From Mucilaginibacter sp. JRF (GTDB lineage: Bacteria; Bacteroidota; Bacteroidia; Sphingobacteriales; Sphingobacteriaceae), in NCBI RefSeq assembly GCF_015223065.1, contig NZ_JADFBY010000011.1, forward strand, positions 62,001-126,000: a stretch of DNA of 64,000 nt, read 5' to 3'. The notes under the pieces were generated by a model that worked only from the letters and a program-made list of their open reading frames with translations, ran no database searches and was not told the origin of the DNA. Shown here one piece after another: positions 1 to 64,000 of the stretch. Both the position numbers and the translations under genes were made by a program. Position 1 is the stretch's first letter, and each line of letters opens with the position of its first letter.

Positions 1-1023
1 GGTTGATAGCTTTTGGCTGTAGGTACCTTTTTTAGTGGTAACCAATACCACACCGTTAGCAGCCCTTGTACCATAAATAGCGCTTGATGATGCATCCTTC
101 AATATATCAACCGAGGCAATATCATTAGGGTTGATATCATTCAACGCGTCGGGGTTACTGGTGGGCACACCATCAATAACTACCAGCGGGTTGGCATCAT
201 TAAGCGTACCGGTACCCCTTATCCTAATGCTTGGCGCAGCACCCGGCGAGCCATCGTTACGTACAATGTTTACACCGCTTGCCCTGCCTTCAAGCGCCTG
301 GGCGGCGGTGGTTACGGGCAGGTTTTGTATATCGGCACCCTTTACATTGGCTACCGAACCTGTAAGGTCAACCTTTTTACTGGTACCGTAACCTACCACC
401 ACTACCTCGCCCAGTGCTGATGGCAATGCGGATAAGGTTACGTTAATAGGCTGATCGCCGGTAATGGTTACCAGCTTTTTTTCGAACCCGATATAGCTGA
501 ACTCCAGCACGCCATTTACCTGCGCGTTAATGCTGAACGCGCCGTTAACATCTGTAGTAGTAGCTACATTGCTGCCTTGCAGCCGCACCGTTACACCTAT
601 GAGCGGCTGACCGATGGAATCAATAACTCGGCCTTTTACCAGTATCTGGCTGTTCGCATTTTCGGTCGTTGAAATGATGACCACATGCCCGTCAGACATT
701 TTGTAGGATAGGTTATCATCTATCAGTTGGTTAAGTACCTGCTCAACAGTGGCATCCTTTACGTTCAGATCAACACGACCCAGTTTTTTAAGGGCGGCAT
801 AGTTGTAAAAGAAACGGTAATCGCTTTGTTTTTGAATTTTGGTAAGTATGCTGCTTACCTCGGTTTGCTTAATGTTGAGTGTAAATTTTTGCTGCGAGTA
901 TACGTGTGCCGAAACCTGCATACATGTCACAAAAATCAAGAGGAAAGCTGCTTTCATTAGCAAAATAACTTTTAGGCATACAGAGGCACCCCGAATGGCA
1001 AATGCCCTTCTTGTTTTTTTCAT
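1..1023 (-). CDS. SusC/RagA-type TonB-dependent receptor, partial (C-terminus beyond window)
   Basis: Outer-membrane receptor for glycan or nutrient uptake; only about the first 341 codons lie in the window and the frame runs open off the left edge. Reading from ATG at 1023, a basic leader and signal peptide (a second possible start is ATG at 958) is followed by an STN domain (about residues 45-110), a carboxypeptidase-regulatory-like beta domain with the motif DSIGQPLIGVTV, the SusC signature VVVGYGTSKKVDLTGSVA, and most of the TonB plug including LKDASSSAIYGTRAANGVV. The STN domain is the part that talks to a FecR anti-sigma factor, and a FecR and ECF sigma gene lie directly upstream, so this is a trans-envelope-regulated receptor. 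Substrate unknown; the partner SusD would lie to the left. Confidence 0.95.
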   Translation of the reverse strand, partial: MKKTRRAFAIRGASVCLKVILLMKAAFLLIFVTCMQVSAHVYSQQKFTLNIKQTEVSSILTKIQKQSDYRFFYNYAALKKLGRVDLNVKDATVEQVLNQLIDDNLSYKMSDGHVVIISTTENANSQILVKGRVIDSIGQPLIGVTVRLQGSNVATTTDVNGAFSINAQVNGVLEFSYIGFEKKLVTITGDQPINVTLSALPSALGEVVVVGYGTSKKVDLTGSVANVKGADIQNLPVTTAAQALEGRASGVNIVRNDGSPGAAPSIRIRGTGTLNDANPLVVIDGVPTSNPDALNDINPNDIASVDILKDASSSAIYGTRAANGVVLVTTKKGTYSQKLST

Positions 1024-1106
1024 TACTTTTGTTTTGAAAATTAACGGATAGAGTAAGCGCCGTCGAAAATCGTCTTACTCTTAATTAATAAGTCCCATAT
1101 TTTTAC

Positions 1107-1130
1107 AGGGAGGGGGTGCAACCCTTCCCT
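1107..1130 (-). promoter_or_regulatory. Stem-loop between fecR and susC (locus 1)
   Basis: An inverted repeat with arms AGGGAGGGG and CCCTTCCCT around a 5-nt loop lies between the FecR stop and the SusC start. On the coding (minus) strand it is not followed by a T-run, so it looks more like a leader or RNA-processing hairpin than an intrinsic terminator. The other two loci in this window have a stem-loop in the same place. Confidence 0.5.
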
Positions 1131-1221
1131 TGTTTATTATATATGCTGTACTTTTTCAGGAATCGGTTTGGTATATCTTTTTCTTCATACTTTGGTTTTT
1201 GAGTTATTAATAGTTTAGTTT

Positions 1222-2286
1222 TTATTGCTTACGGGCCAGGTAAACCGTGCCCTGTTCAATTTTAGCCTTTATTGGTACAATATCCTTTAATATACGCAGC
1301 GCGGTTTCAAGGTTCTCGTTCTCGAGCACACCGCTTATCTGCTCGTTACGCAGAGTAGCATCCTCAAATACAATACGTACATTATACTTACGCTCCATAG
1401 CCAGGGCTACATCGGCAAAGGCGGTGTTGGCGAATATTATCTTATTCTCTGTCCAGGCATTTTCGGGATAAACATTATCAACCGGCGCTGCCAGGGCAGC
1501 AACCTCGTATTTTATTTGAGGTTCTATCTTTTTATCATCCTTTGTAACATTGGCTACAGGCTTATTAATGGTCAGCTTTTCGTTAGGTGTTAGTATGATC
1601 TTCTTTTCCGGGTCGGCAGCTAACTCAACCTGTACCTTACCTTCAAGCAGGGTAGTTTCAATTTTATCATCATTACGGTAGGCCTTCAGGTTGAACACTG
1701 TACCCAGCACCTTAACCGTTATGCCCCCTGTATGTACAAAAAAGGGTTTCGCGGCATCCTTAGCTACTTCAAAAAAGCCTTCGCCATCAAGCTGAACCTC
1801 ACGGGTTGCGCCCTCAAAATTGGCAGGATACGTAAAATGACTCCCCGCGTTAAGTTTAACTTTGGTACCATCAGCCAAAACAACCTGTTTTGTTTTACCA
1901 TAAGGCACATCAATTTGTTGTGTTACGGCTAATTGGTTTTGCCGGCCTTTTAGATAATTGATATATAACATGTATGCCGCTACCGCAATGGCCAGCATAG
2001 CCGCCGCCGAGCCTATCCATTTTAAATATTTAACAGTGCTTACTGGCTTAACTTCGGTCTCATTGTGCTCATCATTATTGTTGATCCGTGTCCAAATAGC
2101 ATCTATTTCTTTATCAATATCCAGCGGTTGCTCATCCGCTTTTTGCGAGAGAGCGTCGGTAACTTGCTGCGTTTTTTTATAGTGCGGGTATTGTGCTAAA
2201 AATAATTCGAGTTCCTTCAACTCCTCCTCAGTGGCTGAACCATCCATGCGTTTGGCCATCAGTTCAGCAAACCTTGATTTTCCCAT
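1222..2286 (-). CDS. FecR-family anti-sigma factor
   Basis: Inner-membrane anti-sigma factor that holds the ECF sigma factor until the outer-membrane SusC receptor signals. It has 354 residues: a cytoplasmic N-terminal anti-sigma region, one membrane segment at about residues 88-110 (YLKWIGSAAAMLAIAVAAYML), a periplasmic FecR domain (VVLADGTKVKLNAGSHFTYP, then GEGFFEVAKDAAKPFFVHTG and VKVLGTVFNLKAY), and a C-terminal DUF4974/STN-like domain that in this family docks on the receptor's STN domain. It follows the sigma gene by 79 nt in the same direction and precedes the partial SusC, the normal order for this system. Confidence 0.95.
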   Translation of the reverse strand: MGKSRFAELMAKRMDGSATEEELKELELFLAQYPHYKKTQQVTDALSQKADEQPLDIDKEIDAIWTRINNNDEHNETEVKPVSTVKYLKWIGSAAAMLAIAVAAYMLYINYLKGRQNQLAVTQQIDVPYGKTKQVVLADGTKVKLNAGSHFTYPANFEGATREVQLDGEGFFEVAKDAAKPFFVHTGGITVKVLGTVFNLKAYRNDDKIETTLLEGKVQVELAADPEKKIILTPNEKLTINKPVANVTKDDKKIEPQIKYEVAALAAPVDNVYPENAWTENKIIFANTAFADVALAMERKYNVRIVFEDATLRNEQISGVLENENLETALRILKDIVPIKAKIEQGTVYLARKQ

Positions 2287-2365
2287 ATCTTACTAATCTG
2301 ATACAAGGACAGATACAAATACTGATTTTCCTAAAGGTTTTGAAACTTTTTTTGGGAAAAGCCAA

Positions 2366-2926
2366 TTATTTAAAATTACTGATAACAGTTTCTATTTTTT
2401 TAACAGCGATGGCAAGCTGCGCGAAAACCGTTTTGTTTGACAGATCGAGTATCGTGGCTACCTCGTTACTGGTAAGCCCATCCTCTTTCACCATTTTAAA
2501 TATGAGTTTGCAGCGTGGGGGCAGGTTGTTTACAGCAGCTATAATTTCCTGCTGTAATTGTTTGCTGATGAGCAACTGCGCCGGATCGGCATCGAGTTGA
2601 AAATAAAGTCTGTTACCGGCATTAAGTTCGCGCGCCTTACGGGATGTAGTGCTTTTTACGTGATTTAAACAGGCATTTTTAACTGATACATACAGGTAAA
2701 CCTCAATGTTGCGCACCATGGCCAAACTATCGCGGTTATGCCATAGCTTAACAAACACATCGTTCACTATCTCTTTACCCGCTTCGGTATCATCTATATA
2801 AGTATACGCGAAGCGCGAAAGCTTTACGGCCTGCATACGGTACAAGGCGTTAAAAGCTGACTCATCATGATCAAAACGAACTAAATCAAAAAGTTCCTGT
2901 GTGTTCAAAGCAGTAGCAATTAACAA
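2366..2926 (-). CDS. ECF RNA polymerase sigma-70 factor
   Basis: Extracytoplasmic-function sigma factor of 186 residues with region 2 (SAFNALYRMQAVKLSRFAYT to FVKLWHNRD) and region 4 (LPPRCKLIFKMVKEDGLTSN, then a helix-turn-helix VATILDLSNKTVFAQLAIA). It is the first gene of the sigma-FecR-SusC set and should direct transcription of the downstream susC-susD genes when released by the FecR protein. Assignment to the Bacteroidetes FecR-associated sigma group is from neighbourhood and length. Confidence 0.93.
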   Translation of the reverse strand: MLIATALNTQELFDLVRFDHDESAFNALYRMQAVKLSRFAYTYIDDTEAGKEIVNDVFVKLWHNRDSLAMVRNIEVYLYVSVKNACLNHVKSTTSRKARELNAGNRLYFQLDADPAQLLISKQLQQEIIAAVNNLPPRCKLIFKMVKEDGLTSNEVATILDLSNKTVFAQLAIAVKKIETVISNFK

Positions 2927-2998
2927 TTTCTTTTTGTAAAAAACGGCCTTGTTAATTATTAAATGCTACTAAAATGTTACAACAAAAATGGCGTATGA

Positions 2999-4315
2999 CT
3001 AATCCGGATAGTACTCGTAAGGGAGTTTGGTACCTATCTTTTCCCACCAGCCCCAAAAGCCACTCATGTACAGGTTGGTATTATCCATAGCGCCGTTCTC
3101 CTTAATATTTACGGGTATGCTATTGGTAAGCCACATCTCGGTATACGGGTTAAGCCTGGGCGGCATAACCAGCTGACTGGTGCTGATATCATTAGTGCGT
3201 ACGGCAATGTTTTCGGTAGACAGCGCCGTATTGTTTCTGAACTTGTAATACTCTTCGGGCTCTTTGTTCTTTTTATAAACCACCTGTAATTGGTTTTTGA
3301 AGCTTAAAGCCCTGACCTTATCCTTTTTTTCAGATATATCATCTACTTTCAGCAATTCGCTCATCTTTATCTCGGTATCCTTTTCGGCTAATACCTTTTT
3401 ATAATACCTCAACGAATCCTTACCAAAACGATTGGCGATGATTTTATTGAGCGCCGCCATGTGGTCTGATACCTTTTTCAGCGAATCGGCATGTAGGGCA
3501 TATTGCTGATCGTATATTTTTTTGACACGCTGCTTCTCCTTATTATCAACTTGCATGAAACGACGTATTTCAAATCCTTCTTCCTTCAACCTGCCATCAT
3601 ACAGCGCGCGTGTAAAGTGCATAAGCGACAGCGCGTAAACCTTTCGCCTGTTCTCCTCCCACCGGGCTTGCCTTTCGCCCTTGCCCTTCATTTCATTAAA
3701 CAAGTAGTAAGCCTGGTAATCAACATCGTTGCTCGAGGTATATAATTTAAAATCAACCAGCGCTATAGTTACCAGGTAACCCAGATCCTCATTTTGAACC
3801 ATAATGGGCACCGAAGCATAAGCGTGTAATATTTGAGTACTCTTATCAAACTCAAAACCGATCTCCTGCGGATTAGCTATGGTACAATGCGCCGCATACT
3901 CAGAGCTACCTATAAAAGCAGCGGTAAAGGCCTCGCCCCAGCGTTTCCAGTTATCGTTCGATCGGGAAGTGATGATCACATCTTTAAGTTGATTGCTCAC
4001 CGGTTTCATCACAAAGCTCAGGTTAGCGCCCATACCCGGCGCTACGGTTTGCATCTGGGTTTCGTAACCTATAAAAGATACCACCACCTTTAAATTACCA
4101 CTGCCCGGCACACGTAGCACAAAATTCCCCTTATCATCCGTCACCGTGCCTATCTTCGATTCGGATATAAAAACGGTAGCTCCCGCAAGCGGTGCCCCAT
4201 CAGTATCAGCCACCCGGCCATACAGATTTTGCTGAGCGGCAACCCGCAAACAACTCATCAAAAGCAGGAAAGCTACAAGTATGGTTTTCATCGGTTGACA
4301 AGGTTTTTGCATCAT
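2999..4315 (-). CDS. Secreted protein with carboxypeptidase-regulatory-like domain
   Basis: Predicted secreted or surface protein of unknown function. From the ATG ATG pair at 4315/4312 (or ATG at 4291) there is a clear signal peptide, MKTILVAFLLLMSCLRVAAQ, then a carboxypeptidase-regulatory-like Ig fold of about 85 residues (NLYGRVADTDGAPLAGATVF, then SFIGYETQ), and about 330 residues without a domain I recognise, rich in charged and aromatic residues. The open frame extends up to 4375, but that would overlap the upstream gene; starting at 4315 puts the ATG right after the upstream stop at 4317-4319, so the two genes are probably translationally coupled. The same beta fold occurs at the N-terminus of SusC receptors. 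Confidence 0.8.
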   Translation of the reverse strand: MMQKPCQPMKTILVAFLLLMSCLRVAAQQNLYGRVADTDGAPLAGATVFISESKIGTVTDDKGNFVLRVPGSGNLKVVVSFIGYETQMQTVAPGMGANLSFVMKPVSNQLKDVIITSRSNDNWKRWGEAFTAAFIGSSEYAAHCTIANPQEIGFEFDKSTQILHAYASVPIMVQNEDLGYLVTIALVDFKLYTSSNDVDYQAYYLFNEMKGKGERQARWEENRRKVYALSLMHFTRALYDGRLKEEGFEIRRFMQVDNKEKQRVKKIYDQQYALHADSLKKVSDHMAALNKIIANRFGKDSLRYYKKVLAEKDTEIKMSELLKVDDISEKKDKVRALSFKNQLQVVYKKNKEPEEYYKFRNNTALSTENIAVRTNDISTSQLVMPPRLNPYTEMWLTNSIPVNIKENGAMDNTNLYMSGFWGWWEKIGTKLPYEYYPD

Positions 4316-4316
4316 A

Positions 4317-6755
4317 TTAAAAAGCTTGTGTTTGGTATAAATAGCCAGTTTTACCTTCGGCAGATAGTCCCTCAATTACTATGGCTACTTTTTTTACGTT
4401 GGCCGGGGCTTTAAACTCAATTGTGGCTTGTCCATCATCATTGCTTCGCAAATCGGCTTTCCAATACACTGTGCCTGCCATGCGTATATTTTGTTTACCC
4501 TGCGCGTTAGCCGGTGGGTTATAAAACTCGCGCGCCTTGTGGTAGCCATTGTACCTGAGCAGCATTAAACCCGGCACCGGCTTGTTGTTTCTGAGCGGTT
4601 CAATACCGGCATTGTAATCAACCGTTCCGTTTTTTGTGGTGATGATGAGCGCCCCCCCGCTTGCCTGCATACCATAAGCTACCAGTTTTGCGCCGCCGCG
4701 TAGTACCTCAATGGTTTGTATGGTTGCTACAGGAATATTATTTAACCTCGAAAACGACGATGCTACAGGTACACCATCCAAAACTATCAACATTGGTTTA
4801 CCCATACCGCCTGCCGCGAATGGCACACTTTTATATGAATTGCTATTATTATCAATTACCGATTTAAAGGATACTCCCGTGAGTTTGCCTTGCAGGCACA
4901 TTTCCAGATCGTGGCAATTGATCAGATCTTGAAAGGTTAAAACCTGATCGGCATTGCCTGCACCATTCAAGTTATTTGATGATGCCAGCGCCTTTTCGGT
5001 AACGGTAGGCTGTTTTGCTTTGATAACCACTTCCTTTAACTGCTTCGACCTGTTGTTAAACAGTTGCTGATTGGCTGTGATATATTTTTTCAACTGATCA
5101 TCTGAGGCTGTCAGGCGATGGATAGTTTCGGGCCATGCCAGGATCTTATTATCTAAGGTGATTTTCCCATCGCTATTACCTTTATCATCAGCACCTATTA
5201 AGTTAAATAATTGCTGTTCAAATAATAGAGGGAGATCAAAAGTAAAGCGCCCCTTATCGTCGGTTACTGCATTCAAAGTAAAAGCCGAATCAGACCGGGA
5301 AACAAGCATTACCTTTCCATTAGATATGGGCACATCTTTTTTCGACAAAAGCGTGCCGCTTACGCTTTGGCTTTTCTCAGCAGGATACAGCAACTGAGGG
5401 TCTTTTCCCGCTAACATATCCTTCCAGTTAAAGCGGCGCCATCCCTGGGTAAGCATCAGGTTATCGAGCAATAAGGCCGTTTCGGGAGATCTATCCTTAA
5501 AATATCGATCAGGATTTTCAATGGCGCCTTTCAAGTCCGACGTTAATAACAAATCGGCCATGATCGAGGGCATGTTCAGACTATCGCTATTCAAAGTTTG
5601 ATCTAACACAGCTACCGAAAATTTGGCATTTACCGGGTTTAACAACGCATCGCTTACTTTGAGTGTAAGTTTGCGGTTAGTAGCGGTTGTAGTTTGCGGG
5701 GCGGAGAGTTGTAACCTAAGCTGATCGTTCCGGTTAATAAATACCAAGCGCTCGGCCAGTGGTTCCGCGGCCATATCAAACAGCGTAAGCTGAGCTATGC
5801 CCGTCGGGAAATCCCGACGCTTTAGCGCAACCGTCGCCTTATTGTTCACCAGGTTTACCTGTGTTGTATTGATCACCTTATGATTGGCTTGCGTTACCAA
5901 TAAAACACTTTGCCCGGCAGCCTTGCCATGATAGTTTACAGTAGCCCTTATCTCATTTCTATCCTCATTATTTGCCGTTAAAACATAGCCCGATTCGGCA
6001 ATTTGTGGTAGCGGTATTTTTTTCTCGATCCCATTACTGAATTTAACAACCGCGCTGTATTGATGCCCTGCCTCCGGCTTAAAACTAAAACGCCCCATAC
6101 CCGCGTAAGCGGAGCGAAAAGAGGCTATGCTTTTGCCGCTTTCATCAGTAACCGAGCCCGATACCGCTATGCCCTTCCCCTGCTTATCTATCGCTTTAAA
6201 ACCGACAACAGACACCAGCTGATCAACCAGTTTGCCACCTTCCGCAAAAAAGTATAGCTGATCTTCCTTATTCCCTGTTTGCTTTTGAGCAACCGTTATA
6301 TTATCGCTCGCATTCCCCACCTTTAGTACGGCATGATAAAAGAACTCCTCGCCAAAGTTTTTCATCCAGTTGGTGTAGGCTCGCAATGTATAATTTCCGT
6401 TTTTTAAACTGTCGGGTATTTCTATTGTGCCTGATGCAGTGCCGGCTTCTATTTGGTAGTTTAATGTGGTACTGTATCCATTATCCGCATCCAGCAGGTC
6501 TATATAAAGTATCTTGCTGGTGTCTGACAAGCGGTGGTTTTCAGCCATCACCACATAAGCCTTAAAGTTCAGCGTATCGCCTGCGGCGGCATAGTTTCTA
6601 TCTAAATGCAGGTGTACCTTTTGCTGCGGAAATTTATTTGCATAGCGGGTTAACAATGCGGTTATCTTATCGCCGGGATCATCGATCACCATGAAAGCAC
6701 ACGACAACGCAAGCATCAATACCGCGACCGGTAAAAGTATTTTGGCAGATGGCAT
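4317..6755 (-). CDS. MG2-domain (alpha-2-macroglobulin-like) secreted protein with TonB plug-like domain
   Basis: Secreted protein of 812 residues with an N-terminal signal or anchor segment (KILLPVAVLMLALSCAFMV). An MG2-type domain follows at about 45-150 (QQKVHLHLDRNYAAAGDTL, LRAYTNWM), then further Ig-like domains, an embedded carboxypeptidase-regulatory domain at about 460-530, and near residues 575-710 a stretch resembling a TonB receptor plug (LKEVVIKAKQPTVTEKALAS; IVLDGVPVA; IEVLRGGAKLVAYGMQASGG). There is no following beta-barrel. Such proteins are common in Bacteroidota and usually unassigned; the plug-like end suggests contact with an outer-membrane partner. The downstream secreted protein starts immediately after its stop, so the two probably work together. 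It is not a true macroglobulin: I see no thioester motif. Confidence 0.82.
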   Translation of the reverse strand: MPSAKILLPVAVLMLALSCAFMVIDDPGDKITALLTRYANKFPQQKVHLHLDRNYAAAGDTLNFKAYVVMAENHRLSDTSKILYIDLLDADNGYSTTLNYQIEAGTASGTIEIPDSLKNGNYTLRAYTNWMKNFGEEFFYHAVLKVGNASDNITVAQKQTGNKEDQLYFFAEGGKLVDQLVSVVGFKAIDKQGKGIAVSGSVTDESGKSIASFRSAYAGMGRFSFKPEAGHQYSAVVKFSNGIEKKIPLPQIAESGYVLTANNEDRNEIRATVNYHGKAAGQSVLLVTQANHKVINTTQVNLVNNKATVALKRRDFPTGIAQLTLFDMAAEPLAERLVFINRNDQLRLQLSAPQTTTATNRKLTLKVSDALLNPVNAKFSVAVLDQTLNSDSLNMPSIMADLLLTSDLKGAIENPDRYFKDRSPETALLLDNLMLTQGWRRFNWKDMLAGKDPQLLYPAEKSQSVSGTLLSKKDVPISNGKVMLVSRSDSAFTLNAVTDDKGRFTFDLPLLFEQQLFNLIGADDKGNSDGKITLDNKILAWPETIHRLTASDDQLKKYITANQQLFNNRSKQLKEVVIKAKQPTVTEKALASSNNLNGAGNADQVLTFQDLINCHDLEMCLQGKLTGVSFKSVIDNNSNSYKSVPFAAGGMGKPMLIVLDGVPVASSFSRLNNIPVATIQTIEVLRGGAKLVAYGMQASGGALIITTKNGTVDYNAGIEPLRNNKPVPGLMLLRYNGYHKAREFYNPPANAQGKQNIRMAGTVYWKADLRSNDDGQATIEFKAPANVKKVAIVIEGLSAEGKTGYLYQTQAF

Positions 6756-6911
6756 AATTGGTTTAGATCAGGAAGTATATACTTTGGTTTATAATTACGG
6801 TGGTTAGCCGTGTGTATCAAGTTGGTTAATCTCGACACTCAAAGTTAACTATATGTCAATCATTATCATAAAGTTAAAATATAAATTATATTATGCTACC
6901 GGGTTTAACGA

Positions 6912-7784
6912 TCAGATCATGCCCTTGCAGTATTCATCCCAATAGTAGGTAAACAGGCGGTCGGCATTTTTGGTGAAGCCCACGCCTATGCCGGGTGTAG
7001 GTGTAAACTCGCCGAACACCGCACCCCTACTGGTAGCGTAAAAATCAATACGCACATATATTTGATAGGCCTTGCTTAACACGTTGGCCTGACTGATAAT
7101 TTGCGCGATACATTTTGGCGGGGTAGCATCTAAGGCGTTAACATACTTTTTGCCGATATTCTCCTTCGGCGACCAATATTTATCATAAACGTTTACTGTA
7201 CCCTCGCGCGGGCCGATGCGGTGTATAGCCTCAATGCGCGCTATTTCGCCATTGAAAGCATGTAACTTATAGTCAACAGGTATGCGGTATTCACCTTGCT
7301 CACACGTCAAAAATTCTTCGATCAATATCTCGGTCAATGGGTTTTCGGCCAGTGTTTGCTCCATCTCAACCAACAGCTCGCGGCGTGTATAATACCGCTT
7401 ATCCATGTAGTTATAGCCATTGTTTATCAGGAAAACATTATTACACGAATGACCAACGGTTGGTTTAATAACAAACTGCGCGGGGATGGCATTAAAATCA
7501 ATATCGTTAACATTACGGCCCTGCCAATATATCGTAGGGGTTTGGCAGCCATACATAGCAGCAAAGCGCGATGCGTTGGCCTTGTTGCTCAATATGCGTT
7601 GCCAATGAGGTTGGCTGCGCAAATCATCAAGGCTGGCGAAGTTTTGAATAGGCGTATTCCGCAATTCCTCCGCTCCCGCAGATTGCCAAAAAGCTTTGTG
7701 ACGACGTTTAATGCGATTAGTAAAAAGCGAGGGGGTGAATGACAGCCCCGAGAGCACAGGCAACTTACTGCTTATGTTCAGCAT
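6912..7784 (-). CDS. TupA-like ATP-grasp protein (polysaccharide-associated)
   Basis: Cytosolic protein of 290 residues that looks like the TupA-like ATP-grasp family, whose members sit in polysaccharide or teichuronopeptide synthesis loci. Visible ATP-grasp features are the lid and strand region FVIKPTVGHSCNNVFLI (about 105-121), the ILIEEFLTCEQGEY segment with acidic ligands, the DYKLHAFNGEIARIEAI motif and the C-terminal YVRIDFYATSRGAVFGEFTP, which carries the metal-binding Asp and Glu. The carboxylate and amine substrates cannot be told from sequence. It stands alone, with about 150-210 nt of non-coding sequence on each side. Confidence 0.75.
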   Translation of the reverse strand: MLNISSKLPVLSGLSFTPSLFTNRIKRRHKAFWQSAGAEELRNTPIQNFASLDDLRSQPHWQRILSNKANASRFAAMYGCQTPTIYWQGRNVNDIDFNAIPAQFVIKPTVGHSCNNVFLINNGYNYMDKRYYTRRELLVEMEQTLAENPLTEILIEEFLTCEQGEYRIPVDYKLHAFNGEIARIEAIHRIGPREGTVNVYDKYWSPKENIGKKYVNALDATPPKCIAQIISQANVLSKAYQIYVRIDFYATSRGAVFGEFTPTPGIGVGFTKNADRLFTYYWDEYCKGMI

Positions 7785-7994
7785 AATAATTTAGGTTTAC
7801 AGTTTAAGAATTGGTTGAATAAAAGTAATGCGTTCAACTATATATTGATTGCACATAAACAGCACAAACATTGCGTAACCGGCATTGCACATAACAATAA
7901 AAACGCTATAAATAATGTACTTATAGCGCTTTAGATATTGCTTGTATTATATTTTCACTAAGTGCAGGCACCCACTTGGCACCCACCCTTAATT

Positions 7995-8858
7995 TTAAAG
8001 AACCGGAGTATTGCCGTTCAATACCTTCCAAATAGCGGCACCCGGCGTTGGGAAACTCACACCTTTGGTATTACCACGGGTAGCGTTATCCTGCCCGAAA
8101 AAGTATAGCGGGTGCCCTTTGTATACCAACTGCGTTTTACCGAATACGTTAATGGTTGAGAATTGCGACTTATCCAACGTTGAAGGGATGCTGCCAACAT
8201 TAGCCACAACATCCACCGGCCAAACGGCATCATTACTAAAGTCGGCCCGGGTGAAGGTATTGGTATCATGCGTATCCCGGCTGAACAAGTAAAGCGTGTG
8301 GCCATTGGCATCAACCAAATACTTTGATGACCCGGTGCCCGCAATACCCTGATCATTGTATTGAACATCATCATGCCCCACCAGTTGCGCGTTCGATATC
8401 ATTACCGAATAATCGGCTTTGGCTATAAACCATATCCCCCCAATCCCGTCACCATTGGTATCACCGCCTTTAGCATCATCCTTATAATAGTAAAGTGGCC
8501 ATCCTTTGTAGGTAGTTTGTTTAGAACCATCAGCCCTGGTGATTACGCCAAAATCAGTTGCCGCCAAACCGGTGCCTACCGATGGGTTCTCTACATAAAA
8601 CACCGGCCAAACTACAGCACAGCCCTCAACGCAGGTTGAGGCCGTGGCGGCATCATTGCTAAAAAAGTAAAGTGAACGCCCCTTATTATCCGTCAGTATA
8701 TTGCCGAATGTTGTGTTTTGACTCAGTTGCACTCCGGTAACCTTAGTTGTATCATCCGGATTAGGATCGGATGATGATTTGCTACAGGAAACTGCCAGTA
8801 CGCTTACCACAGTAAACGCAGCTATAATAATGAGATAGCTTAATTTTAGTGTTTTCAT
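7995..8858 (-). CDS. Lipoprotein with Lipoprotein_15 repeats (secreted repeat of unknown function)
   Basis: Predicted periplasmic or surface lipoprotein. I start it at ATG 8858 because this gives a textbook lipoprotein signal, MKTLKLSYLIIIAAFTVVSV followed by LAVSC with the lipid-modified Cys; the longer open frame to 8984 adds an unlikely leader. The mature part holds repeats of the Lipoprotein_15 type (GKSRLYFFSND-like strands: DNKGRSLYFFSNDAATASTC, DANGHTLYLFSRD, YKGHPLYFFGQD, each with a VWPV or GAAIWKV strand). The family's function is not established; similar proteins are found near redox genes. No neighbour here explains its role. Confidence 0.85.
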   Translation of the reverse strand: MKTLKLSYLIIIAAFTVVSVLAVSCSKSSSDPNPDDTTKVTGVQLSQNTTFGNILTDNKGRSLYFFSNDAATASTCVEGCAVVWPVFYVENPSVGTGLAATDFGVITRADGSKQTTYKGWPLYYYKDDAKGGDTNGDGIGGIWFIAKADYSVMISNAQLVGHDDVQYNDQGIAGTGSSKYLVDANGHTLYLFSRDTHDTNTFTRADFSNDAVWPVDVVANVGSIPSTLDKSQFSTINVFGKTQLVYKGHPLYFFGQDNATRGNTKGVSFPTPGAAIWKVLNGNTPVL

Positions 8859-9049
8859 TTTTTCGATGTATTTAATCTTTTGATTTAATACAATTACCTG
8901 CCAATCGGAGGATATGGTTGCCTGGCGGGTGAAAAATAAAATGAAAGCGGTGTGGATCAATGTTGGAAATAATAACATTTCCATAAGAACCCCATTCTAT
9001 TTTAAAGAAAAAAAACGCTATTAGTTTTTAGCAGGAACATAGAAAATTT

Positions 9050-9934
9050 TCACGTTTTCACAATCGGATAATTTCGATACTGAGTGGGCGTGCAGCCCAT
9101 TTTCTCTTTAAACACCCTGCTAAAATAATGCACCGAATCAAAATTCAACAAGGCGCATATTTCCTTCATCAATAGCTTATCCTGTTTAATTAACCCGGCC
9201 GCTTTGTTTATTTTTTGTTGCAAAAAATACTGACCCGGTGGCACTCCCCAATGAAGTTTAAATAATCGCCTGAATGTGGAATAACTTAAATTAAGATCGA
9301 TAGCAGCCTGCTCCGGCGAATATGGTTTATACAGATTCGCGCTAAACAATTCTCTGGCTTTATCCATCATTTTATATTCGGTGCTATGCATCACCTGGCT
9401 TTGCTTAACACCGGCATGATATTCCTGTATCAGGTTTATAACGGCCCCGGTAACCGCGGGTGTGTAGCTTTTCTGCTCTTTGCGGGTACCATCCATTATG
9501 GCTTTGAACATATCACGTATACGTTGTTTATAACCAACCTGAAAGCAAGCAACCTCCGGCCTGATAAAACCGGAGGTATACAAACTGTCTATCATTTTAC
9601 CCTGCACGCCTACCCAATATTCATCCCAACCTTTGTCGTGATCGGGCTTGTAGCGGTGCCGTTCGTTAGGGAACAGAAATATGATTGTGCCCGGCTTAAC
9701 CCTGGTTAAACTAACCGATTCCGATTCAAACAAGCCATAACCCTTTGCTATATAAATAATTTGATACTCTTGCAAAACCCGCCAATCCTCCCAATTAAAA
9801 CAATGCGGCAAAGGATGACGCTTTAGGGGATACTCGTCGGCCACCTTAATACGTGTGCAGCCGGTATTTACAATACTTAAGCCCAGGTCATCATTCTTGC
9901 GGTCAGTCCGGAGGTATTTAATGTAATTTATCAT
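9050..9934 (-). CDS. AraC-family transcriptional regulator
   Basis: DNA-binding regulator of 294 residues. The N-terminal part looks like a cupin sensor (PLPHCFNWEDWRVLQEYQII, then VKPGTIIFLFPNERHRYKP), followed by a double helix-turn-helix of the AraC type (YSPEQAAIDLNLSYSTFRRL and LMKEICALLNFDSVHYFSRV, then FKEKMGCTPTQYR). It lies 27 nt downstream of the GH106 gene on the same strand, at the end of the locus-2 operon, which makes it a likely sugar-responsive regulator of that locus in addition to the sigma/FecR pair. Confidence 0.93.
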   Translation of the reverse strand: MINYIKYLRTDRKNDDLGLSIVNTGCTRIKVADEYPLKRHPLPHCFNWEDWRVLQEYQIIYIAKGYGLFESESVSLTRVKPGTIIFLFPNERHRYKPDHDKGWDEYWVGVQGKMIDSLYTSGFIRPEVACFQVGYKQRIRDMFKAIMDGTRKEQKSYTPAVTGAVINLIQEYHAGVKQSQVMHSTEYKMMDKARELFSANLYKPYSPEQAAIDLNLSYSTFRRLFKLHWGVPPGQYFLQQKINKAAGLIKQDKLLMKEICALLNFDSVHYFSRVFKEKMGCTPTQYRNYPIVKT

Positions 9935-9961
9935 GGTGTATCAATTTAGTTGGCAGCAACC

Positions 9962-12961
9962 CTATTCACCGCTTATTTGTACAATGTTAACAGGCCCAAG
10001 TAACCCAGATGGTAATAGTTTTGATTTTGCATCGTAAACCGTATTGCTGGCAAAGGAGTGGCGCTTGGTAGGCCGTGGTTTGCCGTTGATCAACCAATCA
10101 GGCCATTGGCCGTTTTGGGGGCCATCATAAGGCAGTTTCGCATCGCCTATCATGCGGTTAGGCCACAGGTTAGCTATTTCAATTTCAAGCACATTATTTT
10201 TTTGCTTTAATGCTGATGAAATATTTACTCTCCACGGCGCTGTCCAAACTACACCCAAATCTTTACCGTTTAGCTTTACCCGCGCTATGTTCTTTACTTC
10301 GCCAAGGTTTAAATAGTAATTACCCTTATCGGCATACATAGCCTTATCAATATCGAATACTTTGGTATAAACAGCTATACCCGAATAATACTTGATGCCT
10401 TGGTTCTCCATGGTCGACCAATCTTTGAGCTCCTTAAAATCAATTTTTGCCGGTCCACCCCATTTGGTATCAAAAGCAACTTGCCAGTTAGTGCTCAGAT
10501 CCTTAATGGCATCTGTACGAGTTAATAACTTGCCGGGGTTTTGTGTCCCTTTATTATCGCTTGAGAACACCACAAAACAACTCTCATGCGCATCTAACGA
10601 AAGATTAATTGTTGTTGAGCCTGCATCCTGCGTAAAATATTTTACGGGTTTAATGGTACCATCAATGGCATTCCAAACTTCAGGCGCTCCCTTTGCCGAC
10701 CGAAAGCGGGCATCAAACGTAATAGGTTTATCGGAGCTATTGGCGCAAAAATAAATATCCCAGTCGGCAGCCGTGCGGTGTGTATACCTTACCGGGGCAT
10801 CGGTTGAAAAATCTTCGGCAAAACCCATTTTAGCAAGCACTGCTGAGGTAGCATCGTAATGCGGATATAAGCCTCCATCCAATTCGAGCAATTGCCCGCC
10901 GGTTATAATTTTACCTATGCCATAGGTACGGTTCAGCACACTGGTGGTAGCTGGTGCACTGCCCCAAATGCGGTTAGCTATTTCTTTTACCTGCTGATCG
11001 CATTGCGGATAACCAACCAGGCTGGGCGATATTTCCGGCTTTTGCCCTATCACAATGGCTCCGGCTTTTATTAGTTCTTCAATTTTAATGAGCAACTGGG
11101 GCGTAATGGTTTTAATAGCCGGAAGCACTAATATTTTGTACGATGCTCCGCCCGGAAACTGTATTTCGTTACCACGCACAAAGGCTTTTAACAATTGTGT
11201 ACCTGTGCAACCATCAAAATTAAATCCTTTCCTGTCGCCAATAGTATCGCGGGTCAAGGCTGAAGGTGGTGGCAAAAAAACATTCGGAGCGCCCTCGGGG
11301 GTTAGGTAAAGTATATCAGCTACTGTTCGGCCTTGTTGCAGCAGGTATTGGCAACGGCTAAGGTAACTATGATAAGCCGGCACCATTGACCACCATGTTT
11401 GTCCGCTATCCCAATGCACACCGAAAGGCCCCATGGTTGCGCCGGGCTTTAGCGAGTCGGGCAAAAACTGATTGGTGAACGTGTGGAAATAGAACTTATT
11501 GATACCCGCTGCAAAAGCCCAGTCGCCCTGATCTTTCATTGATGCCGGGTGTTGTTTCCAGCCCTCGGTAGGTAAAGCGGTAAATGATTCGGCCTGAACC
11601 ACACTGTTGCCATTTACATGAGCAATAGAAGAAGCCTCCGCAGCGCTGAATGCCGTATTATAGCCATATCCCTTACTCCAAAACTCAGCCATAGGTATGT
11701 CGGCAAAACTCCCCAGATCAATATCCGAGGTTTGATTAAGATCATAAGGTTCGATGGATAATTTTAACCCTTTATTGTGCGCGTAACGCTTAACATAGCT
11801 CGCATGGTTGTCAAATATCATATCCTGAAGTGTAAGGCGAACATCCCATAAAAAGCGCTCACTCACGGCCGTGTTGCCAATAACGTGCCCGTTAAAAGCA
11901 GGCAGGTATTTAACCGGATCGTACCCGCGGCGCTTTTTAAACTCCGCTATAAAAGCCGGCGTCCAGTTTTGCGAGCTTGATTCCCAGCTATCAATATGCA
12001 AGGCTTTCAAACCGCCCTCGGCATTTGTATCAAACTGGTAGTCTTTCAATATCTTGCCTACATAAATATCCAGATGCTTTTTTATGGCCGCGGTATCCAT
12101 TTTGTTCGATTCAAAACCAACACCGGGCAATGGCGCCGGACGCGAAACAGCGCCATTATTACGGCTCACAAAACGCAACACCTTCCATTTGCCCCTGGTC
12201 GGCTTCCAGTTTAACCTGCCCGAGCTATCCATTTTTTGGGTAAGCACAATAATATCTTTGGTGTTGATGCCGTCCGTCCCGCCGGTTAATTCCTCCATCG
12301 GGATATTTGGCCTAACAGTATCTGTAGATGAAAAAGGCCCGCGGTAATAAAGCGCCTTTTCTTTATATCCTTTCAATGGCTTTGCATCATTTAACGGGAT
12401 AGCCACAACTGCCACATCTTTGTAATACAGCTCCCTTTGTTGCTGCATTTGGGCGGTTAGGCCATCATTACCAAAATAAGGTTTAGGCTCGGCTGGTACG
12501 GGCAATACCACCGCATTACGCTCACCGGCAGATACTATGGTTTCGCTGGCTACCAATGTTTGCATTGATTCTTCGGGTTTTATCCAGGGGCCACCGGCTC
12601 CCTGCCACCCCGGGCCTATACCTAATGATATACTGATACCCTGCCGTTTAGCTTCGCTAAACATGTACGAAAGTATCGACAGCCATCTATCGCTCAAAAA
12701 CTCTATTTTACCTTGAGGTATACCTACGTTTACTTCTAAAAACAAAACGCTCCCAATACCGGCAGCCTTCATTGATACCAGATCGCGCTTAACGCTTTCC
12801 TGAGTAATATTGCCATCCATAAAATACCAGTACACGCCGGGCTTATAGGCGTTACCGGGGCTGGCGAAGTTGGCTTTCAGGTTTTTTATCTGTGCTTGCG
12901 CTGCTACGTAGCATAAAAGGCAGCATGCAGTGGTAAATAATTTGATCTTAAATTTCATCAT
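9962..12961 (-). CDS. Glycoside hydrolase family 106-like (alpha-L-rhamnosidase family)
   Basis: Secreted enzyme of 999 residues with signal peptide FKIKLFTTACCLLCYVAAQA. The N-terminal signature of the GH106 family is plain: YWYFMDGNITQESVKRDL, MKAAGIGSVLFLEV, and ISLGIGPGWQGAGGPW. A catalytic-barrel middle part (LKALHIDSWESSSQNWTPAF) and a C-terminal beta-sandwich with a carbohydrate-binding look (YYLNLGEVKNIARVKLNGKD, LGVVWTAPWRVNI) follow. GH106 enzymes remove terminal alpha-L-rhamnose, typically from rhamnogalacturonan-type glycans; that substrate is inferred from family. It follows the WbsX/GH99-like gene by about 80 nt in the same operon. Confidence 0.88.
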   Translation of the reverse strand: MMKFKIKLFTTACCLLCYVAAQAQIKNLKANFASPGNAYKPGVYWYFMDGNITQESVKRDLVSMKAAGIGSVLFLEVNVGIPQGKIEFLSDRWLSILSYMFSEAKRQGISISLGIGPGWQGAGGPWIKPEESMQTLVASETIVSAGERNAVVLPVPAEPKPYFGNDGLTAQMQQQRELYYKDVAVVAIPLNDAKPLKGYKEKALYYRGPFSSTDTVRPNIPMEELTGGTDGINTKDIIVLTQKMDSSGRLNWKPTRGKWKVLRFVSRNNGAVSRPAPLPGVGFESNKMDTAAIKKHLDIYVGKILKDYQFDTNAEGGLKALHIDSWESSSQNWTPAFIAEFKKRRGYDPVKYLPAFNGHVIGNTAVSERFLWDVRLTLQDMIFDNHASYVKRYAHNKGLKLSIEPYDLNQTSDIDLGSFADIPMAEFWSKGYGYNTAFSAAEASSIAHVNGNSVVQAESFTALPTEGWKQHPASMKDQGDWAFAAGINKFYFHTFTNQFLPDSLKPGATMGPFGVHWDSGQTWWSMVPAYHSYLSRCQYLLQQGRTVADILYLTPEGAPNVFLPPPSALTRDTIGDRKGFNFDGCTGTQLLKAFVRGNEIQFPGGASYKILVLPAIKTITPQLLIKIEELIKAGAIVIGQKPEISPSLVGYPQCDQQVKEIANRIWGSAPATTSVLNRTYGIGKIITGGQLLELDGGLYPHYDATSAVLAKMGFAEDFSTDAPVRYTHRTAADWDIYFCANSSDKPITFDARFRSAKGAPEVWNAIDGTIKPVKYFTQDAGSTTINLSLDAHESCFVVFSSDNKGTQNPGKLLTRTDAIKDLSTNWQVAFDTKWGGPAKIDFKELKDWSTMENQGIKYYSGIAVYTKVFDIDKAMYADKGNYYLNLGEVKNIARVKLNGKDLGVVWTAPWRVNISSALKQKNNVLEIEIANLWPNRMIGDAKLPYDGPQNGQWPDWLINGKPRPTKRHSFASNTVYDAKSKLLPSGLLGPVNIVQISGE

Positions 12962-13043
12962 AAATGGCAGTGTTGCATGCCGCCATCGCCTAATAAAAGT
13001 GATGACGGCATACTTAATAAATTGGTAGCTCTTAATTTACTTA

Positions 13044-14252
13044 TTAATCGGGTTGCAGAAATACTTTTTTTACCGCCTCCAGATAACCATAACCATATTT
13101 CTTTTCAGGTTCGAGCATACTGCCTTCAGCCCACTCATTCCAGGCGTTTATTGTAATCAGCTTAGGTTGTTTAGGATGTGCCTTGAGGTAATCTTTAGCC
13201 TGCTCCAAATAATTTTTAAAATCAGTAGGATTGATATCCTTAACAAAGGACTGGGTAGTGGTTGGGAAACGAGGGTTATTATCCCAGCCTATTGATACGT
13301 GCGGAAAGTAAGGAATACTGAAAGTTTTATCCCAAACGGCCCATTGCGATATAGCCTTTTTGCCCCAATCAACATAATTACCGGCAGGCGATGTAAAATG
13401 CACCCATTGGTAATTGGTCATGCTTTTAAAGCCGAAGTATTCAATGGTTGAGTTTTGTGTTTGTGATTTATCGCCGGGTACGGCATCAAGTGTTGATGGA
13501 ATATTGCCCCACAAAATAGCCTGAAGATGCAAGCCCGGAAAGCCTGCTTTAATTGTTTCTTCCTTAAAATGATCAAGTGCTTCCTTAGCTTGCTTTGCCC
13601 CGCCGAGGCCATTAATAAAGGTGGAGAGCTCGTAAATGCTGAATACCGGCTCGCCGTTTATCTTGTAATAGTTCTTCTTTTTAAAATAGTCGTTAATGAT
13701 GTGTTTTATCATGCCATCAAACGTAGCGCGGTCAACGCCACCTTTCCAGTACACCTTGGTTTTGTCGGGATTGGCCGGGTCAAGGTATGAGTTATGATCA
13801 TGATTGGCCCACATCAGGTAAAAGCTCATATCGGTATTATTAGGAGCCTTCAAAAAACCATCATTCAACGCACCCTCTAAAAAGGGCTTATTATCATACC
13901 AATACCAATCGAAAATAAAAACGTTGACACCATACTTTGTGGCCGCTGCAATCTTTTTCTGAGCTGCTTTTGGAGTGGCTTCATTCTCGTATCCCCAAAG
14001 TGGTACCAGGGGTTGTTCGTGGCCCTCAAATTTAGGTTTGGCCTTGTAGATCGCCTCCCACTCTCCTTTTCCGTCCGGGAAAACGCCAATATCCTTAAAC
14101 CTTGGTTCGGGGTGATAACCCGGCCAGTAAAAGGCAGCTACATCGTACTTTTGTTTTGATGAGCCTTTTTGCGCCAATACATCCGTACCGGTAAAAGCGA
14201 TAAAGGCAACGGCCGTAATAAATAATTGACCAATGATGAATAGTTTTTTCAT
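13044..14252 (-). CDS. WbsX / GH99-like glycan-active enzyme
   Basis: Secreted protein of 402 residues with a signal peptide (MKKLFIIGQLFITAVAFIAF). The body matches the WbsX family with a GH99-like TIM barrel: AAFYWPGYHPEPRFKDIG, KYGVNVFIFDWYWYDNKPFL, YLMWANHDHNSYLDP, and the C-terminal LITINAWNEWAEGSMLEP, all typical of the family. Members in polysaccharide utilisation loci are thought to act as endo-glycosidases, while others sit in O-antigen loci as presumed glycosyltransferases; the signal peptide and the SusCD neighbours favour hydrolysis here. Exact linkage unknown. Confidence 0.87.
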   Translation of the reverse strand: MKKLFIIGQLFITAVAFIAFTGTDVLAQKGSSKQKYDVAAFYWPGYHPEPRFKDIGVFPDGKGEWEAIYKAKPKFEGHEQPLVPLWGYENEATPKAAQKKIAAATKYGVNVFIFDWYWYDNKPFLEGALNDGFLKAPNNTDMSFYLMWANHDHNSYLDPANPDKTKVYWKGGVDRATFDGMIKHIINDYFKKKNYYKINGEPVFSIYELSTFINGLGGAKQAKEALDHFKEETIKAGFPGLHLQAILWGNIPSTLDAVPGDKSQTQNSTIEYFGFKSMTNYQWVHFTSPAGNYVDWGKKAISQWAVWDKTFSIPYFPHVSIGWDNNPRFPTTTQSFVKDINPTDFKNYLEQAKDYLKAHPKQPKLITINAWNEWAEGSMLEPEKKYGYGYLEAVKKVFLQPD

Positions 14253-14286
14253 AGTTTATAAATAGCAATAGTGTTGTATAATGATC

Positions 14287-14319
14287 AAACCGGCAAGGCT
14301 GTTAGCTGTCTGCCGGTTT
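14287..14319 (-). terminator. Stem-loop between susD and the WbsX gene
   Basis: Arms AAACCGGCA and TGCCGGTTT enclose a 15-nt loop between the SusD stop (14335) and the next gene start (14252). No T-run follows on the minus strand, so it may be a partial terminator or an mRNA-stabilising hairpin that raises susCD message over the enzyme genes. Confidence 0.5.
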
Positions 14320-14334
14320 GATGGGTTGCATAAA

Positions 14335-16131
14335 TTAATAGCCGGGATTTTCAACCAATTTAGGGTTATTAGATGTACGGGCATTGGTAAGCGGCAAATA
14401 ATAGTTCTCGGTTCTGAACTGCGGAATGCGCGATGAACCATCAACATTATTAATGAATTGCACCATGTATTTACCGGTGGCTCCATCCAGTATATAACGG
14501 ATACCCGACCAGCGTACAGACAGATCATTAACAGCGGTGCGCCATCTTCGTACATCCCAATAGCGCTGGCCTTCAAACGCCAGCTCGACCTTGCGTTCAT
14601 GGTGTATCTGTTCGCGTGTAACGGCGGCCAGGGTTGCGATACCGGCACGACTCCTCACCTGGTTAACAGCGCTGGTGGCTTCGGCAATATTACCTAACTC
14701 ATAGGCGGCTTCGGCATTGTTAAGTAAAATTTCGGCGTATCTGAATATCAGCCAGTCCTGCGCTGAAGTTGCCCATCCGCTGTTTGCACCGGCCATATTA
14801 TCGTGGCTCTCATCCAGATATTTTAAAACACCAATACCTGTACCCTGGTAATCCTGCTCACCTGTGGCTGGTATGCCGTTGTACGCGCCGTCCGTTCTGA
14901 TAGAGCCATCGGGCAGGCGTATACCCGCATGAAAATCAAGCCTGGTACCTTTCCAGCTGGTATTTTGAGTGTAGAACGTAGCAAAAAAGCGCGGGTCCCT
15001 ATCGCCCCATAACTCCTCGGTAGTTAGTATTTTGCCTTGCAGGGCATCACGATCCAACTTACCCGATGAACCATCAACCATCTCGAATGATTCGGCAAAC
15101 TCAAGGTATGATTGTTCGTACAATCCACGAGCCCAGGCTTGCGGCCTTGGGCAATTAAAAAAGTCGACACCCCAACCGTTTCCGCCCGCGTCCTGGTTAA
15201 CGTTATCGTGACGTTTGGCAAAGATCACCTCACTGTTGTTCTTCACTAAAAATATGTTGCGAAAATTGGTTGACTTGTTTACATCAGCATTGTAAAGCGC
15301 GTATTTACCGCTGGTGATTATAGCCTGCGATGCATCATACGATTTTTGGTAATATGATTGCGCTAATGACGCGGGTATACCCACTATCCCATTTAACCCT
15401 ACGGTACCAAACTGGGCTATGCTGGCTGCGTACAGCGCTGCCCTGCTTTTTAGTGCCAGCGCGGCATATTTTGACGGGCGACCAAGATTCTCGGCACTTA
15501 TAACCTCCGGCAGATCGTTAGCGCAGGCATCTATCTCGGCAATAATAAAATCGTAAATACTTTGCTCGGTTGCACGTACGGGGTAAAGTGTTTCTTCGGG
15601 CTCATCGGCACTCTGCACTTTGGTTATCAGCGGGATGCCACCATAACGTTTAACCATCGAAAAATAACAGAATGCTCTTAAAAACCGCGCCTCGGCCATT
15701 TTTGATGTAATATCGGTAGCAGGCAGTGGTGATGATGGCAGCTTTTCAAGAAACTGGTTGATGTTGCGGATAGTGTTGTAACCCCACCAATCAAGCAGCC
15801 CTCCATTAATGTTTAGGTTGCCATATTTAAACATGAATGCTGTACTTGGATTCCAATCTCTGAACTGTGGGAAACTCTCGTCAGATACATCATTGATATC
15901 GAACGCGTGCCAGCTTCCGTCGCCCTCAAAAGGGCCGTTAGCGCTGCAATCATTACCCAAAACAGGCATGCCATAGTATATTTGAGTAAGATAGGCGTTA
16001 ACAAGAGCCGGATCGTTAAATACATCCGCATCTGAGATTATATTAAGCGGACGCTTATCAAGCACCTGTTTATTACACGAAAAACATGCGCCCAAACTGA
16101 TCAAAACGATTAATGATACTATTTTTTTCAT
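14335..16131 (-). CDS. SusD/RagB-family glycan-binding outer-membrane lipoprotein
   Basis: Surface lipoprotein of 598 residues that caps the SusC barrel and binds the glycan. The signal peptide ends in a lipobox (LIVLISLGACFSC). The helical SusD core with tetratricopeptide-like repeats is visible in ARFLRAFCYFSMVKRYGGIP, LKSRAALYAASIAQFG, IFRYAEILLNNAEAAYELG, VRSRAGIATL and the C-terminal RKVELAFEGQRYWDVRRW. It is paired with the SusC gene immediately upstream (13-nt gap). Ligand unknown; the enzymes after it suggest a rhamnose-bearing glycan. Confidence 0.95.
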   Translation of the reverse strand: MKKIVSLIVLISLGACFSCNKQVLDKRPLNIISDADVFNDPALVNAYLTQIYYGMPVLGNDCSANGPFEGDGSWHAFDINDVSDESFPQFRDWNPSTAFMFKYGNLNINGGLLDWWGYNTIRNINQFLEKLPSSPLPATDITSKMAEARFLRAFCYFSMVKRYGGIPLITKVQSADEPEETLYPVRATEQSIYDFIIAEIDACANDLPEVISAENLGRPSKYAALALKSRAALYAASIAQFGTVGLNGIVGIPASLAQSYYQKSYDASQAIITSGKYALYNADVNKSTNFRNIFLVKNNSEVIFAKRHDNVNQDAGGNGWGVDFFNCPRPQAWARGLYEQSYLEFAESFEMVDGSSGKLDRDALQGKILTTEELWGDRDPRFFATFYTQNTSWKGTRLDFHAGIRLPDGSIRTDGAYNGIPATGEQDYQGTGIGVLKYLDESHDNMAGANSGWATSAQDWLIFRYAEILLNNAEAAYELGNIAEATSAVNQVRSRAGIATLAAVTREQIHHERKVELAFEGQRYWDVRRWRTAVNDLSVRWSGIRYILDGATGKYMVQFINNVDGSSRIPQFRTENYYLPLTNARTSNNPKLVENPGY

Positions 16132-16144
16132 GATCTTTTTAATG

Positions 16145-19100
16145 TTAGAGGGTAAGATTCAAACCAAATGAGATAGTGCGTTGCTGCGGATAGTAATACC
16201 CGGCCTGGCCCGAAGGCGCTTCTGGGTCAACGTAATATTTTTTGAGCGGGTTGATGGTGAACAGGTTTGTACCTGCCAGATACAGGCGCAGGTTACGCAC
16301 CTTTGCCTTGGTTAACAACGCTACCGGTAACGAATAGCCTATAGCCAGGGTTTTCAACCTCAAATAACTGGCCTTCTTAAAATTATAGTCGGACTGTAGG
16401 CCATTGGTCGCCGCCCCTGCAATTCTGGGTGCTGCGGCATTGGCAGAGTTGTTTTGCTCTGTCCACATATTCTCGTAATAGGCTTTTGAATAATTGAGGC
16501 TACCCCTTAGTAAATTGGTGTTGCTGTAATAGTTAAAAGCGCCTTGTAATAGTGATTGCAGGTCGAAATTCTTATACTTCAGGTTGATGGTGGCACCTGT
16601 CATCCAGTTGGGTACCGTGCTGGTGCCTATCTGCTGCTGATCGCGAAAATCGAGCTTACCATCGCCGTTAATATCAACATATTTTACATCACCCGGGCGC
16701 AGTGCGGCGTTTCCTCCCGGATAGGTAAATGGCAAATTGTCTATTTCCTGCTGGTTAGTGAACAACCCGTCAGACACGTAACCAAAGGTAACATCGGTCC
16801 ATCGGCCTGATACCTGGCTCAGGCGTATCTGATCAGCATCGGTATACACCGGCTCCTCATAATGTACCCATTTAGCACGCGACCATGATAGGTTTGCCGA
16901 TACCTCGTACCTTAACTCGCCTATGTTGCCGCTGGTACCTAAGTTTAATTCAAAGCCACGGTTGTTTTGGCTGTTCAGATTTTCGGCCGGTAAGCCCGCG
17001 CCAAATGTGCTTGGTAATGATAACAGCCTGGTTGCCGGTATGCCCGATAGGGTACGGTAAAACGCCTCAACTGTACCAAATAGCTTCCTGTTCCAAAAAG
17101 AGAAATCGGTAGCTACGTTGTATATACTGATCTTTTGCCAGGTAAGGTTGGGGTTGGGTAATCCGGTTGATACTATACCTACCTGTGTGCCATTACCAAT
17201 TAGCCACTGCCCGTTAAACTGGTAACCGGTAAGGTATTGAAAATCGCCAACATTATCTAAACCCGAGCTACCGTAACTCATGCGCAGCTTTAACTCATCA
17301 ATAGATTTGATTTTTTTGAGGAACTCCTCCTGCCCTAAACGCCACGACAAGGCAGCACCCGGAAAATACCCCCAGCGACTGTTACTGGGGAATCGGGCAG
17401 AAGCATCGGCACGGAGGCTGGTTTCAATAATGTACTTATCTTTATATGAGTAGTTTAACCTGCCTACATAACTTGCACGCCCCATCTCGGTAGAGTAACT
17501 GTTTGCCTGGCTTGATTGTACCGCACCGGCAAACAGCTCATCAACAGCTGGGGTCAAAAAATTATCGCGCCCGGCCAAAATGTAATTGGTGTTATAATCT
17601 ATCAACTCGTACAGCGCCAGCGCGGTAATATGATGATCGCCACCAAGCACCTTATCATAATTAAGTGATAACTGGCTGGTTATATTTCGCCGTTGGGTAG
17701 TTTGGTAAATAAGTTTGGCCTGCGTGCCTAACGAGCCGGCAAGGGTGTACTTATCCGTTGAATAATCGTAAGTGTAAAAGCTATAGGGTTTTGTAAAGTT
17801 TTTTTGTGTGATGTAGGTTTTATCGTAGTTAATAAATGCCTTGGCACTGAGGCCCTCAACCGCGCGTATCTTATAATCGGCTATAAAGGTGCCTTTGTAA
17901 TTTTGCGTATTGTTTTTGCTGTAGCCAAATATCTCCTGATCGCTTGATAGCAATACACTACCTACCCCAAGCGCGTTGGCGTACGAATTTTTAGATGCAT
18001 CGGGCAAGGTTGACGGATAGATAGGCAATGAACTCCAAAGATCGCCCCATACGCCACCACCGGCAAACTGACGGCGTTCGGTTTCTGACTTGGCCTCATC
18101 AACGCCTGATATTAGTAATTGTATCGACAGATCATCATTTATTTTAGCATCGAGGTTTGATTGCAGGTTATATCTTTTATAACCACCGCCATTATTTTTC
18201 CAAACCACACCCTGATCCATATAACCTATAAATCCAAAATACTTGATCTTATCGCTACCGCCACGTACTGATAGGTTTTGCTGGGTTTGAGGTGCCCATG
18301 TACGCATGGCTATCTTTTTCCAATCGGTATTAGGATAGGCGGGATCATTACCCGCGTAAAACTTATCTATTTGCTCCTGGGTGTATTGCGCCGGCTTACC
18401 CTGATTGGCGTAAAAAAGGTTGGTAAGCTCGGCATATTGACCTGAGTTAACCGGGTCGGTCATGATGGTGTTACCTTGTAAGGTATATGATGAGTTGATG
18501 GTTATATCAGGCTTCCCCTCTTTACCGCGCTTGGTGGTTACCAGCACTACACCATTACCCGCGCGTGCACCATAAATTGAGGCTGCACCATCCTTTAAAA
18601 TACTGATGGTTTCTATCTGGTTAGGGTCGATATTGTTAAAATCAGATTCCACACCATCAACTATCCATATGGCCCCACCAAAACCACGTATGCTAATGCT
18701 GGCCTGATCGGCACCCGGCTGGCCGCTTGTTTGTTGCGATACCAAACCCGGCAAACGCCCCGCCAGCGAATTGATTGTACTGGCTACCGGTGCCGCGGTA
18801 ATATCCTCTGACTTTACCGAGGCTACCGAACCCGTTAACGTTGCCTTTTTTTGCGTACCGTAACCCACTACCACCACCTCGTTCAACTTATTGTCTGACG
18901 GTTGCAGGCTTACATTTATTTGTGTTTTACCCTCAACCACAACTTCTTTACTGGTGTAGCCTAAAAAGCTAAAAACCAAAGTAGCTGTAGGCTCAACCCG
19001 GGCGAGCGAATAGGCACCATCTTTATTGGTAACGGTACCAATAGTGGTACCCTTTACCGTTACGCTTACGCCGGGTAAGGGCAGATTTTTTTCGTCAGTT

Positions 19101-19516
19101 ACCACACCTGTAACAGTTATGGCTTTGCTTACCGGCTCATTAGCTGCCGGTTTTTTGCGGGCTACAATAAGTATATTTTTATTGTTGGCCACATAGCTAA
19201 AAGGCTGATCGGCAAAGCAATCATTAAGTACTTTGCCCAAAGCAGCATCGCGCACGTTGATGGTAACGGGTTTAGCCTGGCTGAGTAGTTGATCCTCATA
19301 AAGAAAATGATAACCGCTTTGCCGGGTTATCTCATCCAATAATCTATCGAACGACAGGTTTTTAACATGGAGCGTTATTTTTTGCGCAAGACTTGTTGCC
19401 GATGCCTGCATAAAAAACAGTAGACAAATAACAAATGTTAATTTCATTGTCAACAGTAAGTTAGGGCCCCTGCCGCGCACAGGCATGCAGAGAACTTTAG
19501 TAAATTCTTTATACAT
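16145..19516 (-). CDS. SusC/RagA TonB-linked outer-membrane receptor with STN domain
   Basis: Glycan importer of 1,123 residues. The N-terminus carries the MYKEFT leader common to this group, a signal peptide (VICLLFFMQASATSLAQ), an STN domain (HVKNLSFDRLLDEITRQSGY), a carboxypeptidase-regulatory domain (VTGVVTDEKNLPLPGVSVTV), the SusC signature NEVVVVGYGTQKKATLTGSV, a plug (ILKDGAASIYGARAGNGVVL) and a 22-strand type barrel ending in aromatic GLNLTL. The STN domain points to signalling through the FecR protein encoded upstream. It pairs with the SusD gene that follows. Confidence 0.97.
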   Translation of the reverse strand: MYKEFTKVLCMPVRGRGPNLLLTMKLTFVICLLFFMQASATSLAQKITLHVKNLSFDRLLDEITRQSGYHFLYEDQLLSQAKPVTINVRDAALGKVLNDCFADQPFSYVANNKNILIVARKKPAANEPVSKAITVTGVVTDEKNLPLPGVSVTVKGTTIGTVTNKDGAYSLARVEPTATLVFSFLGYTSKEVVVEGKTQINVSLQPSDNKLNEVVVVGYGTQKKATLTGSVASVKSEDITAAPVASTINSLAGRLPGLVSQQTSGQPGADQASISIRGFGGAIWIVDGVESDFNNIDPNQIETISILKDGAASIYGARAGNGVVLVTTKRGKEGKPDITINSSYTLQGNTIMTDPVNSGQYAELTNLFYANQGKPAQYTQEQIDKFYAGNDPAYPNTDWKKIAMRTWAPQTQQNLSVRGGSDKIKYFGFIGYMDQGVVWKNNGGGYKRYNLQSNLDAKINDDLSIQLLISGVDEAKSETERRQFAGGGVWGDLWSSLPIYPSTLPDASKNSYANALGVGSVLLSSDQEIFGYSKNNTQNYKGTFIADYKIRAVEGLSAKAFINYDKTYITQKNFTKPYSFYTYDYSTDKYTLAGSLGTQAKLIYQTTQRRNITSQLSLNYDKVLGGDHHITALALYELIDYNTNYILAGRDNFLTPAVDELFAGAVQSSQANSYSTEMGRASYVGRLNYSYKDKYIIETSLRADASARFPSNSRWGYFPGAALSWRLGQEEFLKKIKSIDELKLRMSYGSSGLDNVGDFQYLTGYQFNGQWLIGNGTQVGIVSTGLPNPNLTWQKISIYNVATDFSFWNRKLFGTVEAFYRTLSGIPATRLLSLPSTFGAGLPAENLNSQNNRGFELNLGTSGNIGELRYEVSANLSWSRAKWVHYEEPVYTDADQIRLSQVSGRWTDVTFGYVSDGLFTNQQEIDNLPFTYPGGNAALRPGDVKYVDINGDGKLDFRDQQQIGTSTVPNWMTGATINLKYKNFDLQSLLQGAFNYYSNTNLLRGSLNYSKAYYENMWTEQNNSANAAAPRIAGAATNGLQSDYNFKKASYLRLKTLAIGYSLPVALLTKAKVRNLRLYLAGTNLFTINPLKKYYVDPEAPSGQAGYYYPQQRTISFGLNLTL

Positions 19517-19592
19517 TTGAATGTTAGGTTAAATAATAATCGGTTTGTAAGAGAATTGAGATTTGACCTTATGCAGTGCATAGCGCTGATCG

Positions 19593-19621
19593 ATCAGGGA
19601 GCGGTAACGACGCTTCCTGAT
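19593..19621 (-). promoter_or_regulatory. Stem-loop between fecR and susC (locus 2)
   Basis: Inverted repeat ATCAGGGAGCG / CGCTTCCTGAT with a 7-nt loop, one G-U pair, in the 145-nt space between the FecR stop and the SusC start. No T-run follows on the coding strand. Its position matches the stem-loops of loci 1 and 3. Confidence 0.5.
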
Positions 19622-19661
19622 TTAGATTTCATCATGGTCATTTCATTAAAAACAAGTTGGG

Positions 19662-20825
19662 TTAGTTAGCTTTTACCATGATCCTCCTTCCATCTATTTT
19701 AAATTTGGCTATACCAATAGTTTCCAGATAGCTAAGCATTTCGGTAATACTTTGTGTGCGCGTTACCGAGCCGCTTATCAGCTTATCGCTTATCTTGCCA
19801 TCGTACACTACATCTACATCATACCACCGCGAAATTTTACGCATGGCACATTGTATGTTTTCCTTTTTGAATGAGAAATAGCCGTTTTTCCAGGCAATAG
19901 CATCCTGCACATTAACGGTTTTGGTAGTTATGTTGTGGCTGCCATTTTCGGCAACGCCCTGTTGCCCGGGTGTAAGCACTACGGCTTCATTGGCGGTACT
20001 CAATTTAACCGAACCTTCGAGCAAGGTTGTTTTGGTTGATGGATCATCATCATAGGCGGCGATGTTAAAATGAGTACCAATAACCCTGATGTTTACATTA
20101 CCAGAATTTACGGTGAACGGCATATTCTTATCTTTAGCTACTTCAAAGTAAGCTTCGCCATTAAGCTCTACATGGCGCTCACTCCCAGCAAAAGCTACCG
20201 GGTATTTTAATGATGATGCCGAGTTTAACCAAACCGAAGTTCCATCCGGAAGCATTACCTCGTATTGGCCACCGCGAGGGGTTATGATGGTGTTATAAGC
20301 AATTGCATCGCTTTTACCTGCCGAAGATCTGCCCTCGTTATTATACTGTAAGCGGCCATTGTTTAGTTTATTGATGGTTGTATTACCGGATTGTGCTATG
20401 CGGCCCTTCGTGGCGTCGTTCAAATCAACCCTTGTACCATTATCAAGTATCAGTATGGCTCTGTTAGTACCCGGAACAATAGCTTGATTAACCTTAGTGA
20501 TTTTTACGGGAACGCTGTTTACCTTGCTTTTAAGCTTACTTGTATAAAAGAAGCCAATGCCAATTAGCAGTAATATAGAAGCAGCGGCTGACCATAACCA
20601 AAGCCTGCGCACAGGTCGGGTTGCATTTGGCGGTAGCTCCATCCTGCTTTCTATTCGCTGGTAGATGCGGGTTTTTACAGTGTCCTGATCGGGTATTGAT
20701 GGTTTATCATCAAACCGATCAATATCAAATTCATCTTTATAATTATCTAATAAAGCTATCTCATTGGGTGTGGCTATGCCTGCCAAATACCTTTTGTAAA
20801 GCCGCAGGTACTCCTCTTGGGTCAT
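19662..20825 (-). CDS. FecR-family anti-sigma factor
   Basis: Membrane anti-sigma factor of 387 residues: cytoplasmic N-terminal region, a membrane span at about residues 72-92 (LWLWSAAASILLLIGIGFFY), the FecR domain (GGQYEVMLPDGTSVWLNSAS, then NGEAYFEVAKDKNMPFTVNS and VRVIGTHFNIAAY-like strands) and a C-terminal DUF4974 domain (ISRWYDVDVVYDGKISDKLI). It heads the minus-strand susCD operon. Unlike loci 1 and 3, its sigma factor is not upstream on the same strand but divergent, 254 nt away, so the two are separately promoted. Confidence 0.95.
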   Translation of the reverse strand: MTQEEYLRLYKRYLAGIATPNEIALLDNYKDEFDIDRFDDKPSIPDQDTVKTRIYQRIESRMELPPNATRPVRRLWLWSAAASILLLIGIGFFYTSKLKSKVNSVPVKITKVNQAIVPGTNRAILILDNGTRVDLNDATKGRIAQSGNTTINKLNNGRLQYNNEGRSSAGKSDAIAYNTIITPRGGQYEVMLPDGTSVWLNSASSLKYPVAFAGSERHVELNGEAYFEVAKDKNMPFTVNSGNVNIRVIGTHFNIAAYDDDPSTKTTLLEGSVKLSTANEAVVLTPGQQGVAENGSHNITTKTVNVQDAIAWKNGYFSFKKENIQCAMRKISRWYDVDVVYDGKISDKLISGSVTRTQSITEMLSYLETIGIAKFKIDGRRIMVKAN

Positions 20826-21079
20826 AAAACTATAATTGGTTTTTACCTATAGAGTATATGCGGATAAAAACCTCCCATACTTTTTTATAGTTTTTTTATC
20901 GACCCAATTACGGTCAGGATAGATGGGGTTACCAAATTGATAAAAGAGATTTATATTGGCTGGATAAACCAATTAGCAAATACATTTAGTATTTCATATT
21001 GCCTTAGTGCAATTATAAACCTGATGATGATAACTCCAATTATCTCATCAATAAAATATTGGCACCTAATTAATTAACG
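20826..21079. promoter_or_regulatory. Divergent promoter region between fecR and sigma gene
   Basis: A 254-nt AT-rich space from which the FecR/SusCD operon runs left and the sigma gene runs right. It must hold promoters for both; I could not fix exact boxes. The split lets the sigma factor be made independently of its anti-sigma factor. Confidence 0.45.
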
Positions 21080-21661
21080 ATGGCGAAGATATTTCGAAGC
21101 GACGAGGATCTGTGGCACGATATTCTGGCAGGCGATGACAGGGCATTCGCCGAATTTTATGATCGTTACTGGCTGCGAATGTATAAGGCCGCCCTATATT
21201 ATTTAAAGGATGCCGATGCCAGCGAGGAAGTGGTGCAGGAAGTGTTTGTATTGATATGGAACAAGCGGCATACGCTCGACATCAAAAATTTTGCGGCCTA
21301 TTTAAATTCATCAACCCGGTATGAGGTGTACCGACGCTTAAAAGCTGCCAAAAGCATTTTTATTGAATTAGATGAAAGTAAAATATCTCCGCTTAGTGTA
21401 GTGTATAATAAAGGAGATGAAAAACTAAACGAAACCGATAGCACCAACATTTTAAACGAATGCCTGCAAGAATTACCTAAACGTTGCCGCGAAATATTTT
21501 ACATGAGCAAGGTAAAACAGCTAACCAATACCGAAATTGCCGAGCAGTTGGGCATCAGCAAACACACGGTTGAAAATCAGTTAGCGGTAGCGCTAAAATA
21601 CCTGCGGGTTAATTTGAGTAAGATAGCTGTGCTGGTGTTACTGCTAATGAAGAATCCGTAA
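21080..21661 (+). CDS. ECF RNA polymerase sigma-70 factor
   Basis: ECF sigma factor of 193 residues: region 2 (DRAFAEFYDRYWLRMYKAAL, then VVQEVFVLIWNKRHTL) and region 4 (LQELPKRCREIFYMSKVKQL, helix-turn-helix EIAEQLGISKHTVENQLAVA), with a hydrophobic C-terminal tail. It lies divergent to the FecR gene and is the presumed activator of that susCD locus. Its stop is only 4 nt from the stop of the convergent isomerase gene, so the two transcripts must overlap. Confidence 0.93.
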   Translation: MAKIFRSDEDLWHDILAGDDRAFAEFYDRYWLRMYKAALYYLKDADASEEVVQEVFVLIWNKRHTLDIKNFAAYLNSSTRYEVYRRLKAAKSIFIELDESKISPLSVVYNKGDEKLNETDSTNILNECLQELPKRCREIFYMSKVKQLTNTEIAEQLGISKHTVENQLAVALKYLRVNLSKIAVLVLLLMKNP

Positions 21662-21665
21662 ACTA

Positions 21666-23090
21666 CTAACACACCTGTACCGTTTGCAAACCTAAAATAT
21701 CGCCCAGCTTTTTTAACCTTGATGCCAGCCTGCCTTTACCAATGGCACAATGGTGCGCCGGGCCTTGCTGGTTCCAGGCTTCCACAAAGTTACGTGCCCC
21801 TATCTGGAATTTGTACCTGCTGTTGGTGTTACCAATCTCAAGTATCGGCCCTGCAACAGATTCGCCCTCGGCCACTAAAAAGAATAGCGAACCATCGCCG
21901 GTTTCAACTACCGAAAAAAGGGTAACCGGCCCGTGGCTGACCGACATTTCGACCGAAAGGCCATTACCTACTTTACCATGATATACTTGCAGCGGCTTAA
22001 CCTTTATTTTCCCCTCGGCTATGCGGGGGTGGCATGGGCCATCGTGCCCCATTAAAACTACATCATCCTCATAATCCATCGCGTAATACTCCGTGAATGA
22101 CCCTCCAGCTCCAAAGCTGTCCATTATTTTCATGGCCTGGGCATTCTTAATTTCGTACTCGCCCGCTACCGGCACATTATGGCCGGTAAGTAATGAATTG
22201 CCGAGGATTACCGAGGTCATGGTATTCTCGTTAGCGGCATTACCTACCCCACGGTGATAATAAGCTAATGAACCCAGCTGATAGGTTTCAACCAACTGAT
22301 CTAAAGCAACCGCGGTTTTAGCGGCCCGCACTAATTCATCTTCCGGACAATCAGGCTGTACATCAAACCAGGTATTTATCTCCCGGAGTTTTTCATTGGT
22401 TTGCTCGTCGGTCACCGCTTCGCGCATGGCAGAGAGATGGTCAACTTCAATTATCTCGATATGGCCGCCAAATACAGCACATTGCAGGGTGAGATCGGTG
22501 TAAATATCCAACATACCATTGTAGTAATTACCCATTACCCCCAAGCGGTTATAGTACATGGTTCGTTTAACGCGGGCGGCATCTATCCATTGTTCAACCT
22601 CATCCCAAACATGCCCGTCGCCCTCAAGCATGCCGGTAATTTGATAGAACGGTATTTTACTTCGCTTAAAAACATTCGCTATCTCGGGCACCGGGCAGGC
22701 CGAACAGAATGCCAGCCACTCGCCGGTCATGGTTGTTCTGTTATTCAGTTGGTTAAAAGATGTATAATCTATCCTGCTTAATGGTGTAAGGTTGAGTATG
22801 ATAACCGGAACCTTCGCTTTTCTGACAACCGGTAATACTGTAGAAGACAGCGCGTAAGTGGTAACGTACAAAAATATAATATCTACATCCTCAGCCTTAA
22901 AACGGTCGCCGGCTGCAAAGGCCAGCTCGGGTGTATCAACCAAACCAACATTAATAGTTTCGGCCGAATACAGGTTTAATCTTTCAGCTACCTGATCAAC
23001 GTATTCTTTCAGGCGTTTTTCCAATCCGTCAAATTGTTCCCAATATGCTTTAAGGCCTATACCAAACAGGCCAACCCTTATTTTACTCAT
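21666..23090 (-). CDS. L-fucose/L-arabinose isomerase-family protein
   Basis: Cytosolic protein of 474 residues resembling the L-fucose and L-arabinose isomerase superfamily, which convert aldoses to ketoses using Mn2+. Visible family traits are the N-terminal Rossmann-like strand KIRVGLFGIGLKAYWEQFDG, DIIFLYVTTYALSSTVLPVV, a mid region VILGNSLLTGHNVPVAGEYE, and the C-terminal GPAHHCAIGKGRLASRLKKL with the metal-binding His. It is the last gene of the locus-3 operon, after SusD, with a terminator between them. Role: first step for a deoxysugar or pentose released outside the cell. The exact sugar is not settled by sequence. Confidence 0.82.
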   Translation of the reverse strand: MSKIRVGLFGIGLKAYWEQFDGLEKRLKEYVDQVAERLNLYSAETINVGLVDTPELAFAAGDRFKAEDVDIIFLYVTTYALSSTVLPVVRKAKVPVIILNLTPLSRIDYTSFNQLNNRTTMTGEWLAFCSACPVPEIANVFKRSKIPFYQITGMLEGDGHVWDEVEQWIDAARVKRTMYYNRLGVMGNYYNGMLDIYTDLTLQCAVFGGHIEIIEVDHLSAMREAVTDEQTNEKLREINTWFDVQPDCPEDELVRAAKTAVALDQLVETYQLGSLAYYHRGVGNAANENTMTSVILGNSLLTGHNVPVAGEYEIKNAQAMKIMDSFGAGGSFTEYYAMDYEDDVVLMGHDGPCHPRIAEGKIKVKPLQVYHGKVGNGLSVEMSVSHGPVTLFSVVETGDGSLFFLVAEGESVAGPILEIGNTNSRYKFQIGARNFVEAWNQQGPAHHCAIGKGRLASRLKKLGDILGLQTVQVC

Positions 23091-23230
23091 AACTAATAGC
23101 GGTTTATAATTGTACCCAAAAATAAGTTTTGGCGCGGGTATATTGTTTGTCGGATTTGATCATACAGTTGCACATTTTGCTGTTTGTTGTATGATGAATA
23201 TCTGCAATATACTTTAGATAGACCCATAAA

Positions 23231-23266
23231 AAAACGGGCAAGCCATTTTACAAGCTTGCCCGTTTT
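23231..23266. terminator. Strong stem-loop terminator between susD and isomerase
   Basis: Arms AAAACGGGCAAGC and GCTTGCCCGTTTT with a short loop; T-run on both sides in the two orientations, so it can act as a bidirectional intrinsic terminator. It lies 34 nt after the SusD stop and before the isomerase start, so the isomerase probably has its own promoter or is reached by read-through. Confidence 0.8.
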
Positions 23267-23299
23267 ACGCATTTTGCTTACAGCAAACAGGGGTAATTT

Positions 23300-24808
23300 C
23301 TATAACGGATTTTGTGTGAGATTATCTAACGTTACTTCGCGTTGTGGAATTTGCAACAATAGTTTGTTAGCGGTTACCGTGTACGAACCTGCCGGATATT
23401 GCGCCGGAGCTTTGCTGATTTCACGCTGGCCGTGGGCATTCATAATTTCAACAGCGGTACCTGTTCTTACCAGATCGTACCAGCGGTGATTTTCAAAGGC
23501 CAGCTCTACCTTGCGCTCTTGCGCGATAGCATCCCTGAAAGCCTGTTGATTGGCCACATTAAGTGCTGGTACGGCATTGCCCGATGTTTTTGGCTGTAAA
23601 CCGGCCCTGTTTCTTACAGCGTTAAGCAACTCGAAAGCTTCGCCATTGGCAATAAAGCCTTGCTCATTCAGGCACTCGGCAATCTCAAGCATCACGTCGG
23701 CATAACGTATTATCGGGAAATTCACGTTGGTTTGCCCCGGCTGCACAAAGCCCTGGTTATACTTGGTGATGTAGGGCACCTCGTGATAAGTTCCGCTGAG
23801 GGTAAAGCCTTCGGATAGGGAAACCGCTTTGCGCAGATCATCTACTTCATAAGCATTGATCAGATCAGTGGTTGGTGTGTTCCATCCGCTGTTGTAGCTC
23901 AGGTTGGTACCCGGATCATTGGTTACGCTCGTGCCCGAATCAAACGGCGCGAACTGGTACATAAAATTGCTCGACAGGTTAGGGTCAGATCCCAGATACT
24001 GAATTTCAAATATCGACTCCGCATTGTTTTTATTAGCAGGCTGAAATATTGACGCATAGCTGGGCAATAAACTGTAGCCGGTAACCTTGCGCAGGGCAGC
24101 CAATGCTTCGCCATAGTTTTTACGGGTTAGGTAAACTTCGCCAAGCAGCGCATTAGCTGTACCGCTGGTTACACGGCCCTTATCGGCAGCGGCGTAAGTA
24201 GCGGGCAGCTTTGATGCGGCATCGGTAAGATCGGCAATAATTTGATCGTAAACGGCATCAACCGTGGCGCGGCCATTTGATCCGGCCTGCTCAGGTGCCT
24301 GAACCGTTTGCAGGCGCAAAGGCACCCCACCAAACTGGCGCACCAGGTTAAAGTAATAAAAGGCACGTAAAACCTTAACCTCGCCAATGGCCTGATTGCG
24401 GCTTTGGTCCGGCATGGTTATGCGCCCCTCGGCACCCAGCACATCATTACAACGGGCAATGCCCATGTAGCTTTGCTGCCAAAAATCCTGTATCAGCGTA
24501 TTGGTTGATATAACCAGGAACTGATCAACAAACTCACGGTTCTCTTGCCCGCGTTGCGGAGCATTGTATTGAAAGGTGGTATTATCTGAACGCATCTCGC
24601 CAAACAGCCAAAAGCTGAACAAACCCAGATCTCGCAATGAGCGGTAAGCACCTACCACGCCCTGCTTTAGGTCTGATTCTGTTTGCCAGTAATTAGCGCC
24701 TGTTAACCCGGCTTCGGGAGCCTGGTTTAAAAAGTCCTTTTTGCACGATATACCCAATAGCGCAATACACAGCAAAACTACATGGGTGTATTTATGTATA
24801 TTTTTCAT
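23300..24808 (-). CDS. SusD/RagB-family glycan-binding lipoprotein
   Basis: Outer-membrane lipoprotein of 502 residues with lipobox LLGISC. The SusD fold is shown by GEVKVLRAFYYFNLVRQFGG, ANALLGEVYLTRKNYGEALA, PIIRYADVMLEIAECLNEQG, LLNAVRNRAGLQ and the C-terminal RKVELAFENHRWYDLVRTG. It follows its SusC partner by 17 nt. Shorter than the locus-2 SusD, and the two are not close copies. Ligand unknown. Confidence 0.95.
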   Translation of the reverse strand: MKNIHKYTHVVLLCIALLGISCKKDFLNQAPEAGLTGANYWQTESDLKQGVVGAYRSLRDLGLFSFWLFGEMRSDNTTFQYNAPQRGQENREFVDQFLVISTNTLIQDFWQQSYMGIARCNDVLGAEGRITMPDQSRNQAIGEVKVLRAFYYFNLVRQFGGVPLRLQTVQAPEQAGSNGRATVDAVYDQIIADLTDAASKLPATYAAADKGRVTSGTANALLGEVYLTRKNYGEALAALRKVTGYSLLPSYASIFQPANKNNAESIFEIQYLGSDPNLSSNFMYQFAPFDSGTSVTNDPGTNLSYNSGWNTPTTDLINAYEVDDLRKAVSLSEGFTLSGTYHEVPYITKYNQGFVQPGQTNVNFPIIRYADVMLEIAECLNEQGFIANGEAFELLNAVRNRAGLQPKTSGNAVPALNVANQQAFRDAIAQERKVELAFENHRWYDLVRTGTAVEIMNAHGQREISKAPAQYPAGSYTVTANKLLLQIPQREVTLDNLTQNPL

Positions 24809-24825
24809 GATGTTTCTATATAAAT

Positions 24826-27800
24826 TTAAAAGGTCATGTTTATGCCGATGGTCATGGTTCTTGGTAGTGGGTAGCCCAAAAAGTCGCGGCCTGGTGTCAG
24901 CGCGCTCGATCCGTTGGTTAAGGCTTCGGGGTTACCACCGCTGTATTTAGTGAATGTTACCAAATTTTGCACACTACCATACAAACGCATAGCTTTAAAT
25001 ACCTTTGAATTGGTGATGAACTTTTGCTTGAAATTATACCCCAGCGTTATGTTTTGAATACGCAAAAAGCTTGCATCCTCTATCCAGCTTGAGTTAACAT
25101 CGCGGTAAAGCACACGGCCGCCGTTGGTTGTAGGGGTTACGCCATCGCCCGGGTTATCAGGCGAGCGCCAGCGGTTAAGTACTTTTCTGTCCACATTAAA
25201 TACACCATCAATATTGGTTAAAAACTCGTTTGATGTTTTCATGATCTCGCCACCTTGCGAGCCCACAAGCAACACATTCAGATCAAAATTCTTATAACCA
25301 AAAGTATTGCTGAAGCCATAGGTAAAATCAGGATACGGATCGCCTATTACCGCGAAATCCTTTACCGGTTCAATAATGCCGTTACCATCCACATCACGGT
25401 ATTTGATAGAGCCTACTACCGATGAAGCATTTTTAGGTGAGTTATCAAAATCAGCCTGATCGCGGTATACGCCCTCTACAATGTATCCGTAAAACTGACC
25501 AAGTGGTTTGCCCACTTCGGTTTTATGGGTAAAGTTACCCTCGCCACTACGGCCTGAGTAAATTGGCGCGTTGCTTTGGTTAAGTGCCAAAACCACATTG
25601 CGGTTAAAGGAAATATTGGCATTGGCGTCCCAGGTAAAGCCGCCTTTTAAAATTTCGCCGGTTACTACAGCTTCAAAGCCACGGTTACGCATTTTACCCA
25701 GGTTAACAGTAGCCGAAGCAAAGCCTGACGATAAAGGCAGCTCATTACTCAGCAACAAGTTGTAGGTTATACGATTATAATAATCGAGCGTAAAGTTCAG
25801 GCGGTTATGGAGTACCGATAGATCCAGACCCATATCAAACTGGCGGGAGTTTTCCCACGTAAGTTCGGAGTTGCTGATGCTGCTTGATACCCTGCCGCCT
25901 GTAACCGTACCTCCAAAAGTATAGTTAGCGCTACTGATGTTTGATGCGTACAGATAGTTACCAATATTAAAATTACCTGCCAAACCATAAGTGGCACGCA
26001 GTTTCATGTTATCTATCCAGTTTATCTTTTTGATAAAGCTTTCTTCGGACATACGCCATGACACCGCTGCCGATGGGAAGGTACCATAACGCTTGTTCGC
26101 ACCAAAACGCGATGAACCATCCGTACGGATAGATGCGGTGAACAGGTAACGATCCTTAAAGGTATAGTTAACCCTTGCCAGGTATGATACAAGCGACCAT
26201 TTGTCAACAAAGGCGCTTTGTCCATTCAGTAAAGGCGAGGCGTTAATGGTTTCGATCAGGTTATCGGGATAGTTAGTGGCATTAAATCCGTAACCCTCGT
26301 TTCTCTCCTGCTGCGCGGTATAACCTAATAAGGCATTAAAACGGTGATCCTTGCTGAAATTCTTATCGTAATTCAAAGTAAACTCCGACAGCCAGTTAAA
26401 CGAATCGCTATACGACGTATTTGAGTTAGGTATTGATGGATTAGGGTTTTGATTACTGGTTTCGCCGTATACAAATGATGGGCTGAAGTAGAATGATTTA
26501 TTGGTACCATAATCAACATTGTAGGCGTACTTGGCTTTTAGTCCGTCAATAATTTCCAACTCGGCACTTGCAGATGCTAAACTTCTGAAGTATTTGGCAT
26601 TGGTACCAGCAAACTCTAACGTGTTTAAAGGATTGCCTGCGCCTATAGCCCCCGGCGAGGTAATAAATAATGTTCTGTTACCATTATCATCAGTTACAGG
26701 TACTATCGGGCTTAACCAAAGCGTACGGGTAAGCACATCGCGCTGGCCGGTTTCAAACGAGTTACGGTTTTGTATACCACCGCTTGGCGCAATGTTTAAG
26801 CTAACCTTTAACTTTTTGCTTAATTGGGATTGTACGTTGGCTTGTACCGTGTAGCGGGTATAATCGGTGTACTTTACTGTACCTTCCTGCTTAAGCCTGC
26901 CCAACGAGAATGAGTACTGTGTATTGTCAGATCCTCCGCGCAAACTCGCGTCAATATTATGTTGTAAGCCCGATTGTAATACCGTGTTATACCAATCAGT
27001 ACCCTCACCATATTGCGATGGATTACGGAACTCTACCGGGATATCCTCCTCAGTAGCGGCACGGCCTTGTGCAGCCAGCGCATCAACGATCATATCCTGG
27101 CGATACTGGGCGTATTCAGTACCATTCAATACCTGCTGACGGCCTTTTTGCGGCACCTGTTGCGTACCTATGTACGAGTTAACACTAATTACCGGCGGAC
27201 CTTTTTTACCTTTTTTGGTGGTGATGATAACCACACCGTTTGATCCCCTTGAACCGTAGATAGCGGTTGAGGATGCATCCTTCAATACGTTAACCGATTC
27301 AATATCATCAGGACTCAACACGTTCAGCGGGTTATAAACCTGACCTGTGGTGTTTGATATAGCGAACCCATCAATTACATACAGCGGATTATCGCCTGCA
27401 CCAATCGACCCGGAACCACGTACCCGCACCGTTGTACCACCACCAGGTGAACCTGTGGTTTGGCTAATGCGCACACCAGGCATTTGGCCTACCAGTTTCT
27501 GATCAATAGACGCTACCGGCAGATCCTTAACCTGCGCCGCCGTAACCGTGGCTACCGAGCCTGTAAGGTCTTTCTTTTCGCGGCTGCCGTAGCCTATTAC
27601 CACCACCTCGTTAAGGCTTTGGTTGGCATCCTGCAAAACGGCATTCAGTACCGTTTTACCTGCAACAGGTAGTTCGAGCGTGTTAAATCCTATGTAGGTA
27701 AATACCAATACGGCATCTTCAGCCACTTTTATTTTGTAAGCACCGTTAATGTCTGTAACCGCGGTAGCCGTTCCGTTTTTTTCTTTAATAGTTACACCGG

Positions 27801-28227
27801 GTAATATGCCTCCCTTGCTATCAGTTACCTTACCGGTAACATCAATAGCGGCTATTTTAGGTGCCGGCTTTAACGATATAAGAATAGTAGTGTTGGTTAT
27901 TTTGTACGATAAAGGCTGCTGGGCAAAACAAATATCAAGCACCTCCTTAAGCGAAGCCTGATCGGCACGCAGGGTAACCGGAGCTGCTTGCTTAAGCTCG
28001 GCACTGGTGTATAAAAAATCGTATTGGGTTTGAGCCTGAATAATATCAAAAACATCACGTAATGAGGCCTTTTTAACGTTTAGCGAAACGCGTTGTGCAT
28101 AGGTAGCCGCGGATACCTGCATAAAGGTTACGGCCAGCATTACAAACGTTAACTTCATGATAAGCAAATATTTAAAAAGGCAGCCGCGTTTAGTGCCGCC
28201 CGTAAAAGCAGTAAAATTTTTGTACAT
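24826..28227 (-). CDS. SusC/RagA TonB-linked outer-membrane receptor with STN domain
   Basis: Glycan importer of 1,133 residues: MYKNFT leader, signal peptide (FVMLAVTFMQVSAATYAQ), STN domain (LRDVFDIIQAQTQYDFLYTS), carboxypeptidase-regulatory domain (VTGKVTDSKGGILPGVTIKE), signature LNEVVVIGYGSREKKDLTGS, plug with VLKDASSTAIYGSRGSNGVV and a large beta-barrel ending in TIGINMTF. The FecR and sigma genes upstream and the SusD gene downstream complete the set. Confidence 0.97.
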   Translation of the reverse strand: MYKNFTAFTGGTKRGCLFKYLLIMKLTFVMLAVTFMQVSAATYAQRVSLNVKKASLRDVFDIIQAQTQYDFLYTSAELKQAAPVTLRADQASLKEVLDICFAQQPLSYKITNTTILISLKPAPKIAAIDVTGKVTDSKGGILPGVTIKEKNGTATAVTDINGAYKIKVAEDAVLVFTYIGFNTLELPVAGKTVLNAVLQDANQSLNEVVVIGYGSREKKDLTGSVATVTAAQVKDLPVASIDQKLVGQMPGVRISQTTGSPGGGTTVRVRGSGSIGAGDNPLYVIDGFAISNTTGQVYNPLNVLSPDDIESVNVLKDASSTAIYGSRGSNGVVIITTKKGKKGPPVISVNSYIGTQQVPQKGRQQVLNGTEYAQYRQDMIVDALAAQGRAATEEDIPVEFRNPSQYGEGTDWYNTVLQSGLQHNIDASLRGGSDNTQYSFSLGRLKQEGTVKYTDYTRYTVQANVQSQLSKKLKVSLNIAPSGGIQNRNSFETGQRDVLTRTLWLSPIVPVTDDNGNRTLFITSPGAIGAGNPLNTLEFAGTNAKYFRSLASASAELEIIDGLKAKYAYNVDYGTNKSFYFSPSFVYGETSNQNPNPSIPNSNTSYSDSFNWLSEFTLNYDKNFSKDHRFNALLGYTAQQERNEGYGFNATNYPDNLIETINASPLLNGQSAFVDKWSLVSYLARVNYTFKDRYLFTASIRTDGSSRFGANKRYGTFPSAAVSWRMSEESFIKKINWIDNMKLRATYGLAGNFNIGNYLYASNISSANYTFGGTVTGGRVSSSISNSELTWENSRQFDMGLDLSVLHNRLNFTLDYYNRITYNLLLSNELPLSSGFASATVNLGKMRNRGFEAVVTGEILKGGFTWDANANISFNRNVVLALNQSNAPIYSGRSGEGNFTHKTEVGKPLGQFYGYIVEGVYRDQADFDNSPKNASSVVGSIKYRDVDGNGIIEPVKDFAVIGDPYPDFTYGFSNTFGYKNFDLNVLLVGSQGGEIMKTSNEFLTNIDGVFNVDRKVLNRWRSPDNPGDGVTPTTNGGRVLYRDVNSSWIEDASFLRIQNITLGYNFKQKFITNSKVFKAMRLYGSVQNLVTFTKYSGGNPEALTNGSSALTPGRDFLGYPLPRTMTIGINMTF

Positions 28228-28306
28228 TTGGTTGTTAGATTTAATGTGTTTAGTTGTATGCTTTGCAATTGGTACAAACGATCTGGCGATGGCTTAACAG
28301 CCCAGG

Positions 28307-28330
28307 CCAGGGGCGGGCCAACGCTCCTGG
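28307..28330 (-). promoter_or_regulatory. Stem-loop between fecR and susC (locus 3)
   Basis: Arms CCAGGGGCG and CGCTCCTGG (one mismatch) with a 6-nt loop in the 149-nt space between the FecR stop and SusC start. No T-run on the coding strand; a T-run lies on the plus-strand side. It corresponds in position to the loops at 1107 and 19593. Confidence 0.5.
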
Positions 28331-28376
28331 TTCTTTTTTTAACAGACAGATCATCCGAAATAATTTCTTCTTTGTA

Positions 28377-29573
28377 TTATTCGATCACTATCCTCCTTCC
28401 CATCATCTTAAAGTGAATATTGTTATCCAGTTGTTCTAAATGGCTTAGCAGTTCGGCTATATCCTTAGTGCGGTAAAATGTGCCGCCAAACTGTTTACTG
28501 TTCAGGTTCTTGCCTTTAAACTCCACATCAACATCATACCAGCGCGATACCTGTTTCATGATGCTCCGTATATCCTGATCATCAAAGCGGAAATAACCAT
28601 TTTTCCAGGCCATTGCCCGGGCTATGTTGCCTTGCGAAAGCTGTATATCATCTGATGACGCGCTCGTAGCCGCCTGCTGGCCGGGTATCAATATACGGTG
28701 CTGCTTGCCTTTGGTAAGCTGTACCGAACCTTCTATCAAAGTAGTGGTAGTAACCTCATCATCACTATAGCCTGAAATATTGAAACGGGTGCCGAGTACC
28801 CTGATCTCCGTTTCGCCGGTTTTAACTATAAAGGGTTTAGTTTTATCCTTAGCAACCTCAAAATAAGCCTCGCCGGTAAGCATAACCTGCCGGGTGTTGC
28901 CTGTAAATGCTGATGGAAACCGCAATGATGACGCGGAGTTTAACCAAACCCGTGTACCATCAGGCAAGGTTATCTGGTATTCGCCTCCTTTTGGGGTTTT
29001 TAAGTTATTGTAGCTTAATTGGTTTTGTGTGTTTGATGTTTCGCCGGGGTTGTATTCTATCTGCCCTGAGCGTACCTTACGGATGTTGGAACTACCGTTT
29101 ATCGCCACCATACCCTGCTGCTGCGCTTCCAGATCTATCACCTCGCCACCAGCCAGTGTTAGGGTAGCTTTTTTACTGCCGGGTTCTATCTTTATTGATT
29201 CGTTGGGCTTTGCCGATGCTATGCCTTGCTGACCTTTTTTCCCGGTCTTGTCAAAAAGTAATAAACCAACCGAAACAAAAACCACCAACATTGCCGCCGC
29301 GTAATACCATTTTGTTGAAAGCTTGCGTTCTATTTCAACAGGTTCGGCAGGCGCTAAACGTTCATCGGCAATAATGGCGTTAAATATGGCATCGGCTTCC
29401 GCTTTGTTCATCCGTGCATCGTCGGGCAGCGAAAACAATAACTCATCTATAACGGGCGATACCTCGCCGGCATCCGTAACATCCAGATGGTTCAACAACG
29501 CTGCGCAATCATCACTGCTGATAGTATTATCGAGATATTGTTGCAGTAAATGTTTTAACCTTTCCCTTGTCAT
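28377..29573 (-). CDS. FecR-family anti-sigma factor
   Basis: Membrane anti-sigma factor. I start it at ATG 29573 (MTRERLKHLLQQYLDNTIS), which begins the family's helical anti-sigma region; the open frame reaches 29633 but would leave only 27 nt after the sigma gene. A membrane span lies at about residues 80-100 of this form (WYYAAAMLVVFVSVGLLLF), then the FecR domain (GGEYQITLPDGTRVWLNSAS; GEAYFEVAKDKTKPFIVKTG; IRVLGTRFNISGY) and a DUF4974 end. It regulates the sigma factor just upstream. Confidence 0.94.
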   Translation of the reverse strand: MTRERLKHLLQQYLDNTISSDDCAALLNHLDVTDAGEVSPVIDELLFSLPDDARMNKAEADAIFNAIIADERLAPAEPVEIERKLSTKWYYAAAMLVVFVSVGLLLFDKTGKKGQQGIASAKPNESIKIEPGSKKATLTLAGGEVIDLEAQQQGMVAINGSSNIRKVRSGQIEYNPGETSNTQNQLSYNNLKTPKGGEYQITLPDGTRVWLNSASSLRFPSAFTGNTRQVMLTGEAYFEVAKDKTKPFIVKTGETEIRVLGTRFNISGYSDDEVTTTTLIEGSVQLTKGKQHRILIPGQQAATSASSDDIQLSQGNIARAMAWKNGYFRFDDQDIRSIMKQVSRWYDVDVEFKGKNLNSKQFGGTFYRTKDIAELLSHLEQLDNNIHFKMMGRRIVIE

Positions 29574-29660
29574 ACAATGTGCTATAATTGCAGCCTTTTT
29601 AGCAGCTTTTATTATAGAACACCGGCCGGACACAGGTTAACTACCCGACCATCAATTTTT

Positions 29661-30326
29661 TTATACCAGGAATAAAATGAGCAGGGAATAAAGCAGATCA
29701 ATGTACCTGAGATCGGCACGTAGGGTTTTTAATGCTTCGGTTAGGTGATTGTTAACCGTACTGGTTGATATCTGGAGTTGTGTGGCTATCTCTTTATGGG
29801 TAAGCCCCTCCTCGCGGCTTAAGCGATAAACCTTTTGTTGCTGCTGCGGTAGTGTGCGTATGGTTTTTTCGGTATGATATATCAGGTCTTTTTCAATAAT
29901 GCGTTCCTCAGTAGCGTTGTGTATATAGTCGATACGGTTTAAGAGCGCATCAAATAAGTTTTGCGACCGGTTTATCTCCCTGAGTTTATTTAACGATAGG
30001 CGCTTGGCTATTACAAAAATATACAGCCACAAATTGCCCGCCGGGTCGAGCTTGGCACGATTGACCCAAAGTTTGATAAAAGTTTCCTGCACTATCTCGC
30101 AGGCCATATCATGATCCTTTAAAAAGCGGAGCGCAAGATTATATACCTTATTGTGATATTTTAAATAAATGAGTTTGAGCACAGCATCGCTTCCTTCGGT
30201 TAAATGCTGAATATCATCGTTTAATATATCTTCCACTTTTTTAAGTGTAGTTAAATTACAGGTTATAATGTTTTGATGAACAACCTTTACAGCACGTTGG
30301 TGTACTCCTTTCTCCTCTGCAACCAA
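29661..30326 (-). CDS. ECF RNA polymerase sigma-70 factor
   Basis: ECF sigma factor, up to 221 residues. Region 2 (AVLKLIYLKYHNKVYNLALR, then IVQETFIKLWVNRAKL) and region 4 (LPQQQQKVYRLSREEGLTHK, EIATQLQISTSTVNNHLTEA) are clear, and the C-terminus is hydrophobic (YIDLLYSLLILFLV). The first ~25 residues before LKKVEDIL look unlike the family and the true start may be a non-ATG codon further in. First gene of the locus-3 operon. Confidence 0.9.
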   Translation of the reverse strand: MVAEEKGVHQRAVKVVHQNIITCNLTTLKKVEDILNDDIQHLTEGSDAVLKLIYLKYHNKVYNLALRFLKDHDMACEIVQETFIKLWVNRAKLDPAGNLWLYIFVIAKRLSLNKLREINRSQNLFDALLNRIDYIHNATEERIIEKDLIYHTEKTIRTLPQQQQKVYRLSREEGLTHKEIATQLQISTSTVNNHLTEALKTLRADLRYIDLLYSLLILFLV

Positions 30327-30891
30327 ATATAACGGTATCGGGAGTAAATAAACATTACATACGTAAAATACACGTAACCTAAATGTTAAGGCTGATAGAT
30401 CAATTGGTTTGTATATAGCGAAATAATGATTTACGCCAAAACTAAGATATAATGCATCGTCAGGTTCACTGTCCTGAACTGTCTTGTCCTATCGTGGAAT
30501 ATTATTTGAGTTTTAGTATTGCGTTGAGCTTAAACAAAAAACTTTGATTTTATTGTTCGGCGGAGAGTATATTGAGGAGGTAGAATATAAGAACTATACC
30601 CTGAGCAGCGTTATGAGCCTATTATTTACCACAAGTGGGACACTTGCGGTAGCGAGGGGATCTTTCTGATTCATGCCCGAATTAATGCTGTATACATTTA
30701 CGATAAATTTCTTCCGGGCTATTTTTGTTGTCAAGCTCTTAAATACACAAAAAACAAAAATCGCAGGTATATGAGAGGCTTAGTATCGGTTTAAAAATAA
30801 AGTTTTCACTGATAAGATTAAATAATTTACAATGGTAAAGTTTGATTCTTGATACCTTAAACACTAATTTGGATAATGAATTTAAATCGTC
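30327..30891. other. Gene-poor AT-rich spacer, left side of the caspase gene
   Basis: A 565-nt stretch with no gene I can support. It contains an imperfect 25-nt copy (30543-30567) of the sequence at 32348-32372 that covers the tRNA-end scar. Some frames are open over 40 codons near 30,600-30,780 but match nothing I know. Confidence 0.5.
30543..30567 (+). repeat. Imperfect direct repeat, left copy (possible att-like)
   Basis: Matches 32348-32372 at 20 of 25 positions: both copies begin TTTGATTTT and end GGCGGAGAG. The right copy spans the last bases of a tRNA acceptor. The pair flanks the caspase gene at a distance of 1,805 nt. Confidence 0.4.
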
Positions 30892-32244
30892 ATGAAAAAA
30901 ATCCTTGCTATAGCAATTGACCAATATAGCGATCTCAATATAAAAAACCTGAGCAACTGCCTAAATGATGTGAATTCACTCATCGATATTCTTTCTCAGC
31001 GTTATGATTTTGAAGAGATAGAACTGATCACAAAACCCGAACAAACCACCCGGTCATTTCTTTATAACGTCTTATATCAGGAATTGATCAATTTACTGCC
31101 TGAAGACGAAATTTTAATTATTTATGCAGGACATGGCGAATACAATAGTTTACTGGAGACCTCATACTGGTTATGTTCGGACTCGCAAAAGGATATTGTA
31201 AGCACATGGTTCAACGTCATAGAACTATTGAGCTTTTTTAAGGGTTCAAAAGCAAGACATATTGCATTGATTTCGGATAGCTGTTTTTCGGGTGCTGTAT
31301 TTGAACACTCACGCGGCGGAGGTATTGCCGCCTTATATAATAAAACATCAAGGCAGGCACTTACATCCGGTGGGATAGAAAAGGTAAGTGATGGGGTGGA
31401 GAATTCAAACAGCCCTTTCAACCTAACTCTTCAAAGAGTACTGAATGAAAACACTTCATTAACACTTTCTTTTGCGGAGTTTGCCGAAAAGGTAATCTTA
31501 AATTTCCGTCCCGACAAAGTACAAACCCCAGCCTACGGATCGCTGGCCTCGTCTGGTGACAAAGGAGGAACTTTATTTTTCCATTTGAAAAATGATAAAG
31601 TTTTAAGTCCTTATAAATCTATTCAAATACCATTGGATATTGACATTCAGGTCAAGGTGGATTCTAACTTTGAGATTCCATTCTTCAATGATAGCGAAGA
31701 TTTTAAAAGTCAGTTCGTCAATATTTTTGTACAGCAATTAGGTTATTCAATTATTAACGACATACGGAACTTCGTTGCAGAAGATAGGGAATACTCAATT
31801 TCATACAGTAATGAATTAGCTTTCTATCTTGATGTAAGCTATACCATTGAAACATTTAGCAAAGAATTCTTGAGCATTGTTATTCAAAGGAGCAATTATT
31901 TCGGCGGTGTGCATCCAAACCACTATATCTATACACTTAATTTCATGTTTGAGCCTGACCGATTGGTGCAACTGTTTGATGTGATTAGTTTTGAGGGTTA
32001 CCAAAATCAGGAAGAATACCTTAAATCAATGGTAAAAAAATATGCATATCCTGAAACCAAGGAATTTATGTTGGATTACACAAGTTATGAGTATATCTAT
32101 AAATTGGATTTCAGTATAAGCGAAGAATTCCTAACTATTTATTATTTCAACCTGATGCCTCACGCTTTTAAAGCATCGGGTATTCTTCAAATCCCAATTC
32201 AGGATATCAATTTCAAAGCAAAATTTCAACAAGGACATTTATAA
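30892..32244 (+). CDS. Caspase-like (peptidase C14) protease fused to a DUF3298-like domain
   Basis: A 450-residue protein. Residues 1-220 are a caspase-type fold: N-terminal strand KKILAIAIDQYSDL, catalytic His81 in IIYAGHGEYN, catalytic Cys131 in HIALISDSCFSGAVF. Residues 245-450 resemble the DUF3298/RsiV-type beta domain of secreted or anchored proteins: FGGVHPNHYIYTLNFMF, RLVQLFDVISF and the end YYFNLMPHAFKASGIL. I see no signal peptide or membrane span, so a cytosolic location is likely and the second domain may bind a ligand. Prokaryotic caspases often act in stress, conflict or suicide systems, but no usual partner is next to it. The gene is AT-richer than its neighbours, stands alone, has its own terminator and abuts a tRNA scar, all pointing to acquisition by transfer. 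Confidence 0.85.
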   Translation: MKKILAIAIDQYSDLNIKNLSNCLNDVNSLIDILSQRYDFEEIELITKPEQTTRSFLYNVLYQELINLLPEDEILIIYAGHGEYNSLLETSYWLCSDSQKDIVSTWFNVIELLSFFKGSKARHIALISDSCFSGAVFEHSRGGGIAALYNKTSRQALTSGGIEKVSDGVENSNSPFNLTLQRVLNENTSLTLSFAEFAEKVILNFRPDKVQTPAYGSLASSGDKGGTLFFHLKNDKVLSPYKSIQIPLDIDIQVKVDSNFEIPFFNDSEDFKSQFVNIFVQQLGYSIINDIRNFVAEDREYSISYSNELAFYLDVSYTIETFSKEFLSIVIQRSNYFGGVHPNHYIYTLNFMFEPDRLVQLFDVISFEGYQNQEEYLKSMVKKYAYPETKEFMLDYTSYEYIYKLDFSISEEFLTIYYFNLMPHAFKASGILQIPIQDINFKAKFQQGHL

Positions 32245-32307
32245 ATTACTCGGCATCGTGTCGCCATTTATATCAGCACCCCTTAACTATGGTATAGCTA
32301 TTAGCGA

Positions 32308-32342
32308 AAAACGCCCCAGATCTTCTGATCTGAGGCGTTTAA
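32308..32342. terminator. Intrinsic terminator after the caspase gene
   Basis: Long inverted repeat, arms AAACGCC-CAGATC and GATCTG-GGCGTTT with TTCT loop, flanked by A- and T-runs. It can end the caspase transcript on the plus strand and, on the minus strand, is where a tRNA transcript ending at 32363 would have stopped. Confidence 0.85.
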
Positions 32343-32347
32343 AAAAA

Positions 32348-32372
32348 TTTGATTTTTTAATCTGGCGGAGAG
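32348..32372 (+). repeat. Imperfect direct repeat, right copy (overlaps tRNA scar)
   Basis: Pairs with 30543-30567 (20 of 25 positions). It includes the last nine bases of the tRNA acceptor and the T-rich terminator tail. Confidence 0.4.
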
Positions 32373-32390
32373 AGAGGGATTTGAACCCCC
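32363..32390 (-). tRNA. tRNA 3'-end fragment (T-arm, acceptor strand, CCA); probable integration scar
   Basis: On the minus strand one reads GGGGG, loop TTCAAAT, CCCTC (a closed 5-bp T-stem with one G-U), then acceptor strand TCTCTCC, discriminator G and CCA. The 5' acceptor partner GGAGAGA, D-arm and anticodon arm are absent to the right, so this is not a working tRNA. The acceptor strand and T-loop fit a tRNA-Ser type of this phylum, though identity cannot be proven without the anticodon. Such displaced tRNA ends mark one edge of elements that integrate in tRNA genes; the geometry puts the element to the right of this point. Confidence 0.75.
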
Positions 32391-32549
32391 GCCCCAAAAC
32401 CGCAATTCAGAACTATTTTAGCACTTTTAAAAAAAGGGGTCTCGTCTAAGCCCCCTCTCAAATCAGTTATTTTTCTAAGCCGACTATCAAATGTAATAAA
32501 ATTTTATAGAAATCAGCGCTACGCTTTTCCTGAATTTACTACTTCCAAA

Positions 32550-32975
32550 TCAGTTGTCTAAATGGAATAGAGGCCGGTTTGGATAATGAGGTCTATAGCA
32601 CTTGTTGCTTCTGCAGAAAAGAGTCGGAGCTCGCAAATCAGGAAGCATATGTGACCATTGATTAAAACAAACGAAAAGCGTCGGCCGCCCTACACCAATA
32701 AAAGTATTGCGGGCAGCAATTTTACGCGCGAAACTGAAGATCCATGGCGCCGCCAACGCAAACGCACTAGTTGTTGTATCTAAAATTAAGTGTGTCTTGA
32801 AAGAGATCAACTTAAACAACAAAGCATAGACCAGTACTCTGGAACTAAGTAAACGGCAGCCATACTTAGCCTTGGGCAATCGCTCAAACCTTACAATCTC
32901 GGGTAGCGCCGGAACAATGACAGAATAGGCATAGTCAATTATAATGGGCCGTATTGTTCGTTTTAATAACAACAT
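32550..32975 (-). pseudogene. SPW-type membrane protein, probably decayed
   Basis: The open frame (141 codons) contains FKTHLILDTTTSAFALAAPW followed by IFSFARK, close to the pattern of small SPW-repeat membrane proteins in Bacteroidota, preceded by IIIDYAYSVIVPALPEIV. After about residue 95 the sequence becomes rich in Cys, Arg and His and no longer looks like a membrane protein, as if a frameshift had occurred. I treat it as a remnant; it could also be chance. Confidence 0.35.
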
Positions 32976-33135
32976 CTTTATACAAACGACAGAACGAAAA
33001 AAAGCGAGGGCGAATTAGCCACAGCGATTTACCAACAAACTGCAGAACTACCTTCAGATATACACTGGGGGCATCAAAACTCCCCACAGACAACGACAAA
33101 GGCAAGGGTTTACCGGTCGTAAAAAAAAAAATTGT

Positions 33136-33292
33136 AAAGACGCGAACAAACAGAAATGGTATTTCCACCACCTTTATGATTTCCAGCCTGGTCTAAGTTT
33201 TCAAAATCCAGAGGTTGTAACCGAAGCTAAAAGATCATGGCTTAGACGGTTTTCGTTTAGATGCAGTACCTTTTAAGATAAACGCCCCCCGA
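33136..33292 (+). pseudogene. GH13 (trehalose synthase / alpha-amylase type) fragment with frameshift
   Basis: One frame reads KWYFHHLYDFQPGLSFQNPE followed by VV, like the Y-H-F-QPDLNF-NP-V segment of trehalose synthase and alpha-glucosidase type GH13 enzymes. The next frame then reads HGLDGFRLDAVPFKINAPR and stops; GxDGFRLDAVP is the strand carrying the catalytic Asp nucleophile. The order and spacing fit one gene broken by a frameshift and a stop. The rest of the enzyme (over 500 residues) is missing. Confidence 0.65.
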
Positions 33293-33802
33293 TAACACGC
33301 CGAGGAACCTGAATTTGTATTCGCATTGTTGCAAGAGCTCATCACTAAATTTTATCAGTTCGCTGATCAGAATGTGTGCGAGATACCTGGAGCTCATTAT
33401 AGACAATGGCAGATCCTAGCTATGCCGGCAGAAGTGCTGACTATTGAATATTTGGCAAAAGAAACGTACTCATATCCCACATTCTCAGCAATAAATCGAT
33501 GCATTTCAAGGCCAATGAAAAGCAAATTGAATTTGATCCATACGGATATGATTAAAAACGAGGATAACGATTTCTTCAATTTATCTGAAAAGCGCTTCCT
33601 AAAAAAACAAAGAATCTGAACCTAAAGGCTAATTAAACATAGCAGATTACAAAACGACATACGAAGTTCAATAACAATCGCTATTATACAATAACAGACG
33701 TTTAGTTGCGATGGGCTGCAGATGAGTGCAACCGTCATTGAATGATAGAAGTTATGTTTTAATCGATCCTGAACATTAGTTACTTAAATCTGTTACTGTT
33801 AT

Positions 33803-34045
33803 ATGAAAAATACATTTAAGAAAGAAGACCATACCAGTTTGATCGTAGTAATAGCAGTAGGCGTAGCAGCAGGTATTGGCCTGGGCTGGTTATTCCTTAC
33901 AGATAAAGGAGTAGCATACTGTGACCAGATAGCACGCAGGCTTAAAGAAGGTGTTAGCAATACCGCAGCTGGTTTTATCGATCAGAAAACCGTTATTCCT
34001 AAAAAGGCAGCAAAAGTTGCCACCGATGCCGCGATCAAAGACTAA
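33803..34045 (+). CDS. Small YtxH-like membrane protein
   Basis: 80 residues with one membrane segment near the N-terminus (LIVVIAVGVAAGIGLGWLFL) and a charged helical tail, the make-up of YtxH-domain stress proteins. Function in the family is not established. The next gene (exonuclease III) starts at 34026 inside its last codons, so the two are translated from one message. Confidence 0.75.
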   Translation: MKNTFKKEDHTSLIVVIAVGVAAGIGLGWLFLTDKGVAYCDQIARRLKEGVSNTAAGFIDQKTVIPKKAAKVATDAAIKD

Positions 34046-34841
34046 GTCCGGCGTGAAGATAGCCACTTATAATATCAATGGAGTTAATGGCCGTATTGAT
34101 AGCCTACTGCGCTGGCTGAAGGAGGCCAGACCCGATGTGGTATGTCTGCAGGAATTGAAAACGGAAGATCATAAATTCCCCGAACGAACATTGCTCAATG
34201 CGGGCTACCACTCCATATGGCAGGGACAAAAGAGCTGGAACGGTGTAGCCATTCTCTCCAGGTATGGAGAGATACAGGAAACACGCCGGGGTCTGGGCGG
34301 CGACCCGCACGACATCCATAGCCGTTATCTTGAAGCATATATCAATGGAATAGTTATTGGCTGTATTTATTTACCTAATGGTAATCCTTTTCCGGGCCCT
34401 AAGTTCGAATACAAACTGAAATGGATAAAACGGTTGACTTCCCATGCTAAAAAACTAAAAGGTTTTGATCTGCCTGTTGCCTTGATCGGCGACTATAATA
34501 TCATACCTACCGATCAGGATACCTATAAACCAGAAAAATATATTGAAAATGCACTATTCCGGCCGGAAGCCAGGAAGCTTTGGAATGCGTTGCTAAAACT
34601 TGGCTGGACGGATGCTATCCGGCATTTGCATCCGGAGAATATCATCTATACCTTTTGGGATTACCTGCGTAATGCTTACGGTCGAAATGCCGGGCTGCGA
34701 TTGGATCATTTCTTATTAGATGATAACCTAAGGTCAAGACTGCTGTCAGCCGGCGTCGATAAAGATGTTCGTAGCTGGAAGCATTCAAGCGACCATGCGC
34801 CGGCATGGATCGAATTAGCAGACCAAACCAAAAAAACATGA
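34026..34841 (+). CDS. xthA: Exodeoxyribonuclease III / AP endonuclease (XthA family)
   Basis: Base-excision-repair nuclease that nicks at abasic sites and trims 3' ends. Started at ATG 34026 (MPRSKTKSGVKIATYNINGV), which places the conserved IATYNINGV strand at residue 11; the longer frame from 33951 would read through the upstream gene. Family landmarks: PDVVCLQELKTED with the metal-binding Glu, WNGVAILSR, IGDYNIIPT, the FWDYLRNAYGRNAGLRLDHF segment and a final SSDHAPAWIEL with the catalytic Asp-His. About 271 residues, normal length. Overlaps the YtxH gene by 20 nt and the DUF3891 gene by 4 nt. Confidence 0.93.
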   Translation: MPRSKTKSGVKIATYNINGVNGRIDSLLRWLKEARPDVVCLQELKTEDHKFPERTLLNAGYHSIWQGQKSWNGVAILSRYGEIQETRRGLGGDPHDIHSRYLEAYINGIVIGCIYLPNGNPFPGPKFEYKLKWIKRLTSHAKKLKGFDLPVALIGDYNIIPTDQDTYKPEKYIENALFRPEARKLWNALLKLGWTDAIRHLHPENIIYTFWDYLRNAYGRNAGLRLDHFLLDDNLRSRLLSAGVDKDVRSWKHSSDHAPAWIELADQTKKT

Positions 34842-35569
34842 TCGTTAATTATACAGAAACCGGCTGGGAAGTGATCACGCAGCGGGCACATGGATTACTG
34901 GCAGCTGAGATTGCAGCACAATGGAAGCATAGCATTCGTACTGAACGTTGGACCGAAACTTTACTGGCCATTGCTGAGCATGATGATGCACAGGTGGAAT
35001 TGGAACGTGACAACTTGCTTACGCAGCAAGGCGGCCCTCTAGATTTTAAAATGAAAGCGTTCGAAAAACGGCATTGTACACAAACAATGGATTTTGCCTT
35101 AAGCAAAAGCCGCTATATCGCCCTATTATCATCCATGCACCTGGATTTTGTTTATTCGAAAGATTGCCCGCATGATAAAAAAGCGACTATATTTTTGAAA
35201 AATCAGGCCGAGCTCAGACGGCAGTTGCGTAAAGAATTAGGTATTACGATTAAGGAAGCAGAGCGGGATTATCGGCTAATGGAGTGGTGTGACGCGTTAT
35301 CGCTTTTGCTTTGCCAGCATGAAAATCAACCGGAAGCAAGAGCCGTAGAGGTCAGTGAGGGCCCTGATAAAAAGAATCACAGATTATCTCAGACCGGAGA
35401 AGATTCGCTAACTGTTGATCCCTGGCCGTTTGAAAGTGATAGTTTTAAGGTCTATTTTGAAACCCGGCTGATACCACAGCTTACTTTTAAAGATTCAGAA
35501 GAATTCCGTGCTGAATTTCGCAAAGCACCTGTCATTGAGAAACGCTGGTCTATAAAAAAGAACGTGTAG
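34838..35569 (+). CDS. DUF3891-family protein
   Basis: Cytosolic protein of 243 residues starting at ATG 34838, overlapping the exonuclease stop (ATGA). The family motif is the N-terminal ITQRAHGLLAAEIAAQW with conserved His, followed by ETLLAIAEHDD; a helical bundle follows. The biochemical role of DUF3891 is unknown. Coupling to exonuclease III suggests shared expression under DNA damage or oxidation. Confidence 0.85.
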   Translation: MIVNYTETGWEVITQRAHGLLAAEIAAQWKHSIRTERWTETLLAIAEHDDAQVELERDNLLTQQGGPLDFKMKAFEKRHCTQTMDFALSKSRYIALLSSMHLDFVYSKDCPHDKKATIFLKNQAELRRQLRKELGITIKEAERDYRLMEWCDALSLLLCQHENQPEARAVEVSEGPDKKNHRLSQTGEDSLTVDPWPFESDSFKVYFETRLIPQLTFKDSEEFRAEFRKAPVIEKRWSIKKNV

Positions 35570-35590
35570 ATTAAATAAACATAACGGATC

Positions 35591-35624
35591 AACATGGGCC
35601 GGCGGCATGCTGCCGGCCCATGTT
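35591..35624. terminator. Bidirectional hairpin between convergent genes
   Basis: Very strong inverted repeat, arms AACATGGGCCGGC and GCCGGCCCATGTT, between the convergent DUF3891 and manganese catalase stops. It lacks a long T-run but its position fits a shared terminator. Confidence 0.7.
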
Positions 35625-35629
35625 AGTTG

Positions 35630-36586
35630 CTACTTTTTACCGCGGGGATTTGGACCTGCTTTCTTGGTCATTTCCTTTTCGGTTTTTTCCTTAAATTCTG
35701 TAAATGCATCGGCAAGTGCCTGCAATTCGGGATCAAGTCCAGGGGCAAACTCCTCCGGACGTTCAGGTGCGGGCGGTATCAAATACGATTCCCTTGGTTC
35801 TTTCAACGTGGTTAGTACTGTACCGTCATTAGCCGGTGCGCTACCCTGAAATATCTTGCCCATTTCTGAGCTGTCCAACCTGAAGTGGTATTGTTCGCGG
35901 TTTATTCCGGCATCGATCAGCTTTTTTACTTCCGGGTACTGCGAGGCATCGAATTTAGGGATCGGGAGGGCTTTCGCCCAGTCGATACCTAAGGTCTCCA
36001 GTGCCTTGGCGAACGCCATCTCATGCGCCTCGTCCCGGGCGATCAGAAAGGCTACCGTAGCACGCAGTGTTTTATTTTCAGACATTTGGTAGATACGGCA
36101 TTTTTGAAGCCTGCCCGTCGATTCAAGCACCAGGTTATCCATCAGATCAAGGACTAGGTTACCGTGATTGTGAACATATGATCCGCTCCAGGGATTTCCG
36201 GCGGCGTCGACCGGCAAAGCTCCTTGCGCTCCGACAATGAAGTGGTGCGGGTTTTGTTGCTCTTTTGCCATATCCATAGTTGCTTTGCCGCCTCTCCCCG
36301 GCGCATCGAACTTATTGCCATGGTATTCCGGCGCTCCGTCCAGCAAACGGGAAATAGTTTTGGTGATCAACTCTACGTGGCTGATCTCTTCGATCCCGAC
36401 GCCCTGGATCAGGTCGAGGTAAGGAATGTTATTGCCCCGGAAATTAAAACTCTGAAATAAATACTGCATCATTGTACGCATTTCGCCGAACTGGCCGCCG
36501 AGGCCTTCCTGTAGTGCATTAGCTGCTGATGGATCCGGTTGATCGTCAACGATTGGATTAATTAAACTTTGAATATGATAAAACAT
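35630..36586 (-). CDS. Manganese (non-heme) catalase
   Basis: Destroys hydrogen peroxide with a di-manganese centre. 318 residues, ferritin-like four-helix bundle. The ligand motifs are present: MFYHIQSLINP start, GGQFGEMRTMMQYLFQSFNF (Glu), GIEEISHVELITKTI (Glu, Glu, His), and EAHEMAFAKALETLG (His, Glu). The C-terminal ~60 residues are low-complexity and rich in Pro, Glu and Lys, typical of the Bacteroidota form. It ends the minus-strand operon with DUF4142, SMP-30-like and sugar dehydrogenase genes. Confidence 0.93.
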   Translation of the reverse strand: MFYHIQSLINPIVDDQPDPSAANALQEGLGGQFGEMRTMMQYLFQSFNFRGNNIPYLDLIQGVGIEEISHVELITKTISRLLDGAPEYHGNKFDAPGRGGKATMDMAKEQQNPHHFIVGAQGALPVDAAGNPWSGSYVHNHGNLVLDLMDNLVLESTGRLQKCRIYQMSENKTLRATVAFLIARDEAHEMAFAKALETLGIDWAKALPIPKFDASQYPEVKKLIDAGINREQYHFRLDSSEMGKIFQGSAPANDGTVLTTLKEPRESYLIPPAPERPEEFAPGLDPELQALADAFTEFKEKTEKEMTKKAGPNPRGKK

Positions 36587-36664
36587 GATTTTTATTTTTA
36601 TAGTGTTTGATGAAATGAAATACTTCAGGTTATAACACCTGATTTTAATGATCAGGCGTTTGGT

Positions 36665-37204
36665 TTAACCTAACTTGCTGACTAGCATTTGTCCTCTTTC
36701 CGTATATTCGGTTATCGTAGCTAACGCCAGCGCGGTCACATGCATTACATGCGCATCTTTAGCGGCAGCGTTAAGTGACGACACCGCAGTATGCAACTTT
36801 TGATGCGTTTCGACCTGTCCCTGCATAAATGCCTTGTCAAACGCGGCACCGCTTACCGACTGCAGTTTGCTCAATAAAGCTTTTCCTTCCGGGCTTGGTG
36901 CAGGCAGGGTGGTACCCATGTCTTTCAGGATCTTCACCATTGTCTCCTGTTCAGCGGCTTCAAACTTTGCAAAAGTTTTAATCTCTGCATTTGATACTTT
37001 TTTAAGAGCAAACTGGCTGGTTTGCAACGAGACGGTACCTAACTGAGCAATCTTAGCCTGTAAGGCTGTATCAGAACTTTGCGCTTCCGCAGCAAGCGGC
37101 TCTAAAAGGCTACCGGCGAATGTCGCGCCTGCGCCAACGAATACAGCACCCTTCAGGGATCTTGAAAAAAAGCCGCGACGTGAATTTGAATTTGTTGTTT
37201 CCAT
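36665..37204 (-). CDS. DUF4142 ferritin-like protein with Tat-type signal
   Basis: 179 residues. The N-terminus SNSRRGFFSRSLKGAVF has a twin arginine followed by a hydrophobic stretch and AEAQ cleavage site, consistent with export in folded form. The rest is a DUF4142 helical bundle (LGTVSLQTSQFALKKV, FAKFEAAEQETMVKIL, DKAFMQGQVETHQKLH) with ferritin-like Glu/His pattern. Function unknown; it sits 78 nt upstream of the Mn catalase and probably protects the periplasm under stress. Confidence 0.85.
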   Translation of the reverse strand: METTNSNSRRGFFSRSLKGAVFVGAGATFAGSLLEPLAAEAQSSDTALQAKIAQLGTVSLQTSQFALKKVSNAEIKTFAKFEAAEQETMVKILKDMGTTLPAPSPEGKALLSKLQSVSGAAFDKAFMQGQVETHQKLHTAVSSLNAAAKDAHVMHVTALALATITEYTERGQMLVSKLG

Positions 37205-37228
37205 TTGTAAATGATTATGGGTTTTGTA

Positions 37229-38212
37229 TTAGCTTTTCGGTTTCGGGATCGGTTTGAAAACCGCATGCTGTATGGCGAACTGTTTCGACGGTACAGCGTT
37301 GCTATCAACTAATTCGTTAAAACGTGAATTCATAACCCAAACGTTGTAACGGTTAAAAGTGGCCGTTGCGGGATAAGTAAAACGATCGGCAATCAGCGTT
37401 GTTGCAGCCAGTTTGGCGGTTTGCCAGTTGTCTGTTGATTCTAACTGAAAGATCTTGTCATTACCGCCATTAACCACCACGGTAAGTTTGTTCTGGGCAT
37501 TTAACAGCATCCCGTCGGCGCCCATAAAAAATTGGTCTGTTTTTACTGCCTGTACATCATTCGGGTTAGCTAAACTCATTTTGTAGATCATACCCGTGGC
37601 ACTATTATCCAAAAGCAAAAATCCCCCACTATGAAAAGCGATACCATTGATCCCAATACCTTCGGTGATCAACTTTTCATTGGCACCAAATACACTGGCC
37701 TTTCCGGCAGCGTCCACTTTATAAACGGTATGGGCAAAGCTGTCGGTGATGTAAGCGTTACCGGCGGCATCAAAGGTCAGGTCATTCGGAAAATGCTTGC
37801 CTTGCATTAAGCCCGAAAGGTCGATATCTGCTAATTTTTTGCCCGTAGCAAGGTCAATGATCAGTAGCCTGGCTTCCCTGTCACGCGTAGCCGGGGTAGT
37901 GAACTTACTATAGTTGGCGTCTCCTTCACAAACATAAAGGCGTTTCCCGTCAGCATGTATCTTCATGCCATAGGTCGACTTTAAAGTATTGTCGCTGTAC
38001 AATGGCGAATAGATCCCTGCCGGAGTAACTTTACCAACCGTGCCCAACCTTGCTGACGACACGTAATAAATGTTACGCGTACTGTCGTAAGCGATGCCCT
38101 CAGGGTAACTGTCTTCCGCGCTGAAGTTGATCCGGGAGGTGGGGCTTGGTTCGATAACCTTGCATCCGGCGATCAGTAGTGCGCCTATGGTAATATATTG
38201 ATAGATCTTCAT
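37229..38212 (-). CDS. SMP-30/gluconolactonase-like beta-propeller lipoprotein
   Basis: 327 residues with a short lipoprotein signal (IGALLIAGC). Repeated propeller blades are visible: YPEGIAYDSTRNIYYVSSAR, FPNDLTFDAAGNAYITDSFA, HTVYKVD, GINGIAFHSGGFLLLDNSAT. These resemble the SMP-30/gluconolactonase group, which open sugar lactones. It starts 4 nt after the stop of the PQQ-type dehydrogenase; the pair could oxidise a sugar in the periplasm and open the lactone formed. Enzymatic activity is inferred from the pairing. Confidence 0.75.
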   Translation of the reverse strand: MKIYQYITIGALLIAGCKVIEPSPTSRINFSAEDSYPEGIAYDSTRNIYYVSSARLGTVGKVTPAGIYSPLYSDNTLKSTYGMKIHADGKRLYVCEGDANYSKFTTPATRDREARLLIIDLATGKKLADIDLSGLMQGKHFPNDLTFDAAGNAYITDSFAHTVYKVDAAGKASVFGANEKLITEGIGINGIAFHSGGFLLLDNSATGMIYKMSLANPNDVQAVKTDQFFMGADGMLLNAQNKLTVVVNGGNDKIFQLESTDNWQTAKLAATTLIADRFTYPATATFNRYNVWVMNSRFNELVDSNAVPSKQFAIQHAVFKPIPKPKS

Positions 38213-38215
38213 GTG

Positions 38216-39403
38216 TTAGCTTTTTCTTTTAACTGCGTAAATAACTCCGTTACCATCATCTGATATGTAAACCACACCGGCTGGTGTGATGGTGATCCCG
38301 GCGGGTCGGCCGAAGCGGTTATTTCCTTTGAGAAATCCGGTCAGGAAATCTTCAACGCCTACAGCAATGCCATTCTGAAAGCGGATGCGCTGCACCTTAA
38401 AGCCAACAGCTTTTTTAGCATTCCAGGACCCATGCCAGGCAACCAAGCCATCGCCCTTATATCCCAACGGTATATTCGATTGGTCTTTAAAGAATTGGAA
38501 GGCGATCGGCGCCATATGCGCGGTCAGTTCTAAAGTCGACGGCTGTGTTGTCTTAACCACAGATTCTTTAATATCTCCGGCCGGGTCTTCACGGCTCTGA
38601 TCGACCTCCCGTTTACCGTAGGCGAACGGAAAACCGTAATTACCTCCTTTAATGATATGGTTAACCTCTTCAGGCGGCCAGTCACTGCCTTTACCGTCAC
38701 CACCATTATCGATGCCCCATAATTCACCTGTTGTTGGATGAAAATCAAAACCGATGGTATTGCGCAGGCCACTGGCAAAGATGCTCCGTTTCCAGGTTTT
38801 GGGATCGACCTGTAACATGGTCGCCGCTTCTTTATCACTTTCTTTACAATCGTTACATAAAGTACCGACAGATATATAAAGCATACCGTCTGGCCCGAAG
38901 GCAATGGTTCGGTTAGGGTGTTGGCCACCGTTAGGCAGGTCATCGATCAGCAATTCCATCGCGCCCAGGGTGCCGTCAGCTTTAACCGGGTATCTGCGCA
39001 GTTGCTGATTGTTGCACAGGTACATGAAGCCTTCCTTCATGGCGATGCCATGGACGCCTTTGAAATCATATAATACCGTTTTTAATTCGTCGAACTTCTG
39101 ATCGCCATCATTATCTGTCAACATCAGCACATCGCCGCCATCGCGCCTGGTAATGTATAATTGCCCTTTAGGTCCGGTATAAAGCATACGGGGCCGACCC
39201 AATCCTGATGCTGCGACTTTTACCTCCCAGCCTTCAGGAACCTTTAGCAAATTGACCATTTCAGGTAGGAAATCGAGATGTTGCGGATAATTCGTGACCA
39301 TATCCGTTTTTGTGCCCATCTTGGGCGGATTACCCCGTTGGGCATAGGCCTCACAGTTCAGCAGGGCAATACTTCCTATAGCGATAAGTTTCAGTATTCT
39401 CAT
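38216..39403 (-). CDS. PQQ-type sugar (glucose/sorbosone) dehydrogenase
   Basis: Exported beta-propeller protein of 395 residues with signal peptide (LIAIGSIALLNCEAYAQ). Family landmarks: GRPRMLYTGPKGQLYITRRD, ALL-beta motif FGPDGMLYISVGTLCNDC, SGLRNTIGFDFHPTTGELWG, NHIIKGGNYGFPFAYG and AWHGSWNAKKAVGFKV. The family oxidises aldoses or sorbosone using PQQ and hands electrons to the respiratory chain. First gene of the four-gene minus-strand operon that ends with Mn catalase. Cofactor use cannot be proved from sequence. Confidence 0.87.
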   Translation of the reverse strand: MRILKLIAIGSIALLNCEAYAQRGNPPKMGTKTDMVTNYPQHLDFLPEMVNLLKVPEGWEVKVAASGLGRPRMLYTGPKGQLYITRRDGGDVLMLTDNDGDQKFDELKTVLYDFKGVHGIAMKEGFMYLCNNQQLRRYPVKADGTLGAMELLIDDLPNGGQHPNRTIAFGPDGMLYISVGTLCNDCKESDKEAATMLQVDPKTWKRSIFASGLRNTIGFDFHPTTGELWGIDNGGDGKGSDWPPEEVNHIIKGGNYGFPFAYGKREVDQSREDPAGDIKESVVKTTQPSTLELTAHMAPIAFQFFKDQSNIPLGYKGDGLVAWHGSWNAKKAVGFKVQRIRFQNGIAVGVEDFLTGFLKGNNRFGRPAGITITPAGVVYISDDGNGVIYAVKRKS

Positions 39404-39646
39404 AAGTTGATTAATTTCTAATTAAATCAAGCTTATTTCAACCCGAAATGTTTTGATTTAAAAAACTATATATTATAAACCGTAAGTAGTTCATCAATTA
39501 TTTGAAAATCAATATTTTCTATCATTAACCTAAAAGACAGTGTCGCAGGGGTGTAAAACATAGAGGAAAAAGAACGAATATGGATTTTACTTTTAATTAA
39601 AAACATAATGACTGTGAATGAGGTTAATGCTCTATAACCGATCACC

Positions 39647-40306
39647 ATGAAAAAACACGGCTTTTTGTACCGTAACAGTTTGAGCCTTGTTTTCCTGACG
39701 CTATTCCTGCTCACACTGGTTGCGCAGGCCCTTACCGGGTGGAAAGAACACAACCAGGAACTTCAGGATGAGCATGCCCTGGCCTTGAACTTTATGGCTT
39801 ACCTTTCTACCGGCCACTTCATTTCGTCGACTTTCGAGAATTTCCAGAGCGAATTCCTGCAAATGGCTTTATATGTTATCCTCACCGTCGGTTTGCGCCA
39901 ACAGGGTTCCGCCGAATCGAAAAGCCTGGACGAGTCAGAAGATGTAGATCGCGAGCCAATCGCCTCCGCAGATGCGCCCGGCCCTGTCAAGAAAGGCGGT
40001 TGGCTGCTCAAACTTTACAGTTATTCTCTTTCCATCGCATTTATCGGTCTATTTCTGATTAGCTGGGGCTTACACCTCTATGGCAGCTGGGTTGACCATA
40101 ATGACAAGCAACAGCTGCAAGGGAAAGCTTTCCAGAGTTTGTTCGCTTACTTAGGCGAACCGAACTTTTGGTTCGAGACCTTCCAGAACTGGCAAAGTGA
40201 ATTCCTATCCGTTCTATCGATAGTTGTACTAACTATTTTCCTGCGGCAAAAAGGTTCGCCGGAATCCAAACCGGTCGACGCGCCGCATATGGAAACCGGT
40301 AAATAA
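39647..40306 (+). CDS. DUF6766-type membrane protein, internally duplicated
   Basis: 219 residues made of two similar halves (about 1-90 and 120-210). Each has a membrane helix (LSLVFLTLFLLTLVAQAL; LSIAFIGLFLISWGLHLY), a W-x-x-H loop, an F-E-(N/T)-(F/W)-Q-SEFL motif and a second helix ending LRQ(Q/K)GS(A/P)ESK. A charged linker (DESEDVDREP) joins them. Four membrane segments in all. Function unknown; common in stress islands beside catalase and oxidoreductase genes. Confidence 0.8.
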   Translation: MKKHGFLYRNSLSLVFLTLFLLTLVAQALTGWKEHNQELQDEHALALNFMAYLSTGHFISSTFENFQSEFLQMALYVILTVGLRQQGSAESKSLDESEDVDREPIASADAPGPVKKGGWLLKLYSYSLSIAFIGLFLISWGLHLYGSWVDHNDKQQLQGKAFQSLFAYLGEPNFWFETFQNWQSEFLSVLSIVVLTIFLRQKGSPESKPVDAPHMETGK

Positions 40307-40380
40307 TTTTTGCTGGGTCTCCAATGCAGTACCGAAGATCAACACTCATACCTCGTTATATACATCACCAACATACACCT

Positions 40381-41934
40381 ATGACAACGCATAAAAGATC
40401 AACTATCGGACGCGATGGCGCTAATGACAGCCCCTGGCAAGATCAGCTCACCGGAAATTTAGCGGGATTGTCTGGTTTTTCGACAGACACCGTTTATGAC
40501 TGCCTCATCATTGGAGCGGGCATTACGGGTTTAACTGCGGCACTGCTTTTACAGAATGCGGGAAGAAAATTGATCATCGCCGAGGCCTACTGCCTTGGTT
40601 TCGGAACTACCGGCGGCACCAGTGCACACATCAATACCTTCGCAGACACCACTTACAAAGAAGCAGCAAGCGCTTTTGGAAAAGAAGGCGCACAGCTTTT
40701 CGCTGACGCCATCAACGAAGGGGCCGGGTTAATTAGAGCAAGTATCAGCGATCACCAGATCGACTGTGACTATGAAGCCAAAACAGGCTTCGTTTATGCC
40801 GAGGACGAAGCGCAGGCCAAACAACTGGCTGACGTGTATGATGGCGCAAAAGCGGTGGGTGTGCCGGTATCTTATGTTGATCAAGCGCCTGCACCGGTTA
40901 CTTATCAAACGGCTTTAGAATTCCCTGATCAGGCCCAATTCCATCCACTCAAATACCTGCAAGCTTTGCTGAGCGAATACATCAAAGCCGGCGGAATATT
41001 GCTGGAGGACACCAAAATTGAAACTGTAAAAACTGAAGGTAATTTTCATGTGGCGGATCTACCACAGGGCGAAATCAAGGCCAGGCAGGTGATCTACGCG
41101 ACACATATCCCGCCGGGTATCAATTCCTATAGTCTGCGTTGCGCGCCCTACCGCAGTTATGTACTGGCGGTAAAACTAAATGGTGATACCTATCCGGATG
41201 TTTTGGTTTACGATATGCAGGAGCCCTATCACTATTTCCGGACACATGTGGTAGATGGTGAAAAGTTGCTCATCGCAGGCGGGAATGACCACAAGACGGG
41301 TCATGACGAACCGAAAAAGGCGTTTGCCGATCTGGAGAAATATGTACGGGATAATTATGATGTATCATCAGTAAAATACCGCTGGTCAAGCCAGTATTAT
41401 GTTCCGGTAGACGGTTTTCCATACATCGGGCAAATGCCCGAAGCTGCCAAAGGCATTTATTGTGCTACCGGTTATAACGGTAATGGCATGATGCTGGGTA
41501 GTATAGCAGGTAAAATCCTGAGCGACCTGGCGCAAGGTAAAGATAATAAATATGCAGACATCTTCAGCCCATCCCGCTTGAAACCGATCGCGGGATTCAC
41601 GGCTTTTGTGCAGGAGAACGCGGATGTGGCCTATCACTTTGTAGCGGACCGATCCGGCATTCACGAAACGGATTCATTAAAACGATTATCACCCGGAACC
41701 GGGCAGGTTGTCGAAGTAGACGGTAAAAAGATCGCCGCCTACCGCGACGATTCGGGTAAAATCCATGCGCTCAGCCCGGTCTGCACGCATGCCGGTTGTA
41801 TCGTAAACTGGAACGGTGAAGAGAAAAGCTGGGATTGCCCTTGCCATGGTGCACGTTATGATATTGATGGCAAGGTACTGACCGGCCCTGCGACGCTGAA
41901 TTTAGCAACTATTGATCCTGAGAATAATGCGTGA
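40381..41934 (+). CDS. FAD-dependent oxidoreductase with C-terminal Rieske 2Fe-2S domain
   Basis: 517 residues from ATG 40381 (the frame is open from 40324 but the extra leader looks non-coding). The N-terminus has the FAD-binding DCLIIGAGITGLTAALLLQ and the DAO fold (GTTGGTSAHINTFADTTY; YCATGYNGNGMMLGS). The C-terminal ~90 residues are a Rieske domain with both cluster motifs, CTHAGCIVNW and CPCHGARYD. Fusions like this are known as YhfW-type proteins; substrate unknown. Its stop overlaps the start of the GH130 gene (ATGCGTGA), beginning a run of five overlapping or abutting genes. Confidence 0.9.
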   Translation: MTTHKRSTIGRDGANDSPWQDQLTGNLAGLSGFSTDTVYDCLIIGAGITGLTAALLLQNAGRKLIIAEAYCLGFGTTGGTSAHINTFADTTYKEAASAFGKEGAQLFADAINEGAGLIRASISDHQIDCDYEAKTGFVYAEDEAQAKQLADVYDGAKAVGVPVSYVDQAPAPVTYQTALEFPDQAQFHPLKYLQALLSEYIKAGGILLEDTKIETVKTEGNFHVADLPQGEIKARQVIYATHIPPGINSYSLRCAPYRSYVLAVKLNGDTYPDVLVYDMQEPYHYFRTHVVDGEKLLIAGGNDHKTGHDEPKKAFADLEKYVRDNYDVSSVKYRWSSQYYVPVDGFPYIGQMPEAAKGIYCATGYNGNGMMLGSIAGKILSDLAQGKDNKYADIFSPSRLKPIAGFTAFVQENADVAYHFVADRSGIHETDSLKRLSPGTGQVVEVDGKKIAAYRDDSGKIHALSPVCTHAGCIVNWNGEEKSWDCPCHGARYDIDGKVLTGPATLNLATIDPENNA

Positions 41935-42973
41935 CCTTGCACAACGATTTCCTGAAAATCCGCTGCTCCTTCCAAAAGACCTGGTTCCTAGCGGTCCGGG
42001 CCTGCAGATCATCAGCTTGCTGAACCCGGGCGTGTTTCGGTACCAGGAAAAAATATGGTTGCTGGTACGGGTGGCTGAAGGCGTTGCCGAAAAGGAAGGT
42101 GTGATCTTTTTTCCCGCACTGAACGCTACCGGCAATACCGAGATCATCGAAGTACCGTTGAATGACCCCGACCTGATCGCGACAGATGCCAGGGTGATCA
42201 ATTACAAAGGCCTTGATTACCTGACGACCATATCCCATTTACGGTTGTTATTCAGCGAAGACGGCATACACTTTACGGAGCCGCAAAGCTCTGCATCCCT
42301 GTTTGGCGCCGGTTACCTCGAACGGTTTGGTATCGAAGATTGCCGGGTGACCCGGATCGATGATACGTACTACCTGACCTATACCGCTGTTTCCGATAGC
42401 GGCGTTGGCGTCGGCTTACAAACAACAAAAGACTGGCAGCATTTTGAACCGGGCGGCATGATCCTGCCGCCGCATAATAAGGATTGCGCCATTTTCGAGG
42501 AAAAGATAAACGGGAAATATTTTTGCCTGCACCGCCCGAGCAGTAAAGAGATCGGTGGCAATTATATCTGGCTGGCTGAATCGTCCGACAGCCGGCAATG
42601 GGGTAATCATCATTGCCTGATCAAAACAAGGCCGGGCCTGTGGGACAGTGCCCGTGTAGGCGCCGGTGCGGCCCCGATCCGAACTGCGCAGGGCTGGCTG
42701 GAAATTTACCATGGTGCCAACGAACAACACCAGTACTGTCTTGGCGCTTTTTTGATGGACCTGGACGATCCATCAAAAGTGATCGGCCGGACGACCGAAC
42801 CGATCATGGTGCCGACAGAACCTTACGAACTTAGCGGCTTTTTTGGCTATGCGGTCTTCACCAACGGGCATATCGTCAATGGCGATCAGCTGACCATTTA
42901 TTACGGGGCGGCTGACGAGTTCGTTTGCGGCGCGCATTTTTCAATTACCGAAATATTAAACCAACTAAACTGA
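41927..42973 (+). CDS. GH130-family glycoside phosphorylase (beta-mannoside type)
   Basis: 348 residues, five-blade propeller. Start at ATG 41927, overlapping the upstream stop. GH130 enzymes split beta-1,4- or beta-1,2-mannosides with phosphate to give mannose 1-phosphate; a few are hydrolases. Visible landmarks: NPGVFRYQEKIWLLVRVAEG, FGIEDCRVTRIDDTYYLTYT (ED-R motif), CLHRPSSKEIGGNYIWLAES, RVGAGAAPIRTAQGWLEIYH and YYGAADEFVCGAHF. No signal peptide, so cytosolic. Next gene begins 7 nt on. Confidence 0.88.
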   Translation: MRDLAQRFPENPLLLPKDLVPSGPGLQIISLLNPGVFRYQEKIWLLVRVAEGVAEKEGVIFFPALNATGNTEIIEVPLNDPDLIATDARVINYKGLDYLTTISHLRLLFSEDGIHFTEPQSSASLFGAGYLERFGIEDCRVTRIDDTYYLTYTAVSDSGVGVGLQTTKDWQHFEPGGMILPPHNKDCAIFEEKINGKYFCLHRPSSKEIGGNYIWLAESSDSRQWGNHHCLIKTRPGLWDSARVGAGAAPIRTAQGWLEIYHGANEQHQYCLGAFLMDLDDPSKVIGRTTEPIMVPTEPYELSGFFGYAVFTNGHIVNGDQLTIYYGAADEFVCGAHFSITEILNQLN

Positions 42974-42980
42974 ACACACG

Positions 42981-45206
42981 ATGAAGGCAACATCAGCATG
43001 GCTCTTAAATGCCAACGCTCACCTGAATGATCCTGCGCCACCCATTGTCTTTGAAAAACAGGCGGCGGGCTATTCTTTTAAAGTTCACATTTTTTATGAT
43101 TCCTGCTGGCTGGTCGCGGCCTGGTCAAAAGGCAGCCGAATCGCGTTCCGAATGGCCTATTCACCTAACGACCGGCTGGAACTGAAAAAGCTTTCGGAAA
43201 AGGACGGAAAGATCATTTTAAAGATCAGTTCGCTGATCGGCGAGCAGGAATGCGTTGTCGATCTGCCGGATGCGGAAGCTATTCCCGTATTGCGCCTGAC
43301 AACTACCTTAAAGCCAACCGCGCCGCTGTTGTTCCCTTACTGGCCGCGGGATATCGTCGTTCTGGGTGCCGCAGGCAGCGAACTTTTGGCCGAGGGAGAA
43401 ATCAAAGTCAAACAGGTGGGCACACGCTCGGGGCAGTTATATTTCAGCTTAACCCGTCCGAAGGCTGGTTCCGTGCTGTACCTGCAAAATTTGACAGCGC
43501 TGGCAGATTACAACCAGGCCACGGAAACCTCCGCCGGTGAGACGGTAGGCGGCGAATGGCCGGAGATCGGCTTTGCCCTTCCGCCGACGATAAAGAACAA
43601 GCCTTTAGAAGCAGGAAAAAGCTATGTATTGAGCGACGCCCTGATCGCTTTTAGTGAAGAGGTTCCGGCCGACGAACCGGCCATGGTACGTCAGTACCTG
43701 GACCTGACGGCGGCTATTTACTTAGCACTGCCCAAACCGGAGACCAGTTATAAGCACTGGCCGGATATCCTGCAAAAGGGTTTGACCGATCTGCAAACCA
43801 GTCCTGGTTGCTGGTCGCAGGTAGATGGCAATCACTATCTGAATGCTTACCTTTCTGATTATAAAACTCCGCCGGAGATCATGGTACAACTGGCCGTTTT
43901 GTTACCCTTGCTGGATTATGTGGAGTGGACAGATGCTGAACTGGAGATGATGAAAACGATCAAGGACGGTCTGACTGCTTTTTATGATGCTGACCTGGGC
44001 ACGATCATGCGCTGGCATCCGAAGATGGCTGATAAAATGGAAGCGGTCGAGGAGCAGATGCAACCCATGGTTATGGATTCCTGGTACCTTAACCACCCGC
44101 TGCTTAACCTTTCCCGTTTGGCGTTGAAAGGCGATAAGGTTGCTAAAAAACTCTTCCTCGATTCGCTGGAGTTCGCTATAAAGGTGGCCCATCATTTTGA
44201 CTATACCTGGCCGGTATTTTATAAGATGGACACGCTGGAGGTCGTGAAAGCCGAGACCCAGCCGGGAAAAGGAGGTGAAAAAGACGTGCCCGGCCTGTTT
44301 TCACACATTATGCTCCAAGCCTGGGAATTGACCGGTGAAAAACGATATCTGGCTGAAGCCGAGAAGTCTGCCCTACGCTTGCAGGGATTGGGATTCGAAC
44401 TCTTTTACCAGGCTAATAACACCGCGTTCTCTGCCGGTGCGATGCTGCGATTATACAAGGTCACCGGAAGGGAAGTGTACAAAGAAATAAGCTACCTGTG
44501 TATAGCCAATATACTACAGAATACCAGCCTCTGGGACTGCAACTATGGCTACGGGAAGAACTTCCCGTCTTTTTTCCGTTTATTCCCTTTGAACGATGCA
44601 CCTTACACGGCAGCCTACGAGGAGGAAGAGGTGTTTTGTGCCTTGCACGACTATCTCCGCCATGCTGAAGGGGAAGATATGCTGCCTTCGCTCAGACTTT
44701 TACTGGCGGAATATATCCGTTACCTGGTCGACCGCGCGGTGTATTATTACCCGCCCATGCTCCCTAAAGAAATGCTATCCGAAGAGGTCAAAACCGGTGA
44801 AGTGGACGCGAGTTTATGGATCGCACTGGAAGATATGCACGATGGCTGGGAAAGATCAGGTGAGGTCGGGCAGGAAGTTTACGGCGCAGGCAATGCTTTC
44901 GGTATCCTGCCGCGGCACTATATGCAGGTCGACGGGCAGCCGTTCATGATCTATACTGATTATCCGACCTATGGTTTTTCAGCGAAAAAGCAACGTCCGG
45001 CGAATTTCAGGCTGGCCGGTGATGGACGTCTGAACAGCAGGCTGATGATCGTGAAGACAGGCAAAGGAAAACTGCCTGAATTTGATATCAGGTTGAAGGG
45101 ACACCGGGAAGCTTGGAAAGGAACCAAAACAAAGGATGGCCACTTCGAATTCATCTTACCAGGTGACAGCGAAGTGCATATTGACTGGAAAGATGGAAAA
45201 AAATAA
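42981..45206 (+). CDS. Large protein, probable six-hairpin (alpha/alpha) glycosidase-like fold, unassigned
   Basis: 741 residues, no signal peptide. I do not recognise a named family. The first ~230 residues look like a beta domain (VFEKQAAGYSFKVHIFYDSC; FPYWPRDIVVLGAAGSELLA). Residues ~270-620 look like an alpha/alpha toroid: paired helices with YLNAYLSDYKTPPEIMVQLA, LSRLALKGDKVAKKLFLDSL, GLFSHIMLQAWELTGEKRYL, and aromatic acidic loops such as NYGYGKNFPSFFRLFPL. A small beta tail closes it. Sits between GH130 and a pyrophosphatase in an overlapping operon, so a cytosolic role in mannoside or storage-glycan turnover is a fair guess. Confidence 0.65.
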   Translation: MKATSAWLLNANAHLNDPAPPIVFEKQAAGYSFKVHIFYDSCWLVAAWSKGSRIAFRMAYSPNDRLELKKLSEKDGKIILKISSLIGEQECVVDLPDAEAIPVLRLTTTLKPTAPLLFPYWPRDIVVLGAAGSELLAEGEIKVKQVGTRSGQLYFSLTRPKAGSVLYLQNLTALADYNQATETSAGETVGGEWPEIGFALPPTIKNKPLEAGKSYVLSDALIAFSEEVPADEPAMVRQYLDLTAAIYLALPKPETSYKHWPDILQKGLTDLQTSPGCWSQVDGNHYLNAYLSDYKTPPEIMVQLAVLLPLLDYVEWTDAELEMMKTIKDGLTAFYDADLGTIMRWHPKMADKMEAVEEQMQPMVMDSWYLNHPLLNLSRLALKGDKVAKKLFLDSLEFAIKVAHHFDYTWPVFYKMDTLEVVKAETQPGKGGEKDVPGLFSHIMLQAWELTGEKRYLAEAEKSALRLQGLGFELFYQANNTAFSAGAMLRLYKVTGREVYKEISYLCIANILQNTSLWDCNYGYGKNFPSFFRLFPLNDAPYTAAYEEEEVFCALHDYLRHAEGEDMLPSLRLLLAEYIRYLVDRAVYYYPPMLPKEMLSEEVKTGEVDASLWIALEDMHDGWERSGEVGQEVYGAGNAFGILPRHYMQVDGQPFMIYTDYPTYGFSAKKQRPANFRLAGDGRLNSRLMIVKTGKGKLPEFDIRLKGHREAWKGTKTKDGHFEFILPGDSEVHIDWKDGKK

Positions 45207-45677
45207 AATAGTTACGGCGATGGTAGAGAGTCCGAAAGGCTCAGGCCAAAAATTCGACTTTGACGAAACAGAAGGACGCTTCAGGCTCAATAAAATTTTG
45301 CCGGGGGATTGGTTTTCCCGTTTGATTTCGGCATGATACCCGGCACAAAGGGTGAAGATGGTGATCCGCTTGATATCATCATTATAGCGGAGGAAAAGAC
45401 TTTTCCGGGCTGTTTAATTGACTGCCGTATTATCGGCGTTCTTGAGGCAGAACAAACCGAGCGCGATGGCCGGACAGTTGGTAATGATCGGTTCGTCGGC
45501 ATACCGGAGGTATCGCAGTTATTCCCTGATATCCGGGAACTGGCGCAGCTGCCGGAAAGTATCCTGAATCAGGTTGAACATTTTTTTAAGAATTATAATG
45601 AACAGGCCGGCAAGATCTTCCGGATCATTGCCCGGCAAGATGCGGCTACAGCTGAAAGTTTACTGACAGCGCTATGA
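45193..45677 (+). pseudogene. ppa: Inorganic pyrophosphatase, frameshifted
   Basis: Starts at ATG 45193 inside the end of the upstream gene (MEKNKIVTAMVESPKGSG, QKFDFDETEGRFRLNKILP), then the family continues only in another frame (VFPFDFGMIPGTKGEDGDPL, DIIIIAEEKTFPGCLIDCRI) to 45677. The break is in the G-run at 45303-45307: one extra G would rebuild the continuous, family-like LNKILPGGLVFPFDFGMIPG. The metal-binding EDGDPLD motif is intact. Either a real frameshift mutation, programmed slippage, or a read error. Type I family, about 161 residues if joined. Confidence 0.85.
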
Positions 45678-45811
45678 AACGAAAAATCTATATCCTATTC
45701 TTTGGCCTGGCAGTAGTCAGTTTATTGGTCTGTAAATACTGGCCAAGTCCAAAAGTTAAGTCAAGGGCACCGGTCGCAGTGTGCGGCAGACCGGATAAGA
45801 ATAATTATTAA
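45674..45811 (+). CDS. Small single-span membrane protein
   Basis: 45 codons, ATG overlapping the pyrophosphatase stop (ATGA). N-terminus MKRKIYILFFGLAVVSLLVC is a basic start plus membrane segment, then a short charged tail. It could be a membrane-anchored peptide or a poor lipoprotein (LLVC). The overlap and composition support it being real; function unknown. Confidence 0.55.
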   Translation: MKRKIYILFFGLAVVSLLVCKYWPSPKVKSRAPVAVCGRPDKNNY

Positions 45812-45885
45812 TTCGAACGCAGATGAAATACCACTTTTTGGAATACAAATTGCATTTATACAAACACAAAATCTAATCTACCATT

Positions 45886-46446
45886 ATGCCTACAAAATCA
45901 AACAAAAAAGCGACTGCAGCAGCTGCAAGTCGTACACCTGAAGCAGAAAGCGCTTTGAAAGAGTTATTCGTCGACGAACTGAAGGATATTTATTGGGCAG
46001 AGAAGCATTTGGCAACAGCACTGCCGAAACTGATCAAGGGCGCGACCTCAGAAGATCTGAAACAAACCATTACAACCCACCTCGAAGAAACCAAGAACCA
46101 GATCACGCGTTTGGAAAGTGTGTTTGCCTCTGTAGGTGAAAAAGCCACGGCTAAAAAATGCCTGGCCATGGAAGGCCTGTTAGCTGAAGCGACCGAACTG
46201 CTGGAAGATACTGAGAAAGGCACTGAAGTACGTGATGTGGCCATTATCTCTGCAGCTCAAAAGGTTGAACATTATGAGATCGCCTCTTACGGTACCTTGC
46301 GTACATTGGCCGGCACCTTAGGTTTCAGTGAAGCACAAGGCTTACTGGATGAGACCGTGGCAGAAGAAAAGAACGCGGACTCTTTATTGACCCAGGTCGC
46401 AGAGAATTATGTAAATGAAGCTGCTGCTGCTGAGGTTGAAGAATAA
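45886..46446 (+). CDS. YciE-like ferritin-fold protein (DUF892)
   Basis: 186 residues, DUF892 family, stress-induced ferritin-like helical bundle. Motifs: LKELFVDELKDIYWAEKHLA with the metal-ligand Glu pattern, TTHLEETKNQITRLESVF, AAQKVEHYEIASYGTLRTLA and LDETVAEEKNADSLLTQVA. Low-complexity Lys/Ala start and Glu end. Thought to guard against oxidative or osmotic stress; reaction unknown. Followed by a strong terminator. Confidence 0.92.
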   Translation: MPTKSNKKATAAAASRTPEAESALKELFVDELKDIYWAEKHLATALPKLIKGATSEDLKQTITTHLEETKNQITRLESVFASVGEKATAKKCLAMEGLLAEATELLEDTEKGTEVRDVAIISAAQKVEHYEIASYGTLRTLAGTLGFSEAQGLLDETVAEEKNADSLLTQVAENYVNEAAAAEVEE

Positions 46447-46462
46447 GTTTTAGTTGCTATAC

Positions 46463-46490
46463 AAGAGGCCGGTATATCCGGCCTCTTTTT
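46463..46490 (+). terminator. Intrinsic terminator after the YciE-like gene
   Basis: Arms AAGAGGCCGG and CCGGCCTCTT around TATAT (shared bases), followed directly by a T-run: a classical Rho-independent terminator. Confidence 0.9.
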
Positions 46491-46508
46491 AAATCTATAA
46501 TCATCATT

Positions 46509-46973
46509 ATGGACCAGCTATCAAAATCATTGCTCACAGGTTTCATGGGTACGAATGCAATGACCGTGTCCAGTGATCTGATGTCAAAAATAATGGGTGA
46601 AAACTTTAGGGAGCCGGCGCATCTTGAAACCCTGATCAAACGCTTATTTCCCCACTGGTCCTGTCATGCCAAAAGGATCTCTGCCTGGGGAGCGCACTAC
46701 GCTATGGGCTTTATCTTCGCCGCAATTTACGTGGAGTTATGGCAAACCAAAAAGATCGAACACTCGCTTAAAAACGGGATGCTCTTAGGCCTTGTTAGTG
46801 GCGTGTTAGGATATCTGATATGGAAGGGAACCTTTAAAGCGCACCCTTTACCACCTTGGATAAATTATAAACATTATTATCTTCAGCGAATTCCAGCTCA
46901 TATCATCTTTGCAGTAATTGCTACGCTGACCTATAGGTTGATCGAGTTAAATGATCGACATAATTCAAAATAG
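46509..46973 (+). CDS. Hypothetical membrane protein (four spans)
   Basis: 154 residues with four predicted membrane segments (KSLLTGFMGTNAMTVSSDLM; GAHYAMGFIFAAIYVELW; GMLLGLVSGVLGYLIW; HIIFAVIATLTYRLI). Style resembles YagU/DUF1440-like small membrane proteins and the protein at 49368, but I do not assign a family. Alone between a terminator and a 265-nt spacer. Confidence 0.7.
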   Translation: MDQLSKSLLTGFMGTNAMTVSSDLMSKIMGENFREPAHLETLIKRLFPHWSCHAKRISAWGAHYAMGFIFAAIYVELWQTKKIEHSLKNGMLLGLVSGVLGYLIWKGTFKAHPLPPWINYKHYYLQRIPAHIIFAVIATLTYRLIELNDRHNSK

Positions 46974-47075
46974 ATCAGCTTAAAGAAATCATTATCGTTA
47001 TACTATCTGCTACTGCACCTATGTAAATACTTTGTAATAGGCTACATCAGAGTTCGATGGAGTGTCAATCAAAAC

Positions 47076-47186
47076 ATGATCCTTGAAGTTGCTAGCATTG
47101 CCGAAACTTTTACTGGAGCGAGGGATCGACGAAAAAAGGCAAAAGGATACTATAGGGAATGGTTGAAAGCATCTGCTGCTAATTGA
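47076..47186 (+). CDS. Possible 36-residue cationic peptide
   Basis: Open frame MILEVASIAETFTGARDRRK followed by a basic helix and KASAAN, in the spacer between the membrane protein and the histidine kinase. No homology recognised; could be chance or a remnant. Confidence 0.2.
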   Translation: MILEVASIAETFTGARDRRKKAKGYYREWLKASAAN

Positions 47187-47238
47187 GGATTTGACTTATT
47201 GAAAAATTTAGAGAAAAAATCTGGCTATTAGTCATTAA

Positions 47239-49296
47239 TTACAACGGTAAACTAAAATAGAAAGTAGATCCTTTAGCGATAACACTCTCTGCCCAAATCT
47301 TTCCGTGATGGCGATCAATAATTTCAGCGCTCAGGTAAAGCCCTATACCAAAACCGGAAATGTGCTGGGTATAAATATCTTTTACCCTATAGTACCGGTC
47401 AAATATGTGTGTCAGATCTTCATTTTTTACCCCTATTCCCTCATCAGCGACACCAACTGTGACAAACTGGCCATCTGTCGACAATGTTAAGTTAATCTCT
47501 TTATCACTGTATGAATATTTAATAGCGTTACTAAGTAGATTGGAAATAACCGAGCTAATTTTATCGCGGTCAGCGAAAACATCAATCTTTCTTGAACCGT
47601 TGTATTTCACGTTATGTGAGGCAGAAGTGAGGGTGCTATCCTCTATAACTTCCTTGATTAATTGGTCAAGGTCAAATGCGCTTTTTTCAATAAATATCTT
47701 ACCGGATTCTAAACGGGAAATATTAAGGAAACCATTTATCATGTTACTCATACGTTTAACCTGTGCATATGCTCTTTCCATCGCGCCCGGCAGAAAAGTG
47801 TCCTTACTATCTTTCATTTTCAGATTTGCGACTTGAATGATCGCCTGCAGCGAAGTAAGCGGGGTCTTGAGTTCGTGACTGACCATCCCGATAAAATCGT
47901 TTTTCCGTTGTTCGTCCTTTTTTTGCTCAGTTACATCCATCACAAAACCCGAAAAAACCGTAAAATTACCATCCAAATCCGCGCTTATTTTTCCAAAAGA
48001 GCGCAACCATATCAATTCCTGATCATTGAACCGAAATTGCTGGTAGGTGATATCATAGTCGCCTCCTTCGGTAATTGCTTTATCGATAGCAGCAAGGATC
48101 TTTGGCCGATCTTCGTCGCTCACTTGTTTGATTGCCTCATCATAGGTCATAGGGCTTTCTCTATTGTAACCAAAAATATTCGCCAATGTTGAATTGTATA
48201 CAAGTGCTTTAGTAACTGGTTCAATATGCCAGGCGCCGAGTTTTGCCGCCGAGATTGCCATACTGGCCATTTCATCTGCCTCCTTCAATTTGAATCTGGC
48301 CATTACCTGATCGGTGACGTCTTGAGTAAATACCATTACACCGGCTATGGAGCCATCATTATTTCGGTAAGGCTGATAGGCTGCATTTAAATAGCCGTCG
48401 ATGCGGACCCCATTGTGATGAACTGTATAGGGTGTGTTATAAATATCCAAGGGTTTGCCCGTCAGCCTGACCTGATCAATGAGGGGCCTAAAGTAAGCTT
48501 CAGTTTCGGGTATTAGGGTAAACAGCTTCGTTCCGAGCAGATCTTCAGCTGTGCGTCCGATCAATTTAGCATAAACGTTGTTTACGATCTCAACAAGCAT
48601 TTCCTCTCCGGTTAGCACAATGATGCCGAATGTTGCGTCGCGGATAAGGTTTTGAAAACGACTTTCGCTTTGACGTACCTGCTCCATCGCCAGTTTAAGT
48701 TCTGTTTGCGAAGAGGTCAGCCTGTCATTTTCAGCATGCTCAAATTCACCGAGTTTTGTTAACCTTTCGTTATCCAATAGATTGGAAAGCCGAAGTTCAA
48801 TCTGTTCCATTACAATTCTAGCCAATCCTTCCAAAATTTTTTTATCCTGATCGCTGAATTTACGTGGCTTGGTATCTACAAGACAAACAGTGCCGATCAG
48901 GTAACCGTCGTGAGTTACTAATGGCGCACCCGCATAGAACCGAAGACCAAAATCGCCGCAAACTAGCGGATTCCGCGCTACGACAGGATCTTGAAGAGCA
49001 TCTTCCACGACATTGACTTCAGGTGATAGAACTGTAAGCGAACAAAAACTTTCCCCGCGGGGCCCCATTGTACTGGACATACCTACGCTAGACGGGAAAG
49101 ACACATTTTCCGCATCTACCAGCGAAATCATCGCTATTGAAGTTTGAAATATTTCGGCGACAAGGTTAGCTATGTTTACAAAAGACTTTTCCGCATAAGT
49201 TCCCAAAAGATGGTATCGACGTAAGGCATCTACACGTTCCTGCTCATTTGGAAGAATTATATTCTTATTAAAGGTATTATGGATTGGTTCAGCCAT
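47239..49296 (-). CDS. Sensor histidine kinase: GAF-PAS-PAS-HisKA-HATPase
   Basis: 685 residues, no membrane span, so cytosolic. An N-terminal GAF domain at about 20-175 (ISLVDAENVSFPSSVGM; GESFCSLTVL; YAGAPLVTHDGYLIGTVCLV) of the type that may sense redox or light, then PAS at about 210-330 and PAS_3 at 335-455, HisKA with phospho-acceptor His474 in FIGMVSHELKTPLTSLQ, and HATPase (NLLSNAIKYSY; DEGIGVKNEDL; SGFGIGLYLSAEII). No receiver or regulator is next to it (orphan); the lone receiver at 57833 in the same island is a possible partner. Confidence 0.93.
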   Translation of the reverse strand: MAEPIHNTFNKNIILPNEQERVDALRRYHLLGTYAEKSFVNIANLVAEIFQTSIAMISLVDAENVSFPSSVGMSSTMGPRGESFCSLTVLSPEVNVVEDALQDPVVARNPLVCGDFGLRFYAGAPLVTHDGYLIGTVCLVDTKPRKFSDQDKKILEGLARIVMEQIELRLSNLLDNERLTKLGEFEHAENDRLTSSQTELKLAMEQVRQSESRFQNLIRDATFGIIVLTGEEMLVEIVNNVYAKLIGRTAEDLLGTKLFTLIPETEAYFRPLIDQVRLTGKPLDIYNTPYTVHHNGVRIDGYLNAAYQPYRNNDGSIAGVMVFTQDVTDQVMARFKLKEADEMASMAISAAKLGAWHIEPVTKALVYNSTLANIFGYNRESPMTYDEAIKQVSDEDRPKILAAIDKAITEGGDYDITYQQFRFNDQELIWLRSFGKISADLDGNFTVFSGFVMDVTEQKKDEQRKNDFIGMVSHELKTPLTSLQAIIQVANLKMKDSKDTFLPGAMERAYAQVKRMSNMINGFLNISRLESGKIFIEKSAFDLDQLIKEVIEDSTLTSASHNVKYNGSRKIDVFADRDKISSVISNLLSNAIKYSYSDKEINLTLSTDGQFVTVGVADEGIGVKNEDLTHIFDRYYRVKDIYTQHISGFGIGLYLSAEIIDRHHGKIWAESVIAKGSTFYFSLPL

Positions 49297-49367
49297 TCAG
49301 TTTGTAAAGGTCTAAAGTTAAATATAAATCAGAATCATGATAACTAATTATACGGCAGACCTCAAGG

Positions 49368-49817
49368 TTAGCTAAATGACTTTCTTAATTTGTTAATAAC
49401 TGTCCCGGCTACAATGCCCCCAAAAGTGTACCAGGCAACGGTCATAACTTTGGTCGCTGTCGTACGGGTGACCGGGGCATCGCTAAGGCCCATTGGTTTG
49501 GTCAGTGTTAATGCGCCAACTCCGGCTGCCAGCCCGCTTATGGTGCCGATCCACGGTAGTTGTTTCTTTTTACCAAAACCTATTAGGCTATAATAAGCCG
49601 CATTGCTTAGCAGATCGGCGGCCATCGTCGCTGCAAATAATTGATCACCGGTAGGCGGCTCGATCCCTGCCGTCTCCAGGCCTTTAGACAATGCTTCTTC
49701 GCCGACGAGATCAACTCTGGGCGCCTCGTGTACGAATTCCTCAACAGCCTGGTGAAGAATATTCAATGCTAACGCACCGGCGATACCGCCGATAATACTG
49801 CTTGTTAGTTTTTTCAT
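49368..49817 (-). CDS. Hypothetical glycine-rich membrane protein
   Basis: 149 residues with about four hydrophobic segments (SSIIGGIAGALALNILHQ; LLSNAAYYSLIGFG; IGTISGLAAGVGALTL; YTFGGIVAGTVINKL). It starts right after the DNA ligase D stop (1-nt gap) on the same strand, so both are probably on one transcript. No function assigned. Confidence 0.7.
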   Translation of the reverse strand: MKKLTSSIIGGIAGALALNILHQAVEEFVHEAPRVDLVGEEALSKGLETAGIEPPTGDQLFAATMAADLLSNAAYYSLIGFGKKKQLPWIGTISGLAAGVGALTLTKPMGLSDAPVTRTTATKVMTVAWYTFGGIVAGTVINKLRKSFS

Positions 49818-49818
49818 G

Positions 49819-52557
49819 TTATTTAAATGTGGCCTGCGCCTTTTTCAATGTTTTCTCCAGATCAATGCCTTCGTCTAAGACACCTTTAAATAGGTCACCG
49901 GTCTCTTTAAGGCGATCCAGTGCATTGTGAATGTTAAAATGCTGTATCGTCAGCCCTGGCTTGACCTCGTCCCAGCTTAGCGGCATGGAAACGGTGGCAC
50001 CCGGTTTTGGCCGCAGCGAATATGGGCCTGCTATCGTCGCACCCGGCCGGTTCTGTAAATAATCCAGGTACATTTTGCCTTTGCGGGCCGCGATGCTGCG
50101 TTCCAGGCTGGTGTAATCCGGGATCTGTTCATGTACGTGTTTGACAATGATGTTGGCGAATATCTGTGACTGCTGGTAGCTGTATTTGCCACCCAGCGGG
50201 ATATAGATGTGCATGCCTGTCGAGCCGGAAGTTTTTGGATAACTGGGTACATCGATGGCATCGAGTATATCTTTAACCAGGCGCGCGGCTTCGACCACCT
50301 GGTCATAAGTATGTTTATCAGGGTCAAGGTCGATCACGCAATAATCCGGGTTATCAGGTGTCTGCGCCCTGCTGAACCATGGATTGATCTCGATACAGCC
50401 TAAAGAATTCATCCAAAGTAAGCTTGCTTCGTCTGTGCCAACCAGATACTTGGTAACCTTTCCTTCATCTGTTACATGATCGAATGTTTTCGCCCAGTCC
50501 GGAGCTTTATCGGTCACGTTCTTCTGGTAAAAGCTTTGCCCGTGTATCCCACCGGGAAACCTGTTCAGTGACATAGGCCGGTCCTTGAGATATGGCATCA
50601 TGTACTCGCCGACCTTGTAATAGTAGTTGAGCATGTCACCCTTGGTGATCTTGTCTTCCGGCCAGTAAAGTTTGGTAACGTGATTGAATTTAAGGTCATG
50701 ACCGCAAACCTTTTTCGTCTGTGTGTCCTCGGTAGGGTTAAGCAGGGTTTTACGTTCCGTGCTCTTTACAGGCTCCAGTTTAAGGTCGGTCTTCTTAGAG
50801 GAAGCGTTCGGTCTTTTAGATGATGTTTTCGCCGTTTCCTTTTCTGCCGGCTTTTCGGCATCCTTGGTTTCCTTTACGGTTTCATCTGTATGTGCTGGTT
50901 TTTCCAACACCACATCTTTTGCGTTCTTATCCGTCCGCATACCTTTAAAGGAGGCCTGACGAAAAACGCCGTCACTGGTGACCTCGGCAAAACCCACCTC
51001 GCAAACCAGTTCCGGTTTTAACCAGGTAGGCTTTGCGCCCATACGTTTCGGGCGGAATCGTGTCGGTTTATCGACATCCACTTCATAATCGAACGGGCTA
51101 TTACCTGTAATAAGTGGCTTGAATTGCGCCATCATCTCTTTTTGCAATTTATCCGAAAAGCCCGTGCCGACCTTGCCAACAAACTGGAGTTCACCTTTGT
51201 TATCGTAAACACCCAGGATCAAAGCACTGAAAGATTTGCCGGTACCTTCGTTTTTAGTGAACCCTGCGATCACGACTTCCTGACGGCGCTGCACTTTTAC
51301 CTTCAGCCATTCTTTGGAGCGCAGGTCGGATGTGTAAACACTGTCGGCTTTTTTTGCGATAATACCTTCCAATCCCATACGCTCTGCCGCAGCAAAAAAC
51401 TCAATGCCGTTCGCATCGAATACTTTGCTTTGCCGGATGTGCTCGTTATCCGTTGGCAAGATCGATCGCAGAATAGCTTGTCGCTCTATCAGCGGCAGTC
51501 CCATCAGGTTTTTGCCTTCATACCAGAGAATATCGAAAATGTAAAAGACGAGGTTGCCATCGGCTTCACTTCGCCAATTCTGCATCGCACCGAAATCAGA
51601 TATCCCTTTTTCATTCAGCACCAACAACTCACCGTCGAGTACGGCATTCATATTCCATTGCTTCAGCGCATTGTTGATCGGGTAATATTTTTCAAAAGGG
51701 AGGTTATTGCGGGAAATGAGTGTTACATCGTCTTTCTGTATATTGGCAATAGCACGGTAGCCGTCCCATTTGACCTCATATAGCCAACCAGGCTCATCAA
51801 AGGGTTCGTCAACCAAGGTTGCTTTCATCGGTTTGAGCTTCGCCGGAACTTTAGCTTTCGGCGCAGATTTCAAGATGGTTTGCGTGTCGATCTCCGGTGA
51901 TTCTTCGGTTTCTACTTCTTCCGCCAGATCTTCGTCGGGCACCACGTCCTCTTCATGTCCGTTCTGCCAAACCTTTTCGCTACTCTTAGCCATTTCATCG
52001 ATGGTCTTGCCGGAAAGCACCGATCTGTCTTTTTTGGTGATGTCCTTATCTGTCGCGAACTCATCCTTATGTTTGATCATTAACCAGCCGTTCTCGCCCA
52101 TCCCATGGGTTTTTACCATCGCAAATTCCCCGTTCAGCTTCTCGCCATGCAGCTTGATCTTTAACTGGCCCAAGGCCAGTTGCTTTAATAAATGTTTTTC
52201 CTGGGCTTTCTTTCCCTTGATCGGTTCAATAGGCTCGTATGTTCCTTCGTCCCAGACGATCACTGTGCCGCCGCCATATTCGCCCTTTGGAATGATGCCT
52301 TCGAAATTCAGGTAATCAAACGGGTGGTCCTCGACCATCATGGCCAAATGCTTGATCTTTGGATCCAGGCTCGGGCCCTTGGGAACCGCCCAACTTTTCA
52401 ATACGCCCTCCATTTCCAGCCGAAAGTCATAATGCAGCCTGCTGGCATCATGCTTTTGCACGACAAAGATCAGATGATCTTTATCCTTACTTTTACCGGC
52501 TTTAGGTTCGGATGTCTTCCTGAAATCCCTTTTTTTAACGTACTCTGCCAGGCCCAT
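49819..52557 (-). CDS. ligD: ATP-dependent DNA ligase D (phosphoesterase-ligase-polymerase)
   Basis: Non-homologous end-joining enzyme of 912 residues. Order is 3'-phosphoesterase (about 25-160: QKHDASRLHYDFRLEMEG), ligase (about 235-540; nucleotidyl Lys in YEVKWDGYRA, about residue 265; GELLVLNEKG; EGIIAKKADS), a Lys/Glu-rich linker, then the primase-like polymerase (about 620-900; FPGGIHGQSFYQKN, SLLWMNSLGCIEINPW, YCVIDLDPD). All three parts look intact. Bacterial NHEJ also needs Ku; no ku gene is in the window. Flanked by two DUF3606 genes and a membrane protein. Confidence 0.96.
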   Translation of the reverse strand: MGLAEYVKKRDFRKTSEPKAGKSKDKDHLIFVVQKHDASRLHYDFRLEMEGVLKSWAVPKGPSLDPKIKHLAMMVEDHPFDYLNFEGIIPKGEYGGGTVIVWDEGTYEPIEPIKGKKAQEKHLLKQLALGQLKIKLHGEKLNGEFAMVKTHGMGENGWLMIKHKDEFATDKDITKKDRSVLSGKTIDEMAKSSEKVWQNGHEEDVVPDEDLAEEVETEESPEIDTQTILKSAPKAKVPAKLKPMKATLVDEPFDEPGWLYEVKWDGYRAIANIQKDDVTLISRNNLPFEKYYPINNALKQWNMNAVLDGELLVLNEKGISDFGAMQNWRSEADGNLVFYIFDILWYEGKNLMGLPLIERQAILRSILPTDNEHIRQSKVFDANGIEFFAAAERMGLEGIIAKKADSVYTSDLRSKEWLKVKVQRRQEVVIAGFTKNEGTGKSFSALILGVYDNKGELQFVGKVGTGFSDKLQKEMMAQFKPLITGNSPFDYEVDVDKPTRFRPKRMGAKPTWLKPELVCEVGFAEVTSDGVFRQASFKGMRTDKNAKDVVLEKPAHTDETVKETKDAEKPAEKETAKTSSKRPNASSKKTDLKLEPVKSTERKTLLNPTEDTQTKKVCGHDLKFNHVTKLYWPEDKITKGDMLNYYYKVGEYMMPYLKDRPMSLNRFPGGIHGQSFYQKNVTDKAPDWAKTFDHVTDEGKVTKYLVGTDEASLLWMNSLGCIEINPWFSRAQTPDNPDYCVIDLDPDKHTYDQVVEAARLVKDILDAIDVPSYPKTSGSTGMHIYIPLGGKYSYQQSQIFANIIVKHVHEQIPDYTSLERSIAARKGKMYLDYLQNRPGATIAGPYSLRPKPGATVSMPLSWDEVKPGLTIQHFNIHNALDRLKETGDLFKGVLDEGIDLEKTLKKAQATFK

Positions 52558-52560
52558 TTG

Positions 52561-52734
52561 CTATGTTTTAAGTCCTCGTTTCACATCAGTCACTGCAGTG
52601 CCGGCAGCAATCACGGCGGCTTTAATTTTGTCCTGGGAAACGTTAAATTCCCTGGCCCAAAATTCAAGCGCATAAGCATCTTCAATGTCGACATTTCGGG
52701 TATCTGGAGCCGACTTTTTAATTTTTCTAATCAT
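52561..52734 (-). CDS. DUF3606 small protein
   Basis: 57 residues from ATG 52734 (MIRKIKKSAPDTRNVDIEDA, then YALEFWAREFNVSQDKIKAA, VIAAGTAV). This is the DUF3606 pattern of a helix with Y-W-x-x-(K/E)FGVS and a second helix. The frame is open to 52821 but the added leader overlaps a hairpin. It precedes ligD by 3 nt and is probably co-transcribed. Function unknown. Confidence 0.85.
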   Translation of the reverse strand: MIRKIKKSAPDTRNVDIEDAYALEFWAREFNVSQDKIKAAVIAAGTAVTDVKRGLKT

Positions 52735-52755
52735 TCTGCTGTTAGATAGGTAGAC

Positions 52756-52780
52756 AACAAAGCCCCTTTCGGGGCTTGTT
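52756..52780 (-). terminator. Hairpin between two DUF3606 genes
   Basis: AACAAAGCCCC, TTTC loop, GGGGCTTGTT (one bulge). On the minus strand it follows the small DUF3606-like gene at 52837-52977 and may end its transcript. Confidence 0.6.
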
Positions 52781-52836
52781 CGTTTATGATCATTTTGGCT
52801 ATTTCGTTTTCTTATCGGCAATTTTTTTCTATCACT

Positions 52837-52977
52837 TTACGATCGTTCGAGCCGGTTGCTTTTTGCACCAACCAACGCCAGAGTACTGATACCTAGTTTT
52901 TCAGCTTCATACTTCACTTCATACTTTTCGCCTGAATTTACTTTTTTGCGATCCGTTGTTATTCCCTTAGTTGCCAC
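52837..52977 (-). CDS. Second DUF3606-like small protein, GTG start
   Basis: 46 codons starting with GTG at 52977: ATKGITTDRKKVNSGEKYEV, then KYEAEKLGISTLALVGAKS. The core V-N-x-G-E-K-Y-E-V-x-Y-x-A-E-K-x-G-I-S-x-x-x-L matches DUF3606, as in the neighbour at 52561. It has its own downstream hairpin. Because of the GTG start and short length it is easily missed. The exact start is not sure. Confidence 0.6.
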   Translation of the reverse strand: MATKGITTDRKKVNSGEKYEVKYEAEKLGISTLALVGAKSNRLERS

Positions 52978-53955
52978 GGTGTGTTTTTATTAAGTAAACT
53001 ATTAATTTACAACAAAATACATAACCAATAGTTTGAATTGAAAAATGCTCAATATTGGCTTTCTTATTAAGTATCTCCATGTGTTAAATTATATATATAT
53101 ACATAGGCACCAACAAGGGCACTACATCGTAATCTTCATAAATTGCGTTATAAGACCACTTTGACCTATGTGTTGTCAACTACCATTGAAAGTTTTTTGG
53201 TAGAAAGGTATTAATTCGATACAGTAATAACAATTTCCCCAAATGCCCCTTTGCGCAAATGATTAAAAGCAGCTTTGGCGTCCTAAAAAGTATATACGCT
53301 GTTAATTATCGGTTTGACAACTCGATCTTCTATAGTTTTTATCATTGCAGCCCAGGAGTCGCTGTTGCCGATAGAAGAAATCGCAATGATATTTTCCCGC
53401 CTGGCCGGTAGCTTCATAAATGAAGTTCTGTATATTGATCTTCAAGAAATCCTACTACAATGATAGTTCCTCGTTCCCTTATAGCATCAAGCGATTGATT
53501 GAAAGATCTTCCGCCAACAACTTCCAAAATATGGTCAACTCCTTTACCTCCGGTTAATTCTTTAACCTTTTGTGCCCAGCTTAGTCCTCCCTATAGTTTA
53601 AGTAATCAACTGCGCCTATTTCCTTATTCTTTTTTAATCACCACTGGTGAGTACGAAAGGGTGTACCCCAAGGCTTAAGCGAACTGCACACCGAAAGGCC
53701 GCAATGAATAATACGTTGTTGAACTGGCATTGCCCGCCATTCACTGCGGGCAGCATTTACCGCCGCCGTTAAGGCAGACTTTCGGATACAGTACGATGCT
53801 AAGCAAGACGTTTAACCTGATCGCATTGTCAGTTTCATGGCGAGGAATAAGATTTCAGTTTATCAAAGCGATTCTCTACCTTTCCGCATTATTTTTAATT
53901 CAACTTTGCCAAGTTTGGATCATATAGTTTATAGTTTAACCTGTATTCTTCACTC
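52978..53955. other. Non-coding stretch before the stressosome operon
   Basis: 978 nt with no intact gene. It holds the dehydrogenase remnant (53215-53640), an AT-rich run near 53,030-53,110, and a hairpin GCCCGC...GCGGGC near 53,737. The promoter of the RsbR gene should lie in the last 150 nt. Confidence 0.5.
53215..53640 (-). pseudogene. Zinc-type alcohol/quinone dehydrogenase remnant
   Basis: Successive minus-strand frames rebuild the C-terminal half of a medium-chain dehydrogenase: EIGAVDYLNYRED, frame break and stop, VKELTGGKGVDHILEVVGGR then SFNQSLDAIRERGTIIVVGF, stop, then SWAAMIKTIEDRVVKPIINS and, after another stop, DAKAAFNHLRKGAFGEIVIT. The order is right and several stops and frameshifts interrupt it, so it is dead. 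The N-terminal catalytic domain is missing. Confidence 0.8.
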
Positions 53956-54819
53956 ATGTCACTTAAAACACATCAATTGTTAAAAAACAAGAAAAAAAAC
54001 ATCCTGGAGCTCTGGATGAAGAACCAATTAGCTGATGAAGGTTTACGTGAGGACCTGATCAGTAACGATGAATTACGCAGCCAGTCTGAAGAGCTGATCA
54101 CAGCTTTAGTCGGTAATTTATCTTCTGAGAATTTCACCAACTTTGATGCAGATGAATGGAGTCCAGTAATTGAGATACTGGGTGGCATCGCAATCACGCG
54201 TGCCCGGCAGGGTTTCAGCCCACGGGAAACGGGTAACTTTGTTTTTTCGCTGAAAGAAGCTATCCTGGAAGTATTGCAGCAGGAAATCACCAATGATCCG
54301 ACGGTTCTTTTTCAGGAGAGCCTGAAAGTTAACCGGATCATGGACAGCCTGAGCGTCGTTACTTTTGAAACCTTTATCAAAGGCCGCGAAGAAGTGATCC
54401 TGCGCCAGACGGATGAGATCACCGAAATTTCGACACCGGTGATCCGGGTTTGGGACGGCATACTGGCATTGCCGATCATCGGTACGCTGGACAGCGCCCG
54501 TACACAGATCGTCATGGAAAACCTTTTACAGGAGATCGTGGAAACCGGATCGAGCATTGCCATCCTGGATATTTCCGGTGTACCGGCGGTAGATTCACTG
54601 GTCGCCCAGCATTTGATCAAAACAGTGAGTGCGACCCGCCTGATGGGTGCTGAATGTATTATAAGCGGTATCCGTCCCGAGATCGCGCAGACGGTTGTAC
54701 ATTTAGGTATCGATCTTTCCAACATCATCACCAAAGCGACTTTGGCTAGCGCGCTGGCCTATTCCTTTAAAGTAATGCGCCTGGAAGTAAAAAAGATCGG
54801 TACAATTAGCAAATTTTAA
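53956..54819 (+). CDS. rsbR: RsbR-type stressosome protein (RsbRD_N plus STAS)
   Basis: Scaffold/sensor subunit of a stressosome, 287 residues. N-terminal RsbRD-type helical domain (about 5-130: LLKNKKKNILELWMKNQLAD; GGIAITRARQGFSPRETGNF) and C-terminal STAS domain (about 160-275: PVIRVWDGILALPIIGTLDS; AILDISGVPAVDSLVAQHLI; GIRPEIAQTVVHLGIDLSNI). Both positions phosphorylated in Bacillus RsbRA are conserved in kind: Ser in AVDSLVA where RsbRA has Thr171, Thr in AQTVV for Thr205. The input signal is unknown. First gene of a six-gene plus-strand operon. Confidence 0.92.
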   Translation: MSLKTHQLLKNKKKNILELWMKNQLADEGLREDLISNDELRSQSEELITALVGNLSSENFTNFDADEWSPVIEILGGIAITRARQGFSPRETGNFVFSLKEAILEVLQQEITNDPTVLFQESLKVNRIMDSLSVVTFETFIKGREEVILRQTDEITEISTPVIRVWDGILALPIIGTLDSARTQIVMENLLQEIVETGSSIAILDISGVPAVDSLVAQHLIKTVSATRLMGAECIISGIRPEIAQTVVHLGIDLSNIITKATLASALAYSFKVMRLEVKKIGTISKF

Positions 54820-54830
54820 TTTCTGAGCGC

Positions 54831-55241
54831 ATGGATAAAATTCCTATTCTCCGGATGGGAGCCTTTTTATTGGTGACGATACAAGTTGACCTGTATGACC
54901 GGCTGGCCCTGAACCTGGAAGCTGACCTGGTACAAATGGTCAATAAGACCAATGCAAAAGGAGTTTTAATCGATATTTCGGCCGTTTCCATCGTGGATTC
55001 TTTTATGGGACGGATCATCGGTAATATTGCCAGCATGTCCAAGATACTGGACGCTGAAACCGTGGTCGTAGGCATGCAGCCTGCGGTAGCGATAACATTA
55101 ATTGAGCTGGGCTTGCCGCTGAAAGGCGTGCACACCTCTTTGGATATGGAAAAAGGCATGAATCTGCTGAAGTCCATGATCGACGAGACCGAAGAGGACG
55201 CAGACGAAGACCAGACCGCAGATGATTTTATCGCTGAATAA
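54831..55241 (+). CDS. rsbS: RsbS stressosome protein
   Basis: Single STAS domain, 136 residues, the core stressosome subunit that binds RsbT. Motifs: ILRMGAFLLVTIQVDLYDRL, GVLIDISAVSIVDSFMGRII with phospho-acceptor Ser57, and AETVVVGMQPAVAITLIELG. An acidic tail of about 15 residues (ETEEDADEDQTADD) extends past the domain. Overlaps the RsbT gene by 20 nt. Confidence 0.93.
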   Translation: MDKIPILRMGAFLLVTIQVDLYDRLALNLEADLVQMVNKTNAKGVLIDISAVSIVDSFMGRIIGNIASMSKILDAETVVVGMQPAVAITLIELGLPLKGVHTSLDMEKGMNLLKSMIDETEEDADEDQTADDFIAE

Positions 55242-55635
55242 AGATACCATACACGTACTCAAGGAGCAGGACGTGGTTTTTTTGAAGAATCGTGTTAAAG
55301 AAACCGCGGTTAAGATAAAAATGGGACTGGTCAACCAAACCCGCTTGCTGACTGCCTGCAGTGAACTTGTACGTAACATGATGCGTTATGCTGATGGTGG
55401 CGTATGTATCGTGGAGGTGGTTTCCAGCGGGCGCAACAACGGTGTCCGCCTGACCTTTTCCGACCGTGGCCCCGGCATACCGGACATCGCTGCGGCCATG
55501 CGGGACGGTTTTTCTACGGGTAAAAGTCTGGGTCTGGGGCTACCCGGCACCAAAAGGCTGGTCAATGAATTTGATATTAAAAGTAAAGTGGGTGAAGGTA
55601 CAGTGGTAACAATCTTAAAATGGGCCAATGGTTGA
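55222..55635 (+). CDS. rsbT: RsbT switch kinase
   Basis: GHKL-type serine/threonine kinase of 137 residues that phosphorylates RsbR and RsbS and is then released. N box TACSELVRNMMRYADGG (Glu and Asn), G1 box FSDRGPGIPD, G2 box GKSLGLGLPGTKRLVNEF, all intact. In Bacillus free RsbT activates RsbU; no RsbU lies here, so its target must differ, most likely the phosphatase or kinase that follow. Confidence 0.93.
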   Translation: MILSLNKDTIHVLKEQDVVFLKNRVKETAVKIKMGLVNQTRLLTACSELVRNMMRYADGGVCIVEVVSSGRNNGVRLTFSDRGPGIPDIAAAMRDGFSTGKSLGLGLPGTKRLVNEFDIKSKVGEGTVVTILKWANG

Positions 55636-56638
55636 TGCAACGCATATCAGTTTCACGGCCGATGACCGCAGTTACTTTTCGCTGATCAAAAAAGAAATTC
55701 ACCGGATAGCTACCGATGGCGGCATTGCGCCGGCGCGGATCAATGCGTTGGATCTGATTGTCGCAGAGATGACCTCGAACCTGTTTAAATACAGCGACGA
55801 CGGCGAACTGCTGATGGGCGTGTTTCCCAATGGCGGCAATCCTTATGTCGAACTGATCAGTATTGATAATGGCCCCGGCATGGTCAATCCAAACAGGATG
55901 ATGCAAGATGGTGTCTCGACTTCCAACACACTTGGCCATGGCCTGGGCAGCATGAAACGCCTCTCCGATACTTTTGAATTATACTCGCAGATCGGCTGGG
56001 GCACCATCGCGCTGAGCCGGGTGTACAGCGACCCTGAAAGAATAAAGGAAAAAAACATGGTGATTATGCGTCCAATTGTGGTCTACAAGCCAGGAGAAAA
56101 AACAAGCGGCGACGGGTTTATCTATAAACAAACCGATAAGTTTCTAAAAATGATGTTGGCTGATGGACTGGGCCACGGCCCTGAGGCCAACTTTGCGATA
56201 AACGAGGCCGCCAATGCGTTTAAAGTCTTTCCGGATTATAGTCCGGCGGAAACCATCCGGTTTATACATAGCAGCATTAAGAAGACCCGGGGCGCGGTAA
56301 TCAATATCTTAGGGTTTGATTCTTCACGCAGGGTCTGGACCTCTGCCGGTGTGGGTAATATCGCGGCACGAATATTCGGGCCGGTCAATTTTAAAAACCA
56401 TATGTCATATAATGGTATCGTGGGACATAACATTCCAAATACCATGAATGACCAGGATTACGCCGTCGAAGATTATAACCAGGTCATGCTTTGCTCTGAT
56501 GGAATTAAGACACGGATTGAGCTTACACGCTACCCGATGATGTATAAATATGACCTGACCATTTTAGCCGCCGCTATTTATAAAGATCACGCCCGCCGGA
56601 ATGACGACATGTCGGTGGTAATCGCAAAAGTAAAATGA
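55628..56638 (+). CDS. RsbT-like ATPase fused to SpoIIE/RsbX-type phosphatase
   Basis: 336 residues. The first ~135 form a GHKL domain (LDLIVAEMTSNLFKYSDDGE, SIDNGPGMVNPN, GHGLGSMKRLSDTFELY) and the rest a PP2C/SpoIIE-like phosphatase (MLADGLGHGPEANFAINEAA; GVGNIAARIF; QVMLCSDGIKTRIEL; NDDMSVVIAKVK with the metal-binding Asp). In place it corresponds to RsbX, which resets stressosomes by dephosphorylation, but carries its own kinase-like domain. Overlaps RsbT by 8 nt and the next gene by 4 nt. Confidence 0.9.
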   Translation: MVDATHISFTADDRSYFSLIKKEIHRIATDGGIAPARINALDLIVAEMTSNLFKYSDDGELLMGVFPNGGNPYVELISIDNGPGMVNPNRMMQDGVSTSNTLGHGLGSMKRLSDTFELYSQIGWGTIALSRVYSDPERIKEKNMVIMRPIVVYKPGEKTSGDGFIYKQTDKFLKMMLADGLGHGPEANFAINEAANAFKVFPDYSPAETIRFIHSSIKKTRGAVINILGFDSSRRVWTSAGVGNIAARIFGPVNFKNHMSYNGIVGHNIPNTMNDQDYAVEDYNQVMLCSDGIKTRIELTRYPMMYKYDLTILAAAIYKDHARRNDDMSVVIAKVK

Positions 56639-57849
56639 CAGCAATCGTATCGATCTCCCTGGAAAATGAGATGGACCTTGTGCTGGCACATAAGCGGTCA
56701 ATGAAAGTCGCGGAGCGGCTGGGCCTGACCGTTGCCACGCAAACTACCTTCGCCACGGCGGTATCCGAAATCGCCAGAACGGTGATCGAACACACGGACA
56801 CCGGTACCCTGGAGATCGGCTTGGAGCAGCACACAACCCGTTACAGTTTGGTGGCTACCGTAACCTTTGAAAAAGAGATTAGGTTTACCAATGCGGATGC
56901 CGGGTTTTATTATGCGCAAAAGCTGGTACCGGAGTTTGAGTTGAGTGAATCAGCAAACAGCAACCTGATCACGATGAAGATCGGTTTACCCCGTTCCTTA
57001 AAACTAGATCCTGTCAAGATCAATTTGCTTAAAAACTATTTTGAGGAGGAATCGCCGCTGAACGCCTACGAAGAAATCAAACAGCGGAACGCGACGCTGA
57101 ACCGGCTCGCGACAGAAAAAGAAGAAGAGCTACGCCAGTCTAAACTGATCGATGAAAAGAAAACAGAGTTCATTTCTGTTGCCAGTCATGAGATCAAAAC
57201 GCCCTTGACCATATTGAAGGCATATACTCAATTGGCTAACGCCACGAAAGAACCGGTTAGTGATCATTTACGCGGATTGTTAAACAAAATTGATATCCAG
57301 TCGAATAAGCTGCATGCGCTCGTACAGCAATTGTTAGATATTTCCAAGATAGAAAACGGCAATCTCCAGTATAATATTCAACCTGCGAACCTCAATGAGT
57401 TTTTAAGAAGACAGATAGCAGTAATGGCGCACATTTTACCCCACCACCGTTTTGAAATCATTTTAGGAGGTGATGTACAGGTGCTGATAGATGAGCTCAG
57501 AATGGAGCAAGTAATGGCCAATCTTTTAGGAAACGCAGGTAAATATTCTGATAAAAATACTCGGATCTTACTTCAAACAATGAAGACCGCACCAGGATCA
57601 GTCACTATAACTATTAGTGATGAAGGACGCGGAATGTCTGCCGAGGTCATGACATCTGTTTTTGATAAATTTTACCGGGCAAAGGATGTTATAAAAAGCC
57701 ACACCGGGCTAGGGATGGGATTGTATATAACCTCCAAGATCGTTACCGACCACCAAGGTAAGATTTGGGTGGAAAGCGAGGAAGGAAAAGGATCTGCCTT
57801 TTGTTTTACATTACCACTGGTCATAGAAAACAATGAACGCGAAAGTTAA
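56635..57849 (+). CDS. Histidine kinase with degenerate RsbT-like N-terminus
   Basis: 404 residues, cytosolic. Residues 1-120 resemble a GHKL anti-sigma kinase (TAVSEIARTVIEHTDTGTLE), but the usual Asn four places after the Glu is Thr49 and no DxGxG box is visible, so it is probably a binding domain. A coiled coil (about 140-172) leads to HisKA with His185 in FISVASHEIKTPLTILKAYT and an intact HATPase (NLLGNAGKYSDKN; DEGRGMSAEV; HTGLGMGLYITSKIV). It likely links the stressosome to two-component signalling through the receiver that overlaps its end. Confidence 0.9.
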   Translation: MTAIVSISLENEMDLVLAHKRSMKVAERLGLTVATQTTFATAVSEIARTVIEHTDTGTLEIGLEQHTTRYSLVATVTFEKEIRFTNADAGFYYAQKLVPEFELSESANSNLITMKIGLPRSLKLDPVKINLLKNYFEEESPLNAYEEIKQRNATLNRLATEKEEELRQSKLIDEKKTEFISVASHEIKTPLTILKAYTQLANATKEPVSDHLRGLLNKIDIQSNKLHALVQQLLDISKIENGNLQYNIQPANLNEFLRRQIAVMAHILPHHRFEIILGGDVQVLIDELRMEQVMANLLGNAGKYSDKNTRILLQTMKTAPGSVTITISDEGRGMSAEVMTSVFDKFYRAKDVIKSHTGLGMGLYITSKIVTDHQGKIWVESEEGKGSAFCFTLPLVIENNERES

Positions 57850-58207
57850 GAAAATACTCATCTTTGATGATGACGAGGATATCGTAAGTATATGCACTTT
57901 TATACTTGAAGAGGACGGTTGGGAGGTATTGGCGTATGAAGATTGCAATTACCTTTCTGAACGGATCATTTCATTTGCGCCAAATGTCATCTTGATGGAC
58001 AATTGGATTCCGGAAGAAGGAGGAATTACAGCTACCCGACAAATCAAGGCAAACAGTTCTCTGGCGCATATTCCTGTTATATATTTTTCAGCTAATAGCA
58101 ATATTGAAACGTTGGCAGCGAATGCAGGTGCAGATCTCATACTATCCAAGCCTTTCGATCTTGACCAACTTCGTCAAATAACTACCCAGGCTATTGACGC
58201 ACGCTGA
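57833..58207 (+). CDS. Single-domain response regulator (receiver only)
   Basis: 124 residues, a stand-alone receiver: acidic pocket in KKILIFDDDEDIVSI, phospho-acceptor Asp56 in NVILMDNWIPEEGG, switch Ser in PVIYFSANSN, Lys in LILSKPFDLDQL. There is no DNA-binding output, so it must act by binding another protein or passing phosphate on. Its start overlaps the kinase by 17 nt, making the pair nearly certain. Confidence 0.93.
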   Translation: MNAKVKKILIFDDDEDIVSICTFILEEDGWEVLAYEDCNYLSERIISFAPNVILMDNWIPEEGGITATRQIKANSSLAHIPVIYFSANSNIETLAANAGADLILSKPFDLDQLRQITTQAIDAR

Positions 58208-58549
58208 CACGTAGCAGTACCGCCGATAGATAGCAATCATGATTGTCGTTTTGTGAATAAGGCCCAACGAAATCGGCGGGACTGTTGATAAAACAACTGG
58301 GCAGCTCGGCTGATACATTAAAGAGTATTGTACTAAAAGAACTTACTGAACTGGTTCAATAAGACCATCGGTCGAAGGCAACCAATAAATCCAGGTCTTT
58401 AGCAAATTTCCAATAAACCTTAAAATATGACTTTATGATGCGGGAACGTTCAAACAAGTCAGATAGTAAAAATTCGTTACCGCTTATCGAAAAGGCTAAA
58501 GGTAAATTTTCAGCTACCGACCCCTCGGTTGCTGAAATAGCCTATTCCC
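58208..58549. other. Spacer after the stressosome operon
   Basis: 342 nt with no intact gene. It contains a short open frame ending LKSIVLKELTELVQ near 58,362, which I cannot assign, and the beginning of an AraC fragment. Confidence 0.4.
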
Positions 58550-58584
58550 TCATATTCGAACATTCACATTATTATAATACGTAA
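58435..58584 (+). pseudogene. AraC-family helix-turn-helix fragment
   Basis: A 49-codon frame whose end reads LIEKAKGKFSATDPSVAEIA then YSLIFEHSHYYN, which is the first half of the second AraC helix-turn-helix (usual pattern SVAEIAYSLGFEHxQYF). The rest of the domain is missing and the 3' end runs into the convergent DUF5655 gene. A remnant left by recombination. Confidence 0.6.
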
Positions 58585-58969
58585 GATTCCCGGAGATAAA
58601 CAAATAAACCCGGCCGGATATCATCCAGCTGAGAAACCCGGATATGATTTTCGAATTTTTACCCGCAGCCACGCTTTTGATAACCGGATTTTCGGGGTGC
58701 TGCACCTTTGAATAAAATTTCAGGTCCAGTTCCTTTTTCTTTGGCCGGATAATTAGAAAACCTACCCGCCGGGTAAAAACAATGCAATTGGGGGTTACGC
58801 CAATCAATACGTTTGGCCAGTCCGCTACTTCGGCAAGTATCTTGTCAAAGACAAGCACCAGTTCCGCTGAACGCCCTTCAAATAAGCTATCCAGGCTGAC
58901 CCGCGCGCAGTAATGCCGATAGTCCGCCCAGGGTAGTTCACGATCACATGTTGGACAAGTCCAGCTCAT
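58550..58969 (-). CDS. DUF5655-domain protein with N-terminal zinc-ribbon-like motif
   Basis: 139 residues. N-terminus WTCPTCDRELPWADYRHYC has a C-x2-C...H-x-C pattern that may bind zinc. The body matches DUF5655 (AELVLVFDKILAEVADWPNV; FTRRVGFLIIRPKKKELDLK). Function unknown; often near nucleic-acid genes. The last ~12 residues overlap the AraC fragment on the other strand, so the C-terminus may have been altered at that junction. Confidence 0.8.
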   Translation of the reverse strand: MSWTCPTCDRELPWADYRHYCARVSLDSLFEGRSAELVLVFDKILAEVADWPNVLIGVTPNCIVFTRRVGFLIIRPKKKELDLKFYSKVQHPENPVIKSVAAGKNSKIISGFLSWMISGRVYLFISGNLTYYNNVNVRI

Positions 58970-59034
58970 ATTGATAAAACTCTCCTAAGGAAGACTTGTT
59001 CGTTACTTATTTTCTTTATAGAACTTATATTCAA

Positions 59035-59637
59035 CTATGATTTTGACTGTTCAACACTGATCTTTAGTGTTTCTGAAAGACAGGGCTTGCCTTGCAGGGA
59101 AGCCAGGCGCTGGGTGCCGGTGAGCCCCTGATTTAACCAGGTCTTGATATCCCCGCGTTCCAATATGGCCGGCATCCGGTCATGGATTTCCGCCATCCGG
59201 CGATTCGGTGGCATGGTGATCATCATAAAGGTCGGCAGCAGGACATTAGTATCAACATCCATCCAAATATCCCAAAGACCTGCGATATAAAAAGGCTTAC
59301 CATCCTCGCGCTCGATCCGGTAAAGTTTTTCATGCTCCTTATTGTATTCCAAAAATGCCTGGATGCGGATCACGCAGTGTTTCCGCCCCAGGTGCCGGCG
59401 CCAAACGGTGGGTAAGTTTTCGATCCGGGCATGTTTGTGCTTATTATGGATCTTATCATCTTCCGGGGTTAAAAGGCCCCAGCGAAATTGCTGTACCTTA
59501 TCCGGCATCGCATCCGTAACGACCGGTAACATAGATCCGGGATTGCCCGAAATATTCGGTTTGGGCTTGAACTGGCGGCCGTCCCGGCCGGTGATCACAA
59601 TGTCTTTTTGTTCGCCAACAAATACTCTTCCACACAT
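59035..59637 (-). CDS. SRAP/HMCES-family protein (SOS response-associated peptidase)
   Basis: Shields abasic sites in single-stranded DNA by forming a thiazolidine cross-link through Cys2. I start it at ATG 59637 so that the protein begins MCGRVF with Cys2 exposed after Met removal; the frame allows an ATG two codons earlier, which would bury it. Other active-site parts: PGSMLPVVTDA, WGLLTPEDD, NLPTVWRRHLGRKHCVI, the FLEY Glu, and the His in AEIHDRMPAIL. 200 residues. Its promoter region carries a palindrome also found before the UmuD-like operon. Confidence 0.93.
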   Translation of the reverse strand: MCGRVFVGEQKDIVITGRDGRQFKPKPNISGNPGSMLPVVTDAMPDKVQQFRWGLLTPEDDKIHNKHKHARIENLPTVWRRHLGRKHCVIRIQAFLEYNKEHEKLYRIEREDGKPFYIAGLWDIWMDVDTNVLLPTFMMITMPPNRRMAEIHDRMPAILERGDIKTWLNQGLTGTQRLASLQGKPCLSETLKISVEQSKS

Positions 59638-59654
59638 AGTCAAAAATTAACGAT

Positions 59655-59680
59655 CAAATTTACTAATTATTTTAGCAATT
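59655..59680 (-). promoter_or_regulatory. Candidate operator plus -7 box of the SRAP gene
   Basis: On the minus strand: TGCTAAAATAATTAG (palindrome core CTAA-N5-TTAG) followed at once by TAAATTTG, a match to the Bacteroidota -7 consensus TAnnTTTG, about 18 nt before the SRAP start. A near-identical arrangement stands at 61788-61813. Confidence 0.6.
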
Positions 59681-59862
59681 AATAAATTATCCTTCTAAAT
59701 AATTATGGCTTGCTGTTTTTAAATCCGGCAGAAATCTGTGACGTTCCTGATTAGGGTTTAATGGGTTAGTACATCGACTATAAGTGTATAAGAAATGTTT
59801 TCAGTAAATCATTTGAAAAACCATCTGCATTTGGTACTCCAATAATTTTCAAGTGTGGGCAT

Positions 59863-61122
59863 TCATTTTGCGATAACGATATCATTCCAGTTCGTGGTGT
59901 ATTGTTTACTCAGAAATTCCTGTTTCATTTTCCAGGTTTTTGTAAATCCTTCTGCGGCTATACACAGTGCACCGCGCCCATAACGGGCATTGATGTCATC
60001 CATGAGACTGCTAAGCGCCTGTTGCTTGCTGTTATCATAATTGCTGAACAGGTTATATTGCACTTCACCTGCCGGAATAATGCCAGTAGCGCGAACGCCT
60101 GTCTTGAGGTAGTTAAAACCGGGCTGCCAGATGGCCCGCAAAGCCTGCACACAGATCCGTGTCAGTTCCTGGGTACTATTAGTAGCGAACGGCACCTTTA
60201 CCGTGATGCTTGGGTAATGCTGGTCATGCGTCACATTATGTTTATTGGTTCGAAGGTAAATGGTCAGGGTCATCGCCATACTTTTTTGCTGTCTGAGTTT
60301 GACTGCCACCGTCGCCGCGTGCATCGCTGCGGCTTCCTCGATCTGGCCCAGTTCGGTCTGGTAAGTATTAAAGCTTTGGCTTGACTCGATGCCCTTGGAA
60401 CGATCGGCCACATCTCTGATCACATTGCAGGGTTTGCACCACAATTCCTGGTGCAAGCGCCAGCCCTGCACGGTCATGTGCTGACGCACAAGATCCGGTT
60501 TTAACCTGCGGAAATCCTCAGCGGTGGTCACGCCCAACTCTGTTAGCTTTTCATAGTATTGCCTTCCCACGCCCCAGACATCTTCGATTGGGAAAGTTCT
60601 GACCACCTCATCGATCTTGGTTTCCGTATCCAGTACCAGGAAGTTCCGCCCCATTTTTTTAGCGGATTTATTGGCCAGTTTGGCAAGGGCCATCGTAGGA
60701 CCTACGCCAATGGTGATCGAAAGGCCTGTGTCACGCATCACATTTCGGCTGATCATCGCCACGTGCTTTTCAAGATCTATCGCTTTGATATTACCAAGCG
60801 CAAGGAATGCTTCGTCGATGCTATACACCATCAGCATATAAGTATAACGAGCCAGGTTATTCATCATCCGGGCGCTCATGTCTGCGTAGAGCGCGTAATT
60901 ACTGCTGAAGATCACCGCATCATGTTCTTTCAGGGTTTTTCTTACCAGGAATTCCGCATCGCCCATTTTAAGTCCGATCGCTTTGGCCTCGTTGCTCCGG
61001 GCGATGACGCAGCCGTCATTATTGGACAGCACCACGACCACTTTGCCACGCAGGGACGGGTTAAACAGCGTTTCACAACTGACGTAACAGTTGTTGATGT
61101 CAACATGCGCAAACACGGCCAT
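59863..61122 (-). CDS. umuC: Y-family DNA polymerase, UmuC-type
   Basis: Translesion polymerase of 419 residues. Catalytic carboxylates Asp8 (AHVDINNCYVSCE) and Asp103-Glu104 (VYSIDEAFLALG) are present; also SIGV-like fingers SITIGVGPTMALAKLANKSA and the thumb KLTELGVTTAEDFRRLKPDL. Little-finger domain follows, and a C-terminal DUF4113 tail (GALCIAAEGFTKTWKMKQEF). YNLFSN near residue 355 may bind the sliding clamp. Overlaps the UmuD-like gene by 23 nt. Confidence 0.95.
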   Translation of the reverse strand: MAVFAHVDINNCYVSCETLFNPSLRGKVVVVLSNNDGCVIARSNEAKAIGLKMGDAEFLVRKTLKEHDAVIFSSNYALYADMSARMMNNLARYTYMLMVYSIDEAFLALGNIKAIDLEKHVAMISRNVMRDTGLSITIGVGPTMALAKLANKSAKKMGRNFLVLDTETKIDEVVRTFPIEDVWGVGRQYYEKLTELGVTTAEDFRRLKPDLVRQHMTVQGWRLHQELWCKPCNVIRDVADRSKGIESSQSFNTYQTELGQIEEAAAMHAATVAVKLRQQKSMAMTLTIYLRTNKHNVTHDQHYPSITVKVPFATNSTQELTRICVQALRAIWQPGFNYLKTGVRATGIIPAGEVQYNLFSNYDNSKQQALSSLMDDINARYGRGALCIAAEGFTKTWKMKQEFLSKQYTTNWNDIVIAK

Positions 61123-61537
61123 ACCTCCCTGTTTTTTGCTGTGGCTGTAAAAGCGGGTTCAGCGTCAGCATGACCACGCCCCAGCATTCCCATTTTTGTT
61201 GATCTTCAATGATAATACTGTCCGCCCGGGTATTTGCTTTCAAAACCAACCTGCTCTTTTCCGGGCAGTACTCTCTCACGTAAAAGTCGCCTTCATGATA
61301 AAAAACGACGATGCAACCGGCAACGGGTAGCAGGGATCGGTCAATGATCAGGATGTGGTCTTCCAGGATATGATAAGTGGTCATGGCTTCACTGCCCATA
61401 CGCATATAGTAGGTGTTATCCGGATCGATCACGATGATATCCGTTACATCGAGGGTCGGTTCTTCATGCGTCAGCATGGGTAGCCTAAACCCAAGTACAT
61501 CTCTTTTTGTCGCCTGCTTTTTGATCCTCAACATCAC
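61100..61537 (-). CDS. UmuD-like S24 protein, catalytic residues replaced
   Basis: 145 residues, LexA/UmuD fold. An ungapped match to E. coli UmuD can be laid over TYYMRMGSEAMTTYHILEDH with LIIDRS: the nucleophile Ser60 of GDSM is Ala51 here. The second segment VAGCIVVFYHEGDFYVREY also aligns without gaps and places Arg88 at the general-base Lys97. The Cys-Gly cleavage site and long N-terminal arm are missing. So it should not self-cleave and may serve as a ready UmuD'-like partner of UmuC. It overlaps UmuC and starts inside the stop of the small gene before it. Confidence 0.85.
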   Translation of the reverse strand: MMLRIKKQATKRDVLGFRLPMLTHEEPTLDVTDIIVIDPDNTYYMRMGSEAMTTYHILEDHILIIDRSLLPVAGCIVVFYHEGDFYVREYCPEKSRLVLKANTRADSIIIEDQQKWECWGVVMLTLNPLLQPQQKTGRYGRVCAC

Positions 61538-61752
61538 TTTTCCATTATTTTCTGTTCCGTTTCAATGTCATTCAAGGCTAACCGCAGACCTTCATTAATG
61601 CAGCTGTGCTGTTCAAACCTCCGTTTTAGCCCCGCGTAATGCTGATGCTCGAACATGCCCATCCTTGAGCGCATATCTTCCAGAAGCCCCATGGCTTCGC
61701 GAAGTATTTCTTCAGTCAATTTAACATCTGCCGGTATTTTCATCTGATCCAA
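61534..61752 (-). CDS. Small helical protein at the head of the umuDC-like operon
   Basis: 72 residues, almost wholly helical and charged (LTEEILREAMGLLEDMRSRM; FEQHSCINEGLRLALNDIET). No family recognised. Its stop overlaps the ATG of the UmuD-like gene (ATGA), and the operator-promoter region lies just upstream, so it is the first gene of the mutagenesis operon. Could be a regulator or assembly factor. Confidence 0.7.
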   Translation of the reverse strand: MDQMKIPADVKLTEEILREAMGLLEDMRSRMGMFEHQHYAGLKRRFEQHSCINEGLRLALNDIETEQKIMEK

Positions 61753-61763
61753 AAGAGAGATGT

Positions 61764-61813
61764 CAAAATTATTAAATACATTTTAAAATGCTAATATTTT
61801 TAGCATAAATTTG
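61764..61813. promoter_or_regulatory. Divergent promoter-operator of the mutagenesis cassette
   Basis: A perfect palindrome ATGCTAA-TATTT-TTAGCAT at 61788-61806. On the plus strand it runs straight into TAAATTTG (61806-61813), a -7 type box for the rightward genes; on the minus strand a second -7 type box TAATTTTG (61764-61771) serves the operon at 61752. One bound repressor could shut both. The same core stands before the SRAP gene. Confidence 0.6.
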
Positions 61814-61834
61814 TAAACACAAAACGAGTGAGCG

Positions 61835-61948
61835 ATGGGATATGAGGTTTTAACACGGGAAACAGGAGCGGTGATCCGGGAGGCGATATCCGGTCTTACC
61901 GTAGACGTTATGGAGCGAAGCAAAGTTCCCATGCCGCCTATTGTATGA
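61835..61948 (+). CDS. Short 37-residue protein, divergent from umuDC-like operon
   Basis: MGYEVLTRETGAVIREAISG, then LTVDVMERSKVPMPPIV. Begins 22 nt after the TAAATTTG box. Its stop overlaps the next start (ATGA), so it heads a small operon. No family recognised. Confidence 0.5.
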   Translation: MGYEVLTRETGAVIREAISGLTVDVMERSKVPMPPIV

Positions 61949-62160
61949 CAACCTTATATGGGATCAGAGGCGGATTTATACCGGAAAATGTCTTTTTATT
62001 CAATGCACCCAACGGAACAGCGCTTGAAACCCTAAAGAATGCCGTTGATTTTTATTTCCGCGACTTTTTAAAGACAGCGTTATATGTGAAAGAAGTTCCG
62101 CCGGATTCCAAGCTGTTCAGCGAAGAAGCGCTCAGGTTATATGGTAACAAAGAAAACTGA
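61945..62160 (+). CDS. Small hypothetical protein (71 residues)
   Basis: MTTLYGIRGGFIPENVFLFN start; soluble alpha/beta look (TALETLKNAVDFYFRDFLKT). Coupled to the 37-codon gene by ATGA overlap. No function recognised; shares the cassette promoter. Confidence 0.6.
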   Translation: MTTLYGIRGGFIPENVFLFNAPNGTALETLKNAVDFYFRDFLKTALYVKEVPPDSKLFSEEALRLYGNKEN

Positions 62161-62167
62161 ATGAACG

Positions 62168-62272
62168 ATGGAACAGTTAGCCCTATTTGCGCAGGCGGGA
62201 CAAAGTAAGGGCCTGCCTGAACATTTACTGGAATACCGGCATGCTTCAACTTGGTTTTGCCATATATTTTAA
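62168..62272 (+). pseudogene. AlkB-type dioxygenase, N-terminal fragment
   Basis: 34 codons: MEQLALFAQAGQSKGLPEHL then LEYRHASTWFC and stop. MEQLxLF...GLPxxLLEY is the usual start of Bacteroidota AlkB (2-oxoglutarate DNA-alkylation repair), after which homology ends abruptly. The rest of the enzyme (about 170 residues) is absent, so the operon end was cut off by recombination. Confidence 0.6.
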
Positions 62273-62644
62273 TGACTAAAGGTCAATCGTTAAAATAACG
62301 GCTGACATTCCAAATGGTAAATACGGTCAATAAAAATAAAATCAATAGCATAGGGAAGCCAGGTAGCATTAAACCACCACCAATATACGACTATAAATAC
62401 ACTTACGATTTCCTATACGAACTGTGCCTCTTCGTAAAAAGTAAAACCAGGTTTATAATAACCAGAACAGCAATCAATATCTCCATCACAATAATTGGTT
62501 AAAGGATGTTTAACGGAGACTTTTGGATATTTGTTGTGATATGGGTAATTAATTTAATCAGGCCATAATAAAAATAAGCCCTTGTCACTCGCTGATCAGG
62601 GCTTTCCTAATGTATAAACTTTGAAATTTTGTACTTAAAGCTCA
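62273..62644. other. AT-rich spacer
   Basis: 372 nt. An open frame at 62314-62502 (62 codons, plus) is low in complexity, has no recognisable homology and is probably not a gene. A hairpin with loop motif CACTCGCTG lies at 62576-62604. Confidence 0.4.
62576..62604. terminator. Hairpin with CACTCGCTG loop, copy 1
   Basis: Arms AAGCCCT and AGGGCTT, loop TGTCACTCGCTGATC. Lies 40 nt after the stop of the minus-strand XRE gene, so probably its terminator. Copy 2 at 62989 has the same loop core with different, still paired arms. Confidence 0.55.
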
Positions 62645-62920
62645 CTAACCGCAACGATCACAGCGTTGATCAGGTGCTGAGCCATGGTCAGTTTTCCTTC
62701 GCGCACTAAATGTATATGGAGTGCTATACATAATGACACTTACTTCATTTTCTGTTTGTTTATTCAATCGTTTGATTGTTATGTCGGTATTGCCTAATTC
62801 CATCCTAATATAAACCTTTTGAGAGATGGACATCTTAGCAGCCATGTATTCTTGTGAAAACTCAAGTGATAATCTGGCATTGCGAATATAATTCGCTACT
62901 TTTTTTTTATTGATAAACAT
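62645..62920 (-). CDS. Short XRE-type helix-turn-helix protein
   Basis: 91 residues. Residues 8-60 look like a Cro/C1 helix-turn-helix (VANYIRNARLSLEFSQEYMA, AKMSISQKVYIRMELGNTDI). The last ~30 residues are Arg-, Asp- and Cys-rich and unlike the family, so the frame may have shifted there. Upstream is another hairpin and a second XRE gene pointing away. Confidence 0.65.
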   Translation of the reverse strand: MFINKKKVANYIRNARLSLEFSQEYMAAKMSISQKVYIRMELGNTDITIKRLNKQTENEVSVIMYSTPYTFSARRKTDHGSAPDQRCDRCG

Positions 62921-62988
62921 AAAATTATTTTTTAACGGCTCACTTATGATCGAGAAAGCAGCAATTGATCATAAGATGAAGTTATAAT

Positions 62989-63021
62989 AAAAGTCCTTTG
63001 CACTCGCTGCTTGGGACTTTT
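62989..63021. terminator. Hairpin with CACTCGCTG loop, copy 2
   Basis: Arms AAAAGTCC and GGACTTTT, loop containing GCACTCGCTGCTTG. It lies between the two divergent XRE genes, where a terminator for neither is needed, which makes the repeated loop notable. Confidence 0.5.
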
Positions 63022-63073
63022 CACCAATTTTTTCGAAAAAGTATTCTATGCGTAGAACTAAGTAAATTTTAAA

Positions 63074-63340
63074 ATGTTTGAACAACAATTAATTATATTT
63101 GGAGAAGTAACTATCCAAAATATGGCCGATGAAAGAGTGCATGGCGTGCTGACAAATATTAAACGAAGGAGAAAAGTTTTAGGTTATTCTTCAGATTATC
63201 TCGCCGGCTTGATTAACTTGTCAAGTAATGCTTATTATAAAATTGAAACAGGGAGAACACCTATCACCTTGGCGAATTTTTTAGCAATTGTCGAAGTCTT
63301 GAACACCAGCATAGATAAATTGATGCAACCTCCGCTATAA
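63074..63340 (+). CDS. XRE-family transcriptional regulator
   Basis: 88 residues, almost only a helix-turn-helix: VLTNIKRRRKVLGYSSDYLA, GLINLSSNAYYKIETGRTPI, then a third helix and LNTSIDKLMQPP. Start may be the ATG at 63074 or the one at 63122 (MADERVHGV). Such small regulators are typical at element borders. Divergent from the shorter XRE gene; targets unknown. Confidence 0.8.
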   Translation: MFEQQLIIFGEVTIQNMADERVHGVLTNIKRRRKVLGYSSDYLAGLINLSSNAYYKIETGRTPITLANFLAIVEVLNTSIDKLMQPPL

Positions 63341-64000
63341 AATAAATTCTTCTAAGCCTTTCATGTCTTACCAACAGTGGTTTACACAGTTTGCTTCCTT
63401 GATCTTATTATTACGAGTATTCTTAGCTTTAACAGCTTTGCGGAAATCGGCAAGGTGAGCGTATAATTGAAAATGTTTTGCTGAATTCACTCGGCTCATC
63501 CGCAATATGGTTGGCATCCGCTCTGTTATTTAGGCTTTGAGGGTTAGCGTAAAAGGCTCCTACAATTTCACAGCATAAACTTAAAGAATATCCTTTTGAG
63601 TATGAGAGGTTGTGTCGTGCGCTCATAGCTTAAAACAGACTTGCGAGTATTAGTAAAATGTATGACAAAGAAAGTGATGCGAACAATATCAGGAATTTTA
63701 GCATTGGTGGTTATCTTGGGTCGCAAATGTAATAACTCCCACAACGATTAGTCGTGGGAGAATACTGATTGTCCCACTATTGACCTATAACTATTTTTGC
63801 TCTATCTTTTCACCTATTTTTTGTATCAAATCATAATCTTCAACTTCGGCTCTAGTTCATTCCCAACCTAATCTTTGCTCCATTAGTCGAATGATTCCAG
63901 CCTCATTTTGTCGATCAAAACCGTGAAATAGTTTTATGGGTTATCACTTCTAGATACGACCATAAAGACCATGTTCAATAAAAAAGCTGTAAGTCTCTGT
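63341..64000. other. Gene-poor right end of the window
   Basis: 660 nt without an intact gene. An open frame at 63429-63626 (minus, 65 codons) is Cys/Ser rich and looks accidental. From 63791 rightward there is a broken coding remnant. Confidence 0.45.
63791..64000 (-). pseudogene. Unidentified coding remnant with stops
   Basis: In one minus-strand frame one reads ETYSFFIEHGLYGRI, stops, KLFHGFDRQNEAGIIRLMEQ followed by RLGWE, stop, RAEVEDYDLIQKIGEKIEQK and stop. The composition is protein-like and the frame is kept across the stops, suggesting a decayed gene running in from the right. Family unknown. Confidence 0.35.

Follow-up and report, generated by a model that had tools for sequence, protein, structure and literature searches.

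The SRAP gene and the polymerase cassette

The window is a 64,000-nucleotide stretch of the Mucilaginibacter sp. JRF genome (contig NZ_JADFBY010000011.1, positions 62,001 to 126,000), and positions below are those of the window unless a genomic contig is named. Its minus strand carries the gene of a SOS response associated peptidase (SRAP) of the HMCES/YedK family (59035–59637; PF02586, E 3.9e-34). The targets of SRAP proteins are abasic sites in DNA, and control of SRAP by damage is of some practical interest for this reason.

The SRAP gene is neighbored on the same strand by a umuDC-like operon. It encodes a UmuC-like Y-family polymerase (59863–61122; Pfam PF00817, PF11799 and PF13438) and a UmuD-like S24 peptidase (61100–61537; PF00717, E 1.3e-9), and its first gene is small (61534–61740), has no Pfam match and has partial relatives in the loci L160, L161 and L182. 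The UmuC gene shares 95% identity with that of Mucilaginibacter myungsuensis and 92% with that of M. roseus. A Pfam search with the 145-residue UmuD returned only PF00717 and no DNA-binding domain.

On the plus strand lies a divergent gene without an assigned function (61836–62160), which is frameshifted, followed by a remnant of alkB (2OG-Fe(II) oxygenase; 62169–62273) recognizable by its first ~24 residues only. The divergent gene-alkB operon (61836–62273) has decayed in the window, while intact copies are present in several Mucilaginibacter relatives. Two small HTH_3 proteins are encoded nearby (62645–62920 and 63074–63340).

Palindromes and -7 boxes

The CTAA-N5-TTAG palindromes of the original prediction are present both in the sequence upstream of SRAP (TTGCTAAAATAATTAGTAAATTTGATCG, minus strand) and in that between umuDC and the divergent gene (ATGCTAATATTTTTAGCATAAATTTGTAA, plus strand). 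The SRAP-side site reads TGCTAAAATAATTAGTAAATTTG on the minus strand, with the predicted LexA-type operator TGCTAA-AATAA-TTAGTA at 59661–59677 and the -7 box TAAATTTG at 59662–59655, the TA of which doubles as the operator's outer TA. The umuDC-side site reads TGCTAATATTTTTAGCATAAATTTG on the plus strand. Its predicted LexA-type operator (61789–61805), which umuDC would share with the divergent gene, is a perfect palindrome of 6+6 bases, TGCTAA-N5-TTAGCA, so that the extent first given, TGCTAA-N5-TTAG, was too short. The agreement of 13 of 15 core bases claimed for the two sites is obtained only when the minus strand of the umuDC site is taken, and falls to 12 of 15 in the orientation that carries TAAATTTG.

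The palindrome was also said to touch or overlap the promoter box at both places. This holds for SRAP, but at umuDC the adjoining TAAATTTG (61806–61813, plus strand) faces away from the operon. Judged from its sequence context, this box belongs to the operon of the divergent gene and alkB, which is broken in the window: the register is identical in all five named relatives that have both the divergent gene and an adjacent alkB, and the exact arrangement TTAGYATAAATTTG occurs in these five, in L182 and in the window. The -7 box of umuDC itself is probably TAATTTTG (61771–61764, minus strand), a consensus match only, lying 19 bases downstream from the core of the operator.

In 22 SRAP promoters, the offset of TTTG behind TTAG is 1 in 12 cases and 4 in six, as compared with a mean of 1.4 and a maximum of 7 in 20,000 trials with shuffled downstream sequences; these promoters are related loci and the count is not one of independent events. 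The first two bases of the -7 box, TAnnTTTG, are supplied by TTAG in the offset-1 class and by the operator's outer TA in the offset-4 class. Offset 4 is found in 8 of the 22 gene-oriented sites in the genome of the window. The overlap would fit repression by covering of the -7 box. It is slightly more likely than not that operator and -7 element evolve together in Sphingobacteriaceae as a single unit, in which the LexA site is joined to the promoter box in either of two fixed registers (TAGYTTTG or outer-TA TAnnTTTG), and that the alkB operon shares the operator of umuDC.

Conservation and genome-wide counts

Within the window alone, CTAA-N5-TTAG occurs three times against 1.4 expected, and 14 of 100 shuffles reach three, which is not beyond chance; the third copy (28436) lies inside a 418-residue reading frame. 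Taken by itself this count would allow that two AT-rich promoters are alike by accident, and the case was therefore rested on counts in the whole genome. There the motif is far in excess of chance: we count 15 copies of the flanked form TRCTAA-N5-TTAGYA and one of its reversed control, and TGCTAA-N5-TTAGCA with up to one mismatch occurs 33 times against 11 for the control. Most other CTAA-N5-TTAG matches are within reading frames, lack the outer TR and YA bases and resemble background. In 61 genomes of the family the flanked form totals 385 against 204 for the control, the excess being concentrated in some genera and amounting to 15–16 versus 1–2 in Mucilaginibacter.

Upstream regions of orthologous genes were compared in named relatives from Mucilaginibacter, Pedobacter and Daejeonella, whose UmuC proteins are 73–95% identical, by an oriented motif scan, since not all loci are stored in the same orientation. 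The motif is present before umuD in 25 of 25 loci and before SRAP in 22 of 24, as the original prediction would have it, while eight control palindromes of the same base composition are found in none of the SRAP regions and in 0–2 of those of umuD. The two SRAP exceptions keep near-copies, TACCAAATAAATTAG and CTAA-N4-TTAG. This conservation, together with the 15-to-1 count in the genome, refutes chance similarity and leaves it a vanishingly small probability.

It could also be argued that the conserved sequence is part of the promoter only, a spacer with a -7 element, and contains no repressor site, and the fixed registers of overlap with the -7 box speak for this. However, umuD and lexA retain the motif upstream despite other positions of the -7 box and in both orientations. 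Many SRAP promoters have a second CTAA-N5-TTAG near the start codon, in eight loci 3–6 bases before it, and elsewhere this motif has been proven to act as an operator, according to the parts of the published study that were consulted (PMC8565304). A purely promoter role is thus extremely improbable.

The regulator

The genome contains four S24 genes. The one on contig 4 (92797–93567) encodes a protein of 257 residues with an HTH_3 domain (PF01381, E 4.8e-13) and an S24 domain (PF00717, E 1.2e-9). The Ala-Gly bond (A106-G107) and the Ser/Lys dyad (S143 and K182) of this LexA homologue are invariant in 12 orthologues, and its family was found in 71 of 72 good genomes of the bacterial family. CTAA-N5-TTAG stands directly before the lexA start codon in 30 of 30 fetched loci, in place in 29 and shifted in the remaining one only because the contig is short. 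A PDB sequence search with the homologue gave matches to the HTH domain only. The winged-helix domain of canonical LexA, PF01726, had no match in the genome, whereas a control search did recover it, for instance from E. coli and B. subtilis. From its sequence, the regulator is taken to be this HTH_3-S24 protein, encoded far from the cassette.

The original prediction had named XRE or LexA-type proteins as candidates. A local XRE- or UmuD-type regulator, as in the UmuDAb system of Acinetobacter, would draw on the two small HTH_3 proteins nearby and on the UmuD encoded in the cassette itself. However, this UmuD is ruled out as the regulator by the lack of a DNA-binding domain, the motif stands throughout the genome upstream of repair genes that are remote from the cassette, and it precedes lexA in all examined loci of the family, also in genomes that yielded no relative of the cassette UmuD. 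Local regulation is therefore very unlikely, and the distant HTH_3-S24 gene is preferred to the XRE candidate.

A second S24 protein (contig 2, 502500–502802; 234 residues) gave no HTH match in Pfam and lacks CTAA-N5-TTAG upstream of its gene, and could be a second, separate regulator.

The predicted regulon

As the original prediction anticipated, other repair genes carry the motif. Predicted operators lie near the starts of recA, the gene of the 257-residue LexA homologue, SRAP, two umuD genes (the second in another umuDC) and two dinB-type genes, one of which has a 2'-5' RNA ligase-like gene as its divergent neighbor. They are also found near the starts of a PA0069-type (SplB-like) radical SAM gene, a UDG-linked radical SAM gene, a DEDD/GIY-YIG exonuclease gene, dprA, rarA, tcmP, a UvrA-like gene (a name based on the N-terminal sequence alone), a RhuM-family gene and several further genes without an assigned function.

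Upstream of the RhuM-family gene the site is AGCTAA-N5-TTAGCA, at a distance of 54 bases (contig 5, 12463). At contig 7, 30084, a perfect TGCTAA-N5-TTAGCA is placed within a longer inverted repeat, AACAATTGCTAA...TTAGCAATTGTT, beside an uncharacterized gene of 201 residues.

The tcmP (three-Cys-motif partner) gene (contig 5, 54156) has its -7 box in register with the predicted LexA operator, and is followed by a gene that we take to resemble phage Gp37/Gp68. The two may form an SOS gene pair absent from the published CTAA-N5-TTAG regulon, which, in the consulted parts of that study, covers recA, umuDC, dinB, SplB, a UDG-linked gene, an exonuclease (COG0847), SRAP and the repressor itself (PMC8565304).

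Proposed mechanism

With a probability of about 0.95, the two palindromes serve as SOS boxes, the operators to which the non-canonical LexA of Bacteroidetes binds. The view that they are repressor sites of a DNA-damage regulon is upheld by the sites before repair genes, by the conservation before SRAP and umuD and by the identity of the motif with the published operator mapped by EMSA. We infer LexA binding, LexA cleavage and steric blocking of sigma in Mucilaginibacter sp. In the undamaged cell a LexA dimer would sit on CTAA-N5-TTAG, covering the -7 box of SRAP and of the divergent gene, such that sigma could not use these promoters. At umuDC the dimer would cover the region upstream of the -7 box and keep sigma off the promoter; since the operator is 19 bases upstream of the probable -7 box, this block would act through the -33 region and not through the -7 box. 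Upon DNA damage, RecA filaments would induce self-cleavage of LexA at the Ala-Gly bond, opening the promoters of SRAP, umuDC and other repair genes.

Comparison with known systems

CTAA-N5-TTAG upstream of umuD and dinB genes was described through comparative genomics by Sanchez-Osuna et al. (2021; PMC8565304). In the consulted parts of that paper, its regulator has a CI-like HTH_3 domain and an S24 peptidase and is called "non-canonical LexA"; electrophoretic mobility shift assays (EMSA) show that binding depends on both dyads and on the length of the spacer, and induction by mitomycin C was demonstrated by RT-qPCR, both binding and induction being reported for P. actiniarum, with WP_025606010.1 as its regulator (PMC8565304). 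The families listed with large CTAA-N5-TTAG regulons include the Sphingobacteriaceae; Flavobacteriaceae mainly have GGA-N5-TCC and Bacteroidales are described there as being without such regulators (PMC8565304). In our comparison, GGA-N5-TCC precedes umuC or umuD in 3 of 14 distant, mostly flavobacterial loci. The suggestion that the motif is the phylum's replacement for a LexA box is thus correct in that canonical LexA is absent and the motif is the operator of the Bacteroidetes LexA, but too broad, because the motif is not phylum-wide (PMC8565304). A search of the later literature found no further study of the CTAA-N5-TTAG regulon.

Compared with canonical LexA and the SOS box of E. coli and B. 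subtilis, the system shares an S24 repressor, Ala-Gly cleavage and SOS genes, but the PF01726 domain is missing from the Mucilaginibacter genome and the box is different. Acinetobacter UmuDAb/DdrR likewise places an error-prone polymerase cassette with UmuD under an S24 repressor; in Mucilaginibacter, however, UmuD has no DNA-binding domain and the repressor is a separate global gene.

The system is a member of the already known CTAA-N5-TTAG LexA regulon, which it resembles in motif, spacing, HTH_3 and S24 regulator, autoregulatory site and regulon genes, as far as these are set out in the consulted parts of the paper (PMC8565304). Nothing in existing knowledge is overturned: the raw sequence independently confirms the published LexA-box replacement in Bacteroidota (PMC8565304), the list of predicted regulon genes in Mucilaginibacter is extended, and an operator overlapping the -7 box offers a testable promoter architecture. 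The residual novelty is modest and architectural, namely the registers of operator and -7 box fusion and the shared divergent alkB operon. Relative to the same parts of that paper, the SRAP operator/-7 registers, the paired SRAP operators and the divergent gene-alkB operon on the umuDC operator are added here (PMC8565304).
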